A stretch of 64,000 bases of DNA, taken from Alphaproteobacteria bacterium. GTDB lineage: Bacteria; Pseudomonadota; Alphaproteobacteria; UBA8366; Aestuariispiraceae. Position 1 is the stretch's first letter. Each line of letters begins with the position of its first letter. The translations under genes were made by a program, and so were the position numbers. Where the stretch lies: assembly GCA_033344895.1 (NCBI GenBank), contig JAWPMN010000001.1, positions 124,001 to 188,000 on the forward strand, read 5' to 3'. A model generated the notes under the pieces. It ran no database searches. It was not told the DNA's origin and saw only the letters and a program-made list of their open reading frames with translations. This document shows, piece after piece, positions 1 to 64,000 of the stretch.

Positions 1-527
1 TTGCGGTTATAGGCCAAGCTGGTCGTGCCGTAATCGTAGGGCACCGCCGACAGCGTGCCGCCGGTAACATTGCGCAGAACATCCTGCAGCGCCGTGATGA
101 CGTTCTTCAGGTTGGGAATGTTGTCTTCGTTCAGTTCCGTCGACAGTTCCAGATTGTGATATCGCACATAGTCGAAGACGCCGGACAAGTGGGCGATATT
201 GAATTCGCCCGGCTGGCTGGCCTTGACGCGGGAGATGTATTCGTCGGCACCGCCGAAGGTACCGTCGACGACCTCGATGCCGGTCTTCGCGGTATAGGCC
301 TTGAAGGCATGCTCGCGGAACGCCTCCGAGACGACACCGCCCCAGCCGTCGAAGCGGACCTGGTCCGGCTTCGCGGCCATCGCGTGGCGTGTCAGTTTCG
401 ATACCGGCAGGCCAGTCACGCCGGCCGTCACGGCCGCGGCGCCCAGCAGGCCCAGGAAGGTGCGGCGTTCCAGATCCCCGTTGCGGTACCGCTCCAGCAG
501 GCGTTCATAACGTTTCGTCGTATCCAT
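1..527 (-). CDS. Polyamine-type ABC transporter substrate-binding protein (3' part beyond window)
   Basis: Only the first 175 or so residues are inside the window; the reading frame is open to the left edge. It starts at ATG 527 with a hydrophilic stretch, then ERRTFLGLLGAAAV, a twin-arginine-like signal sequence, as often seen in alphaproteobacterial PotD/PotF-type proteins. The mature part (FDGWGGVVSEAF..., TGIEVVDGTFGGADEYI) looks like the first lobe of an extracellular solute-binding protein family 1 member. It lies directly downstream of two PotB/PotC-type permeases on the same strand, so it should be their periplasmic binding component. Substrate (putrescine, spermidine or a related amine) is inferred from the family and cannot be read from the sequence. 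Confidence 0.8.
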   Translation of the reverse strand, partial: MDTTKRYERLLERYRNGDLERRTFLGLLGAAAVTAGVTGLPVSKLTRHAMAAKPDQVRFDGWGGVVSEAFREHAFKAYTAKTGIEVVDGTFGGADEYISRVKASQPGEFNIAHLSGVFDYVRYHNLELSTELNEDNIPNLKNVITALQDVLRNVTGGTLSAVPYDYGTTSLAYNR

Positions 528-639
528 TGTGCTCAAAGCCTCCTCTGCTCCATGTCGATCGCGTGTTTCGCGTTACGGTCTGTCAGTGCCGCCGGCGGGC
601 GCGATCGGGCCCCGGACCGGCGTGTCTCGGTAGGCCAGT

Positions 640-1431
640 CTAGCCCCTTTGCTTTCGCCCGAGGCGGCGCGCAGCGGCGGCCCCCAGGAGCGGCAGGGCG
701 ACGGTGACGATGATCATCACGGTCCCCAGGGCGTTGATCTCCGGCGAAATTGAATTGCGCAGCATGGCGAAAATCTGCGTCGGCACCGTCTCCACCCCGC
801 CCGGCTTCCAGAACAGCGTTCCGGTGATGTCGTCAAAGGAAATGGTGAAGGCAAACAGTCCCCCCGCCAGCACAGCCGGCAGGATCAGCGGCAAGGTGAT
901 CTGGAAGAAGGTCTCGATCGGCCCGGCCCCGAGGCTCATCGCCGCCTCTTCATAGTCGCGCCGCACCGCGACCAGCCGTGCCTGCACGACCAGAATGACG
1001 AAGGGCAGCGTGAAAATGACATGGCCGGCCAGCAGCAGCGGGAAACTCTTCGGCACCCCCATGGCGCCCAGGAACAGCAGCAGCGCGACTGCCAGCACGA
1101 CTTCCGGCACCAGGATCGGCGCGATCAGCGCGGTGGCGATCAGCGTCTTGCCCGGGAAGTCGTAACGCACCATGGCCAGCGAGGCGAGGACGCCCAGGGT
1201 CGTCGAAATGACCGCGGTCAGCGCGCCCAGCAACAGCGAGGTCTGGAAAGCCCGGACGATGGCCTGGTTCTCCCACAACTCCACGAACCAGCGCAGGCTG
1301 AGCCCCTCCATCGGGAAGGAACCGAACTGGTTCGCATTGAACGACAGCAGGACAACGACGGCGACAGGCGCGAACATGAAGAGATAGATCAGCGCGGTGC
1401 CGAGACGGATCAGGTTCCAGCTGGTGAACAT
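640..1431 (-). CDS. ABC transporter permease, PotC-type (polyamine importer)
   Basis: A 263-residue inner-membrane permease with about six hydrophobic segments. The EAA cytoplasmic loop that docks on the ATPase is visible near residues 161-185 (EEAAMSLGAGPIETFFQITLP). I chose ATG 1431 over a longer in-frame option because it follows a GGGGAGAGG ribosome site and begins at the first hydrophobic helix (LIRLGTALIYLFMFAP). It starts 13 bp after the PotB-type permease stop and is followed by the binding protein, giving order permease-permease-binding protein. The ATPase subunit is not in the window and may lie past the left edge. Confidence 0.87.
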   Translation of the reverse strand: MFTSWNLIRLGTALIYLFMFAPVAVVVLLSFNANQFGSFPMEGLSLRWFVELWENQAIVRAFQTSLLLGALTAVISTTLGVLASLAMVRYDFPGKTLIATALIAPILVPEVVLAVALLLFLGAMGVPKSFPLLLAGHVIFTLPFVILVVQARLVAVRRDYEEAAMSLGAGPIETFFQITLPLILPAVLAGGLFAFTISFDDITGTLFWKPGGVETVPTQIFAMLRNSISPEINALGTVMIIVTVALPLLGAAAARRLGRKQRG

Positions 1432-1444
1432 GGTGCCTCTCCCC

Positions 1445-2320
1445 CTATCCGAAGCTCTTGGCGATCTGGCCCATGCCAGCGAAGCGGTTGTAGACCGCGA
1501 CGACACAGCCGAGCAGGATCAGCAGGACAAGCGACAGCGCCGAGCCAAGCGGCCAGTTCAACTGGGTGATGATCGCGTCGAAGACCAAATTGGCGAACAT
1601 CGCATCCGTCGGCCCACCCAGGACCAGCGGGGTGATGTAGGTGCCGGCGCCGAGCACGAAGCACAACAGCGAACCGGCGGCCAGCCCGGGCAGCGAAAGC
1701 GGCAAGGTGACCTCCCGGAACGCCTGCCAACCCGTGCAGCCGAGGGAGCGGGCCGCGTCGACGAGGTTCCGGTCGATGCCGTAGAGGCTGACATAGATGT
1801 TCAGGATCATGAAGGGCAGCAGGAAATGCACCAGCCCGACGATCACGGTCCATTGATTGTAGAGCATCTGTATCGGCTCGTCGGTCAGCCCGATCCAGAT
1901 CAGCGCCGCGTTCACGATCCCGCTGGAACCCAGAATATTTATCCAGGACATCGTGCGGATGATGTAGCTGATCCAGAACGGCAGCATCAGCAGCAACAGC
2001 AGGAATGCCTTGTGCTTGAACTGTGTCGTCGCGATGAAATAGGCGGGAATGTAACCGGCGATCGCGCAGATCACGGTCGTCGCGAAGGCGATCCAGATCG
2101 TGAACCCCATGATGTCGCGATAGAACGGGTCGGTCAGAACCTCGATCCAGTTGTCGAGATGGAAGCCGGCGATATCCGCGCCTGTCGCCGTGCGCAGCCA
2201 GAAGGAATAGACGACGATGAACGCGACCGGCACGACCAGCAGCAGAAAGATGGCACTGAGCGCCGGTGCCAGCAGCCGCCACGGCCGCCAGGCATTGTCC
2301 ATCGGATCGAGCGAAGCCAT
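1445..2320 (-). CDS. ABC transporter permease, PotB-type (polyamine importer)
   Basis: A 291-residue inner-membrane permease. ATG 2320 (MASLDPMDNAWRPW) is preferred over an upstream in-frame extension because a GGGGA ribosome site sits just before it and the first membrane helix (LLAPALSAIFLLLVVPVAFIVVY) follows at once. The EAA loop is near VDAARSLGCTGWQAFREVTLPLSLPG. It is the first gene of the leftward Pot-like operon and is divergent from a LysR regulator across 122 bp. PotB and PotC paralogues together form the heterodimeric channel in this family; the match to polyamine rather than opine or other permeases is a family-level inference. Confidence 0.87.
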   Translation of the reverse strand: MASLDPMDNAWRPWRLLAPALSAIFLLLVVPVAFIVVYSFWLRTATGADIAGFHLDNWIEVLTDPFYRDIMGFTIWIAFATTVICAIAGYIPAYFIATTQFKHKAFLLLLLMLPFWISYIIRTMSWINILGSSGIVNAALIWIGLTDEPIQMLYNQWTVIVGLVHFLLPFMILNIYVSLYGIDRNLVDAARSLGCTGWQAFREVTLPLSLPGLAAGSLLCFVLGAGTYITPLVLGGPTDAMFANLVFDAIITQLNWPLGSALSLVLLILLGCVVAVYNRFAGMGQIAKSFG

Positions 2321-2442
2321 CGAACCAGTCCCCTGTCCGTCGCCGGTCCTTGCCAGCGAACGCTTGTTGATTGCCGATAGGTTTCGGCAAGCCGATTCAT
2401 TTTTCAAATAGATAATGGAAATCCTGATCATAGTTTGAGAGA

Positions 2443-3417
2443 ATGATTGGGATGAGTGATCTCGGAACGGATGAAGGCGACCGGCTCGCCCGGCAACTGG
2501 ACTGGAACCTGCTGCGCACCTTCGTTGCAATCGTGCAGGAGGGCGGGATCACGCCTGCCGCCAACCGCCTGTTGCTGAAGCAGCCGACCGTCAGCAACGC
2601 CCTGAAACGGCTGGAGGATCGGATTGGCAAGCGGCTGATCGATCGGGGCCCGGGTCATTTCAGGATCACCGACGCCGGCGAAACGCTCTATCGTGAAGCC
2701 ATCGAGATCTATGGCTCGATTTCCCGCCTGACCATCGCCGTGCGGGACATCGAAGAGACCGTTCGGGGGCACATCGCCATCGGCATGGCCAGCCATGTGA
2801 TCTTCCCGCCCTTCGACGAAAGCCTTCGCGATTTCAGCGCGCGGCATTCCCAGGTCACCTATGACATAACCGTCGCGACCAGTGCGGAAGTAGTGGGATG
2901 GGTGCTGGAAAAACGAGCCAGCTTCGGTGTCTGCCTTGTCCACAAACGACACCCCAAGCTGGATTACTTCCATCTGTACAGGCAGCATTTCGGCTTCTTC
3001 TGCGGCCCGGATCACCGGTTTTTCGGGCGCACGGACCTCACCCTGGAGGATCTGACCGGCGAGCCCTCGGTTTCATTCAGCACCGACCAGTTGCACGATG
3101 CCCTGCGGCCGGTGGCCCTGCTGCGTGCCAGCATCGGCCTTGACGACACGATTCGTGCCATGTCCCCGCATCTGGAGGAAGTTCGCCGCCTGATCATCGC
3201 TGGGGTCGGCATCGGGCCGCTGCCGATCCATGTCGTGGAGCGCGACGTGCGGGACGGGCTGTTGTGGCAGTTGCCCCCCTATGAGAATCCGCCGGAAATC
3301 GATATCTTTCTGGCGACCAACCCGGCTTCGCGACTGAACCGGGCCGAGACACAGTTCATTGAGGACCTGACCCGGCGCGTGTCGGCCCTTCCCGAGGCAG
3401 CCCGACATTTTCCCTAG
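2443..3417 (+). CDS. LysR family transcriptional regulator
   Basis: A 324-residue regulator. The N-terminal winged helix-turn-helix is at about residues 20-79 (LDWNLLRTFVAIVQEGGITPAANRLLLKQPTVSNALKRLE), followed by an effector-binding periplasmic-protein-like domain with typical elements such as GHIAIGMASHVI and IIAGVGIGPLP. It is divergent from the Pot-like transporter operon, the usual LysR arrangement, so it most likely controls that transporter in response to its substrate. ATG 2443 is used; an in-frame ATG at 2452 is an equally possible start. The methyltransferase 27 bp downstream may be co-transcribed. Confidence 0.9.
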   Translation: MIGMSDLGTDEGDRLARQLDWNLLRTFVAIVQEGGITPAANRLLLKQPTVSNALKRLEDRIGKRLIDRGPGHFRITDAGETLYREAIEIYGSISRLTIAVRDIEETVRGHIAIGMASHVIFPPFDESLRDFSARHSQVTYDITVATSAEVVGWVLEKRASFGVCLVHKRHPKLDYFHLYRQHFGFFCGPDHRFFGRTDLTLEDLTGEPSVSFSTDQLHDALRPVALLRASIGLDDTIRAMSPHLEEVRRLIIAGVGIGPLPIHVVERDVRDGLLWQLPPYENPPEIDIFLATNPASRLNRAETQFIEDLTRRVSALPEAARHFP

Positions 3418-3444
3418 TCCGGCCCTCTTTCAAGGAGTTCGCCC

Positions 3445-4272
3445 ATGAATCCGGATGACGACCGCGACATCGATATCGATGAAACCCGTCGGTTTGGCCG
3501 GACGATCGATTTCGGCAGAACGGCAAAGGAATATGGGCGGCATCGGGCCGGTTTCCCTTCGGCCTTTTTCCAGGCCCTGGCGGATCGCGGGATATTGCGC
3601 CCCGGGATCCATGCCCTGGATATCGGCACAGGCACCGGAACGGTCGCCCGTGGTCTCGCCCTGGTCGGGGCCCATGTCGCCGCCATGGATCCGGCCGCGC
3701 ATCTGATCGATCAGGCCCGCACACTGGACGCGGAGGCCGGGGTCGATATCGCCTACACGATTGGCAGCGCCGAAAACCTGGACACCAAGGACGCAACGCT
3801 AGACATCGTCACGGCCGGTCAGTGCTGGCACTGGTTCGACAGGCCCCGGGCAGCGGCCGAATGCTTTCGCGTGATCAAGCCCGGTGGATATCTGGTCATC
3901 GCGCATTTCGACTGGATTCCGATCGAAGGCAATGTCGTCGCGGAGACCGAGGCCCTGATCCGGATGTACAATCCTGCCTGGACAATGCACGGCGGAACCG
4001 GCCTCTACCCGCGCTGGACCGTCGACATGACCCTGGCCGGATTTGAGGCGCTGGAGACATTCTCCTTCGATCAAAGCGTCCGCTACAGCCACGCAGACTG
4101 GCGAGGGCGCATTCAGGCCAGTGCCGGTATCCGGGCCAGTCTGGACGAAGATGCCTGCCGGAGGTTCGACGCGGACCTCGCCGGGGTGCTGACATCGCAG
4201 TTCCCGCATGATCCAATGGATGTGCCGCACCGCTGCTGGACCGTGATCGGGCGGAAACCGGATCAGACCTGA
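3445..4272 (+). CDS. Class I SAM-dependent methyltransferase
   Basis: A 275-residue protein with a Rossmann-like SAM-binding motif I at about residues 57-66 (ALDIGTGTGTVA), an acidic end of strand 2 (AAMDPAAH) and a motif at VTAGQCWHWFD, typical of methyltransferase domain 11 (UbiE/BioC-like) proteins. The substrate cannot be told. A good AAGGAG ribosome site precedes ATG 3445. It follows the LysR gene closely on the same strand and converges on the dipeptide ATPase gene, with a palindrome between them. Confidence 0.85.
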   Translation: MNPDDDRDIDIDETRRFGRTIDFGRTAKEYGRHRAGFPSAFFQALADRGILRPGIHALDIGTGTGTVARGLALVGAHVAAMDPAAHLIDQARTLDAEAGVDIAYTIGSAENLDTKDATLDIVTAGQCWHWFDRPRAAAECFRVIKPGGYLVIAHFDWIPIEGNVVAETEALIRMYNPAWTMHGGTGLYPRWTVDMTLAGFEALETFSFDQSVRYSHADWRGRIQASAGIRASLDEDACRRFDADLAGVLTSQFPHDPMDVPHRCWTVIGRKPDQT

Positions 4273-4279
4273 AAGAATA

Positions 4280-4307
4280 CGGCCCCGCGCCGGATAGCAC
4301 GGGGCCG
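4280..4307. terminator. Bidirectional GC-rich hairpin between convergent genes
   Basis: Perfect 8-bp arms CGGCCCCG (4280-4287) and CGGGGCCG (4300-4307) around a 12-nt loop lie in the 58-bp gap between the methyltransferase stop and the peptide ATPase stop. Only short A/T stretches flank it, so termination strength is uncertain. Confidence 0.5.
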
Positions 4308-4330
4308 CATATTCTCGACACTGAACGGGT

Positions 4331-5986
4331 TCAGGACCGGTCGGCATTCTCGCCGATATTGTCCACGCCCCGTTCGTCAACGACACGCGTCAACCAGTCC
4401 GGATCCATCTCCGGAACCGAGGACAGCAGCAGATCCGTGTACGGGTGATGCGGCGGGGTGAACATTTCGTTCTTCGGGCCCTGCTCCACGACCTGCCCCT
4501 GTTTCATCACGACAACTTCGTCAGCGATGGATCGAACCGTCGCCAGATCGTGGGTGATGAACATGTAGGCTAGGTTCAACTCCTTCTGCAGCCGGTCCAG
4601 CAGCTTCAGGATCCCTTCCGCCACCAGCTGGTCGAGGGCACTCGTGACCTCGTCGCAAATGATGAAGGTCGGGTTGGCCGCCAGCGCGCGCGCAATGCCG
4701 ATACGCTGTTTCTGCCCCCCTGAAAGTTCCGTCGGATATCGGTAATAGTATTTCGACGGCTCCAGTTCGATCATGTCCAGAAGGGAGTCGATACGGCTCT
4801 TCAACTCACCGCCCTTCAGACCACTGTAGAACTGTGCCGGACGACCGATGATATCGCAGATCCTGACCTTCGGATTCAACGCCGTGTCAGCCATCTGATA
4901 GATCATCTGGGCCTGGCGGAGCTGCTCCTTGCTGCGATCCTTGTAGCTCGCGGGCAATTCCTCGCCCTTGAACATGATCTTTCCCTTGGTCGGTGGCAGC
5001 AAACCGGTGATGCACCGGGCCGTCGTCGATTTGCCGGAACCGGACTCGCCGACGACCGCGACCGTCATCCCGGCATGGATGTCGAAGGACACGTCGTCCA
5101 GGACCTTCGTCTTGCCGTAGGCCGCATCGACATTCTGGACCGAGACCACCGGTGCGACGTCACCCGCCGGGCGGCTTTTCTGTTCCCGCTTGAAGCTGCG
5201 CACCGCCCAGAGGGACTTGGTATAGTCCTCCTTCGGGTTGGCCAGCATCGAACGCGTGTCGGATTCCTCGACCTCGTTGCCCTTCAGCAGCACCTTGATC
5301 GTATCCGCCATCTGCGCCACGACCGCGAGATCGTGGGTGATGTAGATCGCCGCGGTGTTGAACTGTTCAACGATATCGCGAATGGCCAGCAGGACCTCGA
5401 TCTGCGTCGTCACGTCGAGCGCGGTTGTCGGCTCGTCGAAGATGATCAGATCGGGACGGCAGGACATTGCCATGGCCGTCATGGCCCTCTGAAGCTGACC
5501 GCCGGACACCTGGTGCGGATACCGGAATCCGATTTCCTGAGGGTTGGGAAGACGCAGCCGCTCATACAGCTGCATCGCGTCTTCCTGGCTCTCCATCCGC
5601 TTCATGATGCGGTAGTGGGTCGGCGTTTCCGTGTGCTGGTCGATCAGCCGGTGCGCCGGGTTGAACGATGCGGCAGCCGACTGGGCGACATAGGCGATGC
5701 GCGAACCGCGCAGGGCCCGCCGATCCCGTTCCGGCGTCGTCGTCAGTTCCATGCCGTCGAATTCGACCGACCCGCCGGAAATCCGGCAGCCGTCCCGGGC
5801 AAACCCCATGGCGGCGAGCCCGATGGTGGATTTACCCGCCCCGGACTCCCCGATCAGGCCCATGACTTCACCGCGATGAAGGGTCAGGTCGACGCCGTGG
5901 ACAATCTCGATCCACTTGTCGTCCGAATACCCTTCGATTCGCAGATCCTTGATCTCCAGCAGGACCTCTTTCTTCTTCTCAGTCAT
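4331..5986 (-). CDS. Dipeptide/oligopeptide ABC transporter ATP-binding protein, two fused ATPase domains (DppD-DppF type)
   Basis: A 551-residue protein with two complete nucleotide-binding domains in tandem. The first Walker A is GESGAGKST (residues 46-54) with signature VSGGQLQRAMTAM and Walker B DLIIFDEPTTALD. The second has GESGSGKST, LSGGQKQRIGIARAL and FIICDEVTSALD. Dpp/Opp systems usually encode these as two genes; the fused form also occurs, as in YejF and GsiA. It powers uptake through the two permeases just upstream (1-bp gap) and is the last gene of the leftward operon binding protein-permease-permease-ATPase. Confidence 0.92.
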   Translation of the reverse strand: MTEKKKEVLLEIKDLRIEGYSDDKWIEIVHGVDLTLHRGEVMGLIGESGAGKSTIGLAAMGFARDGCRISGGSVEFDGMELTTTPERDRRALRGSRIAYVAQSAAASFNPAHRLIDQHTETPTHYRIMKRMESQEDAMQLYERLRLPNPQEIGFRYPHQVSGGQLQRAMTAMAMSCRPDLIIFDEPTTALDVTTQIEVLLAIRDIVEQFNTAAIYITHDLAVVAQMADTIKVLLKGNEVEESDTRSMLANPKEDYTKSLWAVRSFKREQKSRPAGDVAPVVSVQNVDAAYGKTKVLDDVSFDIHAGMTVAVVGESGSGKSTTARCITGLLPPTKGKIMFKGEELPASYKDRSKEQLRQAQMIYQMADTALNPKVRICDIIGRPAQFYSGLKGGELKSRIDSLLDMIELEPSKYYYRYPTELSGGQKQRIGIARALAANPTFIICDEVTSALDQLVAEGILKLLDRLQKELNLAYMFITHDLATVRSIADEVVVMKQGQVVEQGPKNEMFTPPHHPYTDLLLSSVPEMDPDWLTRVVDERGVDNIGENADRS

Positions 5987-5987
5987 A

Positions 5988-7061
5988 TCATTGCTCCTTC
6001 AGGCCGGACGACCGGTACAGCATCCAGTCGACGACGAAGTTCACGGCAACCGTCAGCAGGGCGATCGCCGCAGCCGGGATCAGCGGTGTGATCTCCCCGA
6101 ACGAGATGAGCGTCGCGTTCTCACGCACCATGGAACCCCAATCCGCCGTGGGCGGCTGGATGCCCAGCCCCAGGAAGGACAGGCCGGCGATCAGCAGGAA
6201 GACAAAGCAGAACTCCAGGCCGAATTCCGCGATCAGCGGCGCGGTTGAGTTCGGCAGGATCTCCTTTCGGATCAGGTACCACATGCCCTCGCCGCGCAGA
6301 CGTGCGGCCTCTATGTAATCCATCACCACGATGTTGCCCGCAACCGCCCGGGTGAGGCGGAAGACGCGCGGCGCATAGATGATGGCCACAACCAGGATCA
6401 ACAGATAGGTCGTGCTCATATAGGCGCTGAAGATCGACAGCATCAGCAGCGAGAAGATCAGCGATGGAATGGACATGATCACGTCAGCCAGGCGGCCCAT
6501 CGCCTGATCGAACCAGCCCCCCTTCGTCGCCGCCAACAGGCCGGCGATCGCCCCCAGCAGGAATGCCAGCAATGTCGCGGCCAGCGCCAGCCCCACCGTG
6601 TTCCGCGCGCCGTAAACGAGGCGGCTGAACAGGTCACGGCCAAGCTGATCCGCCCCCAGCAGCATGGTCTCGTCGGGCGGTGCGAAGGATTGTGAGATGA
6701 CCTCCGCCTCACCGAAGGGGGCAATGATCGGGGCAAAGACGCCCGCGATCGTATAGGTCATGATCACGAACAGGCCGAATGCCGCCGTCAGCGGTGCCTT
6801 GGCCAGTTCCTTCGCGGTCTCATACGGCGTGATGATCACCAGAAATTCCCGGAAGGCATAGGCCGTCCCGCCGGCAAGCGCGAGCGCCCCGGCGGCAAGC
6901 GTGATGTTCCAGAGCCAGGACTCCCCGCCGATAATCCCTACGATGAAGGATGCCAGCGTCAGGGAGAAAAGCAGCATGAAGACGCTTTTCTTGCCGTAGA
7001 AAGCTGCGAGACACGACGCACCGATCAACAGTGCATAATATCCGATTACGAAGTAGTTCAT
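5988..7061 (-). CDS. Dipeptide/oligopeptide ABC transporter permease, DppC type
   Basis: A 357-residue permease, longer than the usual 280-300 residues because it carries three extra N-terminal hydrophobic segments (YFVIGYYALLIGASCLAAF; VFMLLFSLTLASFIVGI; LAAGALALAGGTAYAF) before the DppC core. The core has the family motif GTDQLGRDLFSR-like LLGADQLGRDLFSRLVYGARNT, the EAA region (EAARLRGEGMWYLIRKEILPN) and a C-terminal LSFLGLGIQPPTADWGSMV. It pairs with the DppB-type permease 10 bp upstream. Confidence 0.9.
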   Translation of the reverse strand: MNYFVIGYYALLIGASCLAAFYGKKSVFMLLFSLTLASFIVGIIGGESWLWNITLAAGALALAGGTAYAFREFLVIITPYETAKELAKAPLTAAFGLFVIMTYTIAGVFAPIIAPFGEAEVISQSFAPPDETMLLGADQLGRDLFSRLVYGARNTVGLALAATLLAFLLGAIAGLLAATKGGWFDQAMGRLADVIMSIPSLIFSLLMLSIFSAYMSTTYLLILVVAIIYAPRVFRLTRAVAGNIVVMDYIEAARLRGEGMWYLIRKEILPNSTAPLIAEFGLEFCFVFLLIAGLSFLGLGIQPPTADWGSMVRENATLISFGEITPLIPAAAIALLTVAVNFVVDWMLYRSSGLKEQ

Positions 7062-7071
7062 CCTTCCCCCC

Positions 7072-8028
7072 TCACTTCCTGTGACGCAGACGCGGATTCG
7101 TCAGAATCGCGAGCACGTCGGCCGCCAGGTTCAGCAGGATGAACGTTGCGGCAAAAATCAGACAGCACGCCTGGACAATCGGGAAGTCGCGCTTGGTCAC
7201 ACTGTCGACCAGCAACTGACCGATGCCCGGATAGACGAACACGACCTCAACCAGCACCACCCCGGTGATCAGGTAGGCGAGGTTCAGCGCGATCACGTTG
7301 ATGATCGGGGCCCAGGCGTTGGGCAGGGCGTGTTTGACGATGACTTTCCAGGCCGGCATCCCCTTCACGCGGGCCATTTCAATATACGGACTGGCCAGCA
7401 GGTTGATGATTGCCGCCCGGGTCATGCGCATCATGTGCGCCGTGACAACCAGCACCATGGTCAATGCCGGCAGGAAGGTCCGGTGCAACAGATCCAGGAA
7501 TGTCATGTCGTTGCTGAGCTTCGCAATCGCCGGGAAGTACCCCGTCTTGACCGACAGATAGAGGATCAGGATGTAGCCCAGGAAGAATTCCGGAGAAGAA
7601 ATCGACGTCAGCGTCGCCACGTTTGCGACCCGGTCGAAGATCGAGTTGCGCAACAGCGCGACGGCGACCCCCAAGGCGATCGCAAGCGGTACTGCGATGA
7701 CCGCGGCGTAGCAGGCCAGGAACAGCGTATTCGCGAAGCGCGGTCCAATCGCCTCCCCGACCGGAGTGCCGGTTACGGCGGAATGACCGAAATCGCCCGT
7801 CAGCGCACCGCCGAGCCATTCGAAATACCGGATATACGCCGGATCTCCCAATCCCAGTCTTGCGCGCAATGCGGCAAGGTTCTCTGCGGTCGCCCCCTGG
7901 CCCAGAATGGCCTGTGCGACATCGCCCGGCAGCAATTCCACCATGCCGAAGATTATGATGGAGATTACTAGAAGCGTAAGCGCCCCCAACCCCAGGCGCT
8001 TGACGACAATGTCAAGTACATCACCCAT
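7072..8028 (-). CDS. Dipeptide/oligopeptide ABC transporter permease, DppB type
   Basis: A 318-residue inner-membrane permease of the DppB/OppB family. Markers are the N-terminal helix LTLLVISIIIFGMVELLPGDVA, the LRARLGLGDPAYIRYFEWLGGALTGDFG region typical of the family, the EAA loop around EMARVKGMPAWKVIVKHALPNA, and VVLVEVVFVYPGIGQLLVDSV. It lies 209 bp downstream of the binding-protein gene. That gap (8029-8237) holds a short CCGGCGCCGG palindrome followed by six Ts on the transcribed strand, which could reduce read-through so that more binding protein than permease is made. Confidence 0.92.
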   Translation of the reverse strand: MGDVLDIVVKRLGLGALTLLVISIIIFGMVELLPGDVAQAILGQGATAENLAALRARLGLGDPAYIRYFEWLGGALTGDFGHSAVTGTPVGEAIGPRFANTLFLACYAAVIAVPLAIALGVAVALLRNSIFDRVANVATLTSISSPEFFLGYILILYLSVKTGYFPAIAKLSNDMTFLDLLHRTFLPALTMVLVVTAHMMRMTRAAIINLLASPYIEMARVKGMPAWKVIVKHALPNAWAPIINVIALNLAYLITGVVLVEVVFVYPGIGQLLVDSVTKRDFPIVQACCLIFAATFILLNLAADVLAILTNPRLRHRK

Positions 8029-8237
8029 GACATACCCCCCTGTTGAATGCCTGTTTCAGGTCTGTCCCCCGGACGCGACATCACGCCGGATGTTCTTTTA
8101 GATCAGCCGTTCGCAAGGCATTCGTTTGGAAACCAAAAAACCGGCGCCGGATGCGACAGACCCGCCGGGCTTGTGCCCGACAGGTCCGCCGACGTTCCGG
8201 GACCGGCGAAAGCGTATCTGCCGACCGGGCAGACCAC

Positions 8238-9851
8238 TTAGCCTTCGAACCACCAGCGGCTGCAACCGCGGGCGCCGTCGACCTGCCAGCTCGCGGCGAG
8301 GTTCTCGCCGTGCTTGACGTTCTTGCGACGGGCATAGACGAAGTTCGTGAACATCGGAACGATCGTGCCGCCGTCATCGCGTGCCAGCTGGCACATTTCG
8401 CGATATTGCTCAGCGCGCTTCTGCTGGTCCAGTTCAGCCTTCGCCGCGCGAAGCAGTTCGTTGAACCGCTCATTCTGCCAGCGGCTTTCGTTCCACGCCG
8501 CGTCATCCTTGTAGGCCAGGCTGAACATCACATCCGGCGTCGGGCGCGCGCCCCACTGCACCATGCAGAACGGCTTCTTCAGCCAGACGTCGGAATAGTA
8601 ACCGTCGTTCGGCTCGCGCACGACATTGATGTTGATACCGGCCGCCTTCGCATGTTCCGCGTAGAGGACGCAGAGGTCGACCGCGCCGGAATAGACGCTG
8701 TCCGCCACCGACAGGTTGACGGTCAGGCCTTCCGCACCGGCCTTTTTCAACAGCGACTTCGCCTGATCCGGATCGTAGGTCCGCTGCGGAATGTCGTCCG
8801 GGTGGTAGGGCATGCTGGGCGCGACGTGGAAGTCGTTGCCCGGAATGGCCGTGCCGAACGCGATCTTCTGGACGATCTCCTCGCGGTTCATCGCCAGCTT
8901 GAGGGCATTGCGGACATTGACGTCGTTGAACGGCGCCTGATCGCAATGCATCGGCATGGTGATCGCCGCGGCGCTGGGCACGTTGTCGATTTCGATATTC
9001 GGGTCCCGTTGCAGCAACGCCAGCGTCTTCAGCTCCAGCTGGGTGATCGCGTCGACCTGACCGGTGACCAGTGCCGTCTGACGGGCGTTCGGGTCGTTCA
9101 GAACAGTCATCTCGACGGCGTCAAAATAGGCGCCTTCCAGGTGCCAACCTTCATGGCGCTCCAGCGTGGTGCCGACACCGAACTCATGATTCACGATCTT
9201 GTACGGACCGGTACCGTCGCCGGACTGCCAGTCGATCTTGCCGGTGCCGTCATCTGGGCAGATTGCCAGGTGGTAATCGGTCATCAGCCAAGGCAGGTCG
9301 GCATTGCCTGTCGACAGCTTGATCGTAATCGTGTGATCGCCGTCCTTGGTGATGTCCTCGACATCCTTGAGGAGCGCCGTCGCGGCCGACGTGCTGTCTT
9401 CGCCACGGTGGTGGTTCAGGGATGCAATGACGTCGTCCGCCGTCACGGGCTTGCCGCTGTGGAAGGACGCGCCCTTGACGATCTCGAAGGTCCAGTTCTT
9501 GGCATCCGGCGTGGCGGACCAGGATTCGGCGATGTCGCCGCCGAGGCTGTTGTCCGGATTGATCTGGGTCAGATAGCTGCGATAGGTATGCGCGAGCTGA
9601 ATCATCGAGAAGCTGAGATACGTTCCCGGATCGTGCGAATCCGAGGTGTTGCCGTCATGCGTGCCAAGACGGAAGGTTCCGCCCTTCTGCGGTGCCGCCT
9701 GCGCAACCTTGGACGTCCAGAGACCGGACGCCGTGGAGGCCGCGACCCCAGCCGCGACGGCGAACTGCATGAAGTCGCGACGGGACAGTCGTCCGCGCCG
9801 GGCTTCCTCCGCCATACGGTCGATCAGATCGGTGCTCTTGTTACCAGACAT
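8238..9851 (-). CDS. Dipeptide/oligopeptide ABC transporter substrate-binding protein (family 5)
   Basis: A 537-residue periplasmic binding protein. ATG 9851 is chosen because GGGGG sits a few bases upstream; an upstream in-frame ATG adds only nine residues. The N-terminus carries a Tat signal (RLSRRDFMQFAVAAGVAAS) ending near AQAAPQ. The body matches solute-binding family 5: GGTFRLGTHDG, LAESW-like DIAESWSATPDAKNWTFEI, FHSGKPVTADDVIAS and PYHPDDIPQRTYDPDQAKSLLKKAG. First gene of the leftward Dpp-type operon. The imported compound may be a peptide or another family-5 ligand. Confidence 0.92.
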   Translation of the reverse strand: MSGNKSTDLIDRMAEEARRGRLSRRDFMQFAVAAGVAASTASGLWTSKVAQAAPQKGGTFRLGTHDGNTSDSHDPGTYLSFSMIQLAHTYRSYLTQINPDNSLGGDIAESWSATPDAKNWTFEIVKGASFHSGKPVTADDVIASLNHHRGEDSTSAATALLKDVEDITKDGDHTITIKLSTGNADLPWLMTDYHLAICPDDGTGKIDWQSGDGTGPYKIVNHEFGVGTTLERHEGWHLEGAYFDAVEMTVLNDPNARQTALVTGQVDAITQLELKTLALLQRDPNIEIDNVPSAAAITMPMHCDQAPFNDVNVRNALKLAMNREEIVQKIAFGTAIPGNDFHVAPSMPYHPDDIPQRTYDPDQAKSLLKKAGAEGLTVNLSVADSVYSGAVDLCVLYAEHAKAAGININVVREPNDGYYSDVWLKKPFCMVQWGARPTPDVMFSLAYKDDAAWNESRWQNERFNELLRAAKAELDQQKRAEQYREMCQLARDDGGTIVPMFTNFVYARRKNVKHGENLAASWQVDGARGCSRWWFEG

Positions 9852-10329
9852 GTTACCCCCTTGGATTTTGCGTTTCATAGCGACTGTTGCGCTTGTTGTG
9901 CGACTGAAGATCAGGCCAGAAGTCGTCGAAGTTCGGCCCCCTGTACATCTTCTCCCGTCACGCTCTGTTCGGCATTCTGATGGTTACACCACCCGCCATC
10001 TCTATATGCAGGTCGAAAAGCAATCCGCCGCTATCCCGTTTGGTCGCGAATTCCGTCAAAAAGCGACGCAATACGGCCCAAGAATGGCCAAAATAACCAA
10101 CGAGATCGGGCGAGACGCGGTCAGATTAGAACAGAATCGCTGACCTAGTTCTTGTCCCGACGGTGACTTCCGACACCCTGCTCAAGCATAAGCGTATACA
10201 AAACCGATCGAATGTCCAATGGGGTCACGGAAGTTTTATTATCCAGGCATTGAAGTTTTATTGTCGAAGATGTGTGCTTTTGCCTGAAGCACTGGCCAAT
10301 GGACAGGCCGCCAGAAACCCGACTAATCC
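9852..10329. other. 478-bp non-coding gap with paired direct repeats
   Basis: It lies between the VWA gene stop (10330, leftward) and the peptide binding-protein start (9851, leftward). No credible gene is seen; short frames here overlap or oppose real genes. It is clearly more AT-rich than its neighbours, especially 10180-10275, and must hold the promoter of the peptide transporter operon. The only structured element found is the GAAGTTTTATT pair listed separately. No strong intrinsic terminator for the amide operon was recognised. Confidence 0.6.
10230..10262. repeat. Two direct repeats GAAGTTTTATT, 22-bp period
   Basis: The identical 11-mer GAAGTTTTATT occurs at 10230-10240 and 10252-10262, so starts are 22 bp apart, about two helical turns on the same face of DNA. 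It sits in the AT-rich gap upstream of the peptide transporter operon and looks like a tandem protein-binding site. The binding protein is unknown. Confidence 0.55.
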
Positions 10330-12597
10330 TCAGGAAATCAGCCGGAAGTAGAGCTTCGGCAGGGCATCCGGTAACGCCGTGACCTTGTCGATCTGAAGCA
10401 TGTTCCGGGATCCGAAGATGCGCGTCAGTTGACTGACGCCGGCGCCGGTCAATCCGACACAAAAGACATCCACCCCCAGCCGGGCCATTTCCTGAACGGC
10501 CTTTCGCGCATCTTCGACCAGATACAGCGGGTCCGGGGCGTCGACATCCGACGGTTCCCCATCCGTCACCAACAGAACCAGGCGACGATGGGACGGCTTG
10601 CGTGCAATTTCAGCGGACGCGTGCCGCAAAGCAGCCCCCAGACGGGTCGACAATCCAGGGCGAAGCGCCGCGAGGCGTGCCCGACAGGAATCGTTGAAGC
10701 CTTCCTCGAAGTCTTTCACCCGATAGAACCGGACGTCATCCCGCCCATCGGAACAGAACGCCCGCAGCGCAAACGGATCCCCCACCCCCGACATCGCGTC
10801 GGCCAGCAGTGCAGTCGCCGCACGCTCTATGGCAAAAACGGATTCTGCGGTCCCGGCGACAGTATCCTTTGTCGACTCGGAGATATCGAGCAGCAGCAGT
10901 ACCGACATGTCGCGGTGCAGTCGCGCCGTCACCTCATAGACCCGGCGGTCGGGCTCGGCACCGGCGCGCCGGTCGATGACCGCGCGAATACAGGCATCGA
11001 GATCCAGGCGGTCCCCGTCCGGTTGGCGCCGCAGCCTGACCGGACGACTGACCCGGACACGGTCGACCAAGGCGGCGATCCGGGCCCGTGTGTCGTGGTA
11101 TCGGGACAACAAGCTTTCGATCACGCCGGCGGATGCGGGCCGAAAGCCGTATTCCTGAACCGTAACCCAATCCGGCCGCAGCCGTTCCGCCCGACGGTCC
11201 CATTCAGGATATCGCGCCACGGGGATACCGACATCCGGATCCGGCTCGGCGGGGCGGACAGGGGACGTTTCGGCCCTGTCATCCTCCGGCGAGGCATCCC
11301 TGTCCTGCCTGCCGTCAGCCGCCTCCTGCTGTGTGACGCGGGCGGCAAGCAGGACCTCCTGTTCCTGTTCCTCGGCATTCGGCGGTGGGTCGCCGAAGTC
11401 CCACAATCCTGTTCCATCGTCCCGGTAAGGCGGTTGAACGGCATAGGTCTTGGCATTGAACTGAACACGCATCTGACCAAGGTCGTTCCCCAGCAGATTG
11501 CCGATTTCGCGCGACATCCTTGGGTCCTCTATGTCCGGCAGGCGCTGCTGGAACAAGGACACCCCCTTTCGTACCCATGGACTTGGATCGTCGAACTCCG
11601 GGTCGATCAGGGCCCGCGCGAGGCGGGACATCAGGCCGTCCGCGATGTTCGGTCCCTCCGGTCGGGCCTCATGGAACCGCCGCCACAGCCGGATCAGCCC
11701 CGGATAGCGGCGCCCTGCCAGGGTTTCCACCCGGGCGTCTTCGATCAACGACACCAGCGCGATCTGCATCGGTTTCAGACTTCCGACCGAAAATCGGGTG
11801 CCGGAAAAGGTCAGGTGCGCGCCCATATGCGCTACGGCCGCAAAGTAAAGCAGTCGTTCCTCGTCCTTCGTGTAACCGCCGATCCCATCCGGCAGCCGGA
11901 ACATCGAACCGTCAAAGACAGGTCGGCGAACACTATGCATATCCAGGGGGGCGGACACCGGGCGAATGGTCGGATCGATCTGCCAGAGCGCCACCGTGAA
12001 GGACTTGATGGCGCGCATTGCGGCGTCGAGCCCGCCCGATCCGGCCTCCTGATCCAGAACCCGCCTGGCATGGGGAACCGACATGGCGAAATAGCGTTGC
12101 CGGTCCCGTGACGAAGCGAGGCCGGCGGAGACCCAGGCCGCAAAGCCAGCGACATCGACAGCCGCAAGCAGGCTTTCGATCCTGTCCAGAACGGGCCTCA
12201 ACAGTTGTGGATCTTCCGCGATCACCGCATCCAGCGCCCCAAGCCAGATGTCGAATGCGATCCTCTGCGGCAGCTTGGGCACAGCCTTCGTCGACTGCAC
12301 CAGAAGCAGACGGGCAAGATCCGTTCCATCGGATGTGCAGAGCGCGATTGCGCGCTCGCCCAGATCAAAGGCCGCCGCGGCGGAAACATGGCGCGCACAG
12401 ACCAGCGAGGCATGGACATAACCGGATGCGAGCGATGGACCGGAAACGCTGCACAACCGGTCGAACTGTTCCGTCCAGCGCTCCAGATCCCGGCCGGCGA
12501 ATTGGCGATAGACGGCGGTCCAGGTCGGGCCGCTGATCCTGTCAAAGGCCGCGAGCCGCCTGTCCCGACGGCGGCCCCGATCGCCGATTGGATCCAT
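10330..12597 (-). CDS. VWA-domain protein of the CbbO/NorD family
   Basis: A 755-residue cytosolic protein. The C-terminal von Willebrand factor A domain (about residues 560-755) has an intact MIDAS motif DISES near residue 570 and LLVTDGEPSD further on. An acidic, low-complexity linker (EEQEQEVLLAARV... ASPEDDRAE) precedes it, and the N-terminal two thirds is the helical region typical of CbbO/NorD. These proteins work with a CbbQ/NorQ-type AAA+ ATPase, here encoded 6 bp upstream, as activases or metal-insertion/assembly factors (Rubisco activation, nitric oxide reductase maturation). Neither Rubisco nor nor genes are in the window. The genomic partner is the amidase/amide-transport operon, of which this is the last gene. 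Confidence 0.85.
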   Translation of the reverse strand: MDPIGDRGRRRDRRLAAFDRISGPTWTAVYRQFAGRDLERWTEQFDRLCSVSGPSLASGYVHASLVCARHVSAAAAFDLGERAIALCTSDGTDLARLLLVQSTKAVPKLPQRIAFDIWLGALDAVIAEDPQLLRPVLDRIESLLAAVDVAGFAAWVSAGLASSRDRQRYFAMSVPHARRVLDQEAGSGGLDAAMRAIKSFTVALWQIDPTIRPVSAPLDMHSVRRPVFDGSMFRLPDGIGGYTKDEERLLYFAAVAHMGAHLTFSGTRFSVGSLKPMQIALVSLIEDARVETLAGRRYPGLIRLWRRFHEARPEGPNIADGLMSRLARALIDPEFDDPSPWVRKGVSLFQQRLPDIEDPRMSREIGNLLGNDLGQMRVQFNAKTYAVQPPYRDDGTGLWDFGDPPPNAEEQEQEVLLAARVTQQEAADGRQDRDASPEDDRAETSPVRPAEPDPDVGIPVARYPEWDRRAERLRPDWVTVQEYGFRPASAGVIESLLSRYHDTRARIAALVDRVRVSRPVRLRRQPDGDRLDLDACIRAVIDRRAGAEPDRRVYEVTARLHRDMSVLLLLDISESTKDTVAGTAESVFAIERAATALLADAMSGVGDPFALRAFCSDGRDDVRFYRVKDFEEGFNDSCRARLAALRPGLSTRLGAALRHASAEIARKPSHRRLVLLVTDGEPSDVDAPDPLYLVEDARKAVQEMARLGVDVFCVGLTGAGVSQLTRIFGSRNMLQIDKVTALPDALPKLYFRLIS

Positions 12598-12603
12598 GGC
12601 CGT

Positions 12604-13404
12604 CTATCCGATGCAGGCGGCGACGGTTTCGGTCAGTGCGCCGCGGAGGTCGGGATCGTCGGTGATCGGCAGGATCATGGTAGCGCGGCACGCTTCCGGC
12701 AGCGGAACGCCGCGCCGGATCAGCCTGCCCGCCTGGATCAAGGTGCGCGTCGACGCACCTTCCGAAAGGCCGTGCCCCTTCAGATTGCGCGATCTTTCGG
12801 CGATTGCGACCAGGACACCGGCTGTTTCGGCATCGACATCGGCTTCCCTGGTGACGATTTCGGCCTCGGTGGTCGGTTCGGGATAGGTGAAGTCCAGGGC
12901 CGCGAACCGCTGCTTCGTCGATTCCTTGAGATCCTTCACCACGCTCTGGTAGCCGGGGTTATAGGATATCACGAGCTGAAAATCCGGATGGGCCGGAACC
13001 AGTTCATTCTTCTTTTCGAGCGGCAGCAGGCGGCGTTCGTCCGTCAGGGGGTGGATCACCACGGTCGTGTCCTGCCGCGCCTCGACGATTTCATCCAGGT
13101 AGCAGATGCCGCCATGACGCACCGCCAGGGTCAGCGGTCCGTCATGCCAAACCGTGCCGTCGGCATCCAGCAGGAACCGTCCGACCAGATCCGACGCCGT
13201 CATGTCCTCATGGCATGCGACCGTGATCAGCGGCTTTTTCAGGCGGGCCGCCATGTGTTCCACGAACCGGGTCTTGCCGCAGCCCGTCGGGCCCTTGAGC
13301 ATGACCGGCATGCGCGCATCATACGCCGCCGCAAACAGGTCGATCTCGTTGGCGACGGGCCTGTAATACGGCGTCCCGTCGATCAGATACGCATCCAGTG
13401 GCAT
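12604..13404 (-). CDS. AAA+ ATPase of the CbbQ/NirQ/NorQ (MoxR-like) family
   Basis: A 266-residue protein. Walker A is GPTGCGKT (residues 38-45), Walker B is ICYLDEI (about 100-106), and further family markers are [25 protein letters not shown] and [10 protein letters not shown]. The start is ATG 13404: an AGGAAGAG ribosome site is well placed for it, whereas the GTG nine bases upstream touches that site. It forms a pair with the VWA protein just downstream. It sits 67 bp after amiE, so ATPase and VWA protein are probably co-expressed with the amidase and may help fold, assemble or activate it; that role is inference. Confidence 0.9.
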
Positions 13405-13471
13405 GGGAAACACTCTTCCTAGGGAGGGGACCGGACGGGGCGGAGGGAGTTCACGCCCCGTCCGTTCGGGT

Positions 13472-14512
13472 TCAGCGATGCTTCACGGTGGATTCGTTCG
13501 GAATGCCGTCCATCGGGCATTCCTCCGTTCCTGCCGTGGAGCGCGTCATCGCCTCGACCATTTCGCGGGTACCCTCCGGATCCGTGACCCACTTGCTGTA
13601 GAAGTCATACGGACAGGCGGCCACGCCCTTGTCGCTCTCGCCGGACCCGATCATGCCCGTGTAGCCGCGGTGGACCAGCTTGTAGAGGTGGTTCTGCGAC
13701 TGCATGTTCTTGCGGGCATCGCGGATGAGGGACGTCGACAGTTGCGCGTACTGGATGCCCATATCCTCTTCGCCGCATTCGCCCAGCGTCCGGCCGTCGA
13801 ATCCGATGATCGCCGAATGGCCGAAATAGGAATAGACACCGTCGAAGCCGGCGGCATTGGCCACCGCAACATAGCAGTTGTTTGCCCAGGCCATGGCCTT
13901 GGACATGATCACCTGCTGATCCTTGGCCGGATACATGTAGCCCTGGCAACGGACGATCAGTTCGGCGCCCTTCATCGCGCAGTCGCGCCAGATTTCCGGA
14001 TAGTTGCCATCGTCACAGATGATCAGGCTGATCTTCAGGCCCTTGGGACCCTCCGACACATAGGTGCAATTGCCGGGATACCAGCCCTCAATCGGAACCC
14101 AGGGCATGATCTTGCGGTACTTCTGGACGATCTCACCCTTGTCGTTCATCAGAATCAGCGTGTTGTAGGGCGCCTTGTTCGGATGCTCCTCATGCCGTTC
14201 ACCGGTAAGCGAAAACACACCCCAGACCTTTGCCTTGCGGCAGGCCGCAGCGAAGATTTCCGTCTCCTCGCCCGGGCAGGTCGACGCCGTTTCATACATT
14301 TCCTTCTGGTCGTACATGATGCCGTGGGTGCTGTATTCGGGGAAGATCACCAGATCCATCCCCGGCAGGCCGACCTTCATGCCCTCGATCATGCTCGCTA
14401 TGTTGCGGGCGTTTTCCAGTACCTCCGCCTTAGTGTGCAGGCGGGGCATCTTGTAGTTGACGACAGCGACCCCGACCGTATCGCGGCTGCTGGAAATATC
14501 ACCGTGAAGCAT
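13472..14512 (-). CDS. amiE: Aliphatic amidase
   Basis: A 346-residue nitrilase-superfamily amidase that hydrolyses short aliphatic amides (acetamide, propionamide, acrylamide class) to the acid and ammonia. It follows the Pseudomonas aeruginosa AmiE sequence closely over its whole length. The catalytic residues fall at the same numbers: Glu59 (FPEY), Lys134 (KYRK), Glu142 (PIEGWYP) and nucleophile Cys166 ([13 protein letters not shown]). It lies in an operon with AmiC- and AmiR-type regulators, an Urt/Fmd-type importer and the CbbQ/CbbO-type pair, so amide uptake, hydrolysis and control are encoded together. The related formamidase AmiF is the main alternative, but the N-terminus MLHGDISSS and overall match favour AmiE. 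Confidence 0.95.
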
Positions 14513-14572
14513 TGCGTCCTCCGTTCTTGATGTTTGGTACTCGGTCCGGTCCGGCTGCGCCTGTATCCGCCC

Positions 14573-15271
14573 CTAGACCGCCATGTGCCGCTGGACGAGG
14601 TCGTCCGTAAGTTCGGCGATGGCTCCCGACGCCACGGCGCATCCCTTCTCCATGATCACGAAGGTGTTGCTGGCGCGGCGCGCGAATTCGACGTCCTGTT
14701 CCACCAGCACGATCGCGATCCCGTGCTTGCGGTTCAGGGCGACGATCGATTCCTCGATCTGTTCGACAATGTTCGGCTGGATCCCCTCGGCGGGTTCGTC
14801 GAGAAGGATGATCTTCGGATCGGTCAGCAGGGCCCGCGCAATAGCGAGTTGCTGCTGCTGCCCGCCGGACAGGTTCCCGCCCGCCCGGCCGATATGCTCC
14901 TTCAATGCCGGAAACAGATCGAAGACGATGTCTTCCAGATCCTGCCGGTCCCCCGGACTGCGAGCGAAACCGCCGACCCTGAGATTCTCCATGACGGAGA
15001 AGCGCGGCAGTATCCCCCGCCCCTGCGGGACATAACCGATCCCGGCCCGCGCCCGCATGTGGGTGGCAAGGCCCGTCATCTCCTCGCCGTCCAGCCGGAT
15101 CGACCCGACCGTGCGATCGAGCAGCCCGAGCACGGCGCGCATCAGGGTCGTCTTGCCGACCCCGTTGCGCCCCAGGACACTGACAAATCCGCCGTCCGGG
15201 ACATTGACGCTGACCTGCTGCAGGACGTGGGAGTTTCCGTAAAAGCCGTCCAGGCCGTTGATCTCAAGCAT
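14573..15271 (-). CDS. Amide/urea-type ABC transporter ATP-binding protein (UrtE-like)
   Basis: A 232-residue ATPase of the branched-chain amino acid/urea transporter group (LivF/UrtE). It has Walker A GRNGVGKT, signature LSGGQQQQLAIARAL, and Walker B IILLDEPAEGIQPNIVEQI; the EGIQP wording is typical of UrtE. ATG 15271 (MLEINGLDGFYGN) is chosen over an upstream in-frame Met. It overlaps the UrtD-like gene by 8 bp, so the two ATPases are translationally linked. Fifth gene of the importer set and 60 bp upstream of amiE. Confidence 0.92.
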   Translation of the reverse strand: MLEINGLDGFYGNSHVLQQVSVNVPDGGFVSVLGRNGVGKTTLMRAVLGLLDRTVGSIRLDGEEMTGLATHMRARAGIGYVPQGRGILPRFSVMENLRVGGFARSPGDRQDLEDIVFDLFPALKEHIGRAGGNLSGGQQQQLAIARALLTDPKIILLDEPAEGIQPNIVEQIEESIVALNRKHGIAIVLVEQDVEFARRASNTFVIMEKGCAVASGAIAELTDDLVQRHMAV

Positions 15272-16016
15272 GGCCGATCCCCACTTTTCCCAGATACACT
15301 TCACGTACCTTCTGGTTGTCGCTGATCTCGTCGGCGCGGCCTTCGGCCAGCATGGTTCCCTGATGCATGACCGAGATCACGTCACCGATCTCCTTCACGA
15401 AGCCCATGTCATGTTCGACCACGATGATCGTGTGCCGCCCCTTCAGGCGGTTGCAGATATCCGCGGTCTTTTGGGTTTCCTGGGAAGTCATGCCCGCCGT
15501 CGGCTCGTCCAGCAGGATGAGTTCGCTGTCCTGTGCCAGCAGGAGGGCGATCTCCAGCCACTGTGTCTGTCCGTGAGACAGGTACGACGCCGGCTGATCC
15601 AGGAAATCGACCAGGCCGACGAAATCGGCCAGCTTCTCCAGCCCATCCCGCTCCGGGGCTCGACCGATCCTGACCAGATTGGCAAAGACGCCGGTGCGTT
15701 TGCAGTACGCGACCTCCAGGTTCTCCCGCACCGTCAATTGCTTGAAGACGCTGGGCACCTGAAATTTCCGACCGACTCCGGACCGGGCAATCAGATGTTC
15801 CTCCAACTGTGCCAATTCCTTGCCGCGATACCGGATCGATCCGGATGTCGGCTTGGTCTTGCCGCAGATCAGGTCCAGAGCCGTGGTCTTGCCCGCCCCG
15901 TTGGGCCCGATCAGGCAGCGCAATTCGCCTTTGGCCACCGTCAGGTTGAGGCCGTCCACGGCCCGGAAGCCGTTGAAACTGACCGCGAGGTTTGAAAGTT
16001 CCAGATGCGTGCTCAT
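15264..16016 (-). CDS. Amide/urea-type ABC transporter ATP-binding protein (UrtD-like)
   Basis: A 250-residue ATPase of the LivG/UrtD branch. Walker A is GPNGAGKT, the signature reads LSHGQTQWLEIALLL as in UrtD-type proteins, and Walker B is LILLDEPTAGMT. It overlaps the UrtC-like permease stop by 4 bp and the UrtE-like start by 8 bp. Together the two ATPases should energise import of a short amide or urea-like compound. Confidence 0.92.
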   Translation of the reverse strand: MSTHLELSNLAVSFNGFRAVDGLNLTVAKGELRCLIGPNGAGKTTALDLICGKTKPTSGSIRYRGKELAQLEEHLIARSGVGRKFQVPSVFKQLTVRENLEVAYCKRTGVFANLVRIGRAPERDGLEKLADFVGLVDFLDQPASYLSHGQTQWLEIALLLAQDSELILLDEPTAGMTSQETQKTADICNRLKGRHTIIVVEHDMGFVKEIGDVISVMHQGTMLAEGRADEISDNQKVREVYLGKVGIGHA

Positions 16017-17164
16017 GACCGTTCAGCCGCCCCCTTCTCGGTAAGGACGGAGACATCGGAAACGGTCTCCGTCTGTTGTCTTTCGGAAGGCGCCGCGAGT
16101 CGTCGACGCAGCATTTCGAACAGCCCCGCCAGCCCGTTCGGCAGGAACAGGACGACCAGTACGAAGGCCGCGCCCATGATCAGGGTCCAGGTGTCCAGGA
16201 AGGTTTCGGATTCCGACAGGGTGCCTTCCATGCCGGCGACAAGGATCGCGCCCAGCAATGCGCCCAGCAGGCTCTGCCGGCCGCCGACCGCGCACCAGAT
16301 GACGATGGAAAGGCTGAGCGGCACGCCGAGAAAGGTCGGCGACGCGAACTCCATCACCACGGTGTAGAGCATGCCCGCCACACCGGCGATCCCGGCGGAG
16401 ACCGAGAATGCCAGCACCTTGTACCAGGCAACGTCGTAACCGAAGAACCGCACCCGGTCCTCGTGGTCGCGCACCGCCTGGAGGATCAGCCCGGCCTTGC
16501 TCTTGGTAACGGCCAGCGCCAGGAACAGGCAGACCGTCATGCACACCGCAACCAGGTAATAGGTCGACTTACTATAGGCATCGAATTCGATGCCCAGCAG
16601 TTCCAACTGTGCCAGATCGGTAATTCCGTTGAAGCCGCCGGTGAAGCGCTGCTGGTCGATGATCAGCAGATTGCCGACCACCAGGGTGGCCAGCGTGATG
16701 ATCGCGACATAGACCCCGGTCACCCGTCCCCGGAACATGAACCAGCCCAAGACGACGGCCAGGAAAACGGGGATCAGGACCCCTGCGGCCAAGGCGAAGG
16801 ACATCGAATGGAAGGGCTGCCAGAACCATGGCAGGGTTTCGACATTGTTCCAGACCATGAAGTCTGGCAGGCCGCCTTCCCCGGTATGGACCGGGACCGT
16901 GCGCAGTTTCAGCGCCATGGCCATGCAATAAGACCCGACGCCGAAGCTGAGCGCCTGACCCAGATTGAGGATCCCGGCATAGCCCCAGGACAGGCTGAGC
17001 GCCATGGCCGCCATGCCGAGCACGAGGTATCGCGCGTAGCGGTTCAGCAGGAAGTCGTTGTCCAGGACCAGCGGGAACAGGAAGATCGCGATGCAGACAA
17101 TGGCGTAGACCGTGATCTGGACCGCCGTCCGGTTGCCGAGGAACTGTGTGAATGCGTTAGACAT
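16013..17164 (-). CDS. Amide/urea-type ABC transporter permease (UrtC-like)
   Basis: A 383-residue inner-membrane permease of the LivM/UrtC family with about ten hydrophobic segments and the conserved LSLSWGYAGILNLGQALSFGVGSYCMAM-type region near residues 55-80. ATG 17164 (MSNAFTQFLG) is chosen because the longer frame overlaps the upstream gene and is not hydrophobic. It starts 14 bp after the UrtB-like permease. The C-terminal tail after LFEMLRRRL is short and polar. Confidence 0.9.
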   Translation of the reverse strand: MSNAFTQFLGNRTAVQITVYAIVCIAIFLFPLVLDNDFLLNRYARYLVLGMAAMALSLSWGYAGILNLGQALSFGVGSYCMAMALKLRTVPVHTGEGGLPDFMVWNNVETLPWFWQPFHSMSFALAAGVLIPVFLAVVLGWFMFRGRVTGVYVAIITLATLVVGNLLIIDQQRFTGGFNGITDLAQLELLGIEFDAYSKSTYYLVAVCMTVCLFLALAVTKSKAGLILQAVRDHEDRVRFFGYDVAWYKVLAFSVSAGIAGVAGMLYTVVMEFASPTFLGVPLSLSIVIWCAVGGRQSLLGALLGAILVAGMEGTLSESETFLDTWTLIMGAAFVLVVLFLPNGLAGLFEMLRRRLAAPSERQQTETVSDVSVLTEKGAAERS

Positions 17165-17178
17165 ATTGGCGCCTCCTC

Positions 17179-18048
17179 TCACGACCGGATACGGGAGACG
17201 AACAGGCCCTGGGGCCGGAAACGGATCAGCACGATGATCGCCAGCAGCACCAGCGCCTTCGCGATCGTGTCGTTCCACAGATAGGCCAGACCGCCGGTCA
17301 GCTCGCCCAGCATCAGGGCACTGGCGACCGTGCCGAACAGGCTCTGCACCCCGCCCAGGACGACGACGAAAAACGCGTCGACGACATAGGTCGTCCCCAT
17401 TTCAGGCGAGACGCTCTTCAACGGTGCGACCAGCGCGCCCGCCAGGCCGGCGAGACCGGCCCCGTAGGCGAAAGTCAGGCTGTAGACCTTGTCGGCGTCG
17501 ATCCCGAAACAGGAGGCGACGCTGCGGTCCTGAACCACGGCACGCAGTTTGGTGCCGAAAGTCGTCCGGAACATCAGATACCAGGTCACCGCGAACAGCG
17601 CGGCGACAAAGACGAAGATGAACACGCGATAGCCGGGCACATCGACCCCCAGTATGCCGACGGTGCCGGTCAGGAGTGAGGGCATTTCGACGTAGCGCAG
17701 TTCTCCACCGGCCGAGAGGCGGATGGCCTGCTGCAGCATGACGCCGAGACCCCAGGTCGCCAGGATCGTGTCCAGCGTTCGTGTATAGAGGAAGCGGATC
17801 ACCCCGCGTTCCACCAGCCAGCCCAGGGCGCCCACGCCCAGAAAGACGACGATGAGGCTTGGCAGAAGGCCGACACCGAAGAAGGCGTTCATCGCCCAGG
17901 CACCATAGGCACCCAGCATCACGAATTCGCCATGCGCCATGTTGATGACGCCCATCGACCCGTAGATGATCGCGAGACCGAGCGCGATCAGCAGCAGGAT
18001 CGACCCGATGCTGAGCCCGGTCATGATTTGTTGAAGAAAGAATTCCAT
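17179..18048 (-). CDS. Amide/urea-type ABC transporter permease (UrtB-like, short form)
   Basis: A 289-residue LivH/UrtB-family permease (GLAIIYGSMGVINMAHGEFVMLGAYGAW near residues 20-50; RTLDTILATWGLGVMLQQ; VVLGGVQSLFGTVASALMLG). True UrtB proteins of urea transporters are usually about 500 residues with a long extra N-terminal domain, which is absent here; this fits the amide (Fmd-like) branch better. ATG 18048 is chosen because the first helix follows directly. It lies 70 bp after the binding-protein gene. Confidence 0.9.
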   Translation of the reverse strand: MEFFLQQIMTGLSIGSILLLIALGLAIIYGSMGVINMAHGEFVMLGAYGAWAMNAFFGVGLLPSLIVVFLGVGALGWLVERGVIRFLYTRTLDTILATWGLGVMLQQAIRLSAGGELRYVEMPSLLTGTVGILGVDVPGYRVFIFVFVAALFAVTWYLMFRTTFGTKLRAVVQDRSVASCFGIDADKVYSLTFAYGAGLAGLAGALVAPLKSVSPEMGTTYVVDAFFVVVLGGVQSLFGTVASALMLGELTGGLAYLWNDTIAKALVLLAIIVLIRFRPQGLFVSRIRS

Positions 18049-18118
18049 CTGATGTCCCGTTCTGTCCGGGTGCGGCGCGTCCCGGTCCCGAAGGACACGG
18101 GACGCCACCGCACGGGGT

Positions 18119-19372
18119 TCAGCGACTGTCCGCCGGTCTGCTCTGTACGAGGCCGTCCGCGGTGCAGTGCTGGCTGGGATAGGCGGCGTAGGGCTCCGGC
18201 TTCAGCCATTCCTTGGAATCGCGCAGCACTTCGAACTGGCCGTCCGATTTCGCCATCGCGATCTTCGGCCACAGCCAGGTGTGCAGATTTTCGGATTCCA
18301 GCCGGACCCGGCCTTGCGGAGCCGTCAGTTCCTGCCCTTTCACCGCCTCACGGATCGTGGTCGGATCGATATCGCTCGCCGCCAGTTGCTCGACCGCCTG
18401 CTTGAACAGGTAGATCTGGAAGTAGGACGGTTCCGACACGAAGTGGGTGACCTTGTCGCCGCCCCAGCGGGATTTGTAGGCCTCCACGAAGCGTTCGTTC
18501 TCAGGCGATTGGTGGACCATGAAATACGGCGCGGAGGTGAAGTGACCGGCCGCCGCGTCGCCGCCCATGGCCGCGACCTCGTTCTCCGACGTCGTCAGGC
18601 TGGCCATCGGCATCTTGTCCGGATCGAGGCCGGCCGCCCGGTACTGGCGGTGCAGCGCGACGACGGAATCGCCCACGACCGTGGAGAAGATGACGTTCGG
18701 CTGGGTGCTCTGGATCTTGTTGATGACCGAACTGAACTCGGAATGGCCCAGCGGGACATATTCCTCGTTCACGACTTCCGCGCCGAGTTCTTCCAGCAGC
18801 TTCTTGCAGTAATTGTTCTCTTCCTTCGGATAGATGTAGTTCGATCCGATCAGGTAGAATTTCTTGCCGAACTTCTCGACCAGCCAGGGAATGAACTCAT
18901 CCTGCTGCTGGTTCGGCACGGCGCCGGTGTAGATGACGTTCTTTGAGCACTCGCGGCCTTCATAGAGCGTCGGATACCAATAGAGATTGTCCCGCTTCTC
19001 GAAGACCGGCAGGACCGCCTTACGGCTGGCCGAGGTATAGGAACCGAAGACCGAAACGCATTTGTCGCCGACGACCAGCTTGCGCGCCTTGACCGCGAAG
19101 GTCGCGGGGTCGGAGGCCGGGTCTTCGACCACCGGCACGATCTTCATGCCGTTGATGCCGCCGGCATCGTTGATCTCTTCGATCGCCAGCAGGGTCGCCT
19201 TGTTCAGCGATTCTTCGATGATGCCGGTCGTACCGGTCAGCGAAAACAGAACCCCGACCTTGATTTCGCCATTCGAAGCGCGCGCCAGGGACGTATCCTT
19301 GCGCCAGATATGCGGGGCTGCGGTAAAGGCGCCCGTTGCCGCGGCGCCGATCAGAAAGTCTCTTCTCTTCAT
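18119..19372 (-). CDS. Amide/urea-type ABC transporter substrate-binding protein
   Basis: A 417-residue periplasmic binding protein. It starts at ATG 19372, just after GGGAGAAAGAGC, with a twin-arginine-like signal MKRRDFLIGAAATGAF ahead of GEIKVGVLFSLTGTTGIIEESL. It belongs to the UrtA/FmdD/AmiC family: SRKAVLPVFEKRDNLYWYP, YTGAVPNQQQ, NYIYPKEENN and VIFSTVVGDSV. It resembles the AmiC sensor encoded two genes upstream over most of its length, so one protein fold is used for both uptake and sensing. Expression is probably set by the terminator-rich leader at 19396-19627. Confidence 0.92.
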   Translation of the reverse strand: MKRRDFLIGAAATGAFTAAPHIWRKDTSLARASNGEIKVGVLFSLTGTTGIIEESLNKATLLAIEEINDAGGINGMKIVPVVEDPASDPATFAVKARKLVVGDKCVSVFGSYTSASRKAVLPVFEKRDNLYWYPTLYEGRECSKNVIYTGAVPNQQQDEFIPWLVEKFGKKFYLIGSNYIYPKEENNYCKKLLEELGAEVVNEEYVPLGHSEFSSVINKIQSTQPNVIFSTVVGDSVVALHRQYRAAGLDPDKMPMASLTTSENEVAAMGGDAAAGHFTSAPYFMVHQSPENERFVEAYKSRWGGDKVTHFVSEPSYFQIYLFKQAVEQLAASDIDPTTIREAVKGQELTAPQGRVRLESENLHTWLWPKIAMAKSDGQFEVLRDSKEWLKPEPYAAYPSQHCTADGLVQSRPADSR

Positions 19373-19395
19373 GCTCTTTCTCCCTGTCCGAAACA

Positions 19396-19440
19396 CAAAA
19401 AGCCCCGAGCCGATCCGCGGGATGCGGTCGTTCTCGGGGC
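19396..19440 (-). terminator. Second intrinsic terminator of the amide operon leader (T2)
   Basis: Read leftward, GCCCCGAG (19433-19440) pairs with CTCGGGGC (19402-19409), followed by five Ts. It stands 24 bp before the binding-protein start, downstream of T1. Two terminators in a row between amiR and the transporter genes point to deliberate transcriptional gating. Confidence 0.8.
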
Positions 19441-19520
19441 ACCATTGCCAACACTGTGTTATGGACGGCCGCGCGGCCGCCAAAAATCGATTCCCAAAAT
19501 TGGGTCCGGAGGGAAGCAAC

Positions 19521-19562
19521 AAAAAACCCCACGGACTCGCGCATCGCGAAATCGTCGTGGGG
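19521..19562 (-). terminator. First intrinsic terminator of the amide operon leader (T1)
   Basis: Read leftward, CCCCACG (19556-19562) pairs with CGTGGGG (19527-19533), with further pairing inside the stem (TCGCG/CGCGA), followed by six Ts (19521-19526). Its 5' arm overlaps a small hexaloop hairpin, so the two structures are mutually exclusive. Confidence 0.85.
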
Positions 19563-19627
19563 CTGCTTCGCCGTCGATTTTTAAGGGCGGCTTCTCTGCC
19601 GCCAGATGGATCGTCTTTTCACGATCC
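19549..19627 (-). promoter_or_regulatory. Putative ANTAR (AmiR) antitermination target: tandem hexaloop hairpins
   Basis: Read leftward from the amiR stop there are three hairpins with 6-nt loops: stem GGATCGT/ACGATCC with loop GAAAAG (19608-19627); stem GGCGGC/GCCGCC with loop AGAGAA (19586-19603); and short stem GGC/GCC with loop GAAGCA (19561-19572), enclosed by AAATCG/CGATTT (19575-19580 with 19549-19554). ANTAR proteins are known to bind two successive hexaloops with A at loop position 1 and G at position 4. The second loop fits fully; the third has G4 but not A1. The third hairpin shares bases with the 5' arm of terminator T1, as expected for an antiterminator. Confidence 0.65.
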
Positions 19628-19636
19628 GGAAAAACG

Positions 19637-20302
19637 TTAGCCGAGGATTTCCTGAGAGTCAATCAGCGCGTTAGCCACGCTGCCGATCGAAACACGGCGT
19701 TCCATCGCCTGACGCCGCAGGAAATGGTACGCTTCCTCTTCATTCATGTTCTTCATGCGCATGACGATGGCCTTGGCGCGCTCAACGCTGCGCATCGTTC
19801 GCAGATTTTCATCCAGCCTGTCGATCCGGCCACGCAGGCGCCGTTCGTAGAGAAAATGCTCCCGCGCCAGAAACAGGCTGGACTGAACGCTCGCCGGTTG
19901 CAGCGGATAGTGCAGAATCGATTGCGTGGCACAGTTGCGAACCAGTCCATAATCCACCGGCACCTTGCCTGTCGCTACGAGCACCAGGGCTGCTTCCGGC
20001 TCCCCCGGCACCCAGGGCAACCGGCTGGGCAGATCCTCCGTCAGTTCGCAGTAGATGACATCGAAATCGACGGGCAGTTGCGGTGGCACCGGCCAGATAT
20101 GCTGGACCCGGACCCGCGCACGCTGCAATTCCCGGATCAGGCGTTCCCCGTCGTCGCTTCGTTCCGCGATCACAGCGACATCCATGTTCGCAAATCGGAA
20201 TGTCGGGCTGCGATCCTTGCCGTGCTGGACGGGCTGCCCGCGTCCGCCCGCGGGCCCGCGCGACCGGTTCTGTCCTTCCTGACGGTTGATCATGCCGCTC
20301 AT
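19637..20302 (-). CDS. amiR: ANTAR-domain antitermination regulator (AmiR-type)
   Basis: A 221-residue RNA-binding regulator. The N-terminal part (about 38-150) is a degenerate receiver-like domain, a helix rich in Arg/Glu follows (FLYERRLRGRIDRLDENLR), and the C-terminal ANTAR domain is at about 165-215 (VERAKAIVMRMKNMNEEEAYHFLRRQAM). In the Pseudomonas system AmiR is held inactive by AmiC and, when released by amide, prevents termination in the leader mRNA. Here amiC is 18 bp upstream, and a leader with hexaloop hairpins and terminators follows at once. A GGAGGGGG ribosome site precedes ATG 20302. Confidence 0.93.
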   Translation of the reverse strand: MSGMINRQEGQNRSRGPAGGRGQPVQHGKDRSPTFRFANMDVAVIAERSDDGERLIRELQRARVRVQHIWPVPPQLPVDFDVIYCELTEDLPSRLPWVPGEPEAALVLVATGKVPVDYGLVRNCATQSILHYPLQPASVQSSLFLAREHFLYERRLRGRIDRLDENLRTMRSVERAKAIVMRMKNMNEEEAYHFLRRQAMERRVSIGSVANALIDSQEILG

Positions 20303-20320
20303 GCTCGCCCCCTCCGCAGC

Positions 20321-21460
20321 CTAACCGAATGCCAGATTGCGGCTGTAGCCGATGAGGTATGGATCGGCCTTCACCCGGTCCTTCGATTCGAAGACCAGAT
20401 CGAACTGTCCGTTTTCATTGGCACGTCCGATCCGGGTCCATAGGTCGGTATGGCCGCAGACCGGGTTGATGGAAATCTCACCCTGAGGCGCCTCGAACTC
20501 GGATCCGATGACGGAGGCGCGGAGGATTTCGGTGTCGATCGAATTCGTCTCTTCCAGTGCCTTGGCGAAGACATGCACCTGAAAATAGGACGCTTCCAGG
20601 CACATATTCGTCGGCTCATCCTCCCCGTATCGCTTCTTGTAGAGTTGGACGAAGGACGAGTTTCGCTCGTTTCCGATTTCCTGGAAGTAGGGCGCAGCCG
20701 TGATGTGCCCCTCACCGACGTCATAGCCCATGGCCTTGATCTCGGCTTCTGTGGTGGTCAGGCTTGCGATCGGGGTGACCTTCGGGTTGAAGCCGAAATC
20801 ATTGTAGGTCTGGTAGAGATGGACCGTGGCGTCCCCGACGACCGTCGAAAAGATGACGTCCGGCTGGGCATTCTTCATCTCGCGCATGATTTCCGTGAAT
20901 TCCTTGCGGTCTGCGCCTAGCCGGACATACCGCTCACCGACCACCTCGCCGCCGCTGTTTTTCACCAGCTCGCGCATGATCCGGTTGGATTCACGTGGAT
21001 AGATGTAGTCAGCACCGACGAAGAAGAAACGCTTGCCATACATCTCCATCAGGACGCGGCACAGTTCGACGCTGTTCTGGTTCGGCGCGGCCCCGGTATA
21101 GATCACGTTTGGAGAGTATTCGAACCCTTCATAAAGGGTCGGATACCAAAGCAACCCGTTCAGCCGTTCCACCACCGGCAGCACCGCCTTGCGGCTGCTG
21201 GAGGTGTAGCAGCCGAAGATCGTATTGACCCCGTCCTCTACCATGAGCCGTTTCGCCAGACGTCCGAAGGCGCGCGCCTCCGATCCCGGGTCATAGATCA
21301 CCGGTTCCAGTTCGCGCCCATTGATGCCTCCAGCGGCATTGATTTCCTCAATCGCGGTCAAGGTGCCGCGCAACTGCGTTTCCTCAATGACCGCCATGAA
21401 ACCGCTTTGAGAGAACAGTACGCCGACACGCCAAGGTTCGGTCGTCTTCGTGGTATCCAT
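20321..21460 (-). CDS. amiC: Cytoplasmic amide-sensing regulator (AmiC-type)
   Basis: A 379-residue protein of the periplasmic-binding-protein fold but with no signal peptide: MDTTKTTEPWRVGVLFSQSG runs straight into the domain. It shares hallmark stretches with Pseudomonas AmiC (SRKAVLPVVERLNGLLWYP, YEGFEYSPNVIYTG, PNQNS, DYIYPRESN, DVIFSTVVG, IASLTTTEAE). AmiC binds short amides and controls AmiR by complex formation. It is the first gene of the leftward amide operon. Its ribosome site lies in a tandem duplicated 10-mer (GACGACGGGA twice, 21461-21480). Confidence 0.93.
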   Translation of the reverse strand: MDTTKTTEPWRVGVLFSQSGFMAVIEETQLRGTLTAIEEINAAGGINGRELEPVIYDPGSEARAFGRLAKRLMVEDGVNTIFGCYTSSSRKAVLPVVERLNGLLWYPTLYEGFEYSPNVIYTGAAPNQNSVELCRVLMEMYGKRFFFVGADYIYPRESNRIMRELVKNSGGEVVGERYVRLGADRKEFTEIMREMKNAQPDVIFSTVVGDATVHLYQTYNDFGFNPKVTPIASLTTTEAEIKAMGYDVGEGHITAAPYFQEIGNERNSSFVQLYKKRYGEDEPTNMCLEASYFQVHVFAKALEETNSIDTEILRASVIGSEFEAPQGEISINPVCGHTDLWTRIGRANENGQFDLVFESKDRVKADPYLIGYSRNLAFG

Positions 21461-21848
21461 TCCCGTCGTCTCCCGTCGTCGGACTGCCTGTTACAGTCAA
21501 CACGATCGAACGAGAATTGCCGCCTTGTATTTTTGCGGTCATTACACCCGTTCGAACTGCGGGACGTCGATCCATGCGATCAAGCGTCCCTGGCTCCCTC
21601 CCCGGCAGGCCCTCGTGGATGCGGAAGCCGAACATCCCTGCGGCATTTACGTGACTGTCCCCGGGCGGGCCGGGGCAGATAACGAAAAAGGCGAAGGGGC
21701 CTCCACACGGCTCCGCTCATTGCGGAGACATCCGGAGGCCCCTTCGCCCTGGTATTTTCAGCGGCGCCAATGCCGCAAGCCCGCATCGCAGGCCGTCTGA
21801 AACGCTACCGTCACCGTTTCTGCAAGTCAACGGCCTTGGTCGCACAGG
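21461..21848. other. 388-bp gap: amiC promoter region and marR terminator
   Basis: It separates the amiC start (21460) from the marR stop (21849), both leftward. No gene is seen. The left part must contain the amide operon promoter, though no clear -35/-10 pair or sigma-54 site stood out. Next to amiC lies a tandem 10-bp duplication (21461-21480) and a small GACTG/CAGTC dyad around 21490. The right part contains a strong terminator, listed separately. Confidence 0.6.
21685..21748 (-). terminator. Strong intrinsic terminator after marR (end of TRAP-ior operon)
   Basis: A perfect 15-bp inverted repeat, GGCGAAGGGGCCTCC at 21690-21704 and its complement at 21734-21748, encloses a second perfect 6-bp hairpin (CTCCGC/GCGGAG, 21711-21727). 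On the leftward strand it ends in five Ts (21685-21689). It closes the leftward marR/ior/dct transcript. Confidence 0.88.
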
Positions 21849-22382
21849 TCAGGATTTGAGCGGATAGGTGTCCAGATTGGCGCGCATGACGGAGATCAAG
21901 CGTTCGAGGACCGCCTTTTCATCGTCGGAGAGATTGACCAATGCCCGTTCTGCATGGGCGAGCGTGATCGACTGGACCTTCTCATAGATTTCCCGGCCCT
22001 TCGCCGTCATGGAAATCGACCGTACTCGCCCGTCCTGGTCGATACGGTCGCGCCGCACGAGGCCGTCCTCCTCCATGCGGGTGATCAACCGGCTGACCGT
22101 CGACTGTTCGATCATCGCATAGGAAACCAGTTCATTGATCGAGGCGGTTTCGTTGTAGTCCAGAACCGCGAGCAGACGCCAGTTGGAGATCGTCAGCCCC
22201 AGTTTCCGCAGGTCCTGATTCAGCAACTGGTTCATGCGGAAGGTCAGGCAGTTCATCAGGTAGGGCAGAATGCTTTCCAGCACAATTCCCGACCGGGGCG
22301 CCCCGTTTTTCGCTGCTACATCCCTACGTTCCGCCATATCCGACATGGGGCCGCGCAATCCTTTCAAACCGTATTCATTCAA
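21849..22382 (-). CDS. MarR family transcriptional regulator
   Basis: A 177-residue winged-helix regulator with a MarR DNA-binding core (LTISNWRLLAVLDYNETASINELVSYAMIEQSTVSRLITRMEEDGLVRR) and wing DQDGRVRSISMTAKGREI. ATG 22382 gives the full frame; in-frame ATGs at 22346 and 22337 are also possible. It ends the leftward set of TRAP transporter and indolepyruvate oxidoreductase genes, 36 bp after iorB, so it probably regulates them in response to an aromatic acid; that is inferred from position only. Confidence 0.88.
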   Translation of the reverse strand: MNEYGLKGLRGPMSDMAERRDVAAKNGAPRSGIVLESILPYLMNCLTFRMNQLLNQDLRKLGLTISNWRLLAVLDYNETASINELVSYAMIEQSTVSRLITRMEEDGLVRRDRIDQDGRVRSISMTAKGREIYEKVQSITLAHAERALVNLSDDEKAVLERLISVMRANLDTYPLKS

Positions 22383-22418
22383 AAACCCGTATTCGCTTAC
22401 AGGAGTCCCGGACCCCGA

Positions 22419-24014
22419 TCAATTGGAAGCGCCGGGGGTCGGATCGTCGATGAAGCTGCGAATGGTCGCAATGGCCCCTTCCAGCGCCTCCCCCTTTTCA
22501 TCCGCCAGCGCCGCCTCGCGAAGGCGTCGAACCCAGTCGGCGGCATCCGGTCGACCAGCGACCAGGGCCGCACCATCCAGAACGCGATCGAATTTCGACA
22601 GGCCGCGCGCATGGGTGTCGCTATAGCCCTTGATCAGGCGGCGGCATTTCAGGACTTCCACAGCCAGGTGATAATCGAAGCGCAAGGTCCCCTGCGCCCG
22701 TTCCAACCAGGCTTGCCAATGTGCGGCCTCTCGGTGGTAACGCAGGGTCCCGCGCCGCCAGCGACGCAATCCGCCGACACAATAGAGGCCCAGAAACGGA
22801 AGCAACGAATCCGTCCGGATCCGGCGCCCCTTGTTGACCAGCCTGTCGACCAGGCCATAAAGCGCCGGGCGCGATTCAACAAAGGCCCCGATCCTGCGGG
22901 GCATCAGGCCGCAGACCTCCGCCGCGCCGGGATGCATGAACTCCGTGATGTGAACAAGGGTATCCGACCCCGCCCCGGCATGGTCATGAACCCGACGGAA
23001 CCGGGCGGCCCGCACCTTCAGATCGGCGACGCGAATGACATCGTCATAGGCCATGGCATTGGCAAGATGCTTCGCCAACGCAACAGAATAGGCGAACCCC
23101 CTGGCCGCGCCGCCATTCTGTCGATCCGCAGTCAACGCGCGTTCGATTTCGTCCAGATAGGCCTCACCGTAATCGGTGTCCTGAAACTCCACGACCTTCC
23201 GCAACCCGAGCCGTGACATCTCCCGTACCGGTTCCGGAAATCCGTCGATTCGATCGGTCAGCGCCTTCCAGTGTTCGATCAGTCGCTTCGGGCCACTTGG
23301 CATGGGTTCCACGGGAGCGGGTTTCTGATCGCCCCCGGCATCCGGTTCCGCCGTTCCCTGGGCCACCGCGAAGGATCGATCGAAGGCAACCAGGCTCGCC
23401 TCGACGCCGCGCCCCGCCGCCCGGATGGTCTCCTCATAGCTTTCCTTGGAAAACGGCAAGGCGCCCGACCCGGCCAACCCGCCCAGCAGGCAGGCGGAGA
23501 TATGGCTGCGGGTCTCGACGGCGATCCGGTCCATCGGAAAACAGATGAACTCCTTCGCTGCCTCTCGGGCAGAACGGAGCACGACATCCACATCGGCGCG
23601 ACCGTCCCCCGGGACGATCTTTTCGGAGACCGCGAACATGCGATGCTGAGACGCGATCAGTGTGGTCCGGTCCGGTGTGACGAGACCGCGGGTGATGGCG
23701 CGCCCTGCCTCCATGATTTCAGCGGCCACCAGGACATCGACATCCCCCGGTGCCGGCATCAGGGCGAATATCGGTTCCCTTTCGGAAGCCGGCATCATCT
23801 CGACATAATAGATCGTCGCGCCGGTGCGCTGGGCGACACCGGGGACAGAGGTCGATTGCGCGTGATAGCCGTTGCGTTCGGCCACATCGACGATCCAGTC
23901 GGTCAGGACACCACCGCCCTGCCCACCAACCGCCAGGACAGCCACCTTGATGATCCCTTCGGTCTGATCCTGACCGGCCGCCGCCGTGAAATCCCGTATC
24001 GCCGCGTCGATCAT
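22419..24014 (-). CDS. iorB: Indolepyruvate oxidoreductase subunit beta (extended form)
   Basis: A 531-residue subunit that, with IorA, oxidatively decarboxylates aryl-pyruvates to aryl-acetyl-CoA, reducing ferredoxin. The N-terminal ~200 residues are the gamma-type pyruvate/ferredoxin oxidoreductase domain (IIKVAVLAVGGQGGGVLTDWI). The remaining C-terminal ~300 residues form the DUF6537-like extension found in bacterial IorB; archaeal IorB lacks it. ATG 24014 overlaps the iorA stop (ATGA); the longer upstream frame runs inside iorA and is not used. Confidence 0.9.
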   Translation of the reverse strand: MIDAAIRDFTAAAGQDQTEGIIKVAVLAVGGQGGGVLTDWIVDVAERNGYHAQSTSVPGVAQRTGATIYYVEMMPASEREPIFALMPAPGDVDVLVAAEIMEAGRAITRGLVTPDRTTLIASQHRMFAVSEKIVPGDGRADVDVVLRSAREAAKEFICFPMDRIAVETRSHISACLLGGLAGSGALPFSKESYEETIRAAGRGVEASLVAFDRSFAVAQGTAEPDAGGDQKPAPVEPMPSGPKRLIEHWKALTDRIDGFPEPVREMSRLGLRKVVEFQDTDYGEAYLDEIERALTADRQNGGAARGFAYSVALAKHLANAMAYDDVIRVADLKVRAARFRRVHDHAGAGSDTLVHITEFMHPGAAEVCGLMPRRIGAFVESRPALYGLVDRLVNKGRRIRTDSLLPFLGLYCVGGLRRWRRGTLRYHREAAHWQAWLERAQGTLRFDYHLAVEVLKCRRLIKGYSDTHARGLSKFDRVLDGAALVAGRPDAADWVRRLREAALADEKGEALEGAIATIRSFIDDPTPGASN

Positions 24015-26164
24015 GCCGCCTCTCCGAAACTCAGGCGCTTCGACTCGCGGCGCATCTGCAGCCAGGCGATGAGCCGGGCCGACTGACGCGCCAGCCAGGA
24101 TTCGAACCGGCCCGGATTGTGGATCGTATCGGCACGATAGAATGACGGACACAGAACGGCCGCATCCGCGACCTCACCGCAATTGCCGCAACCGACACAG
24201 GACTCATCGATTGCCGCGACCGGATCGTCGCGCAACGGATCGTCCAACTGTTTCATGGTCAAAGACGGGCAGCCGGACAGGCGCATGCAGGCGTGGTCGC
24301 CGGTGCAGACATCCTCGTCGACGCCGAATTTCGGCACCTCCACCCGACCACCGTCCCGCATAGTCTTGGCGCGTGCCGGGCGTTCCCGGCGCTGACGGTT
24401 CAGCATGCATTCCGACGATGCGATGATGACCTTGGGACCTTCCGCATCGGTCGTCAGGGCATCCTTCAGCGTGTCCCGCACCCTGGTCACGTCGTATGTC
24501 CGGTCGATCTGGCGTACCCATTTCACGCCCACGCCGTGAACGGCACTTTCGATGGAATGCTGCGTCGACTTGGATTTGTTCTCCGCCCGGGATGACAGGA
24601 TGTCCTGACCGCCGGTTGCCGCAGAATAGTAGTTGTCGACGATCATCACGACGCCGTCGGATTTGTTGTAGACGGCATTTCCGATGCTGGACGTCAGGCC
24701 GTTATGCCAGAAACCGCCGTCCCCCAGGATGGAGATCGGGCGCCGCTCCCCGCCGCCGTCGAAGGCCGCGTTGGAGGCCGGCCCCAGTCCGAATCCCATC
24801 GTCGTCCCGCCGATTTCGAAGGGGGGCATGATTGAGAACAGGTGACAGCCGATATCCGCAGCAATCTGATGCGGCCCCATTTCCTGTTCCACCAGTTTCA
24901 TCGCCGCGAATATCGGTCGTTCCGGACAGCCGGTGCAGAATCCGGGTGGCCGCATCGGCACGGTCCTGGTCAGGTCTTCGCCGTAGGAATCGGGTGTCGG
25001 CTTGTTCGGTGCCCGATCCTTCGCCTGCAAGAGCGATGGATCGAAATCCTTCAGGAAGGACGAGATGCCGTCCAGCATGGCCGCGCCGGTATACTCCCCG
25101 GCAGGGGGCAGCACTTCCTTGCCGATCAGTTTCGTTGTCGCCCCGGACTTATAAAGCATCGATCCGAAGGCCTGTTCGATATAGGCGGGTTGTCCTTCCT
25201 CCACGACCAGAACGGCGTCCTTGTCGCGGCAGAAATCCAGAAACTCCTCGTCGACGAGGGGATAGGTAACGTTCAGGACATAGAGCGGGATCGCCGTGTC
25301 GCCGTGCACATTGGCAAGGCCCAGACGCTGCAGGGCCCGGATGACCGTGTTGTACATGCCGCCCTGCAGAACGATCCCGGTCTTCGATGTCTTTGGACCG
25401 AAAAATTCGTTCAGCCCGCGCTCACGGATGAATTTCACCGCTGCGGGCCAGCGCTCGGTCACCTTCTCCTGCTCATGCTTGAAGGCGGCCGGCGGCAGGA
25501 CGATACGATCGGTCTTGCGCTGCGGATTCTTCAACGCGTCGCGCACGGACAGGGGCGGCGGGACATTGTCCTTGGCGGTGAACCGGCCATGGACATGACA
25601 GGCCCGGATGCGGACCTCCAGCATGACCGGCGTGTTCGACGCCTCCGACAGTTCGAAGCCGTCATGCACTGCCTGCACCATGGACGGCAGGTTCGGGCGC
25701 GGATCCAGCAGCCAGATCTGCGACTTCATCGCGAAGGCGTGGCTACGCTCCTGCATGATGGAGGAGCCTTCGCCGTAATCCTCCCCGACGATGACCAGCG
25801 CCCCGCCGGTCACCCCGCCCGATGCCAGGTTGGCCAGCGCGTCGGAAGCCACATTGGTGCCAACCGTCGACTTGAATGCGACCGCGCCGCGGATCGGATA
25901 ATGGACGGATGCCGCCAGCATTGCCGCCGCTGCGGCTTCCGACGCATTGGCTTCGTACCGCACGCCCAGTTCCGCCAGAATGTCCTGCGCATCCGCCAGC
26001 ACATCCATCAGATGGGAGATCGGGGCCCCCTGATAGCCGCCGACATAGCCGACCCCGGCTTCCAGCAGCGCCTTGGTGATCGCCAGAATGCCCTCGCCGC
26101 GGAACTCCTCGCCGGCGCCGATGCGCAATTGCTGAACTTCTTTGACGAAGGATCTTTCGGCCAT
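24011..26164 (-). CDS. iorA: Indolepyruvate ferredoxin oxidoreductase subunit alpha
   Basis: A 717-residue subunit with the pyrimidine-binding domain first, then the thiamine-diphosphate binding domain (GDGGFWHNGLTSSIGNAVYNK ... VDNYYSAATGG) and a C-terminal iron-sulfur region (about 620-690) with CTGDHACMRLSGC and CVGCGNC. The spacing of the first cysteine group differs from a classical 4Fe-4S ferredoxin, as is common in this family. GAGGAGG precedes ATG 26164. It sits 12 bp after a TRAP large permease gene, linking uptake of an organic acid to aryl-pyruvate oxidation. Confidence 0.93.
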   Translation of the reverse strand: MAERSFVKEVQQLRIGAGEEFRGEGILAITKALLEAGVGYVGGYQGAPISHLMDVLADAQDILAELGVRYEANASEAAAAAMLAASVHYPIRGAVAFKSTVGTNVASDALANLASGGVTGGALVIVGEDYGEGSSIMQERSHAFAMKSQIWLLDPRPNLPSMVQAVHDGFELSEASNTPVMLEVRIRACHVHGRFTAKDNVPPPLSVRDALKNPQRKTDRIVLPPAAFKHEQEKVTERWPAAVKFIRERGLNEFFGPKTSKTGIVLQGGMYNTVIRALQRLGLANVHGDTAIPLYVLNVTYPLVDEEFLDFCRDKDAVLVVEEGQPAYIEQAFGSMLYKSGATTKLIGKEVLPPAGEYTGAAMLDGISSFLKDFDPSLLQAKDRAPNKPTPDSYGEDLTRTVPMRPPGFCTGCPERPIFAAMKLVEQEMGPHQIAADIGCHLFSIMPPFEIGGTTMGFGLGPASNAAFDGGGERRPISILGDGGFWHNGLTSSIGNAVYNKSDGVVMIVDNYYSAATGGQDILSSRAENKSKSTQHSIESAVHGVGVKWVRQIDRTYDVTRVRDTLKDALTTDAEGPKVIIASSECMLNRQRRERPARAKTMRDGGRVEVPKFGVDEDVCTGDHACMRLSGCPSLTMKQLDDPLRDDPVAAIDESCVGCGNCGEVADAAVLCPSFYRADTIHNPGRFESWLARQSARLIAWLQMRRESKRLSFGEAA

Positions 26165-26176
26165 CGGATGCCTCCT

Positions 26177-27493
26177 CTAGCGCGTGATCAGGGCGGGCAG
26201 CCAGGTGCCCAGCGCCGGTACCGCGACGACAAGCGCCAGCACCAGCAGCTTGATCGTCAGGAAGGGTGCGACGGCCGCATAGATCTGCTTCATCCGGATC
26301 GAATCCGGCACCACGCCGCGCATGACGAACAGCAGCAGGCCGAAGGGCGGCGTCAGCAGCGCGATTTCCATGGTCAGCAGATAGACGACACCCAGCACCA
26401 GTTCGTCGATCCCGACCGCCTTCGCCAGCGGGATGAAGATCGGAATGGTCACCATCAGCATGCTGACCTGGTCGATGAAGCAGCCCAGGAACAACAGGAT
26501 GAGGATCATGCCGACCAGCACCTGGAGGGAGGTCAACTCCCAACCGTTGATCAACCCGATCAACCCCGACGTCGCACCGCTGAAGGACAGGATCTGGCTG
26601 AAGGTCTGACTGGCCGCGATGATGAACATGATCATCACCGTCAGCAGCACGGTCTCGCGTACTGCCGCAATCAGATTGTCGAGCGACAGGGAACGGTAGG
26701 CAGCGCTGGCCACCACCGCGGCCAGGCAGCCCAAGGCCGCCGCGTCGGTCGGCGAGGCGATGCCGATCAGCAGGCTTCCAATCACCACCATGAAGATGCC
26801 GGACAGCGGCAGGACATAAATGCAGAAGGGGCGCCAGCGCTCCCACAGTGTCATGTCCGGCTGATCGTCGGCCGGTGCCAGTTCCGGCTTCGCCACCGAC
26901 ACCGACACGATCAGGATCACGAACAGGGTCGACAGCAGGATCGCAGGCAGGATGCCCGCAACCAGCAGTTTCGAGATCGATATCCCGGCCAGACTGCCCA
27001 GCAGAACCGCCAGAGCCGACGGCGGGATCAACATCGCGATCGCGCCCGACGCCATGATCGGGCCCATGGCGAGCGTGGGATGATAACCCTTCTTCAACAT
27101 GCTGGGCATGAGGGTCGACCCCAGCATCGCCGTGTTCGCGATGGTCGATCCGGAAAGTGCGGAGAAGATCGTGCCGCCGAAAACCGTGACGACGGACAGG
27201 CGCCCCGGCACCCGGGTCACGATCCGTTCGATTGCGTCTATCGCCCGATGCGCCACCCTGGACTGAAACAGGATTTCGCCCATCAGAATGAACAACGGAA
27301 TCGGGGCCAGTTGGAAATTCGAGACTGATCGCGTCGCATTGCGCGCCATCTGCACAAGACCGTTCTCGCCACCCAGGATGAAGAAGGCGCCAACGACATT
27401 GACCGCAATGAAGGCGAAGGCGACGGGCAGGCCCAGCGCCAGCAGCACAACCAGCGCGCCCAGCATCGCCACCAGGATCATGATCCAATCCAT
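26177..27493 (-). CDS. dctM: TRAP transporter large permease (DctM family)
   Basis: A 438-residue membrane protein with about a dozen hydrophobic segments and DctM motifs (LGLPVAFAFIAVNVVGAFFILGG, FILMGEILFQSRVAHRAIDAIERIV, GGTIFSALSGSTIANTAMLGSTLMPSMLKKGYHP). ATG 27493 is used, four bases after the small-permease stop; a longer in-frame start lies inside that gene. It couples sodium or proton flow to uptake of a substrate delivered by DctP. Confidence 0.93.
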   Translation of the reverse strand: MDWIMILVAMLGALVVLLALGLPVAFAFIAVNVVGAFFILGGENGLVQMARNATRSVSNFQLAPIPLFILMGEILFQSRVAHRAIDAIERIVTRVPGRLSVVTVFGGTIFSALSGSTIANTAMLGSTLMPSMLKKGYHPTLAMGPIMASGAIAMLIPPSALAVLLGSLAGISISKLLVAGILPAILLSTLFVILIVSVSVAKPELAPADDQPDMTLWERWRPFCIYVLPLSGIFMVVIGSLLIGIASPTDAAALGCLAAVVASAAYRSLSLDNLIAAVRETVLLTVMIMFIIAASQTFSQILSFSGATSGLIGLINGWELTSLQVLVGMILILLFLGCFIDQVSMLMVTIPIFIPLAKAVGIDELVLGVVYLLTMEIALLTPPFGLLLFVMRGVVPDSIRMKQIYAAVAPFLTIKLLVLALVVAVPALGTWLPALITR

Positions 27494-27497
27494 AGAA

Positions 27498-27998
27498 CTA
27501 CAATCCTGTCTGCATGCGTTCGACATCGGGCCGCGCGGCGGCCTTGAGGATGAATTCCACCGCCAGAAGCACACCGGCAATCGATGGCGCCATCAGCGGG
27601 ATCCATTCCGGGAAAACCAGGATGCCGCGAACCATCGATCCGCGATCGACGGCGGTGATCAGCGCCGTGATCGACGACCAAGACAGAACCGCGGACATCA
27701 GGGCGCCGAAAACCATCATCACCAGGGTCAGCCTGCGCCGGGCAGGCTCAGGCAGGGTGATCAGAAAGATGTCCACCGCGACATGCCCGTTTCGGCGCAG
27801 AACCCAGGGCGCCGCCAGGAAGGTGGCCGCCATCAGGCCGAGCTCGATCGCGTCGACCATGCCGAACAGACCGCCCTCCCCCGCGGCCCGAAACGCCACA
27901 TTGACGATCAGAGCCAGGGTCATGGCGGTCACGACCGCGCCCGCCAGAATGGCGAACGCGGTCACGATCCGCTGGTGAACCTCTACCAGAATGCGCAT
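27498..27998 (-). CDS. dctQ: TRAP transporter small permease (DctQ family)
   Basis: A 166-residue four-helix membrane protein. The DctQ signature region is ELGLMAATFLAAPWVLRRNGHVAVDIFL. ATG 27998 (MRILVEVHQRIV) is preferred over an upstream in-frame start that overlaps dctP; its ribosome site is weak, so coupling to dctP translation is likely. It lies between dctP and dctM in the standard order. Confidence 0.88.
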   Translation of the reverse strand: MRILVEVHQRIVTAFAILAGAVVTAMTLALIVNVAFRAAGEGGLFGMVDAIELGLMAATFLAAPWVLRRNGHVAVDIFLITLPEPARRRLTLVMMVFGALMSAVLSWSSITALITAVDRGSMVRGILVFPEWIPLMAPSIAGVLLAVEFILKAAARPDVERMQTGL

Positions 27999-28006
27999 GA
28001 CGTCGG

Positions 28007-28978
28007 TCAGCGCATGCAGGACTGCAGTGCTGCCGCGGCGTCCGCATCGATGGCGGCAACCGTATCCCAACCGGCGGTCCGGGCCGTCTCAAGCCATTTT
28101 GCCTTGGCGTCGTCCGCCAGTTCGATGACTTCAATCCCCGCGTCGGCCTGCTTGGCGGCTTCCGCTTCATTGATGTTCAGGTTTTCGGCATTGCGCTCTT
28201 CCAGCCACGCGATGCCTTTTTCCAACAGCGCCCGCTGCTCGTCGTTCAGGTCCTTCCAACGATCCAGATTGACCAGAATGTCGACATCGACCTGATAGAA
28301 TCCCGGGTCGACGCGATACTTGGTCTGTTCGTCCCAGCCGAGGTCCAGAACGCCCTGAATCGGCCAGCCATAGCCGTCGATCGTGCCGCGCTCCAGCGCC
28401 GTATAGACATCGCCCGGAGGCGTGCGGATGAGGGTCGCGCCGAGGGACTGGAACATCGCCTGATAGACCGGCGTCGTCCGAATCGTCAGCCCCGACAGGT
28501 CGGCGCCCTCGATCGGCTTCGTCAGGTACAGATGAAAATTGATGTGATCGCCGGTGCGTCCCAGATACTTGACGTTCATCTGCTCCTGATGCATCGCGTC
28601 GATCTTGTCATAGCATCCGTTCGCGCGCTGGTCCTGAATCGTGTTCTCCGCCAGTTTCAGCGCATCGCCCATCGGCAGGATGTTCGTGTAGAAGGCCGCG
28701 GTGACATTGGCGATATCCACGACGCCGGAGGACACGGCATTGCCGACCTCGAACGGCGGCATGGCTTCCGGTCCGCCGACGGTCTGGATCTGCAGCACGC
28801 CCTTGCCGTTCTCGTTGATCCATTCGACGAATGCCTCGTAGGGGCGCGAGAAGGTAGTGCCCTGTGCGAAGGCGGTCGTGCCGCGAAGCGTGACTTCATC
28901 CGCGGCGGCGGTCCCGGCGGTCAGACCGCCCGTAACCAGCGCGGTCGCCAGTACGGCGCTTACAAAACTGCTTTTCAT
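28007..28978 (-). CDS. dctP: TRAP transporter substrate-binding protein (DctP family)
   Basis: A 323-residue periplasmic protein. ATG 28978 starts a Sec signal peptide (MKSSFVSAVLATALVTGGLTAGTAAA, cut near AADE) and follows GGGAGGAG. Family markers are AFVEWINENGKGVLQIQTVGG, LSGLTIRTTPVYQAMFQSLGA and TALERGTIDGYGWPIQ; the conserved ligand-binding Arg region is LTIRTTP. First gene of the dctPQM-iorAB-marR set. The ligand is probably an aromatic or short organic acid, given the IOR neighbours, but this is not visible in the sequence. Confidence 0.92.
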   Translation of the reverse strand: MKSSFVSAVLATALVTGGLTAGTAAADEVTLRGTTAFAQGTTFSRPYEAFVEWINENGKGVLQIQTVGGPEAMPPFEVGNAVSSGVVDIANVTAAFYTNILPMGDALKLAENTIQDQRANGCYDKIDAMHQEQMNVKYLGRTGDHINFHLYLTKPIEGADLSGLTIRTTPVYQAMFQSLGATLIRTPPGDVYTALERGTIDGYGWPIQGVLDLGWDEQTKYRVDPGFYQVDVDILVNLDRWKDLNDEQRALLEKGIAWLEERNAENLNINEAEAAKQADAGIEVIELADDAKAKWLETARTAGWDTVAAIDADAAAALQSCMR

Positions 28979-29048
28979 GGTGTCTCCTCCCTCGGAAAGA
29001 CTCTGGTTGATTTTTCTGCGCCGCTGACCGGCTTGTTCGTATGCGAGT

Positions 29049-29074
29049 AAACTATACCCATTTGCATATAGTTT
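29049..29074. promoter_or_regulatory. Candidate operator: AAACTATA inverted repeat upstream of dctP
   Basis: Perfect 8-bp arms AAACTATA (29049-29056) and TATAGTTT (29067-29074) are separated by 10 bp, and pairing extends two more bases outward with one mismatch. It lies 71-96 bp upstream of the dctP start within the 252-bp gap 28979-29230, in an AT-rich stretch. Dyads of this size are typical for dimeric repressors such as MarR or GntR members; the MarR encoded at the end of this operon is the obvious candidate. A leftward TTGACC at 29092-29097 could be a -35 element. Confidence 0.6.
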
Positions 29075-29230
29075 GCCGGATTTTCGAAATGGGTCAATGG
29101 GCATGCATCAATTGAAACAAAATTATACTTTCTCTGCCGCCTGCGATCGGCACGGCAAGATGAACCGGATTCGGCTGGGACCCGGGCGCCCCGGCGGGCA
29201 CGCGAAAGGCCGGCCACGGCCATTGCTGGT

Positions 29231-30097
29231 TCAGTGAAAGCTGGCCAGGAAATCCGTCGCCGTCAGCGAAACATGGGCATCGAGCGGCGGATAGAGTTCG
29301 AAGGCCTTCGGCTCACGCGAAAAATTCCAAAGCCGGAAAAGGCACCATTCCGATCGTCTTTCCTCCGCCACGGCAAGTTCGTTGCGCGTGATATGGAAGG
29401 GTGTCCTTTCCCATCCGTTCGTCGTCTTCACCTCGATCAGGCGCGCCCGACCGTCCGCCGAAAAGCTGGCAATGTCATAACCGGCCCCATCGCCATCCTC
29501 CTGCGATACCCAGCGCACCTGCCGGGCCAGATCCTGCCGGCCACCGGCTGCCAACAGAGCCCGTTCGCGCGCCAACACGCATGCTTCGCCGGCACGTCCC
29601 AGTTCCCTGTTTCGTTCATCACGGCCGGCAACGTCGAACTTCATTGCGACCCTACGGGTCTGCTCCAGTTCCGGCGGTGGCGGTTGGTTCGATAGTGTCG
29701 GGGGCGCTCCGATCCAGATCTGGGTAGGTTCCTGAAGGCCAAATTCGTGACTGCCAAATTCTGGAAGGCTGGCGGAAGGTCCGCCCACAGGTGTTCGATG
29801 AAGCCAGCCCGGCTCGGCGGCCAGCCATCGGCCCACCGCGTCTTCCAGGGACGCCTGATAGTTGAAGGCGGGCCTGTATCCGGGAATCCAGGCTTCGCCC
29901 ATCCCCTGCAGAACGGCACTGATGTTCTGGTGTTTGAACTCCACCGACCCTTCGGAGCGTCCGGCCAGCAGAGGTATGAGGGCGCGCCGATGCGCCGCCT
30001 TGCTGTAGGGGCGCCCCGCGTAATCGGCCTTCAACATCGCAAAATAGTCAGCGACGATCAGGTCGTTCTCTTCATCCGTCCAGGCACCGCTCGGCAT
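29231..30097 (-). CDS. DUF3883-domain protein (nuclease-like fold), function unknown
   Basis: A 288-residue protein. The C-terminal part (about 185-280) matches the DUF3883 type: GYDIASFSADGRARLIEVKTT, with D and E-x-K placed as in PD-(D/E)XK nucleases, then NELAVAEERRSEWCLFRLWNF. The N-terminal ~95 residues (WTDEENDLIVADYFAMLKADYAGRPYSKAAHRRAL...GSVEFKHQNISAVL) form a conserved accompanying domain. DUF3883 proteins occur in restriction and defence settings and as orphans. No methyltransferase or helicase partner is adjacent, so a defence role is only a possibility. It stands alone between dctP and tRNA-Ser. Confidence 0.75.
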   Translation of the reverse strand: MPSGAWTDEENDLIVADYFAMLKADYAGRPYSKAAHRRALIPLLAGRSEGSVEFKHQNISAVLQGMGEAWIPGYRPAFNYQASLEDAVGRWLAAEPGWLHRTPVGGPSASLPEFGSHEFGLQEPTQIWIGAPPTLSNQPPPPELEQTRRVAMKFDVAGRDERNRELGRAGEACVLARERALLAAGGRQDLARQVRWVSQEDGDGAGYDIASFSADGRARLIEVKTTNGWERTPFHITRNELAVAEERRSEWCLFRLWNFSREPKAFELYPPLDAHVSLTATDFLASFH

Positions 30098-30272
30098 CGG
30101 GCCAGGCTAGTCGGGCCAGAACCATTTGTCACCGTGAGGAATCAAACGAAGACGCTGAAATCGCACGGCAGACCTGCGTCCGGACGACAGGCCTCACGCA
30201 GGACCAAACGGCGTCGCCGGGTCTCGCGATAGGCCGGGCACCATGACACCAACGATTTCAGATGTTGAGAAG

Positions 30273-30361
30273 TGGCGGAGGGAGGGGGACTCGAACCCCC
30301 GCACGAGTTTAACCCCGTGACGGATTAGCAATCCGCTGCATTACCGCTCTGCCATCCCTCC
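30273..30361 (-). tRNA. tRNA-Ser (anticodon GCU)
   Basis: An 89-nt cloverleaf on the leftward strand, including encoded CCA (30273-30275). Acceptor GGAGGGA pairs with TCCCTCC, discriminator is G, the anticodon loop is ATTGCTAAT within GGATTGCTAATCC (anticodon GCT), there is a long variable arm as expected for serine, and the T arm is GGGGGTTCGAGTCCCCC. It decodes AGC/AGU. Confidence 0.97.
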
Positions 30362-30479
30362 GCATGACGGGACCGCTGCGGCCTGTCGGAGGCGGTGCAA
30401 TAGCGGCTTCGGGGGGCGCTTGTCAATGCGCCTTGCGCCACCCTTTGCACGCCGATGCCACGGCACCGCATGGCCGCTG

Positions 30480-31625
30480 TCAGCTCTGCATCCGGCCGAC
30501 CACCCAGCGGTGGAACATATGGGTCGGCCCATCCATGGCCGGGGCAAAATGGCCGCCGTCGAAACCGGGGGCATGACGGCCCTGCTGCATGCCCTCTACG
30601 ACGAAGACGTCCTCCACGAAGATGCCCTTCCACTGGCGGGCATTGCGGTCGCGCAGATCGGCATAGTTGCCGTCCAGCATCGCCTCGTCGGCATAGTAGA
30701 TCTCGACCCGTTCCACGGTCCGGTCGACCCCATGCGGCTCCAGCAGGATGGCATAGACATGGTCTCGGTGAACGCCGAACAGGACATTGGGATAGAGCGA
30801 GATATATTCCGCCGCGGTGTCCCATTTTTCGGAAAGGCCATCGAAATTCACGAAGGCCCGGCCGGATCCGTCAAGCTGCGGGTTGTAGACCATCGTACCC
30901 TGGCCGGAGAACTTGCCGTCCTGTTCGATGTGATAATGGTCCTCCAGCCGGGAGTAGCTGTTCAGTCCCGGATGAACCATCGGCAGGTGATAGCTCTCGC
31001 AATAGTTCTCGACCGCCAGTTTCCAGTTCGACTTCACTTCCAGCTGGAAAGAGCTTTCCGGGCCGCCGTGAAAAATCGGCCGGTCGAACTCGGCCCAGCG
31101 GGACTTCAGTTCGGCGGCGTAATCGTCGAATTCCGGAGCATCGCCGGAGATGTTGACGAAGACCACGTCATGGAACAGGGCAGCCCGCACCTCGACAAGG
31201 CCGAGTGCCGACTTGTCGAAATCCGGGTGCTCGTTGATGCCCGGCCCGCCGACATCCGGCGTGGTGCGCAGGCTGCCGTCCAACCCGTAGCACCAGGAGT
31301 GATATGGGCAGCGAATCACGCCGCGGATGGTGGTCGGCTCCTGCACCAGGATCATGCCGCGATGACGACAGATATTCTGGAACACCCGGACCGCACCGGA
31401 TCGATCGCGCAGCATCAGCAGCGGCATGCCCAGGAAGTCGACCGGGACGGCGTCGCCGCTGCGCGGGACATCCTTGCCGAAGCCGATACCGGCCCAGGTC
31501 TCGAAAAAGACCTTTCGCTTCTCGCGCTCAAACGTGCCGGAATCGATATAGGCGGCATTGGGCAGGCCCGTGGCCTGGCCGATCGGCTTCAACACATTGT
31601 CGAGTTCGACGGTATCCAACGGCAT
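30480..31625 (-). CDS. Rieske aromatic-ring-hydroxylating oxygenase, alpha subunit
   Basis: A 381-residue Rieske non-haem iron oxygenase. The 2Fe-2S motif is CRHRG (about 87-91) and CPYHSWCYG about 16 residues later. The catalytic iron site contains NYCESYHLPMVHPGL (Asn/Glu plus two His). ATG 31625 is chosen because CGGAGG lies six bases before it; an in-frame Met five codons upstream lacks this. The sequence style resembles the glycine-betaine/stachydrine/carnitine-type demethylating oxygenases. A matching one-component reductase is encoded nearby at 32839. The substrate is inferred from the family only. Confidence 0.88.
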   Translation of the reverse strand: MPLDTVELDNVLKPIGQATGLPNAAYIDSGTFEREKRKVFFETWAGIGFGKDVPRSGDAVPVDFLGMPLLMLRDRSGAVRVFQNICRHRGMILVQEPTTIRGVIRCPYHSWCYGLDGSLRTTPDVGGPGINEHPDFDKSALGLVEVRAALFHDVVFVNISGDAPEFDDYAAELKSRWAEFDRPIFHGGPESSFQLEVKSNWKLAVENYCESYHLPMVHPGLNSYSRLEDHYHIEQDGKFSGQGTMVYNPQLDGSGRAFVNFDGLSEKWDTAAEYISLYPNVLFGVHRDHVYAILLEPHGVDRTVERVEIYYADEAMLDGNYADLRDRNARQWKGIFVEDVFVVEGMQQGRHAPGFDGGHFAPAMDGPTHMFHRWVVGRMQS

Positions 31626-31694
31626 TTCGGACCTCCGCAAGTTGGCGACTGCTGATCGACCGGTACTGCCGAACCAGACTCCCGCTCAATAGCG

Positions 31695-31733
31695 AAAAAC
31701 CGCAATCTCGGTTGACCTCAAGTCAACCGAGAT
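31695..31733 (-). terminator. Intrinsic terminator of the LysR gene
   Basis: A perfect 12-bp inverted repeat (31705-31716 and 31722-31733, core CTCGGTTGAC) with a 5-nt loop sits two bases after the LysR stop on the leftward strand and is followed by TGCGG and five Ts (31695-31699). Confidence 0.85.
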
Positions 31734-31735
31734 GG

Positions 31736-32629
31736 TCATTGTGTCATCAACCAGTCGCGAAAGGCCGCCATGGCGGGCGTCATGCCGCGATCCGCGGACC
31801 AGACCAGATAGTGAGATCCGGGTGCCGGCATGGCCAGATCGGTCAGGCGAACCAGATCCCCGGATTCGATCATGGGACCGACCAAGCGTTCCCAGCCCAG
31901 CGCGACCCCCTGCCCGTCCCGCGCCGCCTGAATGGCGACCGTATAGTTGTTCAGGCTGCGCCCGGAGGACGGGGCCTCGATGGGCCCCAGCCCCGCCCAG
32001 GCAAGGAAGGTATCCCAGTCGATCCAGGCCGGGTCGACCCCCTTGAGCCGCAGCAACGGCAGATGCGGCAGGTCCCCGGGCCGCACACCGCGCCGGGACG
32101 CCTTGAACTGCGGTGCACAGACCGGGTACAGCCGGTCGCCGAAGAGTTCCACCTGTTCCGTATCGGGCCAGTCCCCGAAACCGTAGCGCAATGCAAAGTC
32201 GACCGGCCCCCGACGCAACTCGATCGGATCATCGGAAACCGCATGATTGACGGTGATCTCCGGATGATCCTGCCAGAAGGCGCCGATCCGTGGGATGAGC
32301 CAGAAACCGGCGAAGGCCGTGGTGGCGCCCACCGTGAGGCTGGGCCCGTCCGTGGCGTCCCGAATGCGGCGGCAGACATCTGCGACATGGGTAAAGCCGC
32401 GTGCCAGCGCTTCGGACAGTTCCGCCCCGTCCATTGTCAGTTCGATGCCGCGATGCACACGCACAAAAAGCGGACGGCGCAACTCCTCCTCCAGCGCCTT
32501 GACCTGTCGGCTGACCGCCCCGGGCGTGACGTTCAACTCCGCCGCGGCGTCCTTCATGCTGCCGTGGCGGGCCGCGGCCTCGAAGGCGGCCAGGGTCGTC
32601 AAGGGCGGCAAATCGTAAGGTCGGCGCAT
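31736..32629 (-). CDS. LysR family regulator (GcvA-like)
   Basis: A 297-residue regulator. Its N-terminal helix-turn-helix (LPPLTTLAAFEAAARHGSMKDAAAELNVTPGAVSRQVKALEEEL) is of the GcvA type. ATG 32629 is used; the longer frame upstream is low-complexity and overlaps the divergent promoter. It lies between a Rieske oxygenase gene (same strand) and a divergent reductase gene (209 bp away), so it probably controls this demethylase/dioxygenase pair. The strong terminator after it separates its own transcript from the oxygenase gene. Confidence 0.9.
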   Translation of the reverse strand: MRRPYDLPPLTTLAAFEAAARHGSMKDAAAELNVTPGAVSRQVKALEEELRRPLFVRVHRGIELTMDGAELSEALARGFTHVADVCRRIRDATDGPSLTVGATTAFAGFWLIPRIGAFWQDHPEITVNHAVSDDPIELRRGPVDFALRYGFGDWPDTEQVELFGDRLYPVCAPQFKASRRGVRPGDLPHLPLLRLKGVDPAWIDWDTFLAWAGLGPIEAPSSGRSLNNYTVAIQAARDGQGVALGWERLVGPMIESGDLVRLTDLAMPAPGSHYLVWSADRGMTPAMAAFRDWLMTQ

Positions 32630-32838
32630 GGATCGTTTCCCCGACAGCAGGCTTGTCGTCCGGCAGTTAGCCCATACAGGTGAGTTTGACGCAAGCGAAC
32701 TTCGTCGCAAACGGAACACGAGCGGACGTTTCCGGTGCTTGCGGCGCGGCGCATTTTGCGGCACCGTCCGGCTTCCGCCGCCGGGTCTGTTACCCGGCCT
32801 ATCCGAAACGCCCGCCCCGCCCATTCACGGAGTGCGCG

Positions 32839-33795
32839 ATGATCCCCTCTCCCTTCTCCGCAATCCTGAAAGAAACCACGGATCTTTCCAACGAAATCCG
32901 CAGCTTCACCTTCGAGGCGCGCGACGCCACGCCCTTTGCGACGGCCCGGGCCGGAGCCCATGTCGACGTGCATCTGCCCGGCGGACTTCAGCGGCAGTAT
33001 TCGCTGTGGCAATGGGACCCGGAGGGGCGCTGGGGCAGCGTTGCGGTCAAGCGCGAGGACACCGGCCGCGGCGGCTCGCGCGCGATGCACGATTTGACAC
33101 CGGGCACGGAACTTCAACTGGTCGGTCCGCGCAACAATTTCACTCTGGAAGAGGACGGGCCCCATTCGATCCTGATCGCCGGTGGCATCGGCGCGACTCC
33201 GATCTACGCCATGGCCGCTCGGCTCGCGGCCTTGGGCAAATCTCAGCAGGTTCACTACCTGACACGCAGCCGCAGCCATGCGGCCTTTCAGCCTGCCTTC
33301 GAGGCGCTCGGCCTCGGCAATGCCCTGGAGTGCCGCTATGACGACACACACGGGCTGATCGATCTGAATGGCTTGTTCGGGTCCGTGCCAAAAGACAGCC
33401 ATGTCTATGTCTGCGGGCCGGAGCCGCTATTGGCCGCCGTACTGGACACCGGCCGTGCCCATCTGCCGGACGAGCAGGTGCACTTCGAACGGTTTTCCGC
33501 CAATCCCAGCGCCCTTGAAGGTCCATCGGACTCCTTTGAGGTGGAACTGGCCCAGAGCGGCAAGACACTCTCCGTCCCGGCGGACAAATCCATTCTGGAT
33601 GTGCTGTTGGAGAACCGGGTCAGCGTCGACTACAGCTGCACCGAGGGGGTCTGCGGCGCCTGCATCATTGATGTCCTCGACGGCGAAATCGATCATAGGG
33701 ATAGCGTTCTGACGCCCGATGAACAGGCCGACAACGAACTGATGTGTGTCTGTGTCTCCCGCGCGAAGGGATCAAAACTGATCCTCGACATTTGA
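32839..33795 (+). CDS. Oxygenase reductase: FMN/FAD, NAD and plant-type 2Fe-2S domains (VanB-type)
   Basis: A 318-residue electron-transfer protein in the order flavin domain (RQYSLWQW), NAD domain (IAGGIGATPIYAM, VYVCGPEPLL) and C-terminal 2Fe-2S ferredoxin (CTEGVCGAC ... LMCVC). This is the phthalate dioxygenase reductase/vanillate demethylase reductase layout. ATG 32839 is chosen because the flavin domain begins immediately; the 53-residue upstream extension is not conserved-looking. It is the likely partner of the Rieske oxygenase at 30480-31625. Confidence 0.92.
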   Translation: MIPSPFSAILKETTDLSNEIRSFTFEARDATPFATARAGAHVDVHLPGGLQRQYSLWQWDPEGRWGSVAVKREDTGRGGSRAMHDLTPGTELQLVGPRNNFTLEEDGPHSILIAGGIGATPIYAMAARLAALGKSQQVHYLTRSRSHAAFQPAFEALGLGNALECRYDDTHGLIDLNGLFGSVPKDSHVYVCGPEPLLAAVLDTGRAHLPDEQVHFERFSANPSALEGPSDSFEVELAQSGKTLSVPADKSILDVLLENRVSVDYSCTEGVCGACIIDVLDGEIDHRDSVLTPDEQADNELMCVCVSRAKGSKLILDI

Positions 33796-33916
33796 GGCCG
33801 GGCCCGGCGGGCAGATGCGGCTCGACCATCCGTCGCCGGATGTCGGGTGACACTGTTTTCCGTGCCTCACCGCTCCATAACCGTTTATGATGGCGGGCGA
33901 GTGAGGGAATGAAACA

Positions 33917-34453
33917 ATGCGCCTTTTGCTGAGTTTGTTGGTATTTTTTGCAGTCCATCAGGGGCCTGCCACCGCCGAGGAGGTTCGCTTCTTCGAACCC
34001 GGGGAGGCGACGGCGGAAGACCTGCTGGAAGCCATGGCCGGCCCATCGCCCGTGTCCATCGGGGCGACGCGGGGCCTCCCGGGGGCCAGTTCCGAAACGG
34101 TCCCCACGCAAAGTGGCGGGACTGTTGGCTACCGCATCCAGTTCGACTTCGACTCCGACCGGATATCGGAACGCGATGCCCCCTTCCTGTCGGAAATCGC
34201 CCGCATGCTGGCCTTTCCGGAAATGCGCGATCGCATCCTGGTGATCGAGGGACATACCGACGCCGTGGGCAGCGAAACCTATAACCTCAATCTATCCAAA
34301 CGACGCGCACTATCGGTCAGGAACTATCTGACGGACCGCTATGGCATCGACCCGCTGACGCTGCACGTGATCGGCCGGGGCGAGGCAAAACCGATCGAGC
34401 CTTGGAACCCGGAATCGGATGCGAACCGACGGGTGCAGTTTTACCTGCGCTAG
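33917..34453 (+). CDS. OmpA-family peptidoglycan-binding envelope protein
   Basis: A 178-residue protein with a Sec signal peptide (MRLLLSLLVFFAVHQGPATA, cut before EEV), a short linker and a C-terminal OmpA domain (about 75-178): IQFDFDSDRIS, VIEGHTDAVGSETYNLNLSKRRALSVRNYL and GRGEAKPIEPW. The Asp and Arg residues that bind diaminopimelate in OmpA domains are present (HTD, RR). No lipobox is seen, so it is predicted soluble periplasmic rather than a lipoprotein. Confidence 0.88.
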   Translation: MRLLLSLLVFFAVHQGPATAEEVRFFEPGEATAEDLLEAMAGPSPVSIGATRGLPGASSETVPTQSGGTVGYRIQFDFDSDRISERDAPFLSEIARMLAFPEMRDRILVIEGHTDAVGSETYNLNLSKRRALSVRNYLTDRYGIDPLTLHVIGRGEAKPIEPWNPESDANRRVQFYLR

Positions 34454-34533
34454 GCTGGCCGGCCCGGCGCCCCTTGATCGGTGCCTTCTGAAATTCCAGT
34501 CTACTGAAGGATGAAGAAGGAGCGCCCTTGGCC

Positions 34534-34995
34534 ATGAAGCGCCTGCTGATCGTCACCCACGCCCCGTCCCCGAACACGCGCAGGCTGCGCGACGCCGCAA
34601 TCGATGGCGCCCGGGAAGGCGGCGGGGATACGGTCGAGATTTTGTCGAAACCCGCCCTGGAGGCAGGGCCGGAGGATGTCCTTCAGTCGGACGGCATCCT
34701 GCTCGGGACGACGGAAAACCTGGGATACATGTCCGGGGCGCTGAAGGACTTCTTCGACCGAACCTACTACGCGGTCCTTGAGGAGAAACAGGGGCTGCCC
34801 TATGCCCTGTATATCCGGGCCGGCATGGACGGGACCGGCACCCGCCGCGCGGTCGAGAGCATCGCCACGGGCCTGCGGTGGAAAGCAATGCGCGACCCGC
34901 TGATCTGCCGCGGCGATTGGCAGGACAGCTTCGTCGATGACTGCAGCGAGTTGGGCATGCTGGCGGCCGCGGGCCTGGACGCCGGCATTTTCTGA
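34534..34995 (+). CDS. Flavodoxin-fold NAD(P)H-dependent oxidoreductase
   Basis: A 153-residue protein with an alternating flavodoxin-like fold: LLIVTHAPSPNTRRLRDAAIDGA at the phosphate-binding loop, DGILLGTTENLGYMSGALKDFFDRTYY, and ALYIRAGMDGTGTRRAVESIATGL. It probably binds FMN and reduces a quinone or similar acceptor; the substrate is unknown. AAGGAG at 34517-34522 lies 11 bp before ATG 34534 and 5 bp before an in-frame TTG at 34528, which may be the true start. Confidence 0.75.
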   Translation: MKRLLIVTHAPSPNTRRLRDAAIDGAREGGGDTVEILSKPALEAGPEDVLQSDGILLGTTENLGYMSGALKDFFDRTYYAVLEEKQGLPYALYIRAGMDGTGTRRAVESIATGLRWKAMRDPLICRGDWQDSFVDDCSELGMLAAAGLDAGIF

Positions 34996-35084
34996 CACCG
35001 ACGGCGACGCCCCCGTCACAAGCCGGTGCTTTCGAAGCAGGGACGATTCGTCTATGCCTGAAGTTTGATCAGCGAAAGCACCGT

Positions 35085-35615
35085 ATGCCGTCCGATGTCC
35101 TTACCCCCCGCCACGAGCGGCTCCTGTCCTATTGGAGATCCCTGTTACCGCCGGAAGGGGGCCTTCCGGCAAGGCGGCACTTCGATCCCGTCGCCATTCC
35201 GGATCTGCTGTCCTTTCTGGTCCTTGCGGATGTGGAAGGCAGCGACCTCCGATTCCGAGTCGTCGGAACTGAAATGGCGGAAGCGTGGGGCAGCGACTTC
35301 ACCGGCAAGACGCTCCGCGAGATCATGCAGGGACAGTATCACGATTTCATCCGCGACCAGTTCGACGCCTGTATCGAAAGCCGCGCTCCGGTCGCCTCGC
35401 ACAGCCGCTTCCAATGGGATCGCGGGCGTTGGCTCGACACGATCCGCGTCATGATCCCGCTCGCCCGTAACGCCGAACCGGCCCGCGTGGGCCATGTTGT
35501 CGTCGGCCAGTCATTCCATTACGACCGGACCGGACCGGAAACGCCCAGCGTTTACAGTCTGAAGGAAGGGACGCTGTCCGAACTGTCGCGCAGGGTCCTG
35601 GACGTACAGCCATAG
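35085..35615 (+). CDS. PAS-domain protein (PAS_5 type)
   Basis: A 176-residue protein that is essentially one PAS-like domain of the kind common in Rhodospirillales: PARRHFDPVAIPDLLSFLVLADVEGSDLRFRVVGTEMAEAWGSDFTGKTLREI. It has no output domain and no signal peptide, so it probably binds a small ligand or protein partner in the cytosol. It converges on the DUF2155 gene 20 bp away. Confidence 0.8.
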   Translation: MPSDVLTPRHERLLSYWRSLLPPEGGLPARRHFDPVAIPDLLSFLVLADVEGSDLRFRVVGTEMAEAWGSDFTGKTLREIMQGQYHDFIRDQFDACIESRAPVASHSRFQWDRGRWLDTIRVMIPLARNAEPARVGHVVVGQSFHYDRTGPETPSVYSLKEGTLSELSRRVLDVQP

Positions 35616-35635
35616 GCGCCCAGCCGGGCCCGCGC

Positions 35636-36064
35636 TCAGTCCTGGACGTTCGATTCCACGGCTGAATTCGCAGCCGGCGCCGGGTCCTTGCAGTCCAGCA
35701 GCCAGACGTCATAGACGGCGTGCTCCACGGCGTTGAGCCCCGGACTGGACGCGAACATCCATCCGGTGAACAGGACATTCTGTTCCTGCCCCGGGCGCAG
35801 TTCGTCGATCTCGATGAAGGCCGCCGCTTCCGGTCGCTCTTCCGGTGGAGTCCGGTCGCAATGACGAACCCGGATGCGCAGCGCTCCGAAATCGATCGGC
35901 TGATCGATCTGAACCTCGAATGTGGAGACCCGCGCGGTGACCTTGTCGAGCCCCTGCAGCACGGCGATGGATTTCGGCTCGGCTGAAGCCGGCGCGATTG
36001 CGCCGAACAGAAATGCGACGCCGCAGAGGGCGCCCTTCCGGATTGGTCCAGACACCCCGATCAT
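35636..36064 (-). CDS. DUF2155 periplasmic protein
   Basis: A 142-residue protein with a signal peptide (KGALCGVAFLFGAIAPASA, cut before EPK). The DUF2155 pattern typical of alphaproteobacteria follows: IAVLQGLDKVTARVSTFEVQIDQPIDFGALRIRVRHCDRTPPEERPEAAAF and LFTGWMFASSPGLNAVEHAVYDVWLLDC. Two conserved cysteines could form a disulfide. The function is not known; it usually neighbours MCE (mlaD) and NDUFA12 genes, as here. It overlaps the upstream methyltransferase by 4 bp. Confidence 0.88.
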   Translation of the reverse strand: MIGVSGPIRKGALCGVAFLFGAIAPASAEPKSIAVLQGLDKVTARVSTFEVQIDQPIDFGALRIRVRHCDRTPPEERPEAAAFIEIDELRPGQEQNVLFTGWMFASSPGLNAVEHAVYDVWLLDCKDPAPAANSAVESNVQD

Positions 36065-36819
36065 TCAGCCAGCTCCGCCGAAAAGCGCAGACGCACATAA
36101 TCCGCCACCCAGGTACCGTCCGGATCCGTCAATACGGGCCGCAGGGCGTCGCGGATCTGGTCGATGGCAGCCACGCGTTCCGTCTCGTCGATCCGATTGA
36201 GGAAGCTCTCCCCGAAAGACGCCAGCCATCCGTCGACATCGCCCGGCAGCGGTGTCGGCCGATTGATCAATTCGATGGATTTCACAACGAAGCCTTCCGC
36301 CTCCAGGACGTCACGATAGGCATCAGGAGTCGGAAAGTACCAGGGATCGGCGTCGTCCGGATCAATCCCACGGGCGGCGACCGCGACCCGAAGGGCGGTG
36401 CGCAGCGTCTGGACATTGCCCACGCCGCCGAACTCGCCGACAAAGCGCCCGCCGGGCTTCAGCGCCCTTCGCACCCCGGAGACTACGGCCGCGGCATCCT
36501 TCATCCAATGCAATGCCGCATTGGTGAACACCGCGTCGAACTGGGCGTCGAAGGTCAGGTTCTGACCATCTGCCACATGGGCGTCCAGCCCTTCGTCCCT
36601 GGCCTTTCGAATCTGATCGGCGCTGGCGTCGACCCCGACAACGTCGCAGCCCAGCGCCGCGAGTTTTCGGGTCAGGGCCCCTTCCCCGCAACCAAGATCA
36701 AGAATTCTTTCACCGGCTTTTGGGGCCAGCAAATCCACGACCGGCATCCCGAGTTCGGCGACGAATCCCGCGTTCCGGCGATACCTTTCCGGGTCCCAGT
36801 GCTGATCGGCAACCGTCAT
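36061..36819 (-). CDS. Class I SAM-dependent methyltransferase
   Basis: A 252-residue methyltransferase with motif I ILDLGCGEGALTRKLAALG (about 38-56), VVGVDASADQIRKAR and VFTNAALHWMKD. The overall style is that of trans-aconitate-methyltransferase-like proteins; the target is unknown. It lies 30 bp after an MCE gene and overlaps the DUF2155 start. It interrupts the usual mlaD-DUF2155 adjacency and may be co-transcribed with both. Confidence 0.85.
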   Translation of the reverse strand: MTVADQHWDPERYRRNAGFVAELGMPVVDLLAPKAGERILDLGCGEGALTRKLAALGCDVVGVDASADQIRKARDEGLDAHVADGQNLTFDAQFDAVFTNAALHWMKDAAAVVSGVRRALKPGGRFVGEFGGVGNVQTLRTALRVAVAARGIDPDDADPWYFPTPDAYRDVLEAEGFVVKSIELINRPTPLPGDVDGWLASFGESFLNRIDETERVAAIDQIRDALRPVLTDPDGTWVADYVRLRFSAELAE

Positions 36820-36849
36820 CCGGCGCTTCCTTTCATCGGGCCGAATGGC

Positions 36850-37299
36850 CTATTCTTCGGTGATCAGGAAAATCGCGCGGCCCAGAAGGTCCTCCAGGGC
36901 GACGACATCTTTCGTGTCGACGATTTCGTCTCCATCCGCGAGAATCTCACTGTCGGTACCCGGCGCCAGTTTGACATACATGCCGCCCAGCAGACCGTCG
37001 CCCGTGATCGCCGCAGTCGAATCCGCCGGCACCTGAATGCCTTCCTGGATCGTCATCTCGACGACCGCCTGATAAAGTTCCGGGTCGATTGACGCGTCGG
37101 TGACGGTGCCGACCTTAACCCCGCCAATGCGGACATCGGCCCCCAGCGTCAGACCGTCGATGGTGCCGAACCGGCCCGTCAGTTTGAAGCCGCTGTGGTC
37201 CGCGGCGAGGTCCGTCGCCTGATAGGCCAGATACAGGAACAATCCCGCGACGATCAGAACGACGGCGCCCATGATGGTTTCGATTACGCTGCGCTGCAT
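36850..37299 (-). CDS. MlaD-type MCE lipid-transport protein (second of tandem pair)
   Basis: A 149-residue protein anchored by one N-terminal helix (IMGAVVLIVAGLFLYLAYQA) with a periplasmic MCE domain (YKLTGRF-like FKLTGRFGTIDGLTLGADVRIGGVKVGTV; ITGDGLLGGMYVKLAPG). MlaD proteins form hexamers that carry phospholipid between membranes. No MlaE permease or MlaF ATPase is in the window. It follows a paralogue after 4 bp. Confidence 0.9.
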   Translation of the reverse strand: MQRSVIETIMGAVVLIVAGLFLYLAYQATDLAADHSGFKLTGRFGTIDGLTLGADVRIGGVKVGTVTDASIDPELYQAVVEMTIQEGIQVPADSTAAITGDGLLGGMYVKLAPGTDSEILADGDEIVDTKDVVALEDLLGRAIFLITEE

Positions 37300-37303
37300 G
37301 TCC

Positions 37304-37789
37304 CTACTCCGCCGGTGCTTCCTGAGAGTCGCGGCGCGCCTCCGCCATCAGGATGATCTTTTCGAAAAGATCGAAGAACGAAATCGAGTTGCGCGTGTAG
37401 TCGAACGCACCATCAGGCGGCAGCATCTCGTAGTCGCCGCCAGGAACGACGCGGATGTACTTTCCGCCCGCCAGCCCGTCGCTGATGATCGACGCCTCGC
37501 TGTCGACCGGAATCTCATAGCCATCGCGGATGGTCATCTCCACGATGACTTCGTTCGTGTCCGTGTCCAGACGCATGCTTTGGACATTGCCGATCGGCAG
37601 GCCGGCCATCAGGACACGGCTGCCGACGGACAGGCCTGCCGCCGATTCATAATAGGCAAAAACGCGATAGCCGTCCGACCCGCGGCTTTCCGGCTGCCCC
37701 ATGTAGCCGAGCACGAAAAACGCCGCCAGCGCCACACAGGTCGCTGCGCCGATCATGCAGTGTTTGGCATCGCTGGAAAGGCGGGCCAT
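37304..37789 (-). CDS. MlaD-type MCE protein (first of tandem pair)
   Basis: A 161-residue protein with an N-terminal helix (CMIGAATCVALAAFFVLGYM) and an MCE domain (VFAYYESAAGLSVGSRVLMAGLPIGNVQSM; IISDGLAGGKYIRVVPGG), then a C-terminal helical tail (ISFFDLFEKIILMAEARR). ATG 37789 follows ACGGAG; the longer frame upstream is not used. Two divergent MCE genes back to back suggest a hetero-oligomer or recent specialisation. It is 49 bp from the NDUFA12 gene. Confidence 0.85.
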   Translation of the reverse strand: MARLSSDAKHCMIGAATCVALAAFFVLGYMGQPESRGSDGYRVFAYYESAAGLSVGSRVLMAGLPIGNVQSMRLDTDTNEVIVEMTIRDGYEIPVDSEASIISDGLAGGKYIRVVPGGDYEMLPPDGAFDYTRNSISFFDLFEKIILMAEARRDSQEAPAE

Positions 37790-37838
37790 GGCTACTCCGT
37801 CACCTGGGGTCGGCGCTGCACGGCGCACCGATATCCCG

Positions 37839-38201
37839 TCATTCCGGCGTCCAGGCCTCGTAGTCGCCGGTCGCCGATGCCCGCCGGCCGCCGGCAAGCG
37901 TATGTCCGGGCGGACGATAGGCCTCAACCGTCCCGGTCAGGTTCGGAACGTGCTCCTTCTCCCAGTCGAATCTGGGGCGACTTTGTGCCGACGGGAAGGC
38001 ATCGATCGTATAGTGCAGCCAGGCATGATGCTGCGGCGGCACGCGTGACGCCTCATCCTGACCGTCCTTGTAAATCACCCAGCGGCGGCGGCGCGTGCCG
38101 GGCGATACCTTACGGTCCTGGTAATAGACGTTGCCGTGTTCGTCCTCGCCGACGCGCTCTCCGCGCAGCCAGGTCGTCAGCCGGGTAATCGCATTGGCCA
38201 T
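37839..38201 (-). CDS. NADH:ubiquinone oxidoreductase accessory subunit, NDUFA12 family
   Basis: A 120-residue protein matching the mitochondrial complex I B17.2/NDUFA12 family, which alphaproteobacteria share: GEDEHGNVYYQDRK, RRWVIYKDG, SRVPPQHHAWLHYTIDAFP and the C-terminal NLTGTVEAYRPPGH. It is a peripheral accessory subunit of complex I; the core nuo genes are not in this window. It is divergent from nrdJ across 339 bp and heads the leftward set NDUFA12-MCE-MCE-methyltransferase-DUF2155. Confidence 0.93.
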   Translation of the reverse strand: MANAITRLTTWLRGERVGEDEHGNVYYQDRKVSPGTRRRRWVIYKDGQDEASRVPPQHHAWLHYTIDAFPSAQSRPRFDWEKEHVPNLTGTVEAYRPPGHTLAGGRRASATGDYEAWTPE

Positions 38202-38338
38202 GGCCGGTCGTATCCTCGGATATGAATGCCTTCTTGATTGGCGCGACTATGGCAAAGCCGAGCCCTTGCGTCCAGCCTGCACAGGGTGTTTCGACGCCGC
38301 AGCCCCGGAATCCTGCAGAAACCCGAGAGTCGCAAAAA

Positions 38339-38396
38339 AATCAATATATAGAATGCCGTCTAATTTTTTCCGCACATGGGACACAGCATATTGTAT
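38339..38396 (+). promoter_or_regulatory. Two candidate NrdR boxes in the nrdJ upstream region
   Basis: Box 1 at 38339-38354 (AATCAATATATAGAAT) matches 12 of 16 positions of the NrdR consensus ACACWATATATWGTGT with a perfect CWATATATWG core. Box 2 at 38381-38396 (ACACAGCATATTGTAT) matches 13 of 16. Their starts are 42 bp apart, four helical turns, as required for cooperative NrdR binding. They lie 145-202 bp before the nrdJ start. The rest of the 339-bp gap (38202-38540) holds no gene that I can see. Confidence 0.65.
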
Positions 38397-38540
38397 CTGG
38401 CTACAGATGGTGTACCATCACCAAAGTTTCACAAGATATAGCGCGTCGGACGGCACAATGCAGGCGGGGAGTTGGCCTGCCGCCGAACAGCGGTCGTTCC
38501 GGCGTCCGGCAATCTGGCAGCCAAGGGGGTCAGCGTACAC

Positions 38541-41500
38541 ATGCGTATCGCGAGACGGTTCACCAAGAAAAACGAGTCGCCTTACGCGGCGATCCAGTTC
38601 CGCAAGACCGATTCGGAAATTCGGAATCCCGACGGAACCGTCGTCTTTCAGCTGAAGGACATCGAGATCCCCTCGAACTACAGCCAGGTCGCTGGCGACG
38701 TGCTGGCCCAGAAGTACTTCCGCAAGGCCGGCGTCCCCGCCGCGACCAAACCGGTCAAGGAAAAGGACGTTCCGGAATTCCTGTGGCGCCGCGTGCCGGA
38801 CGAAGCGGCTCTGAACAAGATGCCGGAAGAGGACCGCTTTGGCAGCGAGACGAAATCGACGCAGGTCTTTGACCGACTGGCGGGCACTTGGGCCTATTGG
38901 GGCTGGAAGGGCGGCTATTTCGACGCCGAAGAGGATGCCCAGGCCTATTTCGACGAAATGCGCTTCATGTTGGCCCGCCAGATGGCCGCACCGAACAGCC
39001 CGCAATGGTTCAACACGGGCCTGCACTGGGCCTATGGCATCGACGGTCCGAGCCAGGGCCATCTTTACGTCGACTACAAGACCGGCAAGCTGGTCCGATC
39101 CAAGTCCGCCTATGAGCATCCGCAACCCCATGCCTGCTTCATCCAGTCCGTCGAAGACGATCTGGTAAACGACAACGGCATCATGGACCTGTGGGTCCGT
39201 GAAGCGCGCCTGTTCAAGTACGGCAGCGGTACCGGCACCAATTTCTCACGCATTCGCGGTGCCAACGAGCCGCTGGCCGGAGGCGGCAAGTCTTCCGGAC
39301 TGATGAGCTTCCTGAAAATCGGCGACAAGGCAGCGGGCGCGATCAAGTCGGGTGGCACGACGCGCCGGGCGGCCAAGATGGTCGTGGTCGATGTCGACCA
39401 TCCCGACATTGAAGGCTTCGTCGACTGGAAGGTCATTGAGGAGCAGAAGGTCGCCGCCTTGGTAGCCGGCTCCAAGCTGCATGCCGAACATCTGAACGCG
39501 ATCATGAAGGCCTGCAATGAAGGTCGGCTGGATGACGGGGCCGTGCTGACCGGCGATGCCCGGTTCGATCCGAAACGGAACCGGACGCTGAAGAACGAGA
39601 TTCGCGCCGCGCGCCGCGCCCAGATTCCGGAAAACTATGTCCAACGCGTGATCCAGTTCGCCCGCCAAGGCTATACCGAGATCGAGTTCCCGACCTATGA
39701 TACGGACTGGGATTCGGAAGCCTACAGCACGGTTTCCGGCCAGAACGCCAATAACTCCGTCCGGGTCACGGACGAATTTCTGCGCGCGGTCGAGACCGGC
39801 GGCGACTGGGCCCTGAAGAACCGCACGGACGGCAAGGTCGCCAAGACGCTGAAGGCCGCCGACCTGTGGGAAAAGATCGGCCATGCCGCCTGGGCCAGCG
39901 CCGATCCCGGCATTCAGTACGACACCACGATCAACGATTGGCATACCTGCCCGAATTCGGGCCGGATCAACGCGTCGAACCCGTGTTCGGAATACATGTT
40001 CCTGGACGATACGGCGTGCAATCTGGCCTCCTTGAATCTGATGCAGTTCCGGCGCCCGGATCGAGGCTTCGATATCGAAGGCTTCAGCCATGCGGTCCGC
40101 CTGTGGACGGTGACCCTGGAAATTTCGGTCCTGATGGCGCAGTTCCCGTCGAAATCCATCGCGGAACTATCCTACAAATACCGCACACTGGGCCTCGGCT
40201 TCGCCAATATCGGTGGGCTGCTGATGGCCGCCGGCCTGTCCTATGACAGCGACGAGGGCCGGGCGATCTGTGGCGCGATTTCCGCCCTGATGACGGGTGT
40301 TTCCTACGAGACCTCTGCGGAAATGGCGTCGGAACTGGGGCCCTTCCCCGGTTTCGAGGAAAACCGCGATGCCATGCTGCGCGTCATGCGCAACCACCGT
40401 GTGGCCGCCCATGGCTGGGGCGACGGGTATGACGGGCTGTCCGTGACGCCGGTGCCGTTGGACGTGCCGAACTGCCCGGACGAAGTTTTGGCCAAGGCCG
40501 CCGCCGATGCCTGGGACCGCGCCGTGAAGGCGGGAGAGCAGCACGGCTACCGCAACGCCCAGGCCACCGTCATCGCCCCAACCGGCACGATCGGTCTTGT
40601 GATGGATTGCGACACGACCGGGATTGAGCCGGATTTCGCGCTGGTGAAGTTCAAGAAGCTGGCCGGCGGCGGTTACTTCAAGATCATCAACCGCACCGTA
40701 CCGGAAGCCCTGAAAACCCTCGGCTACAGCGAACGGGAAATCGGTGAGATCGAACGCTATGCCGTCGGCCACGGCACCCTGGCCGGCGCGCCGGGCGTCA
40801 ACCATGACAGCCTGATGGCCAAGGGTTTCGGCCCGGAAGAAATCGCCAAGCTGGAATCCGCCCTGGGCAACGCGTTCGACATCAAGTTCGTGTTCAACAA
40901 ATGGACACTGGGCGAGGCCTTCTGCACTGACATGCTGGGCTTCGACGCCGACGACCTGAACGACATGAGCTTCGACATGCTGGCGGAGCTGGGTTTCGAG
41001 CGGCACGAGATCGACGCGGCGAACACCTATTGCTGCGGGGCGATGACCCTGGAAGGCGCGCCGCATCTGCGGGCCGAACATCTGCCGGTTTTCGACTGCG
41101 CCAATCCGTGCGGCAAGAAAGGCACGCGCTTCCTGACCGCCGAAAGCCACATTCGGATGATGGCTGCAGCACAGCCTTTCATCAGCGGTGCGATCTCCAA
41201 GACGATCAACATGCCGAATTCGGCCAGCGTCGAGGATTGCAAGGCGGCATATATCCTGAGCTGGAAGCTGGGCCTGAAGGCGAACGCGCTCTACCGCGAC
41301 GGATCGAAACTGTCCCAGCCGCTGGCGTCCAGCCTGCTGGACGATGACGACCTGCAGGACGATCTGGCCGATGCGACACCGGCCGAAGCCATCCCGATGG
41401 TGGCAGAGCGGATCGTCGAGCGGATCATCGAGAAACGTGCCGACCGCAAGAAACTGCCGCACCGCCGCAAGGGCTATACCCAGAAGGCGATCGTCGGCGG

Positions 41501-42254
41501 CCACAAGGTCTATCTGCGCACCGGCGAATACGAAGACGGCAGCCTGGGCGAATTGTTCATCGACATGCACAAGGAAGGCGCGGCCTTCCGCTCGCTGATG
41601 AACAATTTCGCCATCGCGGTTTCCATCGGCCTGCAATACGGCGTGCCGCTGGAGGAATATGTAGAGGCCTATACCTTCACGCGGTTCGAGCCGTCGGGGA
41701 TGGTCGAAGGCAACGAGGCGATCAAGATGGCCACCTCGATCCTGGACTACATCTTCCGCGAAGTGGCGATCAGCTATCTGGGCCGCGACGACCTGGCCCA
41801 TGTTCAGCCGGAAGACATGCTGCCGGACACGACCGGTGGCGGCGACAAGGAAAGCGAACTGGCGGAAGAGACCGCCCAGGCGATCCAGGCGATCCAGCGG
41901 ATCACCAGCCGGGGCTTCGTCCGCAAGTCGGACCTGACCGCCTATACCGGTGTCGTGACTCAGCTGGGCGGCGGAGGTGCCGCCGGCAGCATGACCAATT
42001 CCGCCCCGTCGCAGACCGCGGTGTCCGCCGGTGCGGGAACTCAGTTTGTGGAGACCGGGGCGGGGGGCGATACCGCTGTCCAGGTCGGCGAAGCGGTGCG
42101 CGAACAAGTGGATGGCCGTCTGGAGCGGATCCGCGAAGCGCGCGCCAAAGGGTATGAGGGCGATCCCTGCGGTGACTGCGGGAACATGACCCTCGTGCGG
42201 AACGGCACCTGCCTGAAATGCGTCACCTGTGGCGCCACCAGCGGGTGTTCGTAA
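38541..42254 (+). CDS. nrdJ: Adenosylcobalamin-dependent (class II) ribonucleoside-diphosphate reductase
   Basis: A 1237-residue oxygen-independent ribonucleotide reductase. ATG 38541 ([20 protein letters not shown]) is chosen over an upstream in-frame start. The RNR barrel includes [55 protein letters not shown] with active-site cysteines, and [21 protein letters not shown]. The C-terminal tail ends with a Cys-rich motif ([22 protein letters not shown]) that in this family relays electrons from thioredoxin. It makes deoxynucleotides using coenzyme B12, so the cell must import or make cobalamin; a B12 riboswitch occurs at about 50.3 kb. Confidence 0.97.
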
Positions 42255-42330
42255 GGGCCCGGCCCTTCCTTATTCGTCGGGCCCTCGGCGCGGATATCCC
42301 TACTCCGCGCCACGGTGCTCCCTGTGACCT

Positions 42331-42359
42331 TGCCCCCGGCCCGCGCCGGGGGCATTTTT
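42331..42359 (+). terminator. Intrinsic terminator after nrdJ
   Basis: GCCCCCGGC (42332-42340) pairs with the complementary GCCGGGGGC (42345-42353) around a 4-nt loop, followed by ATTTTTC. It lies about 80 bp after the nrdJ stop. Confidence 0.85.
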
Positions 42360-42411
42360 CCACTCGGTCGCCCAACAATCACCTGCCACATCCATGCTTC
42401 GGAATTCGATC

Positions 42412-43005
42412 ATGAAAATCGACACCTATCTGTTCGACATCGGCGGCGTGCTGGTCGACTGGAACCCGGATCACCTGCTGCGCAGCCTGCTGCCGGACGA
42501 TGAGGCGATACGGGTGTTTCGGGATGAAGCCGTCACCCATGAGCGCATCCTGAAGATGGATCGCGGGCAAAGCTGGGCGGAGCAGTTGGCCGAGATCGAA
42601 GAAGCGGCTCCGCATCATCTGGACGTCGCGCGGATGTACGGCGAACGGTGGGTCGAGACCATCGCGGCACCGATTCAGGACACCGTCGACCTGATGCTGG
42701 CGCTGAAGGCCGAGGGCTATCCGATCTATGCCCTGTCCAATTACGGGGCGGAGAATTTCGAGCGTTCCGTCGATGTCTATCCGTTCTTGGACGCGTTCGA
42801 CGGGCGGGTGGTTTCGGCTTACGAGGACGTAATCAAGCCCGACCCGGCGATCTACGACATCGTCATAGAGCGTTTCGACCTGACGCCGGAGACGACGCTG
42901 TTCATCGACGACCGTCCGGAGAACACCGACGCGGCCGCCGCGAAAGGGTTCCAGGTGCACACTTTCACGACACCGGAGAGTCTGAGGCGTTTTCTGGGAC
43001 GGTAG
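42412..43005 (+). CDS. HAD-superfamily hydrolase
   Basis: A 197-residue HAD subfamily IA hydrolase. Motif I is FDIGGVLVDW near residue 8 (the nucleophile Asp present but the usual second Asp replaced by Gly, as in HAD-IA variants with DxGG), motif II is YALSNYG, motif III Lys is in DVIKPDPAIYDIV, and motif IV is FIDDRPEN. The substrate is unknown. ATG 42412 is used; another ATG 18 bp upstream is possible. It is followed by the two palindromic repeats. Confidence 0.85.
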   Translation: MKIDTYLFDIGGVLVDWNPDHLLRSLLPDDEAIRVFRDEAVTHERILKMDRGQSWAEQLAEIEEAAPHHLDVARMYGERWVETIAAPIQDTVDLMLALKAEGYPIYALSNYGAENFERSVDVYPFLDAFDGRVVSAYEDVIKPDPAIYDIVIERFDLTPETTLFIDDRPENTDAAAAKGFQVHTFTTPESLRRFLGR

Positions 43006-43019
43006 TTGGCGACCGCCCT

Positions 43020-43096
43020 GTTCCTGCGAAAGCAGGAACCTTCATTGATCAGGTACGGAGCAGACACATCGAAGGCCCCTGCTTCCGCAGGAGCAC
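43020..43096 (+). repeat. Palindromic intergenic repeat, copy 1 (77 bp)
   Basis: It starts with the hairpin TTCCTGC-GAAA-GCAGGAA and ends with a second hairpin TCCTGC-TTCC-GCAGGA-like segment. The same 77-bp unit recurs at 43137-43213 with few differences, 117 bp downstream. REP/BIME-like architecture between convergent genes. Confidence 0.8.
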
Positions 43097-43136
43097 GTGA
43101 CGTCTTATCGCTATCGTGAGCCATCCCCGCCGCCGC

Positions 43137-43213
43137 GTTCCTGCGAAAGCAGGAACCTTCATCGATCAGGTACGGCACAAGCCCACAGAAGGCTCCTGCT
43201 TCCGCAGGAGCAC
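43137..43213 (+). repeat. Palindromic intergenic repeat, copy 2 (77 bp)
   Basis: Second copy of the 77-bp unit: both outer hairpins are conserved, including the full TTCCTGCGAAAGCAGGAA arm, while differences cluster in the central 30 bp (for example TTGATC to TCGATC). It ends 13 bp before the Lrp gene stop. It may act as a transcription stop or mRNA stabiliser between convergent genes. Confidence 0.8.
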
Positions 43214-43225
43214 GGACTGAGCATA

Positions 43226-43684
43226 TCACCGCACGGGCGGCGGTTTCCGGACGATGCGGCGCAGGGCCATATTGGACTGGATGCGGCTGACATGGGGCAG
43301 GCGCGAGATGTGGGTTTTGTGGATGCGTTCAAAATCGCGCATGTCGCGAACGACAAGGCGCAGTAGATAGTCCGCCTCCCCCGCCATCAGGTGACATTCG
43401 ACCAGTTCCGGGATGGCGGCGACCGCGCGTTCGAAATCGGCCAGCGCCGCCTCGCTCTGACCGCTCAGCGTGATCTGCACGATGACGCTGCCGTCGAAGC
43501 CCAGACGCTCCTCGTCCAGCAATGCGGTGTAGCCTTCGATGATCCCGGCCCCCTCCAGACGGGTCAATCTCCGCTGACAGGTTGAGGCGGAAATGCCCAA
43601 CCGCTGCCCCAGATCGGCGAGGGTCAGGCGGGCATTTTGCTGCACCGCATCCAAAAGGGCGATATCCGTGTCGTCCAACTGCAT
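43226..43684 (-). CDS. Lrp/AsnC family transcriptional regulator
   Basis: A 152-residue regulator with an N-terminal helix-turn-helix (LDDTDIALLDAVQQNARLTLADLGQRLGISASTCQRRLTRLE) and a C-terminal RAM ligand-binding domain (VIVQITLSGQSEAALADFERAVAAIPELVECHLMAGEADYLLRLVV). ATG 43684 is used; an in-frame ATG at 43699 is possible. It is divergent from alanine dehydrogenase across 170 bp, the well-known layout in which an Lrp-type protein activates ald in response to alanine. A CCATCA/TGATGG dyad (43696-43739) lies in the gap. Confidence 0.92.
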   Translation of the reverse strand: MQLDDTDIALLDAVQQNARLTLADLGQRLGISASTCQRRLTRLEGAGIIEGYTALLDEERLGFDGSVIVQITLSGQSEAALADFERAVAAIPELVECHLMAGEADYLLRLVVRDMRDFERIHKTHISRLPHVSRIQSNMALRRIVRKPPPVR

Positions 43685-43854
43685 TCTGCAAGATACCATC
43701 ATTGGGCTCAAAGTTTTGCAAGTTTGCTGCATTTGATGGCATTTCCGACAGCGACTTCGCAACCACATTTCGGGCATCTGGGCGTATCATCCGCACCATA
43801 CGAAACTGGTGCCTCTTCAAAACGGGGCCGCTCGCGAAATATAGGGGTGGAACA

Positions 43855-44982
43855 ATGCTCATCGGCGTGCCGAAAGAGATCAAGAATCACGAATACCGTG
43901 TCGGCCTGGTGCCCTTCGCCGTGCGCGAACTGGTACACCACGGCCACAAGGTCGTCATCGAAACCCAGGCCGGCTCCGGCATCGGCGTCAGCGACGACGA
44001 TTATCGCGCGGCGGGCGCGGAAATTCTGGGCGATGCAAAATCGGTCTTCGAAACCGCCGAGATGATCGTCAAGGTCAAGGAACCGCAGGCGGTCGAATGC
44101 GAGATGCTGCGCGAAGGCCAGTTGCTGTTCACCTATCTGCATCTGGCGCCCGACCTACCGCAGACCCAGGGCCTGCTGAAGTCGGGCTGCATTGCCATCG
44201 CCTATGAAACCGTGACCAGCCCGCGCGGCGGCCTGCCGCTGCTGGCCCCGATGAGCGAGGTCGCCGGCCGGATGGGTCCGCAGGCCGGCGCCCATTGCCT
44301 TGAGAAGGCACAGGGTGGACGCGGCGTGCTGATGGGCGGCGTGCCCGGTGTCGCACCGGCCAAGGTCGTGGTGATCGGTGGCGGCGTGTCCGGCACCAAT
44401 GCCGCCCGGATCGCCCTGGGCATGGGCGCGGAAGTCACTGTCCTGGAGCGCAATATCGCCCGGATCGCGCAACTGGACGACATGTTCCGCGGCACCGGCA
44501 TGAAGACGCTGTATTCCACGGTCGATGCCGTCGAAAAATCCGTTCAGGAAGCCGATCTGGTAATCGGCGCCGTGCTGGTCCCGGGCGCCGCGGCCCCGAA
44601 ACTGATCAACCGCGAAATGCTGAAGACCATGGCCGACGGCTCGGTCGTCGTCGACATCGCCATCGACCAGGGCGGTTGCCTGGAAACGTCGCGGCCGACG
44701 ACGCATGCGGACCCGACCTATGTCGAGGAGGGGGTCGTTCACTATTGCGTCGCGAACATGCCGGGCGCCGTGGCGCGAACGTCGACCTTCGCGTTGAACA
44801 ACGCCACGCTGCCATTCGCCGTCGCACTGGCGAACAAGGGCTATCGCGGCGCGCTGGCCGAGGACCCGCATCTGCGTCAGGGGCTGAACGTGGCCGAGGG
44901 CAAGATCACCTACAAGGCGGTCTCCGAGGCCCATGGCATGGACTACACCGCCCCCGAAGAAGCCCTGGGCATTTCTTTCTGA
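43855..44982 (+). CDS. ald: Alanine dehydrogenase
   Basis: A 375-residue NAD-dependent enzyme that interconverts L-alanine and pyruvate plus ammonia. It starts at MLIGVPKEIKNHEYRVGLVP (conserved Arg15 and Lys-containing region). Other motifs are GQLLFTYLHLAPD with the catalytic His, Rossmann motif VVVIGGGVSGTNAARIALGMGAEVTVLE, DIAIDQGGCLETSRPTTHADPTY and the C-terminal MPGAVARTSTFALNNATLPF. The length equals the family norm. Regulated most likely by the divergent Lrp protein. Confidence 0.97.
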   Translation: MLIGVPKEIKNHEYRVGLVPFAVRELVHHGHKVVIETQAGSGIGVSDDDYRAAGAEILGDAKSVFETAEMIVKVKEPQAVECEMLREGQLLFTYLHLAPDLPQTQGLLKSGCIAIAYETVTSPRGGLPLLAPMSEVAGRMGPQAGAHCLEKAQGGRGVLMGGVPGVAPAKVVVIGGGVSGTNAARIALGMGAEVTVLERNIARIAQLDDMFRGTGMKTLYSTVDAVEKSVQEADLVIGAVLVPGAAAPKLINREMLKTMADGSVVVDIAIDQGGCLETSRPTTHADPTYVEEGVVHYCVANMPGAVARTSTFALNNATLPFAVALANKGYRGALAEDPHLRQGLNVAEGKITYKAVSEAHGMDYTAPEEALGISF

Positions 44983-45007
44983 ACCGGATCCTCCCGGTGA
45001 CGAGCCT

Positions 45008-45042
45008 GCGGCCCCGACGGATCCCGTCGGGGCCGCCTTTTT
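45008..45042 (+). terminator. Intrinsic terminator after ald
   Basis: A perfect 13-bp stem (GCGGCCCCGACGG at 45008-45020 with its complement at 45024-45036) is followed by CTTTTTG. It lies between the convergent ald and PuuA-type genes and the stem could serve both. Confidence 0.9.
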
Positions 45043-45045
45043 GCG

Positions 45046-46389
45046 TCAGACGTTCAGCAGAAGATTCTCACGTTCCCAGGAACTGATGACCCGCTGATAC
45101 AAATCGTATTCGTGATTCTTCACGTCCATATACGCACGGGAGAAATTCTCACCCAGCGTATCCTTCAGGGGCTTTGCATAGTTGAACTTATGCAGCGCAT
45201 CGCCCTGGTTCCGCGGCAGCGCGAAGGCGAAACGGTAGGCATCGCCGTCGACCGGGTTGGACGGTTCGATCTTTTCCTTCATGCCCAGATAGCCACAGGC
45301 CAGGGTCGCCGCCATGGCCAGATACGGGTTCGCGTCTGACCCCGCCAGGCGGTTCTCGATCCGTCGCGCCTGGGGTGAGGAATCCGGCACGCGCAGGCCG
45401 CAGGTTCTATTGTCATGGCCCCAATGCACATTGATCGGCGCATCCGAATAGCGCGCGATCCGCCTGTAACTGTTGACGTTCGGCGCCATCAGCGGCATCG
45501 CCGCCGGCAGGTAGCGCTGCAGCCCGCCAATGTAGTTCAGCAGGGTCTTCGAATCCTTGCCGGTCTTCGTCGCAAACACGTTGCGACCCGTTTCGATATC
45601 GACCAGCGACTGGTGAATATGCATGGAGGAGCCGGGCTGGTGCTGATGCGGCTTTGCCATGAAGGTGGCATAGATGTCGTGCTTCAGCGCGGCCTGACGG
45701 ACCAATCTCTTGAACAGGAAGACCTGATCGGCCAGTTCCAGCGGGTCGCCATGATTGAAATTGATCTCCATCTGCGCGGCACCGGCTTCATGCGCCATTG
45801 TGTCGACATCCAGATTCGCGGTCTCGCAGAAGTCGTAGATATCCTCGACGATCGGATCGAACTCGTTGGCGGCCTCGATCCCATAGGCCTGCCGCCCGGA
45901 TTCCTGGCGGCCCGAAGCGCCGATCGGCGGTTCAAGCGGATAATCCGGATCCAGGTTCTTCTTCACGAAGTAGAATTCCAGCTCCGGCGCGACGACGGGG
46001 CGCAGTCCCTTCTTCGCATAGAGTTCCAGGATGCGGCGCAGCAGATAGCGTGGCGAGATGTCCACAGGCTTGCCGTTCAGGTGAAAGGCGTCGCAGATGA
46101 CCTGTGCCACCGGTTCGGGATACCACGGGACAAGGCGGATCGTGCTTGGATCCGGCACCATGGCGATATCCTTGTTCGTGTCCGCCACCACATCGGTTTC
46201 GAACACGAAGTCGCCGGTCACCGTCTGGATGAAAAGGCATTCCGGGACCCGCAGGCCGCGGTCGCCCAGACCATCGATGAACTTGTCCCGGGGCAGGATC
46301 TTGCCCCGCGCAATTCCGGACATGTCCGGCAGCAGACATTCGACCTCGTCGATGTCCCGTTCCTTAACCCACTCGATCAGATTACTCAC
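45046..46389 (-). CDS. Glutamine-synthetase-family enzyme, gamma-glutamylpolyamine synthetase (PuuA) type
   Basis: A 447-residue ligase with a GTG start at 46389 after AGAGGTAGGG. Glutamine-synthetase fold motifs are VAPELEFYFV, HEAGAAQMEINF, FMAKPHQHQPGSSMHIHQSL and NSYRRI ... NRTCGLRVP, with metal- and ATP-binding Glu/His residues in place. The DMSGIARGKILP N-terminus is that of GlnA-like/PuuA enzymes, which couple glutamate to putrescine or another amine, and not of nitrogen-assimilating GlnA. It is divergent from a second homologue and belongs to a polyamine/amine catabolic cluster. Confidence 0.88.
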   Translation of the reverse strand: MSNLIEWVKERDIDEVECLLPDMSGIARGKILPRDKFIDGLGDRGLRVPECLFIQTVTGDFVFETDVVADTNKDIAMVPDPSTIRLVPWYPEPVAQVICDAFHLNGKPVDISPRYLLRRILELYAKKGLRPVVAPELEFYFVKKNLDPDYPLEPPIGASGRQESGRQAYGIEAANEFDPIVEDIYDFCETANLDVDTMAHEAGAAQMEINFNHGDPLELADQVFLFKRLVRQAALKHDIYATFMAKPHQHQPGSSMHIHQSLVDIETGRNVFATKTGKDSKTLLNYIGGLQRYLPAAMPLMAPNVNSYRRIARYSDAPINVHWGHDNRTCGLRVPDSSPQARRIENRLAGSDANPYLAMAATLACGYLGMKEKIEPSNPVDGDAYRFAFALPRNQGDALHKFNYAKPLKDTLGENFSRAYMDVKNHEYDLYQRVISSWERENLLLNV

Positions 46390-46465
46390 GTTACCCTACC
46401 TCTACCGCGCCCCAGGCAGGTATCCGAACGAGCCCCCCAGACAGAAAAAAGCGCAGCGCCAAAGA

Positions 46466-46494
46466 TTGTGATCACATTTTTTATGCCTTATAGT
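46466..46494 (+). promoter_or_regulatory. Candidate promoter with overlapping palindromic operator (puuA2-puuB-type genes)
   Basis: TTGTGA (46466-46471) and TATAGT (46489-46494) are spaced by 17 bp, a good sigma-70-like pair on the rightward strand. The perfect 10-bp palindrome TGTGATCACA (46467-46476) covers the -35 element, so a dimeric repressor bound there would block the promoter. It is in the 184-bp gap between two divergent glutamine-synthetase-type genes and could control both. Confidence 0.55.
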
Positions 46495-46573
46495 CTCGAC
46501 CGACCGCAAGGGGGAATCGGCTTGCGGTATCCGATGTCCGATCCATGGACGCTTCTCAGCAACGGTGTTTCCC

Positions 46574-47959
46574 ATGACTGCCTGGCTCAGTAAGAAAGAA
46601 GTCGACGCCTTCACGAAGGCCAATCCGGGCCTGAAGGGTGTCGATATGCTCGTGCCGGACATGTGCGGCATCCTGCGCGGCAAACGCATCGGCGTCGAGG
46701 CGATAGACAAGCTGCATGAAGGCGGCGTCGCCCTGCCCGGCTCGACCTATCTGCTGGATGCCACCGGCCAGAATTGCGACACCATCGTCTATGGTACGTC
46801 GGACGGCGACCCGGATTTCAGTTGCCTGGGCGTTGCGGGAACACTGAAACCGGTTCCTTGGGCCCATGCCCCGACCGGCCAGGTCATAGCCAGCATGGTG
46901 ACCGGAGAGGGCGAGCCGTTTTTCGCCGATCCCCGGTTCATCCTGGCCCGCGCCACCCAGCCGCTGGTCGATATGGGCTACACCCCGGTCACCGCGATCG
47001 AGCTGGAATTCTATCTGATGGACGCGAAATTGGACCCGTCCGGCATTCCGAACACGGCCAGTTCCCCCGCTACCGGCCGGCCGCAGACGACCACGCAGGT
47101 CTACGGCATCGAAGAATTGTACGAGTTCGAGGATTTCCTCACGGATGTGGAGGATGCCTGCGTTGCCCAGGACGTGCCGGCCGATACGGCGACGGCGGAG
47201 TACGGGCCGGGACAGTACGAGATCAACCTGCATCACGTCGACGACCCGATCAAAGCCTGCGACGACGCCATTCTGCTGAAACGCATCATCAAGGGGGTCG
47301 CCCGCAAGCACGGCATGATCGCGACCTTTATGGCCAAGCCGTTTTCGGAACGGGCGGGCTGCGGCATGCACATTCACCTCAGCCTGCTGGACAAGGACGG
47401 CAACAACATCTTTGCCGGTCCGATGGACAAGGAGATCGGCCTGCCCGCCTCCAAGGCGCTGCGCCATGCCATCGGCGGCCTGGCGGCGACAACGGCCGAT
47501 TCCATGGCGGTCTTTGCCCCCAATGCCAATTCCTATCGCCGTTTCCAGGCGAACTCCTACGCACCGATCAACACCGCCTGGGGGGTTGACAACCGGACGG
47601 TCTCGCTGCGCATCCCGCGATCGGACGAAAAAGGCATGCGTGTCGAGCATCGGGTCGCCGGCGCGGATGCAAACCCCTATCTGACCATGGCCTGCGTCAT
47701 GGCCGGGGTCCATCACGGCCTGACCCATAAATCCGACCCGGGCCCGATGGAAACCGGCAATGCGTATGAAAAGCCGGTGACGGAGCTTCCCCTTCGCTGG
47801 TGGCAGGCGCTTCAGACCTTCGGCGAAAGCAAGGTCCTGCCGAAATATCTCGGGGCGCATTACTGCGAGACCTACGCGGCCGCCCGGAGCTTCGAGAACG
47901 ACGCATTCCAGGCGCAGATCCCGCCCCTGGATTACGAATGGTACCTGCGCACGGTGTAA
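46574..47959 (+). CDS. Glutamine-synthetase-family enzyme, gamma-glutamylpolyamine synthetase (PuuA) type, second copy
   Basis: A 461-residue paralogue of the divergent gene, with TAIELEFYLMD, AEYGPGQYEINLHH, FMAKPFSERAGCGMHIHLSLLD, NSYRRF and RIPRSDEKGMRVEHRVAGADANPYL. ATG 46574 is used; a GTG nine bases earlier is also in frame. It is followed after 3 bp by a PuuB-type oxidase, so the pair should form a gamma-glutamyl amine and then oxidise it. Having two copies suggests different amine substrates. Confidence 0.88.
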   Translation: MTAWLSKKEVDAFTKANPGLKGVDMLVPDMCGILRGKRIGVEAIDKLHEGGVALPGSTYLLDATGQNCDTIVYGTSDGDPDFSCLGVAGTLKPVPWAHAPTGQVIASMVTGEGEPFFADPRFILARATQPLVDMGYTPVTAIELEFYLMDAKLDPSGIPNTASSPATGRPQTTTQVYGIEELYEFEDFLTDVEDACVAQDVPADTATAEYGPGQYEINLHHVDDPIKACDDAILLKRIIKGVARKHGMIATFMAKPFSERAGCGMHIHLSLLDKDGNNIFAGPMDKEIGLPASKALRHAIGGLAATTADSMAVFAPNANSYRRFQANSYAPINTAWGVDNRTVSLRIPRSDEKGMRVEHRVAGADANPYLTMACVMAGVHHGLTHKSDPGPMETGNAYEKPVTELPLRWWQALQTFGESKVLPKYLGAHYCETYAAARSFENDAFQAQIPPLDYEWYLRTV

Positions 47960-47962
47960 GAC

Positions 47963-49240
47963 ATGGCAAAGTTTGACGATACCCGATCCTATTACCGGGC
48001 AACGGCCCATACCGCGCCCTCACACCCGCGCCTGGAAGGCGAACACAAAGCCGACGTTGCCATTCTGGGCGCCGGTTATACCGGCCTGTCCGCCGCGCTG
48101 GAACTCGCCGAAGCGGGATATTCCGTCATCGTGGTCGAGGCGGAAACCGTCGGCTTCGGCGCATCGGGCCGCAACGGTGGCCAGGTCTGCAGCGGCTTCA
48201 ACAAGTCCATGGCGCAGATCGAAAGAGCCGTCGGGTCCGAAGCTGCGCAGATCGCCTGGGAAATTGCAGATGGCGCCCCGCGACTGGTCGGCGAACGGAT
48301 CCGGAAATACGATATCGATTGCGATCTGAAATGGGGCTACCTGCACGCTGCGGAGAAGAAAAGTCAGCTTGAAGACCTGAAGGAGCACCAGGCTGAATGG
48401 GAGAAATGGGGCTACAAGGGCACCAAACTCTATGAAGGCGCCAATGTGCGGGAGAAGATCGGCAGCGACCGCTATGTCGGTGCCTTGTGGGAACCCGACG
48501 CCGGTCATGTCCATCCGCTGAACTATTGCCTGGGGCTTGCGAAAGCCGCCCATGCCGCCGGAGCGCAGATCTTTGAACACAGCCGCGCGGTGAAGCTGGA
48601 TACCGGCGACCGGCCCGCGATCCATACCGAGCAAGGGACCGTCCGCGCCGAGCATCTGATCCTCGCCGGCAATGCGTATCTGCGCGAAACGGAGCCCTAT
48701 CTGTTCCGACGCCTGATGCCGGTCGGCAGCTATATCGTTGCGACGGAACCTTTGGGTGACAATCGCGCGAAGAGCCTGCTGCCCACGGACGATGCGGTGT
48801 CGAACTGCAACTTCATCGTCGACTATTACCGGCTCAGCGGTGACAAGCGCATGCTGTTCGGCGGCCGCGCCACCTATTCCGGACTTGAGCCCAACGATCT
48901 GGGCGGCTTTGTGCGGCCGCGCATGCTGCATGTCTTTCCGGAACTGGAAGATGCGAAGATCGAGCATGTCTGGGGCGGCTATATCGGTATCACCGTCGAC
49001 CGAATGCCGCATGTCGGCCGGATCGGCAGCCGTACCTATTTCAGCCAGGGCTATTCGGGCCACGGTCTCGCCCTCAGCAACATGTGCGGCAAGATTCTCG
49101 CTGAAGCGATCAAGGGGCAGACCAGCAAGTTTGACGTGATGCACAAATTCAAGCATCCGATCTTCCCCGGTGGTCGTTTCCGCACCCCGTTGCTGACCCT
49201 CGGCATGTTTTGGTATCGCCTGAAGGATGCCTTGGCGTAA
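47963..49240 (+). CDS. puuB: FAD-dependent oxidoreductase, gamma-glutamylputrescine oxidase (PuuB) type
   Basis: A 425-residue DAO-family flavoenzyme. The FAD-binding motif is VAILGAGYTGLSAALELAEAGYSVIVVEAE (about 28-58), followed by VGFGASGRNGGQVCSGF, typical of PuuB-like oxidases, and GYIGITVDRMPHVGR...YFSQGYSGHGLALS near the C-terminus. It oxidises the amine of gamma-glutamyl-putrescine or a related compound to the aldehyde. It is coupled to the second PuuA-type gene with a 3-bp gap. Confidence 0.88.
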   Translation: MAKFDDTRSYYRATAHTAPSHPRLEGEHKADVAILGAGYTGLSAALELAEAGYSVIVVEAETVGFGASGRNGGQVCSGFNKSMAQIERAVGSEAAQIAWEIADGAPRLVGERIRKYDIDCDLKWGYLHAAEKKSQLEDLKEHQAEWEKWGYKGTKLYEGANVREKIGSDRYVGALWEPDAGHVHPLNYCLGLAKAAHAAGAQIFEHSRAVKLDTGDRPAIHTEQGTVRAEHLILAGNAYLRETEPYLFRRLMPVGSYIVATEPLGDNRAKSLLPTDDAVSNCNFIVDYYRLSGDKRMLFGGRATYSGLEPNDLGGFVRPRMLHVFPELEDAKIEHVWGGYIGITVDRMPHVGRIGSRTYFSQGYSGHGLALSNMCGKILAEAIKGQTSKFDVMHKFKHPIFPGGRFRTPLLTLGMFWYRLKDALA

Positions 49241-49316
49241 GCTCTCGTTCGGCACGAATCCTGCTTGCGCCATTCGGCGGGAGGGCAGTGCGTCTGCCGT
49301 GAAGAGGGAACCCTGA

Positions 49317-49652
49317 ATGTTCAGCCGCTTGATGCGTATCATCAAACCGGGCGATCGCCGCAAGGAACGCCGCGTCAAAGTCCGCTTTCCGGCGGAGGTC
49401 GGCGGCCTGAAAGGACGGGTGACCGATGTCAGCCTGGGTGGGTTCGGCTTCTATCCGGACCAGGAGGGCCTGACCGAGGGAGACGAGGTCATGTCGGTTC
49501 TGATGCCCGACGAGTTCACGACCATCGAAATCGCGAGCCGCGTAGTGGGCGCCGATGATGAAGGCATGGTCGTCTGCGTCGCCTTCATCAAGGTGACCCC
49601 GGAACAGTTCGATCCGTTGCAGGACATTATTGCAAATCAGTCCATCGGGTGA
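49317..49652 (+). CDS. PilZ-domain protein
   Basis: A 111-residue single-domain protein. The c-di-GMP-binding pattern RxxxR (RRKERR, residues ~18-23) and DxSxxG (VTDVSLGGFGF) are both present, so it probably binds c-di-GMP. No effector domain is fused. It stands between the puuB-type gene and a convergent TerB-like gene. Confidence 0.88.
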   Translation: MFSRLMRIIKPGDRRKERRVKVRFPAEVGGLKGRVTDVSLGGFGFYPDQEGLTEGDEVMSVLMPDEFTTIEIASRVVGADDEGMVVCVAFIKVTPEQFDPLQDIIANQSIG

Positions 49653-49670
49653 TGGCGGGCCGGCAGCGCC

Positions 49671-50096
49671 TTACAGGAAGTCTTCCAGGTTCAGCCCCAG
49701 AACATCGCAGATCGCTTCGCACTGGGCCCTTTCGCTTTCCAGAAACACTCCGTCCGCCCGGCTGACCGCCAGGGCGACCTTGACCAGCAGCACGGCATCG
49801 CCGGCCTCATGGCGCATCTCCTTGATGGCATCCAGCGCATCGCGCCGCCCCTTCGATTCCGATTCGATGATATCTTCGATATAGCCATTGAACAGGTCGA
49901 CGGCCTCGTGAACGTCAAATATCTTCAGTTTATCAATAGCTTCCAGGATCTGGTCGACGCGTCCGCGCTCCGACAGGGAGACCTCGCCATCGGCGATCGC
50001 AACCAGGGCACAGGAGGCCATGCACGCCTCCAGGAACGGCCGGTTCCTGCGCCGCGCCGTGCGTTCCTCGATTGCATGCCTGACCCCTTCGAACAT
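49671..50096 (-). CDS. TerB-like (tellurite-resistance family) protein
   Basis: A 141-residue helical protein with a TerB-type acidic pattern: CALVAIADGEVSLSERGRVDQILE and a second repeat ALAVSRADGVFLESERAQCEAICDVLGL. The ADG(E/V) motifs are possible metal-binding turns. ATG 50096 (MFEGVRHAIEERTARR) is preferred; the longer frame extends into the riboswitch promoter region. The function is not known for isolated TerB proteins. Confidence 0.8.
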   Translation of the reverse strand: MFEGVRHAIEERTARRRNRPFLEACMASCALVAIADGEVSLSERGRVDQILEAIDKLKIFDVHEAVDLFNGYIEDIIESESKGRRDALDAIKEMRHEAGDAVLLVKVALAVSRADGVFLESERAQCEAICDVLGLNLEDFL

Positions 50097-50251
50097 CCTG
50101 ATCCCCCAAACTGGCGCATTTCCCCGGAATTGCGCGGCGCCGCAATTTGACCCTGCTGCAGTGCGGCGGTCAAGTGACGGGTCTGCACGCATGGACGTCG
50201 CTTTTACCCTAGTCGCCGATCCAAATTGGCCTAAAGTGATCCGATAAGAGA

Positions 50252-50440
50252 GCGGTTCCCCGAAAGGGGATCAAAAGGGAATTCGGTGAGATGCTGGACA
50301 AGATCCGGGATTGAGGCCGAAGCTGCCCCCGCAACTGTAAGCGGCGAGCCGATCGCCCAGTCCAGGCCACTGACGGACGTTCCGTTGGGAAGGCCGGGCG
50401 AACCGGCACCGACCCGCGAGCCAGGAGACCTGCCGCTCTG
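50252..50440 (+). promoter_or_regulatory. Cobalamin (B12) riboswitch
   Basis: All conserved blocks occur in order: AAGGGAATTCGGTG (near 50275-50288), GCTGCCCCCGCAACTGTAAGCGG (around 50322-50344), CCACTG (50367-50372), GGGAAGGCCGG (near 50387-50398) and the B12 box GAGCCAGGAGACCTGCC (50418-50434). It lies 50 bp upstream of the start of a small unknown gene. A GGGG-TG-CCCC hairpin (50466-50475) sits next to that gene's AGGAGG site, suggesting translational control. Confidence 0.95.
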
Positions 50441-50489
50441 TCAACTGCAACCCTAATGTCCGGGCGGGGTGCCCCGGAAGGAGGTTTCG

Positions 50490-50807
50490 ATGAGTGGTAC
50501 CACGTCTGTTTTCCAGACCGCAGAACGGGAAATCGCGGCATTCGATCCGGGGCAGAGTCTGTCCGCCCTGTTCCTGGCGGAAGAGCCTCTGCCGCGCGGT
50601 GCGGCGGAGGGGGCGATTCTGTCATGGCTTCTCTCCCTGCCCGACGGGACGGACCCGGCCTGGGCCGCAAAGATGCTGGGACAAACCTCACCCTTCGCGG
50701 ATGCATCCGCGGGCGAGGCCGGCAAGGCCAGCGAACTTTTGCGACAGATCGCTCAGTTCCCCGCGGACAAGCTTTCCCGCCCGCGGCGTCGGCGCATCCG
50801 CAACTGA
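50490..50807 (+). CDS. Unrecognised 105-residue protein under B12 riboswitch control
   Basis: I do not recognise this protein. ATG 50490 follows a strong AGGAGG site (50479-50484). The product is about 11 kDa, rich in Ala, Leu and Arg, has no cysteine, no histidine, no membrane segment and no signal peptide. The middle is amphipathic (EGAILSWLLSLPDGTDPAWAAKMLGQ) and it ends in a very basic tail (RPRRRRIRN). The riboswitch upstream implies that it is made when cobalamin is scarce. It is 71 bp from the septation protein gene on the same strand. It could be an adaptor in cobalamin uptake or a factor for B12-independent metabolism; nothing in the sequence decides. Confidence 0.75.
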   Translation: MSGTTSVFQTAEREIAAFDPGQSLSALFLAEEPLPRGAAEGAILSWLLSLPDGTDPAWAAKMLGQTSPFADASAGEAGKASELLRQIAQFPADKLSRPRRRRIRN

Positions 50808-50878
50808 TTTCGGTCCGACGCGGGAAGGAGTGAGACGGAACGGATGACGCAACCCCTGTCATCGCCTATATAGCCCCC

Positions 50879-51469
50879 ATGACGGATGCTCCTTCCCGCC
50901 CGGGCCCGCCCTGGCTGACCCAACTGGTCGATTTCGCGCCGCTGGCGGCCTTTGTCGTCACCTATTTCCTCAGCAAGGACCTGTTCCTCGCCACGAAAGT
51001 CGTGATGGCGGCGAGTGCCGCGGCCGTGGTCGTCTCGCTGATAGTGACCCGCAAGATTCCGTGGATGCCGCTGCTGACCGCGGTGCTGGTCGGCGTGTTC
51101 GGCGGCCTTACGATCTATCTCGAGGATTCCAGCTTCATCAAGATGAAGCCCAGCATCATCAACACGCTGTTCGGTGTCGGGCTACTGGCGGCCCTGGCCC
51201 TCGGCAAGCTGCCGCTCCGCGCCATGATGGGACACAGCTTCGCCATGCCGGAACGGGCCTGGAAGGTTCTGACCCTGCGCTGCGCGGTCTTCTTCCTGTG
51301 TCTCGCCCTGTTGAACGAAATCGTCTGGCGTTCCGTATCGGAAGCGATCTGGGTCTATTTCCGCTTTCCCGGTCTGATCGCAATCACCTTCCTGTTCTTC
51401 ATCAGTCAGGTGCCTTACATGATGCGACACAGCGAGACCGACGCCAGCGAACAGGCCGGCGATCAGTAG
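50879..51469 (+). CDS. ispZ: Inner-membrane septation protein A (YciB/IspZ)
   Basis: A 196-residue polytopic membrane protein with five or six hydrophobic segments. Family motifs are [64 protein letters not shown] and [27 protein letters not shown]. YciB is linked to cell-envelope synthesis and septation. Its last 7 bp overlap the 3' end of the convergent NUDIX gene. Confidence 0.95.
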
Positions 51470-52014
51470 TCCCCGGTTTCTCCGTCGGGGTTGGTGAACG
51501 GCGCAGACGGGACAGTCCCACTGAGCGACCGACGATGCGCCAGGGCCCAGTGCACGGAAGGAAAGGCGATATCGCGCGTCGGAATCTCATCCCAATCGAA
51601 GAACCGGACCTCCAGGCTTTCCTCGCCCGCCGCGATGCCGGGGGAGGACAGATGGGCCGCATAGATCAGTTGCACCTGGCTGATCCGCGGGATGGTGTAG
51701 ACTGCCAGCAAGCCGTCGATGGCAATATCGGCGCATGCTTCTTCCCGCGCTTCGCGCCGGGCACCGTCCTCCACGGTTTCGTTCAGTTCCAGATAGCCCG
51801 CGGGAATCGTCCAGTATCCGCGGCGCGGTTCGATCGAACGGCGGCACATCAGTACCCTGCCCTCCTCCACCACCACGGCGCCGGCAACGATTAACGGGTT
51901 TTCGTATTGAATGAAGCCGCAATCGGGACAGGTCAGGCGTTCCCGATTGTCCCCTTCCGGAACCTTGCGAACGGTCGGCCCGCGCGCCGTCAGTCTGTCG
52001 GATTCATCCTCCAT
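51463..52014 (-). CDS. NUDIX hydrolase with N-terminal zinc ribbon
   Basis: A 183-residue protein. An N-terminal CPDC pair ([13 protein letters not shown]; a second Cys pair is not obvious) resembles the zinc-ribbon lead of NudC-like proteins. The Nudix box [25 protein letters not shown] has all catalytic Glu residues, with Ala-Cys where Gly is usual, as in the EEANA/EEACA subfamily. It probably cleaves an ADP-sugar or NAD-like nucleotide. ATG 52014 is used because the longer frame starts at TTG. It converges on ispZ with a 7-bp overlap. Confidence 0.87.
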
Positions 52015-52119
52015 TGCAGGCAAATCATGCGTGTTGGGCTTGTCCGCCGCAAGCGACAACTGCTATTCGCATGGCGCTGAACGGGGATCGCCCCCGCGGA
52101 AGGTTGAGGGGGATTTCGA

Positions 52120-53235
52120 ATGGCCGATCTGCGCCGCATCATAGACGAGGCCGAGGAACATTATCGGCGCGGCCGCCTTGCCGCCGCCGCCGATGCCTAT
52201 CAGCGCGTATTGGACCAGGATCCCGACAACATCGAAGCGCTGGAATGGCGCGGCGAGATCGCGGTTCAACAGGACGACTATGAGACCGCGGTCGAAACGC
52301 TGGGACGCGCACGAGAACTGCGCGGCGACGACGCCTTCGCGGAATACACCAATCTGGGCCTGTCCTATTACGAGCTGAACCGCCCGGAGGAAGCCGTGGA
52401 AACCCTCTGGATGGCAGTCCGCCGGAATGCGTCGGACCTCGTCTCCCATTCGAATCTGGGCAAGGCGCTGTACGATCTTTACGCCAACAATGGCGAGGAA
52501 GAAGCCGTGCGGATCGCTGGCGAATGGATGCGCCGCTTTCCCGAGGTCCCGGACGCGCAACATATCGGGCCCGCAATCTCCGGCCTCGGCCTGCCGAAGA
52601 CCGCCAGTGCCGCCTATGTCGAAGACATCTTCAACGACTACGCCCCGATCTTCGACGAGAAACTGGCTGAACTGGGTTATCGTGCGCCGACGCTGATCCT
52701 TCAGGCGCTGGAACCGCATCTGCCGCCCCCCAACCGGGATCTTGTCGTGCTCGACGCCGGATGCGGCACCGGCCTGTGCGCGCCGCTGCTGTCGCCGCAC
52801 GCGCAGCACCTGGACGGGGTCGACCTGTCGCCCGGCATGCTGGAGAAGGCAAGGGCTAAGGAACTCTACGACAGCCTGGAACAGCAGGAACTGACCGCCT
52901 ATCTGAACGCCGCGCCTGAACGCTACGACCTGATCGTGGCCGCTGATGTCCTGTGCTACTTCGGCGACCTCGCCGATGCGATGGCTGCATTCGAAACTGC
53001 CCTGGTCCCGACAGGCCGCCTCGGGTTTTCGGTGGAGCGGCTGCTGGACGACGATCAGGTTGCCGGCGGCTATCGACTGAATCAGAGCGGCCGATACAAG
53101 CACGACCCGGCCTATGTCTCGAGTATCCTGGAAGAAGCCGGATTGATCCTGATCGACATCGCCCAGGAGGATCTGCGCAGCGAATACGGCATCCCCGTCG
53201 GGGGACTGATCGTCACTGCGGCGAAACCCGCTTGA
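52120..53235 (+). CDS. TPR-repeat protein fused to a SAM-dependent methyltransferase
   Basis: A 371-residue two-domain protein. Residues 1-150 hold about four tetratricopeptide repeats (EEHYRRGRLAAAADAYQRVLDQDPDNIEALEWRG; YTNLGLSYYELNRPEEAVETL). Residues 165-371 are a class I methyltransferase (LDAGCGTGLCAPLLSPHAQHLDGVDLSPGMLEKAR, LIVAADVLCYFGDL). TPR-methyltransferase fusions of this kind are seen in alphaproteobacteria; the substrate is unknown. The next gene is also a TPR fusion protein. Confidence 0.87.
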   Translation: MADLRRIIDEAEEHYRRGRLAAAADAYQRVLDQDPDNIEALEWRGEIAVQQDDYETAVETLGRARELRGDDAFAEYTNLGLSYYELNRPEEAVETLWMAVRRNASDLVSHSNLGKALYDLYANNGEEEAVRIAGEWMRRFPEVPDAQHIGPAISGLGLPKTASAAYVEDIFNDYAPIFDEKLAELGYRAPTLILQALEPHLPPPNRDLVVLDAGCGTGLCAPLLSPHAQHLDGVDLSPGMLEKARAKELYDSLEQQELTAYLNAAPERYDLIVAADVLCYFGDLADAMAAFETALVPTGRLGFSVERLLDDDQVAGGYRLNQSGRYKHDPAYVSSILEEAGLILIDIAQEDLRSEYGIPVGGLIVTAAKPA

Positions 53236-53278
53236 ACAGCGCTTCCCCGCCGCCCCGCACACAGTGTATGGTCTGACG

Positions 53279-55111
53279 ATGGATGAGCAGGACACAACTC
53301 AGGGCGGCGGAATGACGACGCCGCCGACCAATGATACCGGGCAGCCGGGTACGACGAAATCCGGCACTGAGGCCAACGCGCCGCCCGCGAAGCCAAGGCC
53401 GGTCGCAAAGGCCATCGTGAACAAGCCGGGCGCCCGCCCCGGCAAACCCAGAATTCAGCCTGCGAAGGTCGTGGCGAAGGCCATCCCGGCGAAGAAGGCG
53501 GCGGCCAGGGCACGCCCCGTCGCCAAGGCCGTGGTCAAGGCAGCAGCAAAGAAGACACCTGCTCCAGAGCCGGCAGTCCGAAAACCCGCAGTCCAAGCGC
53601 CGGCAGCCCAGAAGCCGGCCGCTTCCGAACCCGCCCCTGCCCCGCAGACCGGTTCGGATAAGGCGATACCGTCCCCGACGTCCCCCCAAGCCTCAGAGTC
53701 GCTACCCGCCCAGAAGCCGGTAGCCCAGGTCGTCGCGCGGCCCGATGCCGACCCGCAATTACTGATGCGCCGGGCATTGCGGGCCCATGGCGAGGGGAAA
53801 CTGCAGGAGGCATCGGAACTCTACGGCCGCATTCTGTCCATCGACCCCGAATTCGCTCCGGCCTGGATCAATCTCGGCGTCCTGCTGCGCCGTATCGGGA
53901 AGTTGAAATCGGCAGTCACCTGCCTGAAACGCGGCATCGCCCTGAAGCCCGATGACGGACCGGCCTGGTCCAATCTGGGCAACGCCCTGCGCGCCGTGAA
54001 CCGCCTGGATGAGGCGATTGCCGCCCAGCGCCAGGCCCTGGAACTGTCATCCGATGTGGCACGCATACATTACAATTACGGCCTGACCGTACGGGACAAG
54101 GGGGATCTGAAGGAAGCCGGAAACGCCATCCGGCGGGCGAGTCTGCTGGGCTACGAAGCCCCGGAACTGCCGTGGGACCAATCGCTGACCGAACTGCTGT
54201 CCGGGAATCTGGCTCACGGCTTCGAGATTTACGAAAGCCGCTGGAAACTGCCGGAAATCAAGCGGCTTCACACCAATGCCCCGGAATGGGATGGCAGCGC
54301 CCTGGAAGGACGAACCCTCCTGGTGTGGTCCGAGCAGGGTATGGGGGATACCCTGCAGTTCTGCCGCTATGTCATCGATTCCGCGGACGGGATTGCCGAT
54401 ACGGGCGGCAAGATCGTGCTCGAAGTTCAGGCACCGCTTGCCCGCATCCTTCAACGGTCGCCGGATTTTTCGAAGGTCACCGTTATTCCGCGCGGCGCGA
54501 AACTGCCGAAATTCGATCTGCAGATCCCGCTCCTGAGTTTACCCCGCCTGCGTGGCACGACGCTGGATTCGATTCCGGACCATTGCCCCTATATCATGCC
54601 GCCATCGGACATCCCGAAACCGCCGGGTTTGCACGCGGACCGGCTGAAGGTCGGCTTGTGCTGGGCCGGAAAGCCCAGTCACAAGAATGATCGGAACAGA
54701 TCGGTCGACCTTGAGAGTTTCGCCACCCTGTTCGACCTGCCGAAGACCGACTTTGTCTCGTTGCAGAAGGGCCCCGCGGTCCAGGACATCGCGGAACTGT
54801 CGCTCGGCCCGCTGTTGCGCGACCTCGGCAGCGGCTTCCGCGACTTCGCCGATACGGCAGCCACGATCCGCGCGCTCGACCTTGTGATTACCGTCGACAC
54901 GTCTGTCGCGCATCTCGCGGGTGCCATGGCACGTCCGGTCTGGGTCCTGCTGCCCTATGCGCCGGACTGGCGCTGGATGCTGCACAGGGACGACAGCCCC
55001 TGGTACCCGTCCATGACCCTTTTCCGTCAGACCAGCCCCGGTGACTGGAGCGAAGTCTTCAGTCGGGTTCGGCAGGCCCTGATCCGCAAACTGCGATCTT
55101 CGGGACGGTAA
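53279..55111 (+). CDS. Protein with Ala/Lys/Pro-rich N-terminus, TPR repeats and glycosyltransferase-9-like domain
   Basis: A 610-residue protein in three parts. Residues ~1-155 are low-complexity and very basic, with repeated KAxxKPxxRP, PAKKAAARARPVAKAVVKAA and PAxxKPA units like histone H1 tails. Residues ~160-300 carry TPRs (LQEASELYGRILSIDPEFAPAWINLGVLLRRIGKLKSAVTCLKRGIALKP). Residues ~330-610 resemble the C-terminal half of glycosyltransferase family 9/TPR proteins (LLVWSEQGMGDTLQFCRYV, GLCWAGKPSHKNDRNRSVDLESF, DTSVAHLAGAMARPVWVLLPYAPDWRW). It may glycosylate protein or envelope polymers. The start could instead be ATG 53264 or 53312. Confidence 0.8.
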   Translation: MDEQDTTQGGGMTTPPTNDTGQPGTTKSGTEANAPPAKPRPVAKAIVNKPGARPGKPRIQPAKVVAKAIPAKKAAARARPVAKAVVKAAAKKTPAPEPAVRKPAVQAPAAQKPAASEPAPAPQTGSDKAIPSPTSPQASESLPAQKPVAQVVARPDADPQLLMRRALRAHGEGKLQEASELYGRILSIDPEFAPAWINLGVLLRRIGKLKSAVTCLKRGIALKPDDGPAWSNLGNALRAVNRLDEAIAAQRQALELSSDVARIHYNYGLTVRDKGDLKEAGNAIRRASLLGYEAPELPWDQSLTELLSGNLAHGFEIYESRWKLPEIKRLHTNAPEWDGSALEGRTLLVWSEQGMGDTLQFCRYVIDSADGIADTGGKIVLEVQAPLARILQRSPDFSKVTVIPRGAKLPKFDLQIPLLSLPRLRGTTLDSIPDHCPYIMPPSDIPKPPGLHADRLKVGLCWAGKPSHKNDRNRSVDLESFATLFDLPKTDFVSLQKGPAVQDIAELSLGPLLRDLGSGFRDFADTAATIRALDLVITVDTSVAHLAGAMARPVWVLLPYAPDWRWMLHRDDSPWYPSMTLFRQTSPGDWSEVFSRVRQALIRKLRSSGR

Positions 55112-55129
55112 CCTCGCCATTTGTTCCGA

Positions 55130-55159
55130 TTTGTTCTCGTTAATAAAAATGAGAACAAA
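55130..55159. promoter_or_regulatory. AT-rich inverted repeat downstream of the TPR gene
   Basis: TTTGTTCTC (55130-55138) and GAGAACAAA (55151-55159) are perfect 9-bp arms with a 12-nt AT-rich spacer. GTTC-N6-GTTC (55123-55136) and GAAC-N7-GAAT (55153-55167) sit in the same stretch and resemble, without fully matching, the alphaproteobacterial LexA box GTTC-N7-GTTC. It could be an operator or a weak hairpin; no gene lies in 55112-55487. Confidence 0.4.
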
Positions 55160-55215
55160 AATAGAATAACCCACTCTCCCGATCATCTGAACACTATCCG
55201 ACGCCTTTCACAGCG

Positions 55216-55250
55216 CCCTCGTTCTCTTCGGAACGGGGGTATTTGTCTTG
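55216..55250 (+). terminator. Intrinsic terminator upstream of mraZ
   Basis: CCCTCGTTC (55216-55224) pairs with GAACGGGGG (55231-55239), one G-T wobble, loop TCTTCG, followed by a T-rich stretch (TATTTGTCTTG). It probably ends the TPR gene transcript and insulates the division cluster. Confidence 0.65.
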
Positions 55251-55302
55251 TTTGAATATTCAACGATCACTTCAAATGCAGCGGAAATCCCGGGCTTATT
55301 CA

Positions 55303-55344
55303 TTGACGGGTAGTTCATTCCCATGATATCCCATGATTACCCAT
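55303..55344 (+). promoter_or_regulatory. Candidate mraZ promoter with three 10-bp-phased MraZ boxes
   Basis: CCCAT occurs at 55320, 55330 and 55340, exactly 10 bp apart; on the other strand this reads TGGGN-N5 three times, the known MraZ recognition pattern in E. coli. A TTGACG (55303-55308) with GATATC 16 bp later (55325-55330) is a plausible promoter, with its -10 region buried in the boxes. The start codon of mraZ is about 145 bp further on, giving a long untranslated leader. This fits autorepression by MraZ. Confidence 0.6.
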
Positions 55345-55487
55345 AAGCGTGCTCACTGGCAGAATGTGGTCGATCTGCGTCCATGCCGAGCTGCTCTGGG
55401 AGTTGGAACCCGGGAGAACCGGGGGTTTCAACGGAGAAACGGCGGTCCGGACGCGAACCGCCTGGCGACAAAAGGGGTGACGGCGAC

Positions 55488-55943
55488 ATGGCGCTGTTTA
55501 CCGGCACGTTCGAAAACAAGGTCGATCGGAAGGGACGTGTTTCCCTGCCGGCCGATTTTCGTGCCGAACTGCCGGATGGCGGTGAACGCGTCGTCTACAT
55601 CTACCCGTCGCCGAAGCACGATGCGCTGGAAGCCTGCGACAAGGCCTTCATGCAGCGGCTCGTGCAGGCCATCGAGGAGCAGCCGCTCTACTCCGATGAA
55701 GAGGAAGACCTGAACCAGTCCATCGTCGCCCAGGCTCGCAAGGCCCTGCTGGACGAAACGGGTCGCCTCGTTTTGGCGCCAGAACTGGCCGGCCACGCCG
55801 GGATTGAAGACAAGGCCGTCTTTGTCGGCCAGGGGTCGCGGTTCCAGATCTGGTCGCCGGACCGATATTCCGATCACAGCGAACGGGCCCGCGCCCGCGC
55901 CAAGGGTCGGACCCTGGCCCTGAAACCGGCGGGAGGGGCATGA
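55488..55943 (+). CDS. mraZ: Transcriptional regulator MraZ
   Basis: A 151-residue protein with two AbrB-like half-domains. It starts MALFTGTFENKVDRKGRVSLPADFR, with the DxKGR motif, and the second copy is QARKALLDETGRLVLAPEL (DxxGR). MraZ forms ring-shaped oligomers and represses the division/cell-wall cluster by binding TGGGN repeats, which are present upstream at 55320-55344. ATG 55488 after AAAGGGGTGA is chosen. First gene of the rightward dcw operon, overlapping rsmH by 4 bp. Confidence 0.96.
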   Translation: MALFTGTFENKVDRKGRVSLPADFRAELPDGGERVVYIYPSPKHDALEACDKAFMQRLVQAIEEQPLYSDEEEDLNQSIVAQARKALLDETGRLVLAPELAGHAGIEDKAVFVGQGSRFQIWSPDRYSDHSERARARAKGRTLALKPAGGA

Positions 55944-56917
55944 TCATGCAGGCGCACAACGCCCCCCATCTGCCGGTCATGTTGCCCGAAGTACTGGAGG
56001 CCCTGGCCCCGGCCGACGGAGAGTTCCACCTGGACGGAACTTTCGGGGCTGGCGGTTACACGACCGGAATTCTGGACGCCGCGGACACGCGTGTCTTTGC
56101 CGTCGACCGGGACCCGGACGCCATCCGGCGCGGCGAGGCTCTGGTCGAGCGGTACAAGGATCGTCTGACCCTGCTGTGCGGCACTTTCGGCGACATGGAA
56201 CGTCTTCTGGGGGATGTCGGCGTGACGCGGCTGGACGGCGTCGTACTGGATCTCGGGGTGTCCTCGCCCCAGATCGACACGCCGGAACGCGGTTTCTCCT
56301 TCCGCTTCGACGGCCCGCTGGACATGCGGATGAGCCAGTCCGGCCCCAGCGCCGCGGATGTCGTCAACGACTGGCCCGAGGCCGAACTGGCGCGGATCAT
56401 CTGGGAATACGGCGAAGAACGCTTCTCGCGAAAGATCGCGAAGGCCATCGTGCGCGAGCGCGAGGACGACCGGATCGAAACCACGAGCCGCCTCGCCGAA
56501 ATCGTGCGCCGCTGCGTGCCGCGCGCGAAGGACAAGATCGACCCGGCGACCCGTACTTTCCAGGCGCTGCGCATCCAGGTGAATGACGAGTTGGGGGAAA
56601 TCGACCGCGCCCTGGAGGCAGCGGAACGCCTGCTGACCCCCGGCGGCCGTCTTGTGGTCGTCGCCTTCCACAGCCTGGAGGACAAGCGCGTGAAGGCCTT
56701 CATGAAGGCCCGCGCCGGCCGCACCGGCGGCGCATCCCGCCACTTGCCTCCCGGGAACGGGGAAAGTCGCGCGCCGTCCTTCCAACTCGCATCCACATCG
56801 GCCCGCAAACCCGGCCGTGCCGAGGAATCCATCAATCCGCGGGCCCGCTCTGCGCGACTGCGCGCCGCAACCCGCACCGAGGCTCCGGCCTGGCCGACCG
56901 AAGGAGGATCCCGATGA
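55940..56917 (+). CDS. rsmH: 16S rRNA (cytosine1402-N4)-methyltransferase RsmH
   Basis: A 325-residue enzyme that methylates C1402 in the ribosomal P site. It starts with HLPVMLPEVLEALAP, then the SAM motif FHLDGTFGAGGYTTGIL, LDGVVLDLGVSSPQIDTPERGFSFRFDGPLDMRMSQ, and RTFQALRIQVNDELGEIDRAL ... VVVAFHSLEDKRVK. The Ala/Arg-rich C-terminal tail (ARSARLRAATRTE) is family-typical. The ATGA overlap with mraZ and the 4-bp overlap with ftsL show translational coupling. Confidence 0.97.
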   Translation: MIMQAHNAPHLPVMLPEVLEALAPADGEFHLDGTFGAGGYTTGILDAADTRVFAVDRDPDAIRRGEALVERYKDRLTLLCGTFGDMERLLGDVGVTRLDGVVLDLGVSSPQIDTPERGFSFRFDGPLDMRMSQSGPSAADVVNDWPEAELARIIWEYGEERFSRKIAKAIVREREDDRIETTSRLAEIVRRCVPRAKDKIDPATRTFQALRIQVNDELGEIDRALEAAERLLTPGGRLVVVAFHSLEDKRVKAFMKARAGRTGGASRHLPPGNGESRAPSFQLASTSARKPGRAEESINPRARSARLRAATRTEAPAWPTEGGSR

Positions 56918-57294
56918 GAGCCTTGATGATCGCCGTCTGGGTCGTGATGGTCGGCGTAACCGGCTATGCCCTGTTTCATATCACCTTCCAGGTCGAAGCC
57001 CTGGAAGGGCAGCTTGCGGAACTGAACCGTCAGATCCGCGAGGAACAGGAGCGCATTCACAACCTGAAGGCCGAATGGTCGTATAACAGCCGCCCGGACT
57101 GGATCGAGACGCTGGGCGACGAATACATGCCGGAAATGCAGCGCATGCATCCGGCCCAGGTGCTGCGCATTCAGGACATTCCATTCCGCCGCCCGGAGAA
57201 CGAGGGGCTTCCCGCCTCTGCCGGTTCCTCGGACACGGCCCCCAAGGCACCGGCAGAAGCCGTGCCCGCAACCTTGATGAGGACATCGCAATGA
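56914..57294 (+). CDS. ftsL: Cell division protein FtsL
   Basis: A 126-residue bitopic protein with one N-terminal membrane helix (LMIAVWVVMVGVTGYALFHIT) and a periplasmic coiled coil (VEALEGQLAELNRQIREEQERIHNLKAEWSYNSRPDWIE), the alphaproteobacterial FtsL form. The Pro/Ala-rich tail is variable. FtsL with FtsB and FtsQ activates FtsI/FtsW at the septum. It overlaps both neighbours by 4 bp. Confidence 0.9.
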   Translation: MRALMIAVWVVMVGVTGYALFHITFQVEALEGQLAELNRQIREEQERIHNLKAEWSYNSRPDWIETLGDEYMPEMQRMHPAQVLRIQDIPFRRPENEGLPASAGSSDTAPKAPAEAVPATLMRTSQ

Positions 57295-59075
57295 TCGGAC
57301 CGTTCAGAAAGACACGGCGTCCGAAACCGCCGGATTTCTCACCCCGAAGCAGACTGGCGCATGATCGGAAATGCGCCGTCCTGCCTCATGTGCCGACCCG
57401 TACAGACGGTACGTTCCGCCGGGCAATCGAAACCGGGCGATCGCGGCTGCTGATCACCGGTGCCGTGATGGCATTCGCCTTCGTGGCCGTCGGCATCCGG
57501 CTGGTCGACCTCGGCGCCTTCGCCACACCCGCGACACAGGCCGCGGCGACGCATGCGGTGACCGAGACGGCACTGCAGACCGATCGGTCGACGATCGTCG
57601 ACCGGAACGGCGTGATCGTCGCAACCAGCCTGACCACCACGGCGCTGGCCGCTCGGCCGGACCGACTGCTGGATCCGGTCCAGGCCGCACGACGCCTGGC
57701 ACGTGTCTTCCCGGAATTGGACGTTGCCGATCTTGAAGCAAAGCTGACGTCGGATTCCCCGTTCGTTTACATTCACCGCAAGCTGACGCCGAAAATGGAA
57801 CTGGCGGTGATGCAGCTTGGCATCCCCGGCCTGGAGTTCGAACGGACAGAATCCCGTGTCTACCCGCAGGGCCGCCTGATGGCGCATGTTCTGGGGTTCA
57901 CCGATATCGACGGCAAGGGTCTGGCCGGCATCGAGCAGGGTCTGGAAAGCCGGCTGAAAGAAAGTGACGAGCCGCTGCGGCTGAGCCTGGACGTCCGATT
58001 CCAGCATGTTGCGCACCAGGAACTGACCAAGGCGATCGAAACCTATGACGCCATCGGCGGGGCCGCGCTCGTCATGGACGCGCATACCGGCGAAGTCCTG
58101 TCGCTGGTCTCCCTGCCCGATTTCGACCCCAACAAGCCCGCCGCCTCGCCGGATGTGAACCGGTTCAACCGGGCTACCTTCGGGACCTACGAGCTGGGCT
58201 CGACCTTCAAAATCTTCAACACCGCCATGGCCCTGGAAAGCGGCGCGGCGACCCTGTCCGACGGGTATGACGCGACGGACCCGATCCGGGTCGGTCGCTT
58301 CCTGATCCGGGACTATCACGGCAAGGGCCGCTATCTCACGGTGCCGGAAATCTTCGTCTACAGCTCCAATATCGGTTCCGCCAAGATGGCGCTGGATGTC
58401 GGACCGCCGGCGCAGAAGGCCTTCATGAGCGCACTGGGCATGCTGCAGCCGATCGCCCTGGAAATTCCGGAGACGGGTCGCCCGCAATACCCGGAGACCT
58501 GGCGCCCGGTAAACACGATGACCGTTTCCTACGGGCATGGTCTTTCGGTCACACCGCTGCACCTCGCCTCCGGCGTTGCGTCGATGGTCAATGGCGGCAT
58601 CCTGTTCCCGCCGACCCTGCTGGCACGCGACGAAATGCCGATCGGCCGACGGGTCATCTCGGAATCCGTCAGCTTCGACATGCGCCGGCTGTTGCGCTTG
58701 AACGCGGTGGCCGGTTCGGGTAAGCGCGCCCTGGTGCCGGGCTACATGGTCGGTGGCAAGACGGGCACGGCCGACAAGCCCAATGGCAGCGGCTACAATC
58801 GGCGCTCCCGGATTTCGTCCTTCGTGGCCTCCTTCCCGATGAATGACCCGCGATATGTGGTCTATGTCGTGCTGGATGAACCGCAGGGTACCAAGGAGAC
58901 CTTCGGTTTCGCCACCGGTGGCTGGGTCGCCGCACCGGCGGTCGCGGCCATCATCGAGCGGATCGGCGCCATCGCGGGCATTCAGCCCGTCGAGGAAGAC
59001 GCGCCCGAACTACAACACGCCTTCGCCATCGAATTGCCGGAGGAAACGAAGAGGCTCGCCTCCCTGCAGCAATAG
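57291..59075 (+). CDS. ftsI: Septal peptidoglycan transpeptidase FtsI (PBP3)
   Basis: A 594-residue class B penicillin-binding protein with a cytosolic N-terminus, one membrane helix near residues 53-72 (LLITGAVMAFAFVAVGIRLVDL), a dimerisation/pedestal domain (RSTIVDRNGVIVATS) and the transpeptidase domain. The catalytic motifs are STFK (YELGSTFKIF), SSN (VYSSNIGS) and KTGT (VGGKTGTADK). Length and order match FtsI. It crosslinks septal wall and is the target of aztreonam/cephalexin-type drugs. Confidence 0.96.
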   Translation: MIGPFRKTRRPKPPDFSPRSRLAHDRKCAVLPHVPTRTDGTFRRAIETGRSRLLITGAVMAFAFVAVGIRLVDLGAFATPATQAAATHAVTETALQTDRSTIVDRNGVIVATSLTTTALAARPDRLLDPVQAARRLARVFPELDVADLEAKLTSDSPFVYIHRKLTPKMELAVMQLGIPGLEFERTESRVYPQGRLMAHVLGFTDIDGKGLAGIEQGLESRLKESDEPLRLSLDVRFQHVAHQELTKAIETYDAIGGAALVMDAHTGEVLSLVSLPDFDPNKPAASPDVNRFNRATFGTYELGSTFKIFNTAMALESGAATLSDGYDATDPIRVGRFLIRDYHGKGRYLTVPEIFVYSSNIGSAKMALDVGPPAQKAFMSALGMLQPIALEIPETGRPQYPETWRPVNTMTVSYGHGLSVTPLHLASGVASMVNGGILFPPTLLARDEMPIGRRVISESVSFDMRRLLRLNAVAGSGKRALVPGYMVGGKTGTADKPNGSGYNRRSRISSFVASFPMNDPRYVVYVVLDEPQGTKETFGFATGGWVAAPAVAAIIERIGAIAGIQPVEEDAPELQHAFAIELPEETKRLASLQQ

Positions 59076-59089
59076 CAAGGAGGTATGAT

Positions 59090-60553
59090 GTGAAGAGGGA
59101 AAACGAAGCGGAGATGAACGCGGACAGGATCTTGCCCGACATTCCGATCACCGGACTGACCGCGGATAGCCGTCAGGTCCGGCCGGGGTTCCTGTTTGCC
59201 GCGATTCCGGGAACGGTTGCCGACGGAGCCGCCTTCATTCCCGACGCCGTTGCAAAGGGCGCGGTTGCCGTGCTGGCACCGCCGGGCATCGACGCGGGCC
59301 AGGTCGGGTCCGGTGTCACGCTGGTGACGGATGCCAATCCACGCCGTCGCCTGGCCAGAATGGCCGCCGCATTCCATGCACCTCAACCGGATACGGTCGT
59401 CGGGGTCACCGGGACGAACGGCAAGAGTTCCGTTGCCGGCTTCACGCGGCAGATCTGGGCCGCAACCGGGTTGAAATCCGCCAGCATCGGAACCCTGGGA
59501 ATCGAAGGGCCGGGCTATACAGGCGGCGAAGGCCTGACCACGCCGGACCCGGTCGATCTGCACCGCGAAATGGCTGCCATGGCCGCATCCGGAATCGACC
59601 ATGTCGCGATGGAGGCATCCAGCCACGGCCTCGACCAGCACCGGATGGACGGGGTCCGGTTCGCCGCAGCGGCGTTCACCAATCTCAGCCACGAGCATCT
59701 GGACTATCACGCGACCATGGAGGCCTACCGTCAGGCCAAGCTGCGCCTGTTCGAGGAACTCGTTCCGCGCGGCGGCGCCTGCGTCGTCAATACCAGCGCT
59801 GCCGAGCACGATTGCATCTTCAACATCGCAGAGGAGCGCGGCCTTCGTGTCTTCTCGTACGGTCTGGTAAACGGAATGATCCGTGTCATTACGGCCGAGG
59901 AAAGCCGCGGCGGATACGCAGCAACCCTGGATGTGATGGGGGAACGGGTCGAGATCGACTTCCCCCTCCCCGGTCGGTTCCAACTGGAAAACGCGCTGGC
60001 CGCGCTGGGTCTGGTCATCGCTACCGGTACCGAGGCCCGCCGCGCGGCCCAGTCGCTGAGCCGCCTGGAAGGGGTGCGGGGTCGGATGCAACTGGCCGGC
60101 ACGCGGCGCAATGGGGCCCGGGTCTTTGTCGACTATGCACACAAAGCCGAGGCGTTGAAAACCGTTCTGGACACGCTGCGTCCTTTCGTGAAGGGCAAAC
60201 TGGTTGTCGTTTTCGGCTGCGGTGGAGATCGGGACACCGGAAAACGCCCGGTCATGGGTCGCTATGCAGCTCAGGCCGCGGACCGCGTGATCGTCACCGA
60301 CGACAACCCGCGCACCGAGGACGCAGCCGCGATCCGAAAGGCAGTCCTGGCCGGCTGTCCGGACGCGACCGAAATCGGCGACCGCGCGGCGGCGATTGGA
60401 GAAGCTGTCCGCAGCCTGTCGGATGAGGACGTGCTGCTGATTGCCGGCAAGGGACACGAGACCGGCCAGAAGATTGGCGATAGGACCCTCCCCTTCGACG
60501 ATGTCGAAGAAGCCCGCAAGGCCATTGCGGCAGCGGATGGGGGTGCGGCATGA
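59090..60553 (+). CDS. murE: UDP-N-acetylmuramoyl-tripeptide synthetase (meso-diaminopimelate-adding) MurE
   Basis: A 487-residue Mur ligase. GTG 59090 is used as start because AAGGAGG lies six bases upstream; ATG 59114 is possible. The ATP loop is GVTGTNGKSS, the MurE-type EASSHGLDQHR and LSHEHLDYH follow, and the diaminopimelate selectivity motif DNPRTED is present, so the third peptide residue is meso-DAP as expected for a Gram-negative. It precedes and overlaps murF by 4 bp. Confidence 0.95.
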   Translation: MKRENEAEMNADRILPDIPITGLTADSRQVRPGFLFAAIPGTVADGAAFIPDAVAKGAVAVLAPPGIDAGQVGSGVTLVTDANPRRRLARMAAAFHAPQPDTVVGVTGTNGKSSVAGFTRQIWAATGLKSASIGTLGIEGPGYTGGEGLTTPDPVDLHREMAAMAASGIDHVAMEASSHGLDQHRMDGVRFAAAAFTNLSHEHLDYHATMEAYRQAKLRLFEELVPRGGACVVNTSAAEHDCIFNIAEERGLRVFSYGLVNGMIRVITAEESRGGYAATLDVMGERVEIDFPLPGRFQLENALAALGLVIATGTEARRAAQSLSRLEGVRGRMQLAGTRRNGARVFVDYAHKAEALKTVLDTLRPFVKGKLVVVFGCGGDRDTGKRPVMGRYAAQAADRVIVTDDNPRTEDAAAIRKAVLAGCPDATEIGDRAAAIGEAVRSLSDEDVLLIAGKGHETGQKIGDRTLPFDDVEEARKAIAAADGGAA

Positions 60554-61986
60554 ACAACCGTCCGATCCTCTGGACCTCCGACAGTGTCAGCGCCGCGACC
60601 GGGTCCCGCAGCGCGGTGAAGTGGCAGGCAACCGGCGTGACGATCGACAGCCGGGCTGTTGCACCGGGCGATCTGTTTGTCGCGCTGAAAGGGCCGAACC
60701 ATGATGGCCACAACTATGTGCCTCAGGCCTTGGGCGAAGGCGCTGCGGCGGCACTGGTCAGCGCTGACTGGGCCGAGGACAAGTCCCAGAATCTCCCGCT
60801 GATTCCCGTCACCGACACAATGCAGGCCCTGGTCGACATGGCCCGGGCGAAGCGCGCCAGCACCGGCGCGAAAGTCGTCGGGATAACCGGCAGTGTCGGC
60901 AAGACCGGTACCAAGGAGAGCCTGTCCGCAGCCCTCGCGAAACTGGGCGAGACGCACAAGACGATGGGCAACCTGAACAACCATATCGGCCTGCCGCTGA
61001 CATTGGCGCGTCTGCCCGATACGGCACGGTTCGCCGTACTCGAAATGGGCATGAATCATACGGGTGAGATCGACGTCCTGTCCCGATTAGGGCGACCGCA
61101 CGTAGCGATCATCACCACGGTCGAAGCCGTCCATCTGGAGTTCTTCAACAGCATCGAGGGCATCGCCGACGCCAAGGCGGAAATCTTCGATGGGATGGAA
61201 CCGAACGGAACCGCCGTGCTGTTCCGGGACAGCCCGCTCTATGACCGGCTGGCCGCCAAGGCGGAAGCTGCCGACGTGCACCGGATTTTGAGTTTCGGAA
61301 GCCATGAGGGCGCGGACATCCGACTGATCGACAGTTCCCTGCACGCGGCCTGCAGCGCCGCCACGGTACGTATCGGCAACGACACCTTCGATTACTGCAT
61401 CGGCGCCCCAGGCCTGCATTGGGTCATGAACAGTCTTGCCGTACTGGCGGCCGTCAAGGCGCTGGGCGAAGACCCGGTCGCGGCCGCCGCCACCTTCACC
61501 GATGTTCGCGCGCCCCGCGGACGGGGCGCCTACCGCAGCATCGCGCTGCCCGATGGGGGCAGTTTCGGCCTGATCGATGAAAGCTACAACGCCAGCCCGG
61601 CCTCAGTTCGCGCCGCCATAGCCGTGCTGGGCCGAACCCATCCGAAGGAGGATGGCCGCCGCATCGCCGTCCTTGGTGACATGCTGGAACTGGGCGAATC
61701 CGCGCCTGACCTGCATGCCAACCTCGTCAGGGACCTGATCGCCGCTGAAATCGACACGGTTTACTGCTGCGGCCCACTGATGAGCGCGCTCTGGGAACAA
61801 TTGCCGCAAACCATGCGCGGTCAGTATGCCGAGAGCTCCGATGGGCTGGTCGCTCCTGTATGCGATGACATCCGCAATGGCGACATTGTCACGATCAAGG
61901 GATCGTTGGGCACGAAAATGGCCCCGATCGTAAAAGCACTCGACGGGCTGGCAGCCGAAACCGCCAGCCGCGCCGCCGGCGCCTGA
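60550..61986 (+). CDS. murF: UDP-N-acetylmuramoyl-tripeptide--D-alanyl-D-alanine ligase MurF
   Basis: A 478-residue Mur ligase that adds D-Ala-D-Ala to the UDP-MurNAc-tripeptide. It has the N-terminal domain [36 protein letters not shown] loop [25 protein letters not shown] and [10 protein letters not shown], with the C-terminal [14 protein letters not shown]. Start ATG overlaps murE (ATGA). In this order murE-murF-mraY it supplies the pentapeptide for lipid I synthesis. Confidence 0.95.
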
Positions 61987-62002
61987 GAGGAGACGGTCCA
62001 GA

Positions 62003-63088
62003 ATGCTCTTCACCCTCCTCTCTCCCCTCGCGGAAGACTTTCAGGGCTTCAACCTGTTCCGGTATCTGACCTTCCGGACCGGCGGGGCCATCATGACCGC
62101 ATTGCTGATCAGTTTCCTGATCGGCCCGTCCGTCATCCGCTGGCTGCGGTCGAAACAGGCCGGGTCGTCCAACATTCGCGACGATGTGCCCGAAGGGCAT
62201 CTGGCCAAGGCCGGCACGCCGACCATGGGCGGGTTCCTGATCCTGGTCGCGTTGGTGATGTCGACCCTGCTCTGGGCGGACATTTCGAACCCCTATGTCT
62301 GGATTGTCCTGCTGGTCACGGTGGGTTTCGGCGGTATCGGCTTCGCGGATGATTTCCTGAAGCTGACGAAGCGCAATTCCAAGGGACTTCCGGGCAAGCT
62401 GAAACTGCTTGGGCAGATCCTGATCGGGACCGCGGCCACCATCTGGTTCGTGTCGGTCACCGACGGCCCGTTGGCTCAGGGCCTCGCCGTTCCCTTCCTG
62501 AAAGACACCCTGGTCAATCTGGCCTGGTTCTTCATTCCATTCGCCGTTTTCGTCATGGTCGGCGCGTCCAATGCCGTCAACCTGACGGACGGTCTGGATG
62601 GCCTGGCCATCGTGCCGGTCATGATCGCGGCAGGCTGTTTCGGCTTCATTGCCTATCTGGTCGGCAACACCGTCTATTCCGGCTATCTCGGCATCCATTA
62701 TGTGGATGGCAGCGGCGAACTGGCGGTGTTCTGCGGTGCGGTACTGGGCGCGGGTCTGGGATTCCTTTGGTACAATGCCCCTCCCGCCATGGTCTTCATG
62801 GGCGACACGGGCTCTCTGTCACTCGGCGGCGCCCTGGGGGCGATTTCCGTCGTCACCAAACATGAGATCGTCCTGGCCATCATCGGCGGCCTGTTCGTTC
62901 TGGAAACCGTATCGGTGATCGTCCAGGTCGCCAGTTTCAAGCTGACCGGCAAGCGCGTCTTCGCGATGGCGCCGCTGCACCACCACTTCGAGAAGAAGGG
63001 GTGGAAGGAGCCGACAATCGTCATCCGTTTCTGGATCATCGCCGCCATCCTGGCCCTTGTCGGGCTGGCCACACTGAAGCTGAGGTGA
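62003..63088 (+). CDS. mraY: Phospho-N-acetylmuramoyl-pentapeptide-transferase MraY
   Basis: A 361-residue membrane enzyme with about ten helices that makes lipid I from undecaprenyl phosphate. Motifs are GTPTMGG-like [46 protein letters not shown] and [13 protein letters not shown] (catalytic Asp and His clusters). It starts 16 bp after murF, following GAGAGGAGA. Confidence 0.97.
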
Positions 63089-63092
63089 CGGG

Positions 63093-64000
63093 ATGACGAC
63101 AGGGACCGACATTTCCGATCCAATCCTCTACGCCGGGCGACGCGTGTTCGTTGTCGGTCTCGGCCGTTCCGGCATGGCCGCGGCCCACGCCCTGCGCGCC
63201 GGCGGTGCGACCGTTCTGTGCTGGGACGATGGCGACGCGGCACGCAGCGCGGCCGCTTCCGAACGCTTCGACATCGTCAACCCGACGACCGAGGGCGCCC
63301 TGAGCGACGCCGCCTGCATGGTTCTGGCGCCCGGCATTCCGCTGACCCATCCCCGGCCGCACCCCGCTGTTATCGCCGCCCGCCATGCGGGCGTCGAGAT
63401 CGTCGGCGACATCGAGCTTCTGTTTCGTGCGCGACCGGAGGCCACCTATGTCGGGATCACCGGTACGAATGGAAAATCCACCACGACGGCCTTGATCGGC
63501 CATATCCTGAAATCAGGCGGGATGGATGTCGCAATCGGTGGGAATCTGGGAATTCCGGCATTGAGCCTGCCAAAGGCGGATATCTATGTCTTGGAGATGT
63601 CGTCCTATCAACTGGATCTGACGCCCAGCCCTGCCTTTGACATCTCGGTGTTGTTGAACATCACACCGGACCATCTGGACCGTCACGGCGGCATGGGCGG
63701 TTACATCGATTCCAAACGGCGCATCCTGCGGCCGCGCACATCGGACAGTCTCGCCGTCATCGGCACCGACACCCCCGTCACCGAGACTATTGCGGTGGAG
63801 CAGCGCAGCCGCAACGCCGACGGTGTCGTTACGATCTGTCATGCGACCCAACCGGTCGCGGATTACGTGGCCGACGGACGTTTCCCCGCCATCGCCGGCG
63901 ATCACGGCGTTCAGAATGCCGCAGCGGCCTTTGCCGTCGCCCGTCGCCTGGGCCTGTCCGACGACGTCATTCTGCGGGGTCTGGAAACTTTCCCCGGTCT
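63093..64000 (+). CDS. murD: UDP-N-acetylmuramoylalanine--D-glutamate ligase MurD (3' part beyond window)
   Basis: The first ~302 residues are inside the window; the frame is open to the right edge. It shows the UDP-binding N-terminal Rossmann motif VFVVGLGRSGMAAAHALRAGG, the ATP loop GITGTNGKSTTTALIGHIL and LEMSSYQLDLTPSPAFDISVLLNITPDHLDRHG, all diagnostic for MurD. It begins 4 bp after mraY and continues the standard mraY-murD order of the dcw cluster. Confidence 0.95.
   Translation, partial: MTTGTDISDPILYAGRRVFVVGLGRSGMAAAHALRAGGATVLCWDDGDAARSAAASERFDIVNPTTEGALSDAACMVLAPGIPLTHPRPHPAVIAARHAGVEIVGDIELLFRARPEATYVGITGTNGKSTTTALIGHILKSGGMDVAIGGNLGIPALSLPKADIYVLEMSSYQLDLTPSPAFDISVLLNITPDHLDRHGGMGGYIDSKRRILRPRTSDSLAVIGTDTPVTETIAVEQRSRNADGVVTICHATQPVADYVADGRFPAIAGDHGVQNAAAAFAVARRLGLSDDVILRGLETFPG

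Follow-up and report, generated by a model that had tools for sequence, protein, structure and literature searches.

Within the 64-kb stretch of alphaproteobacterial DNA analysed here (the window), the genes for an AmiC-like sensor, AmiR, a UrtA-type substrate-binding protein, UrtB, UrtC, UrtD, UrtE and an aliphatic amidase follow one another on the minus strand, with a leader separating amiR from the genes behind it (Table 1). AmiR carries an AmiR-type pseudo-receiver and an ANTAR domain (PF03861 and PF21332, both above cut-off) and matches P. aeruginosa AmiR (1qo0; E 6e-10); as in an AmiC-AmiR pair, an AmiC-type partner, a candidate amide binder, is encoded beside it. The leader is interpreted here as two ANTAR antitermination attenuators in series (units 1 and 2) on which AmiR, the product of the gene immediately ahead, would act, with a probability of roughly 0.8. 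The sequence elements, their conservation and covariation, their mutual exclusivity and the gene context are observed directly.

Table 1. Features of the amiC-amiR-urt-amidase locus, listed in minus-strand order
Feature	Position	Strand	Remarks
Promoter-like TTGACT-17-TAGCGT	21802..21830	-	Upstream of unit 0
Unit 0	21685..21776	-	R1 covariance match; orthologous units
Unit 0 P1, GCGGC-ATTGGC-GCCGC	21776-21761	-	A1, G4
Unit 0 P2, GGGC-GAAGGG-GCCT	21749-21736	-	G1, G4
Unit 0 terminator T0	reaching 21685	-	Long
amiC-like amide sensor	20321..21460	-	Peripla_BP_5; AmiC 1pea, E 1e-83
amiR	19637..20302	-	AmiR_N pseudo-receiver and ANTAR domain
P0 hairpin, GGATCGT-GAAAAG-ACGATCC	19608..19627	-	Loop without A1 or G4
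Unit 1 P1 hairpin, GGCGGC-AGAGAA-GCCGCC	19586..19603	-	A1, G4; stem covaries in 18 leaders
Unit 1 P2 hairpin, GGC-GAAGCA-GCC	19561..19572	-	G1, G4; 3' arm overlaps 5' arm of T1
Terminator T1, CCCCACG...CGTGGGG + TTTTTT	19521..19562	-	Stem 19562-19527 and U-tract
Unit 2 P1' hairpin, GGCGGC-CGCGCG-GCCGTC	19464..19481	-	C1, G4; C1-G6 may pair, leaving a tetraloop
Unit 2 P2' hairpin, GGC-AATGGT-GCC	19438..19449	-	A1, G4; 3' arm overlaps 5' arm of T2
Terminator T2, GCCCCGAG...CTCGGGGC + TTTTT	19397..19440	-	Stem 19440-19402 and U-tract
UrtA/amide-type substrate-binding protein	18119..19372	-	First gene after tandem leader
urtB, urtC, urtD, urtE	14573..18051	-	NCBIfam equivalogs above cut-off
Aliphatic amidase	13472..14512	-	NF009802, 724 bits (cut-off 427)

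A sequence-only reading had placed a dual-hexaloop ANTAR leader over a terminator directly after amiR, and for unit 1 this is supported by 18 orthologous leaders, by covariation in P1, P2 and T1, and by the adjacent AmiR. The P1 hairpin with the loop AGAGAA was found on the minus strand where it had been placed, and the 3' arm of P2 is indeed common to the 5' arm of T1; the P2 loop, GAAGCA, has G rather than A at position 1, together with G4. When growing unit 1 transcripts were folded stepwise, P2 was present until the 3' arm of T1 emerged and was then displaced; the leader stretch as a whole folds about 5 s.d. better than its dinucleotide shuffles (z -5.05). The second terminator that had been noted, T2, is present and stops some 25 nt short of the start codon of the substrate-binding protein gene, but it is not bare: its own dual hairpin, P1'/P2', had been overlooked. 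The ANTAR reading, supported for unit 1, was incomplete: T2 forms part of another unit, and one more, unit 0, lies upstream of amiC.

A further hairpin noted ahead of unit 1, P0, also exists and is confined to the window and its sister species, in which the loop has 7 nt. P0 was rejected as an ANTAR hairpin because A1 and G4 are both lacking from its GAAAAG loop and because it is missing beyond the sister species; it is a lineage-specific element, and nothing about it suggests a target of AmiR.

The sequence-only reading had been staked on conservation of loops and stems in orthologous leaders; they are conserved, and it survives. The 18 leaders compared, each between amiR and a substrate-binding protein gene, represent the window lineage, Rhizobiaceae and Stappiaceae (Roseibium, Rhizobium, Ciceribacter, the sister genome and others); orthologues were drawn from plasmid records and Rhizobiaceae genomes, and a contig search with AmiR gave two loci. 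AmiR identity ranged from 54 to 63% (86% in the sister species) and that of the substrate-binding protein from 73 to 98%. T1 and T2 were found in all 18 leaders, each overlapped by a P2-type hexaloop hairpin, and P1' was clear in 16 (by eye, the P1' loop of L042 has five bases and P1' of L035 is unclear). Within unit 1, 98.3% of the cells in the P1 and P2 stems were paired and 6 of 10 pairs had changed on both sides; covariation reached 0.339, against 0.182 in shuffled and at most 0.110 in slid controls; with sequences this closely connected by descent, shuffle counts are not to be read as probabilities. For P1 taken with T1, 98.4% of cells were paired and 7 of 14 pairs had changed on both sides. 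Alignment columns 41 and 44 belong to the stems of P2 and of T1 alike and vary in step with the partner in each, which is the pattern expected of two competing structures. Consensus folding recovered P1 and the terminator in both units. The P1' and P2' stems of unit 2 were 100% paired and almost invariant, so that covariation is uninformative there because the stems hardly vary; in T2, three pairs had changed on both sides.

The textbook rule for ANTAR loops calls for A at position 1. Among these leaders it was G4 that proved nearly constant, being present in 61 of 68 loops (P1, 17/18; P2, 17/18; P1', 15/16; P2', 12/16), with unit 2 tabulated for 16 leaders. Position 1 was A in every unit 1 P1, A (11) or G (7) in unit 1 P2, and mostly G in P1'. 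A later survey permitted a single variation in ANTAR loops (PMC8164766), and the structure of EutV with its RNA has G4 stacked against Tyr164 and reports no specific contact for A1 (PMC8934654). The comparison suggests, in agreement with the EutV structure, that G4 and not A1 is the fixed loop base. Window AmiR keeps most of the EutV residues that contact RNA: by manual mapping, Y192, M200, K177 and E188 are the counterparts of Tyr164, Met172, Lys149 and Glu160, respectively, with Lys143 and Lys147 replaced by Arg and Arg142 by Met. These predicted contacts and the conserved G4 support the interpretation as a dual-hexaloop antiterminator. In the window itself, units 0, 1 and 2 each have two hairpins whose stems measure 3 bp or more and whose loops measure 6 nt (the loops of unit 2 being able to close to tetraloops), all six loops have G4, and the 3' arm of P2 overlaps the 5' arm of the terminator. 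No unit has A1 in both loops: A1 occurs in unit 1 P1, unit 2 P2' and unit 0 P1, G1 in unit 1 P2 and unit 0 P2, and C1 in unit 2 P1'. The linkers are 13 nt (unit 1) and 14 nt (unit 2), to be set beside reference limits of 5-12 nt that were measured only for EutV. On account of loop position 1, the window units are taken as a variant, and not as strict members, of the ANTAR dual-hexaloop class.

Whether unit 2 responds to AmiR is the weakest point of this interpretation. On folding, both of its window loops could close into tetraloops, P1' by a C1-G6 pair and P2' by A1-U6, and RNAalifold predicted pairing between loop positions 1 and 6 of P1' for 11 of the 16 sequences; such closure could weaken recognition by the ANTAR domain. 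Linker length bears on the same point, as a 14-nt linker drastically cut induction in the E. faecalis eut system, where linkers are 5-12 nt (PMC3369931); unit 1 linkers are mostly 7-10 nt in relatives and 12-13 nt in the window lineage, and those of unit 2 are 10-16 nt. Because its loops can close and its window linker is long, unit 2 may be a weaker or passive gate in the window lineage. Taken to its end, this would leave unit 1 (and unit 0) alone responsive to AmiR, with unit 2 of the window lineage decayed to a constitutive, partly leaky terminator that lowers basal expression. The loops CGCGCG and AAUGGU, the 14-nt linker and the tendency of P1' to close in relatives as well fit such decay, but divergent relatives preserve the arrangement of P1', P2' and T2, G4 is found in 15 of 16 P1' loops, the P2' stem is invariant, and P2' of the window has both A1 and G4. 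Decay of unit 2 is accordingly judged unlikely, if the strongest of the alternatives.

The third unit emerged from a covariance model, R1, built from the unit 1 alignment. R1 matched upstream of amiC at 21698-21777 (26 bits), the best place after unit 1 in the 4.6-Mb genome (E 0.03, other listed places exceeding 1, with 150 of 2773 candidates scored). A corresponding unit 0 was present in 14 loci, window included, and in all 14 TTGAC and a TAnnnT-type -10 stand 42-57 nt before P1; in six tandem loci no unit 0 was detected immediately upstream of amiC, another gene being there instead. Unit 2 scored 23 bits with R1 in the search of the loci and was not among the whole-genome matches listed (150 of 2773 candidates scored).

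The position of the promoter-like motif bears on whether T1 is simply the terminator that ends an amiCR operon, an independent promoter in or after amiR driving the transporter genes with T2 as their sole attenuator. T1 does sit where such a terminator would be, because it comes directly after amiR and P1 of unit 1 begins within a few tens of nucleotides of the stop codon. Unit 1, however, has all the parts of a dual-hexaloop attenuator and shows covariation, the gap between amiR and unit 1 leaves hardly any space for a promoter, a sigma-70 pattern scan returned no minus-strand site within 19000-20500, and the conserved promoter-like motif stands instead ahead of unit 0. A promoter inside amiR may exist; the operon-end explanation as a whole is improbable.

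The circuit is likely to run from the promoter through unit 0, amiC-amiR, unit 1 and unit 2 to the urtABCDE-like transporter and the amidase. What we infer is AmiR binding, amide as the signal, a single transcript passing all gates and a sharpened response. Without amide, AmiC would keep AmiR inactive, each nascent unit would fold into P1 and its terminator, and RNA polymerase would halt at T1, or at T2 if it had passed T1. With amide, released AmiR would bind P1 and P2 of each unit; the bound P2 would retain the 5' arm of the terminator, T1 could not form, and RNA polymerase would read on into the genes for the urtABCDE-like transporter and the aliphatic amidase. Lying ahead of amiC, unit 0 would gate the regulator pair itself, amounting to positive autoregulation, so that a transcript begun upstream of amiC would have to pass three gates to reach the effector genes. 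Gates in series should multiply the suppression of leak and steepen the response, as has been argued for pseudo-cooperative tandem riboswitches, in which serial gates answer one signal (PMC9481103). In its fullest form the proposal is a conserved three-gate circuit, with the regulator pair behind one AmiR-dependent terminator and the effectors behind three, combining positive feedback with a multiplicative, switch-like response to amide, and with the two intercistronic gates maintained as separate classes, one with a short linker and A1/G4 and the other with a long linker and G1/G4, both recognised by a single AmiR; this we advance tentatively, at a little under even odds.

The units might also be read together, one AmiR dimer bridging a hairpin of unit 1 and a hairpin of unit 2 as a single cooperative platform. 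The crystal structure of EutV makes other pairings conceivable, since the orientation of the dimer bars contact with both hexaloops of one RNA molecule (PMC8934654), and the two units are always kept together in tandem leaders. Unit 1, however, is transcribed and its fate decided before unit 2 exists, and the length of the leader varies widely among loci (234-330 nt), which makes a bridging dimer a poor prospect compared with two units acting in series.

The specificity of the serial pattern was gauged with a motif scan that called for a P1 hexaloop with G4, a linker, a P2 hexaloop with R at position 1 and G4, and an overlapping terminator. Applied to both strands of the 64-kb window, it gave exactly two matches, units 1 and 2, and did not pick up unit 0; control rules with C4 or U4, or with loops of 5, 7 or 8 nt, gave none, and A4 gave one. 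Since the rules were drawn up after related leaders had been seen, the scan is a test of specificity and not of discovery. Its scope was the window and the retrieved loci, the whole genome being searched by the covariance model. That the terminators T1 and T2 alone are real, the other hairpins being commonplace in GC-rich sequence and their hexaloops accidental, is hardly credible, as GGC-N6-GCC comes up readily in such DNA but the loop-size and loop-base controls gave 0 apart from the single A4 match, the elements are conserved and covary across 18 leaders, and for unit 1 stem covariation led to its rejection.

Several ANTAR units within one gene cluster have been known from the eut genes of E. 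faecalis (PMC3369936), where attenuators ahead of eutP, eutG, eutS and eutA share G4 hexaloops and the P2/terminator overlap with those described here. There, however, each gene has one unit, in contrast to two in tandem within one leader; position 1 is looser and the linkers longer in the present units, and EutV has a phosphorylated receiver, unlike the AmiR-type pseudo-receiver. The AmiC-AmiR system and amiE leader of P. aeruginosa are alike in the AmiC-type sensor, the pseudo-receiver and ANTAR domain of AmiR, the dual-hairpin leader with P2 overlapping an intrinsic terminator, and the aliphatic amidase under control. Accounts of P. aeruginosa place a single unit ahead of amiE, the operon also containing amiC and amiR, whereas here amiCR comes first behind its own unit and the effectors, which include a urea/amide-type ABC transporter, follow two tandem units. 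NasR and the nasF leader of Klebsiella oxytoca likewise provide a dual-hexaloop antiterminator for a nitrogen-assimilation operon, but with a single described unit and a nitrate-sensing NIT domain. In the main text of the work on Desulfotomaculum acetoxidans, at least 13 ANTAR attenuators are placed on six transcriptional units, hence more than one per unit, in another organism and on other genes, and the layout within leaders is not described in that main text (Ramesh 2012); urea transporters are among the predicted targets (PMC3369931). The nearest functional parallel is with TPP and c-di-GMP tandem riboswitches, two or more independent terminator switches giving a steeper response to one signal, although there the RNA binds a ligand and no protein antiterminator is involved. 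Tandem ANTAR units in one leader were not described in the main texts of the literature searched. What is new is the conserved serial layout and the relaxed loop rule; the mechanism itself is the known one of AmiR, NasR and EutV. Well-studied ANTAR leaders are described as having one antiterminator unit each; the conserved tandem and the unit ahead of the regulator offer a setting in which to ask whether gates in series give sharp, low-leak induction, as tandem riboswitches do. The 18 leaders supply comparative evidence that G4 rather than A1 is fixed, which argues that searches strict for A1 miss real targets. A permissive Rfam search of the leader gave no match; for the element that it did not report here, the unit 1 alignment supplies a covariance model fit for use.

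With stricter filters, R1 matched 9 of 398 genomes in a phylum-wide search, and no further tandem was detected by the motif scan in the loci returned; as a model specific to this clade's unit 1, R1 would not pick up other units. All 18 tandem loci fall in one supported AmiR group, together with four non-tandem rows: L015, in which the transporter does not follow the leader, and L028, L047 and L048, which form a divergent branch whose leaders have a single terminator. The tandem label requires two changes on this tree. Loci with AmiR below about 40% identity to that of the window have one recognisable unit or none.

Among close AmiR relatives (57%), L015 and L026 lack a transporter behind; in L026 the proteins there are hypothetical and GTP-binding ones, and the covariance model finds one leader unit. 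Two distant AmiR loci, L053 and L057, have one unit by relaxed criteria and, further on, a second hexaloop hairpin (AGC-AACGAA-GCU) at some distance ahead of a further hairpin resembling a terminator; they may represent another tandem variant. Between the window (19423-16625) and its sister, L014, identity is about 74-77% in most of the leader, 70-89% in amiR and 87-97% in the substrate-binding protein gene, a rather abrupt rise for which recombination or strong constraint might account. The record of L014 (CP051228.1) bears the title Mesoflavibacter (Bacteroidota), but a genome placed in the window's own genus has identical coordinates and an identical match, and the name looks wrong; so does that of L023 (NZ_CP084753.1), titled Roseateles (UNVERIFIED_ORG), whose leader is identical to that of L043 from the Rhizobiaceae search. 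Just one other ANTAR match above cut-off was found in the genome of the window (L063 1477-2073, minus strand; G000:C1, about 529.8 kb), and the adjoining reading frame resembles, by eye, a NasS-type nitrate-binding protein, so that the two may form a NasS-NasT pair.
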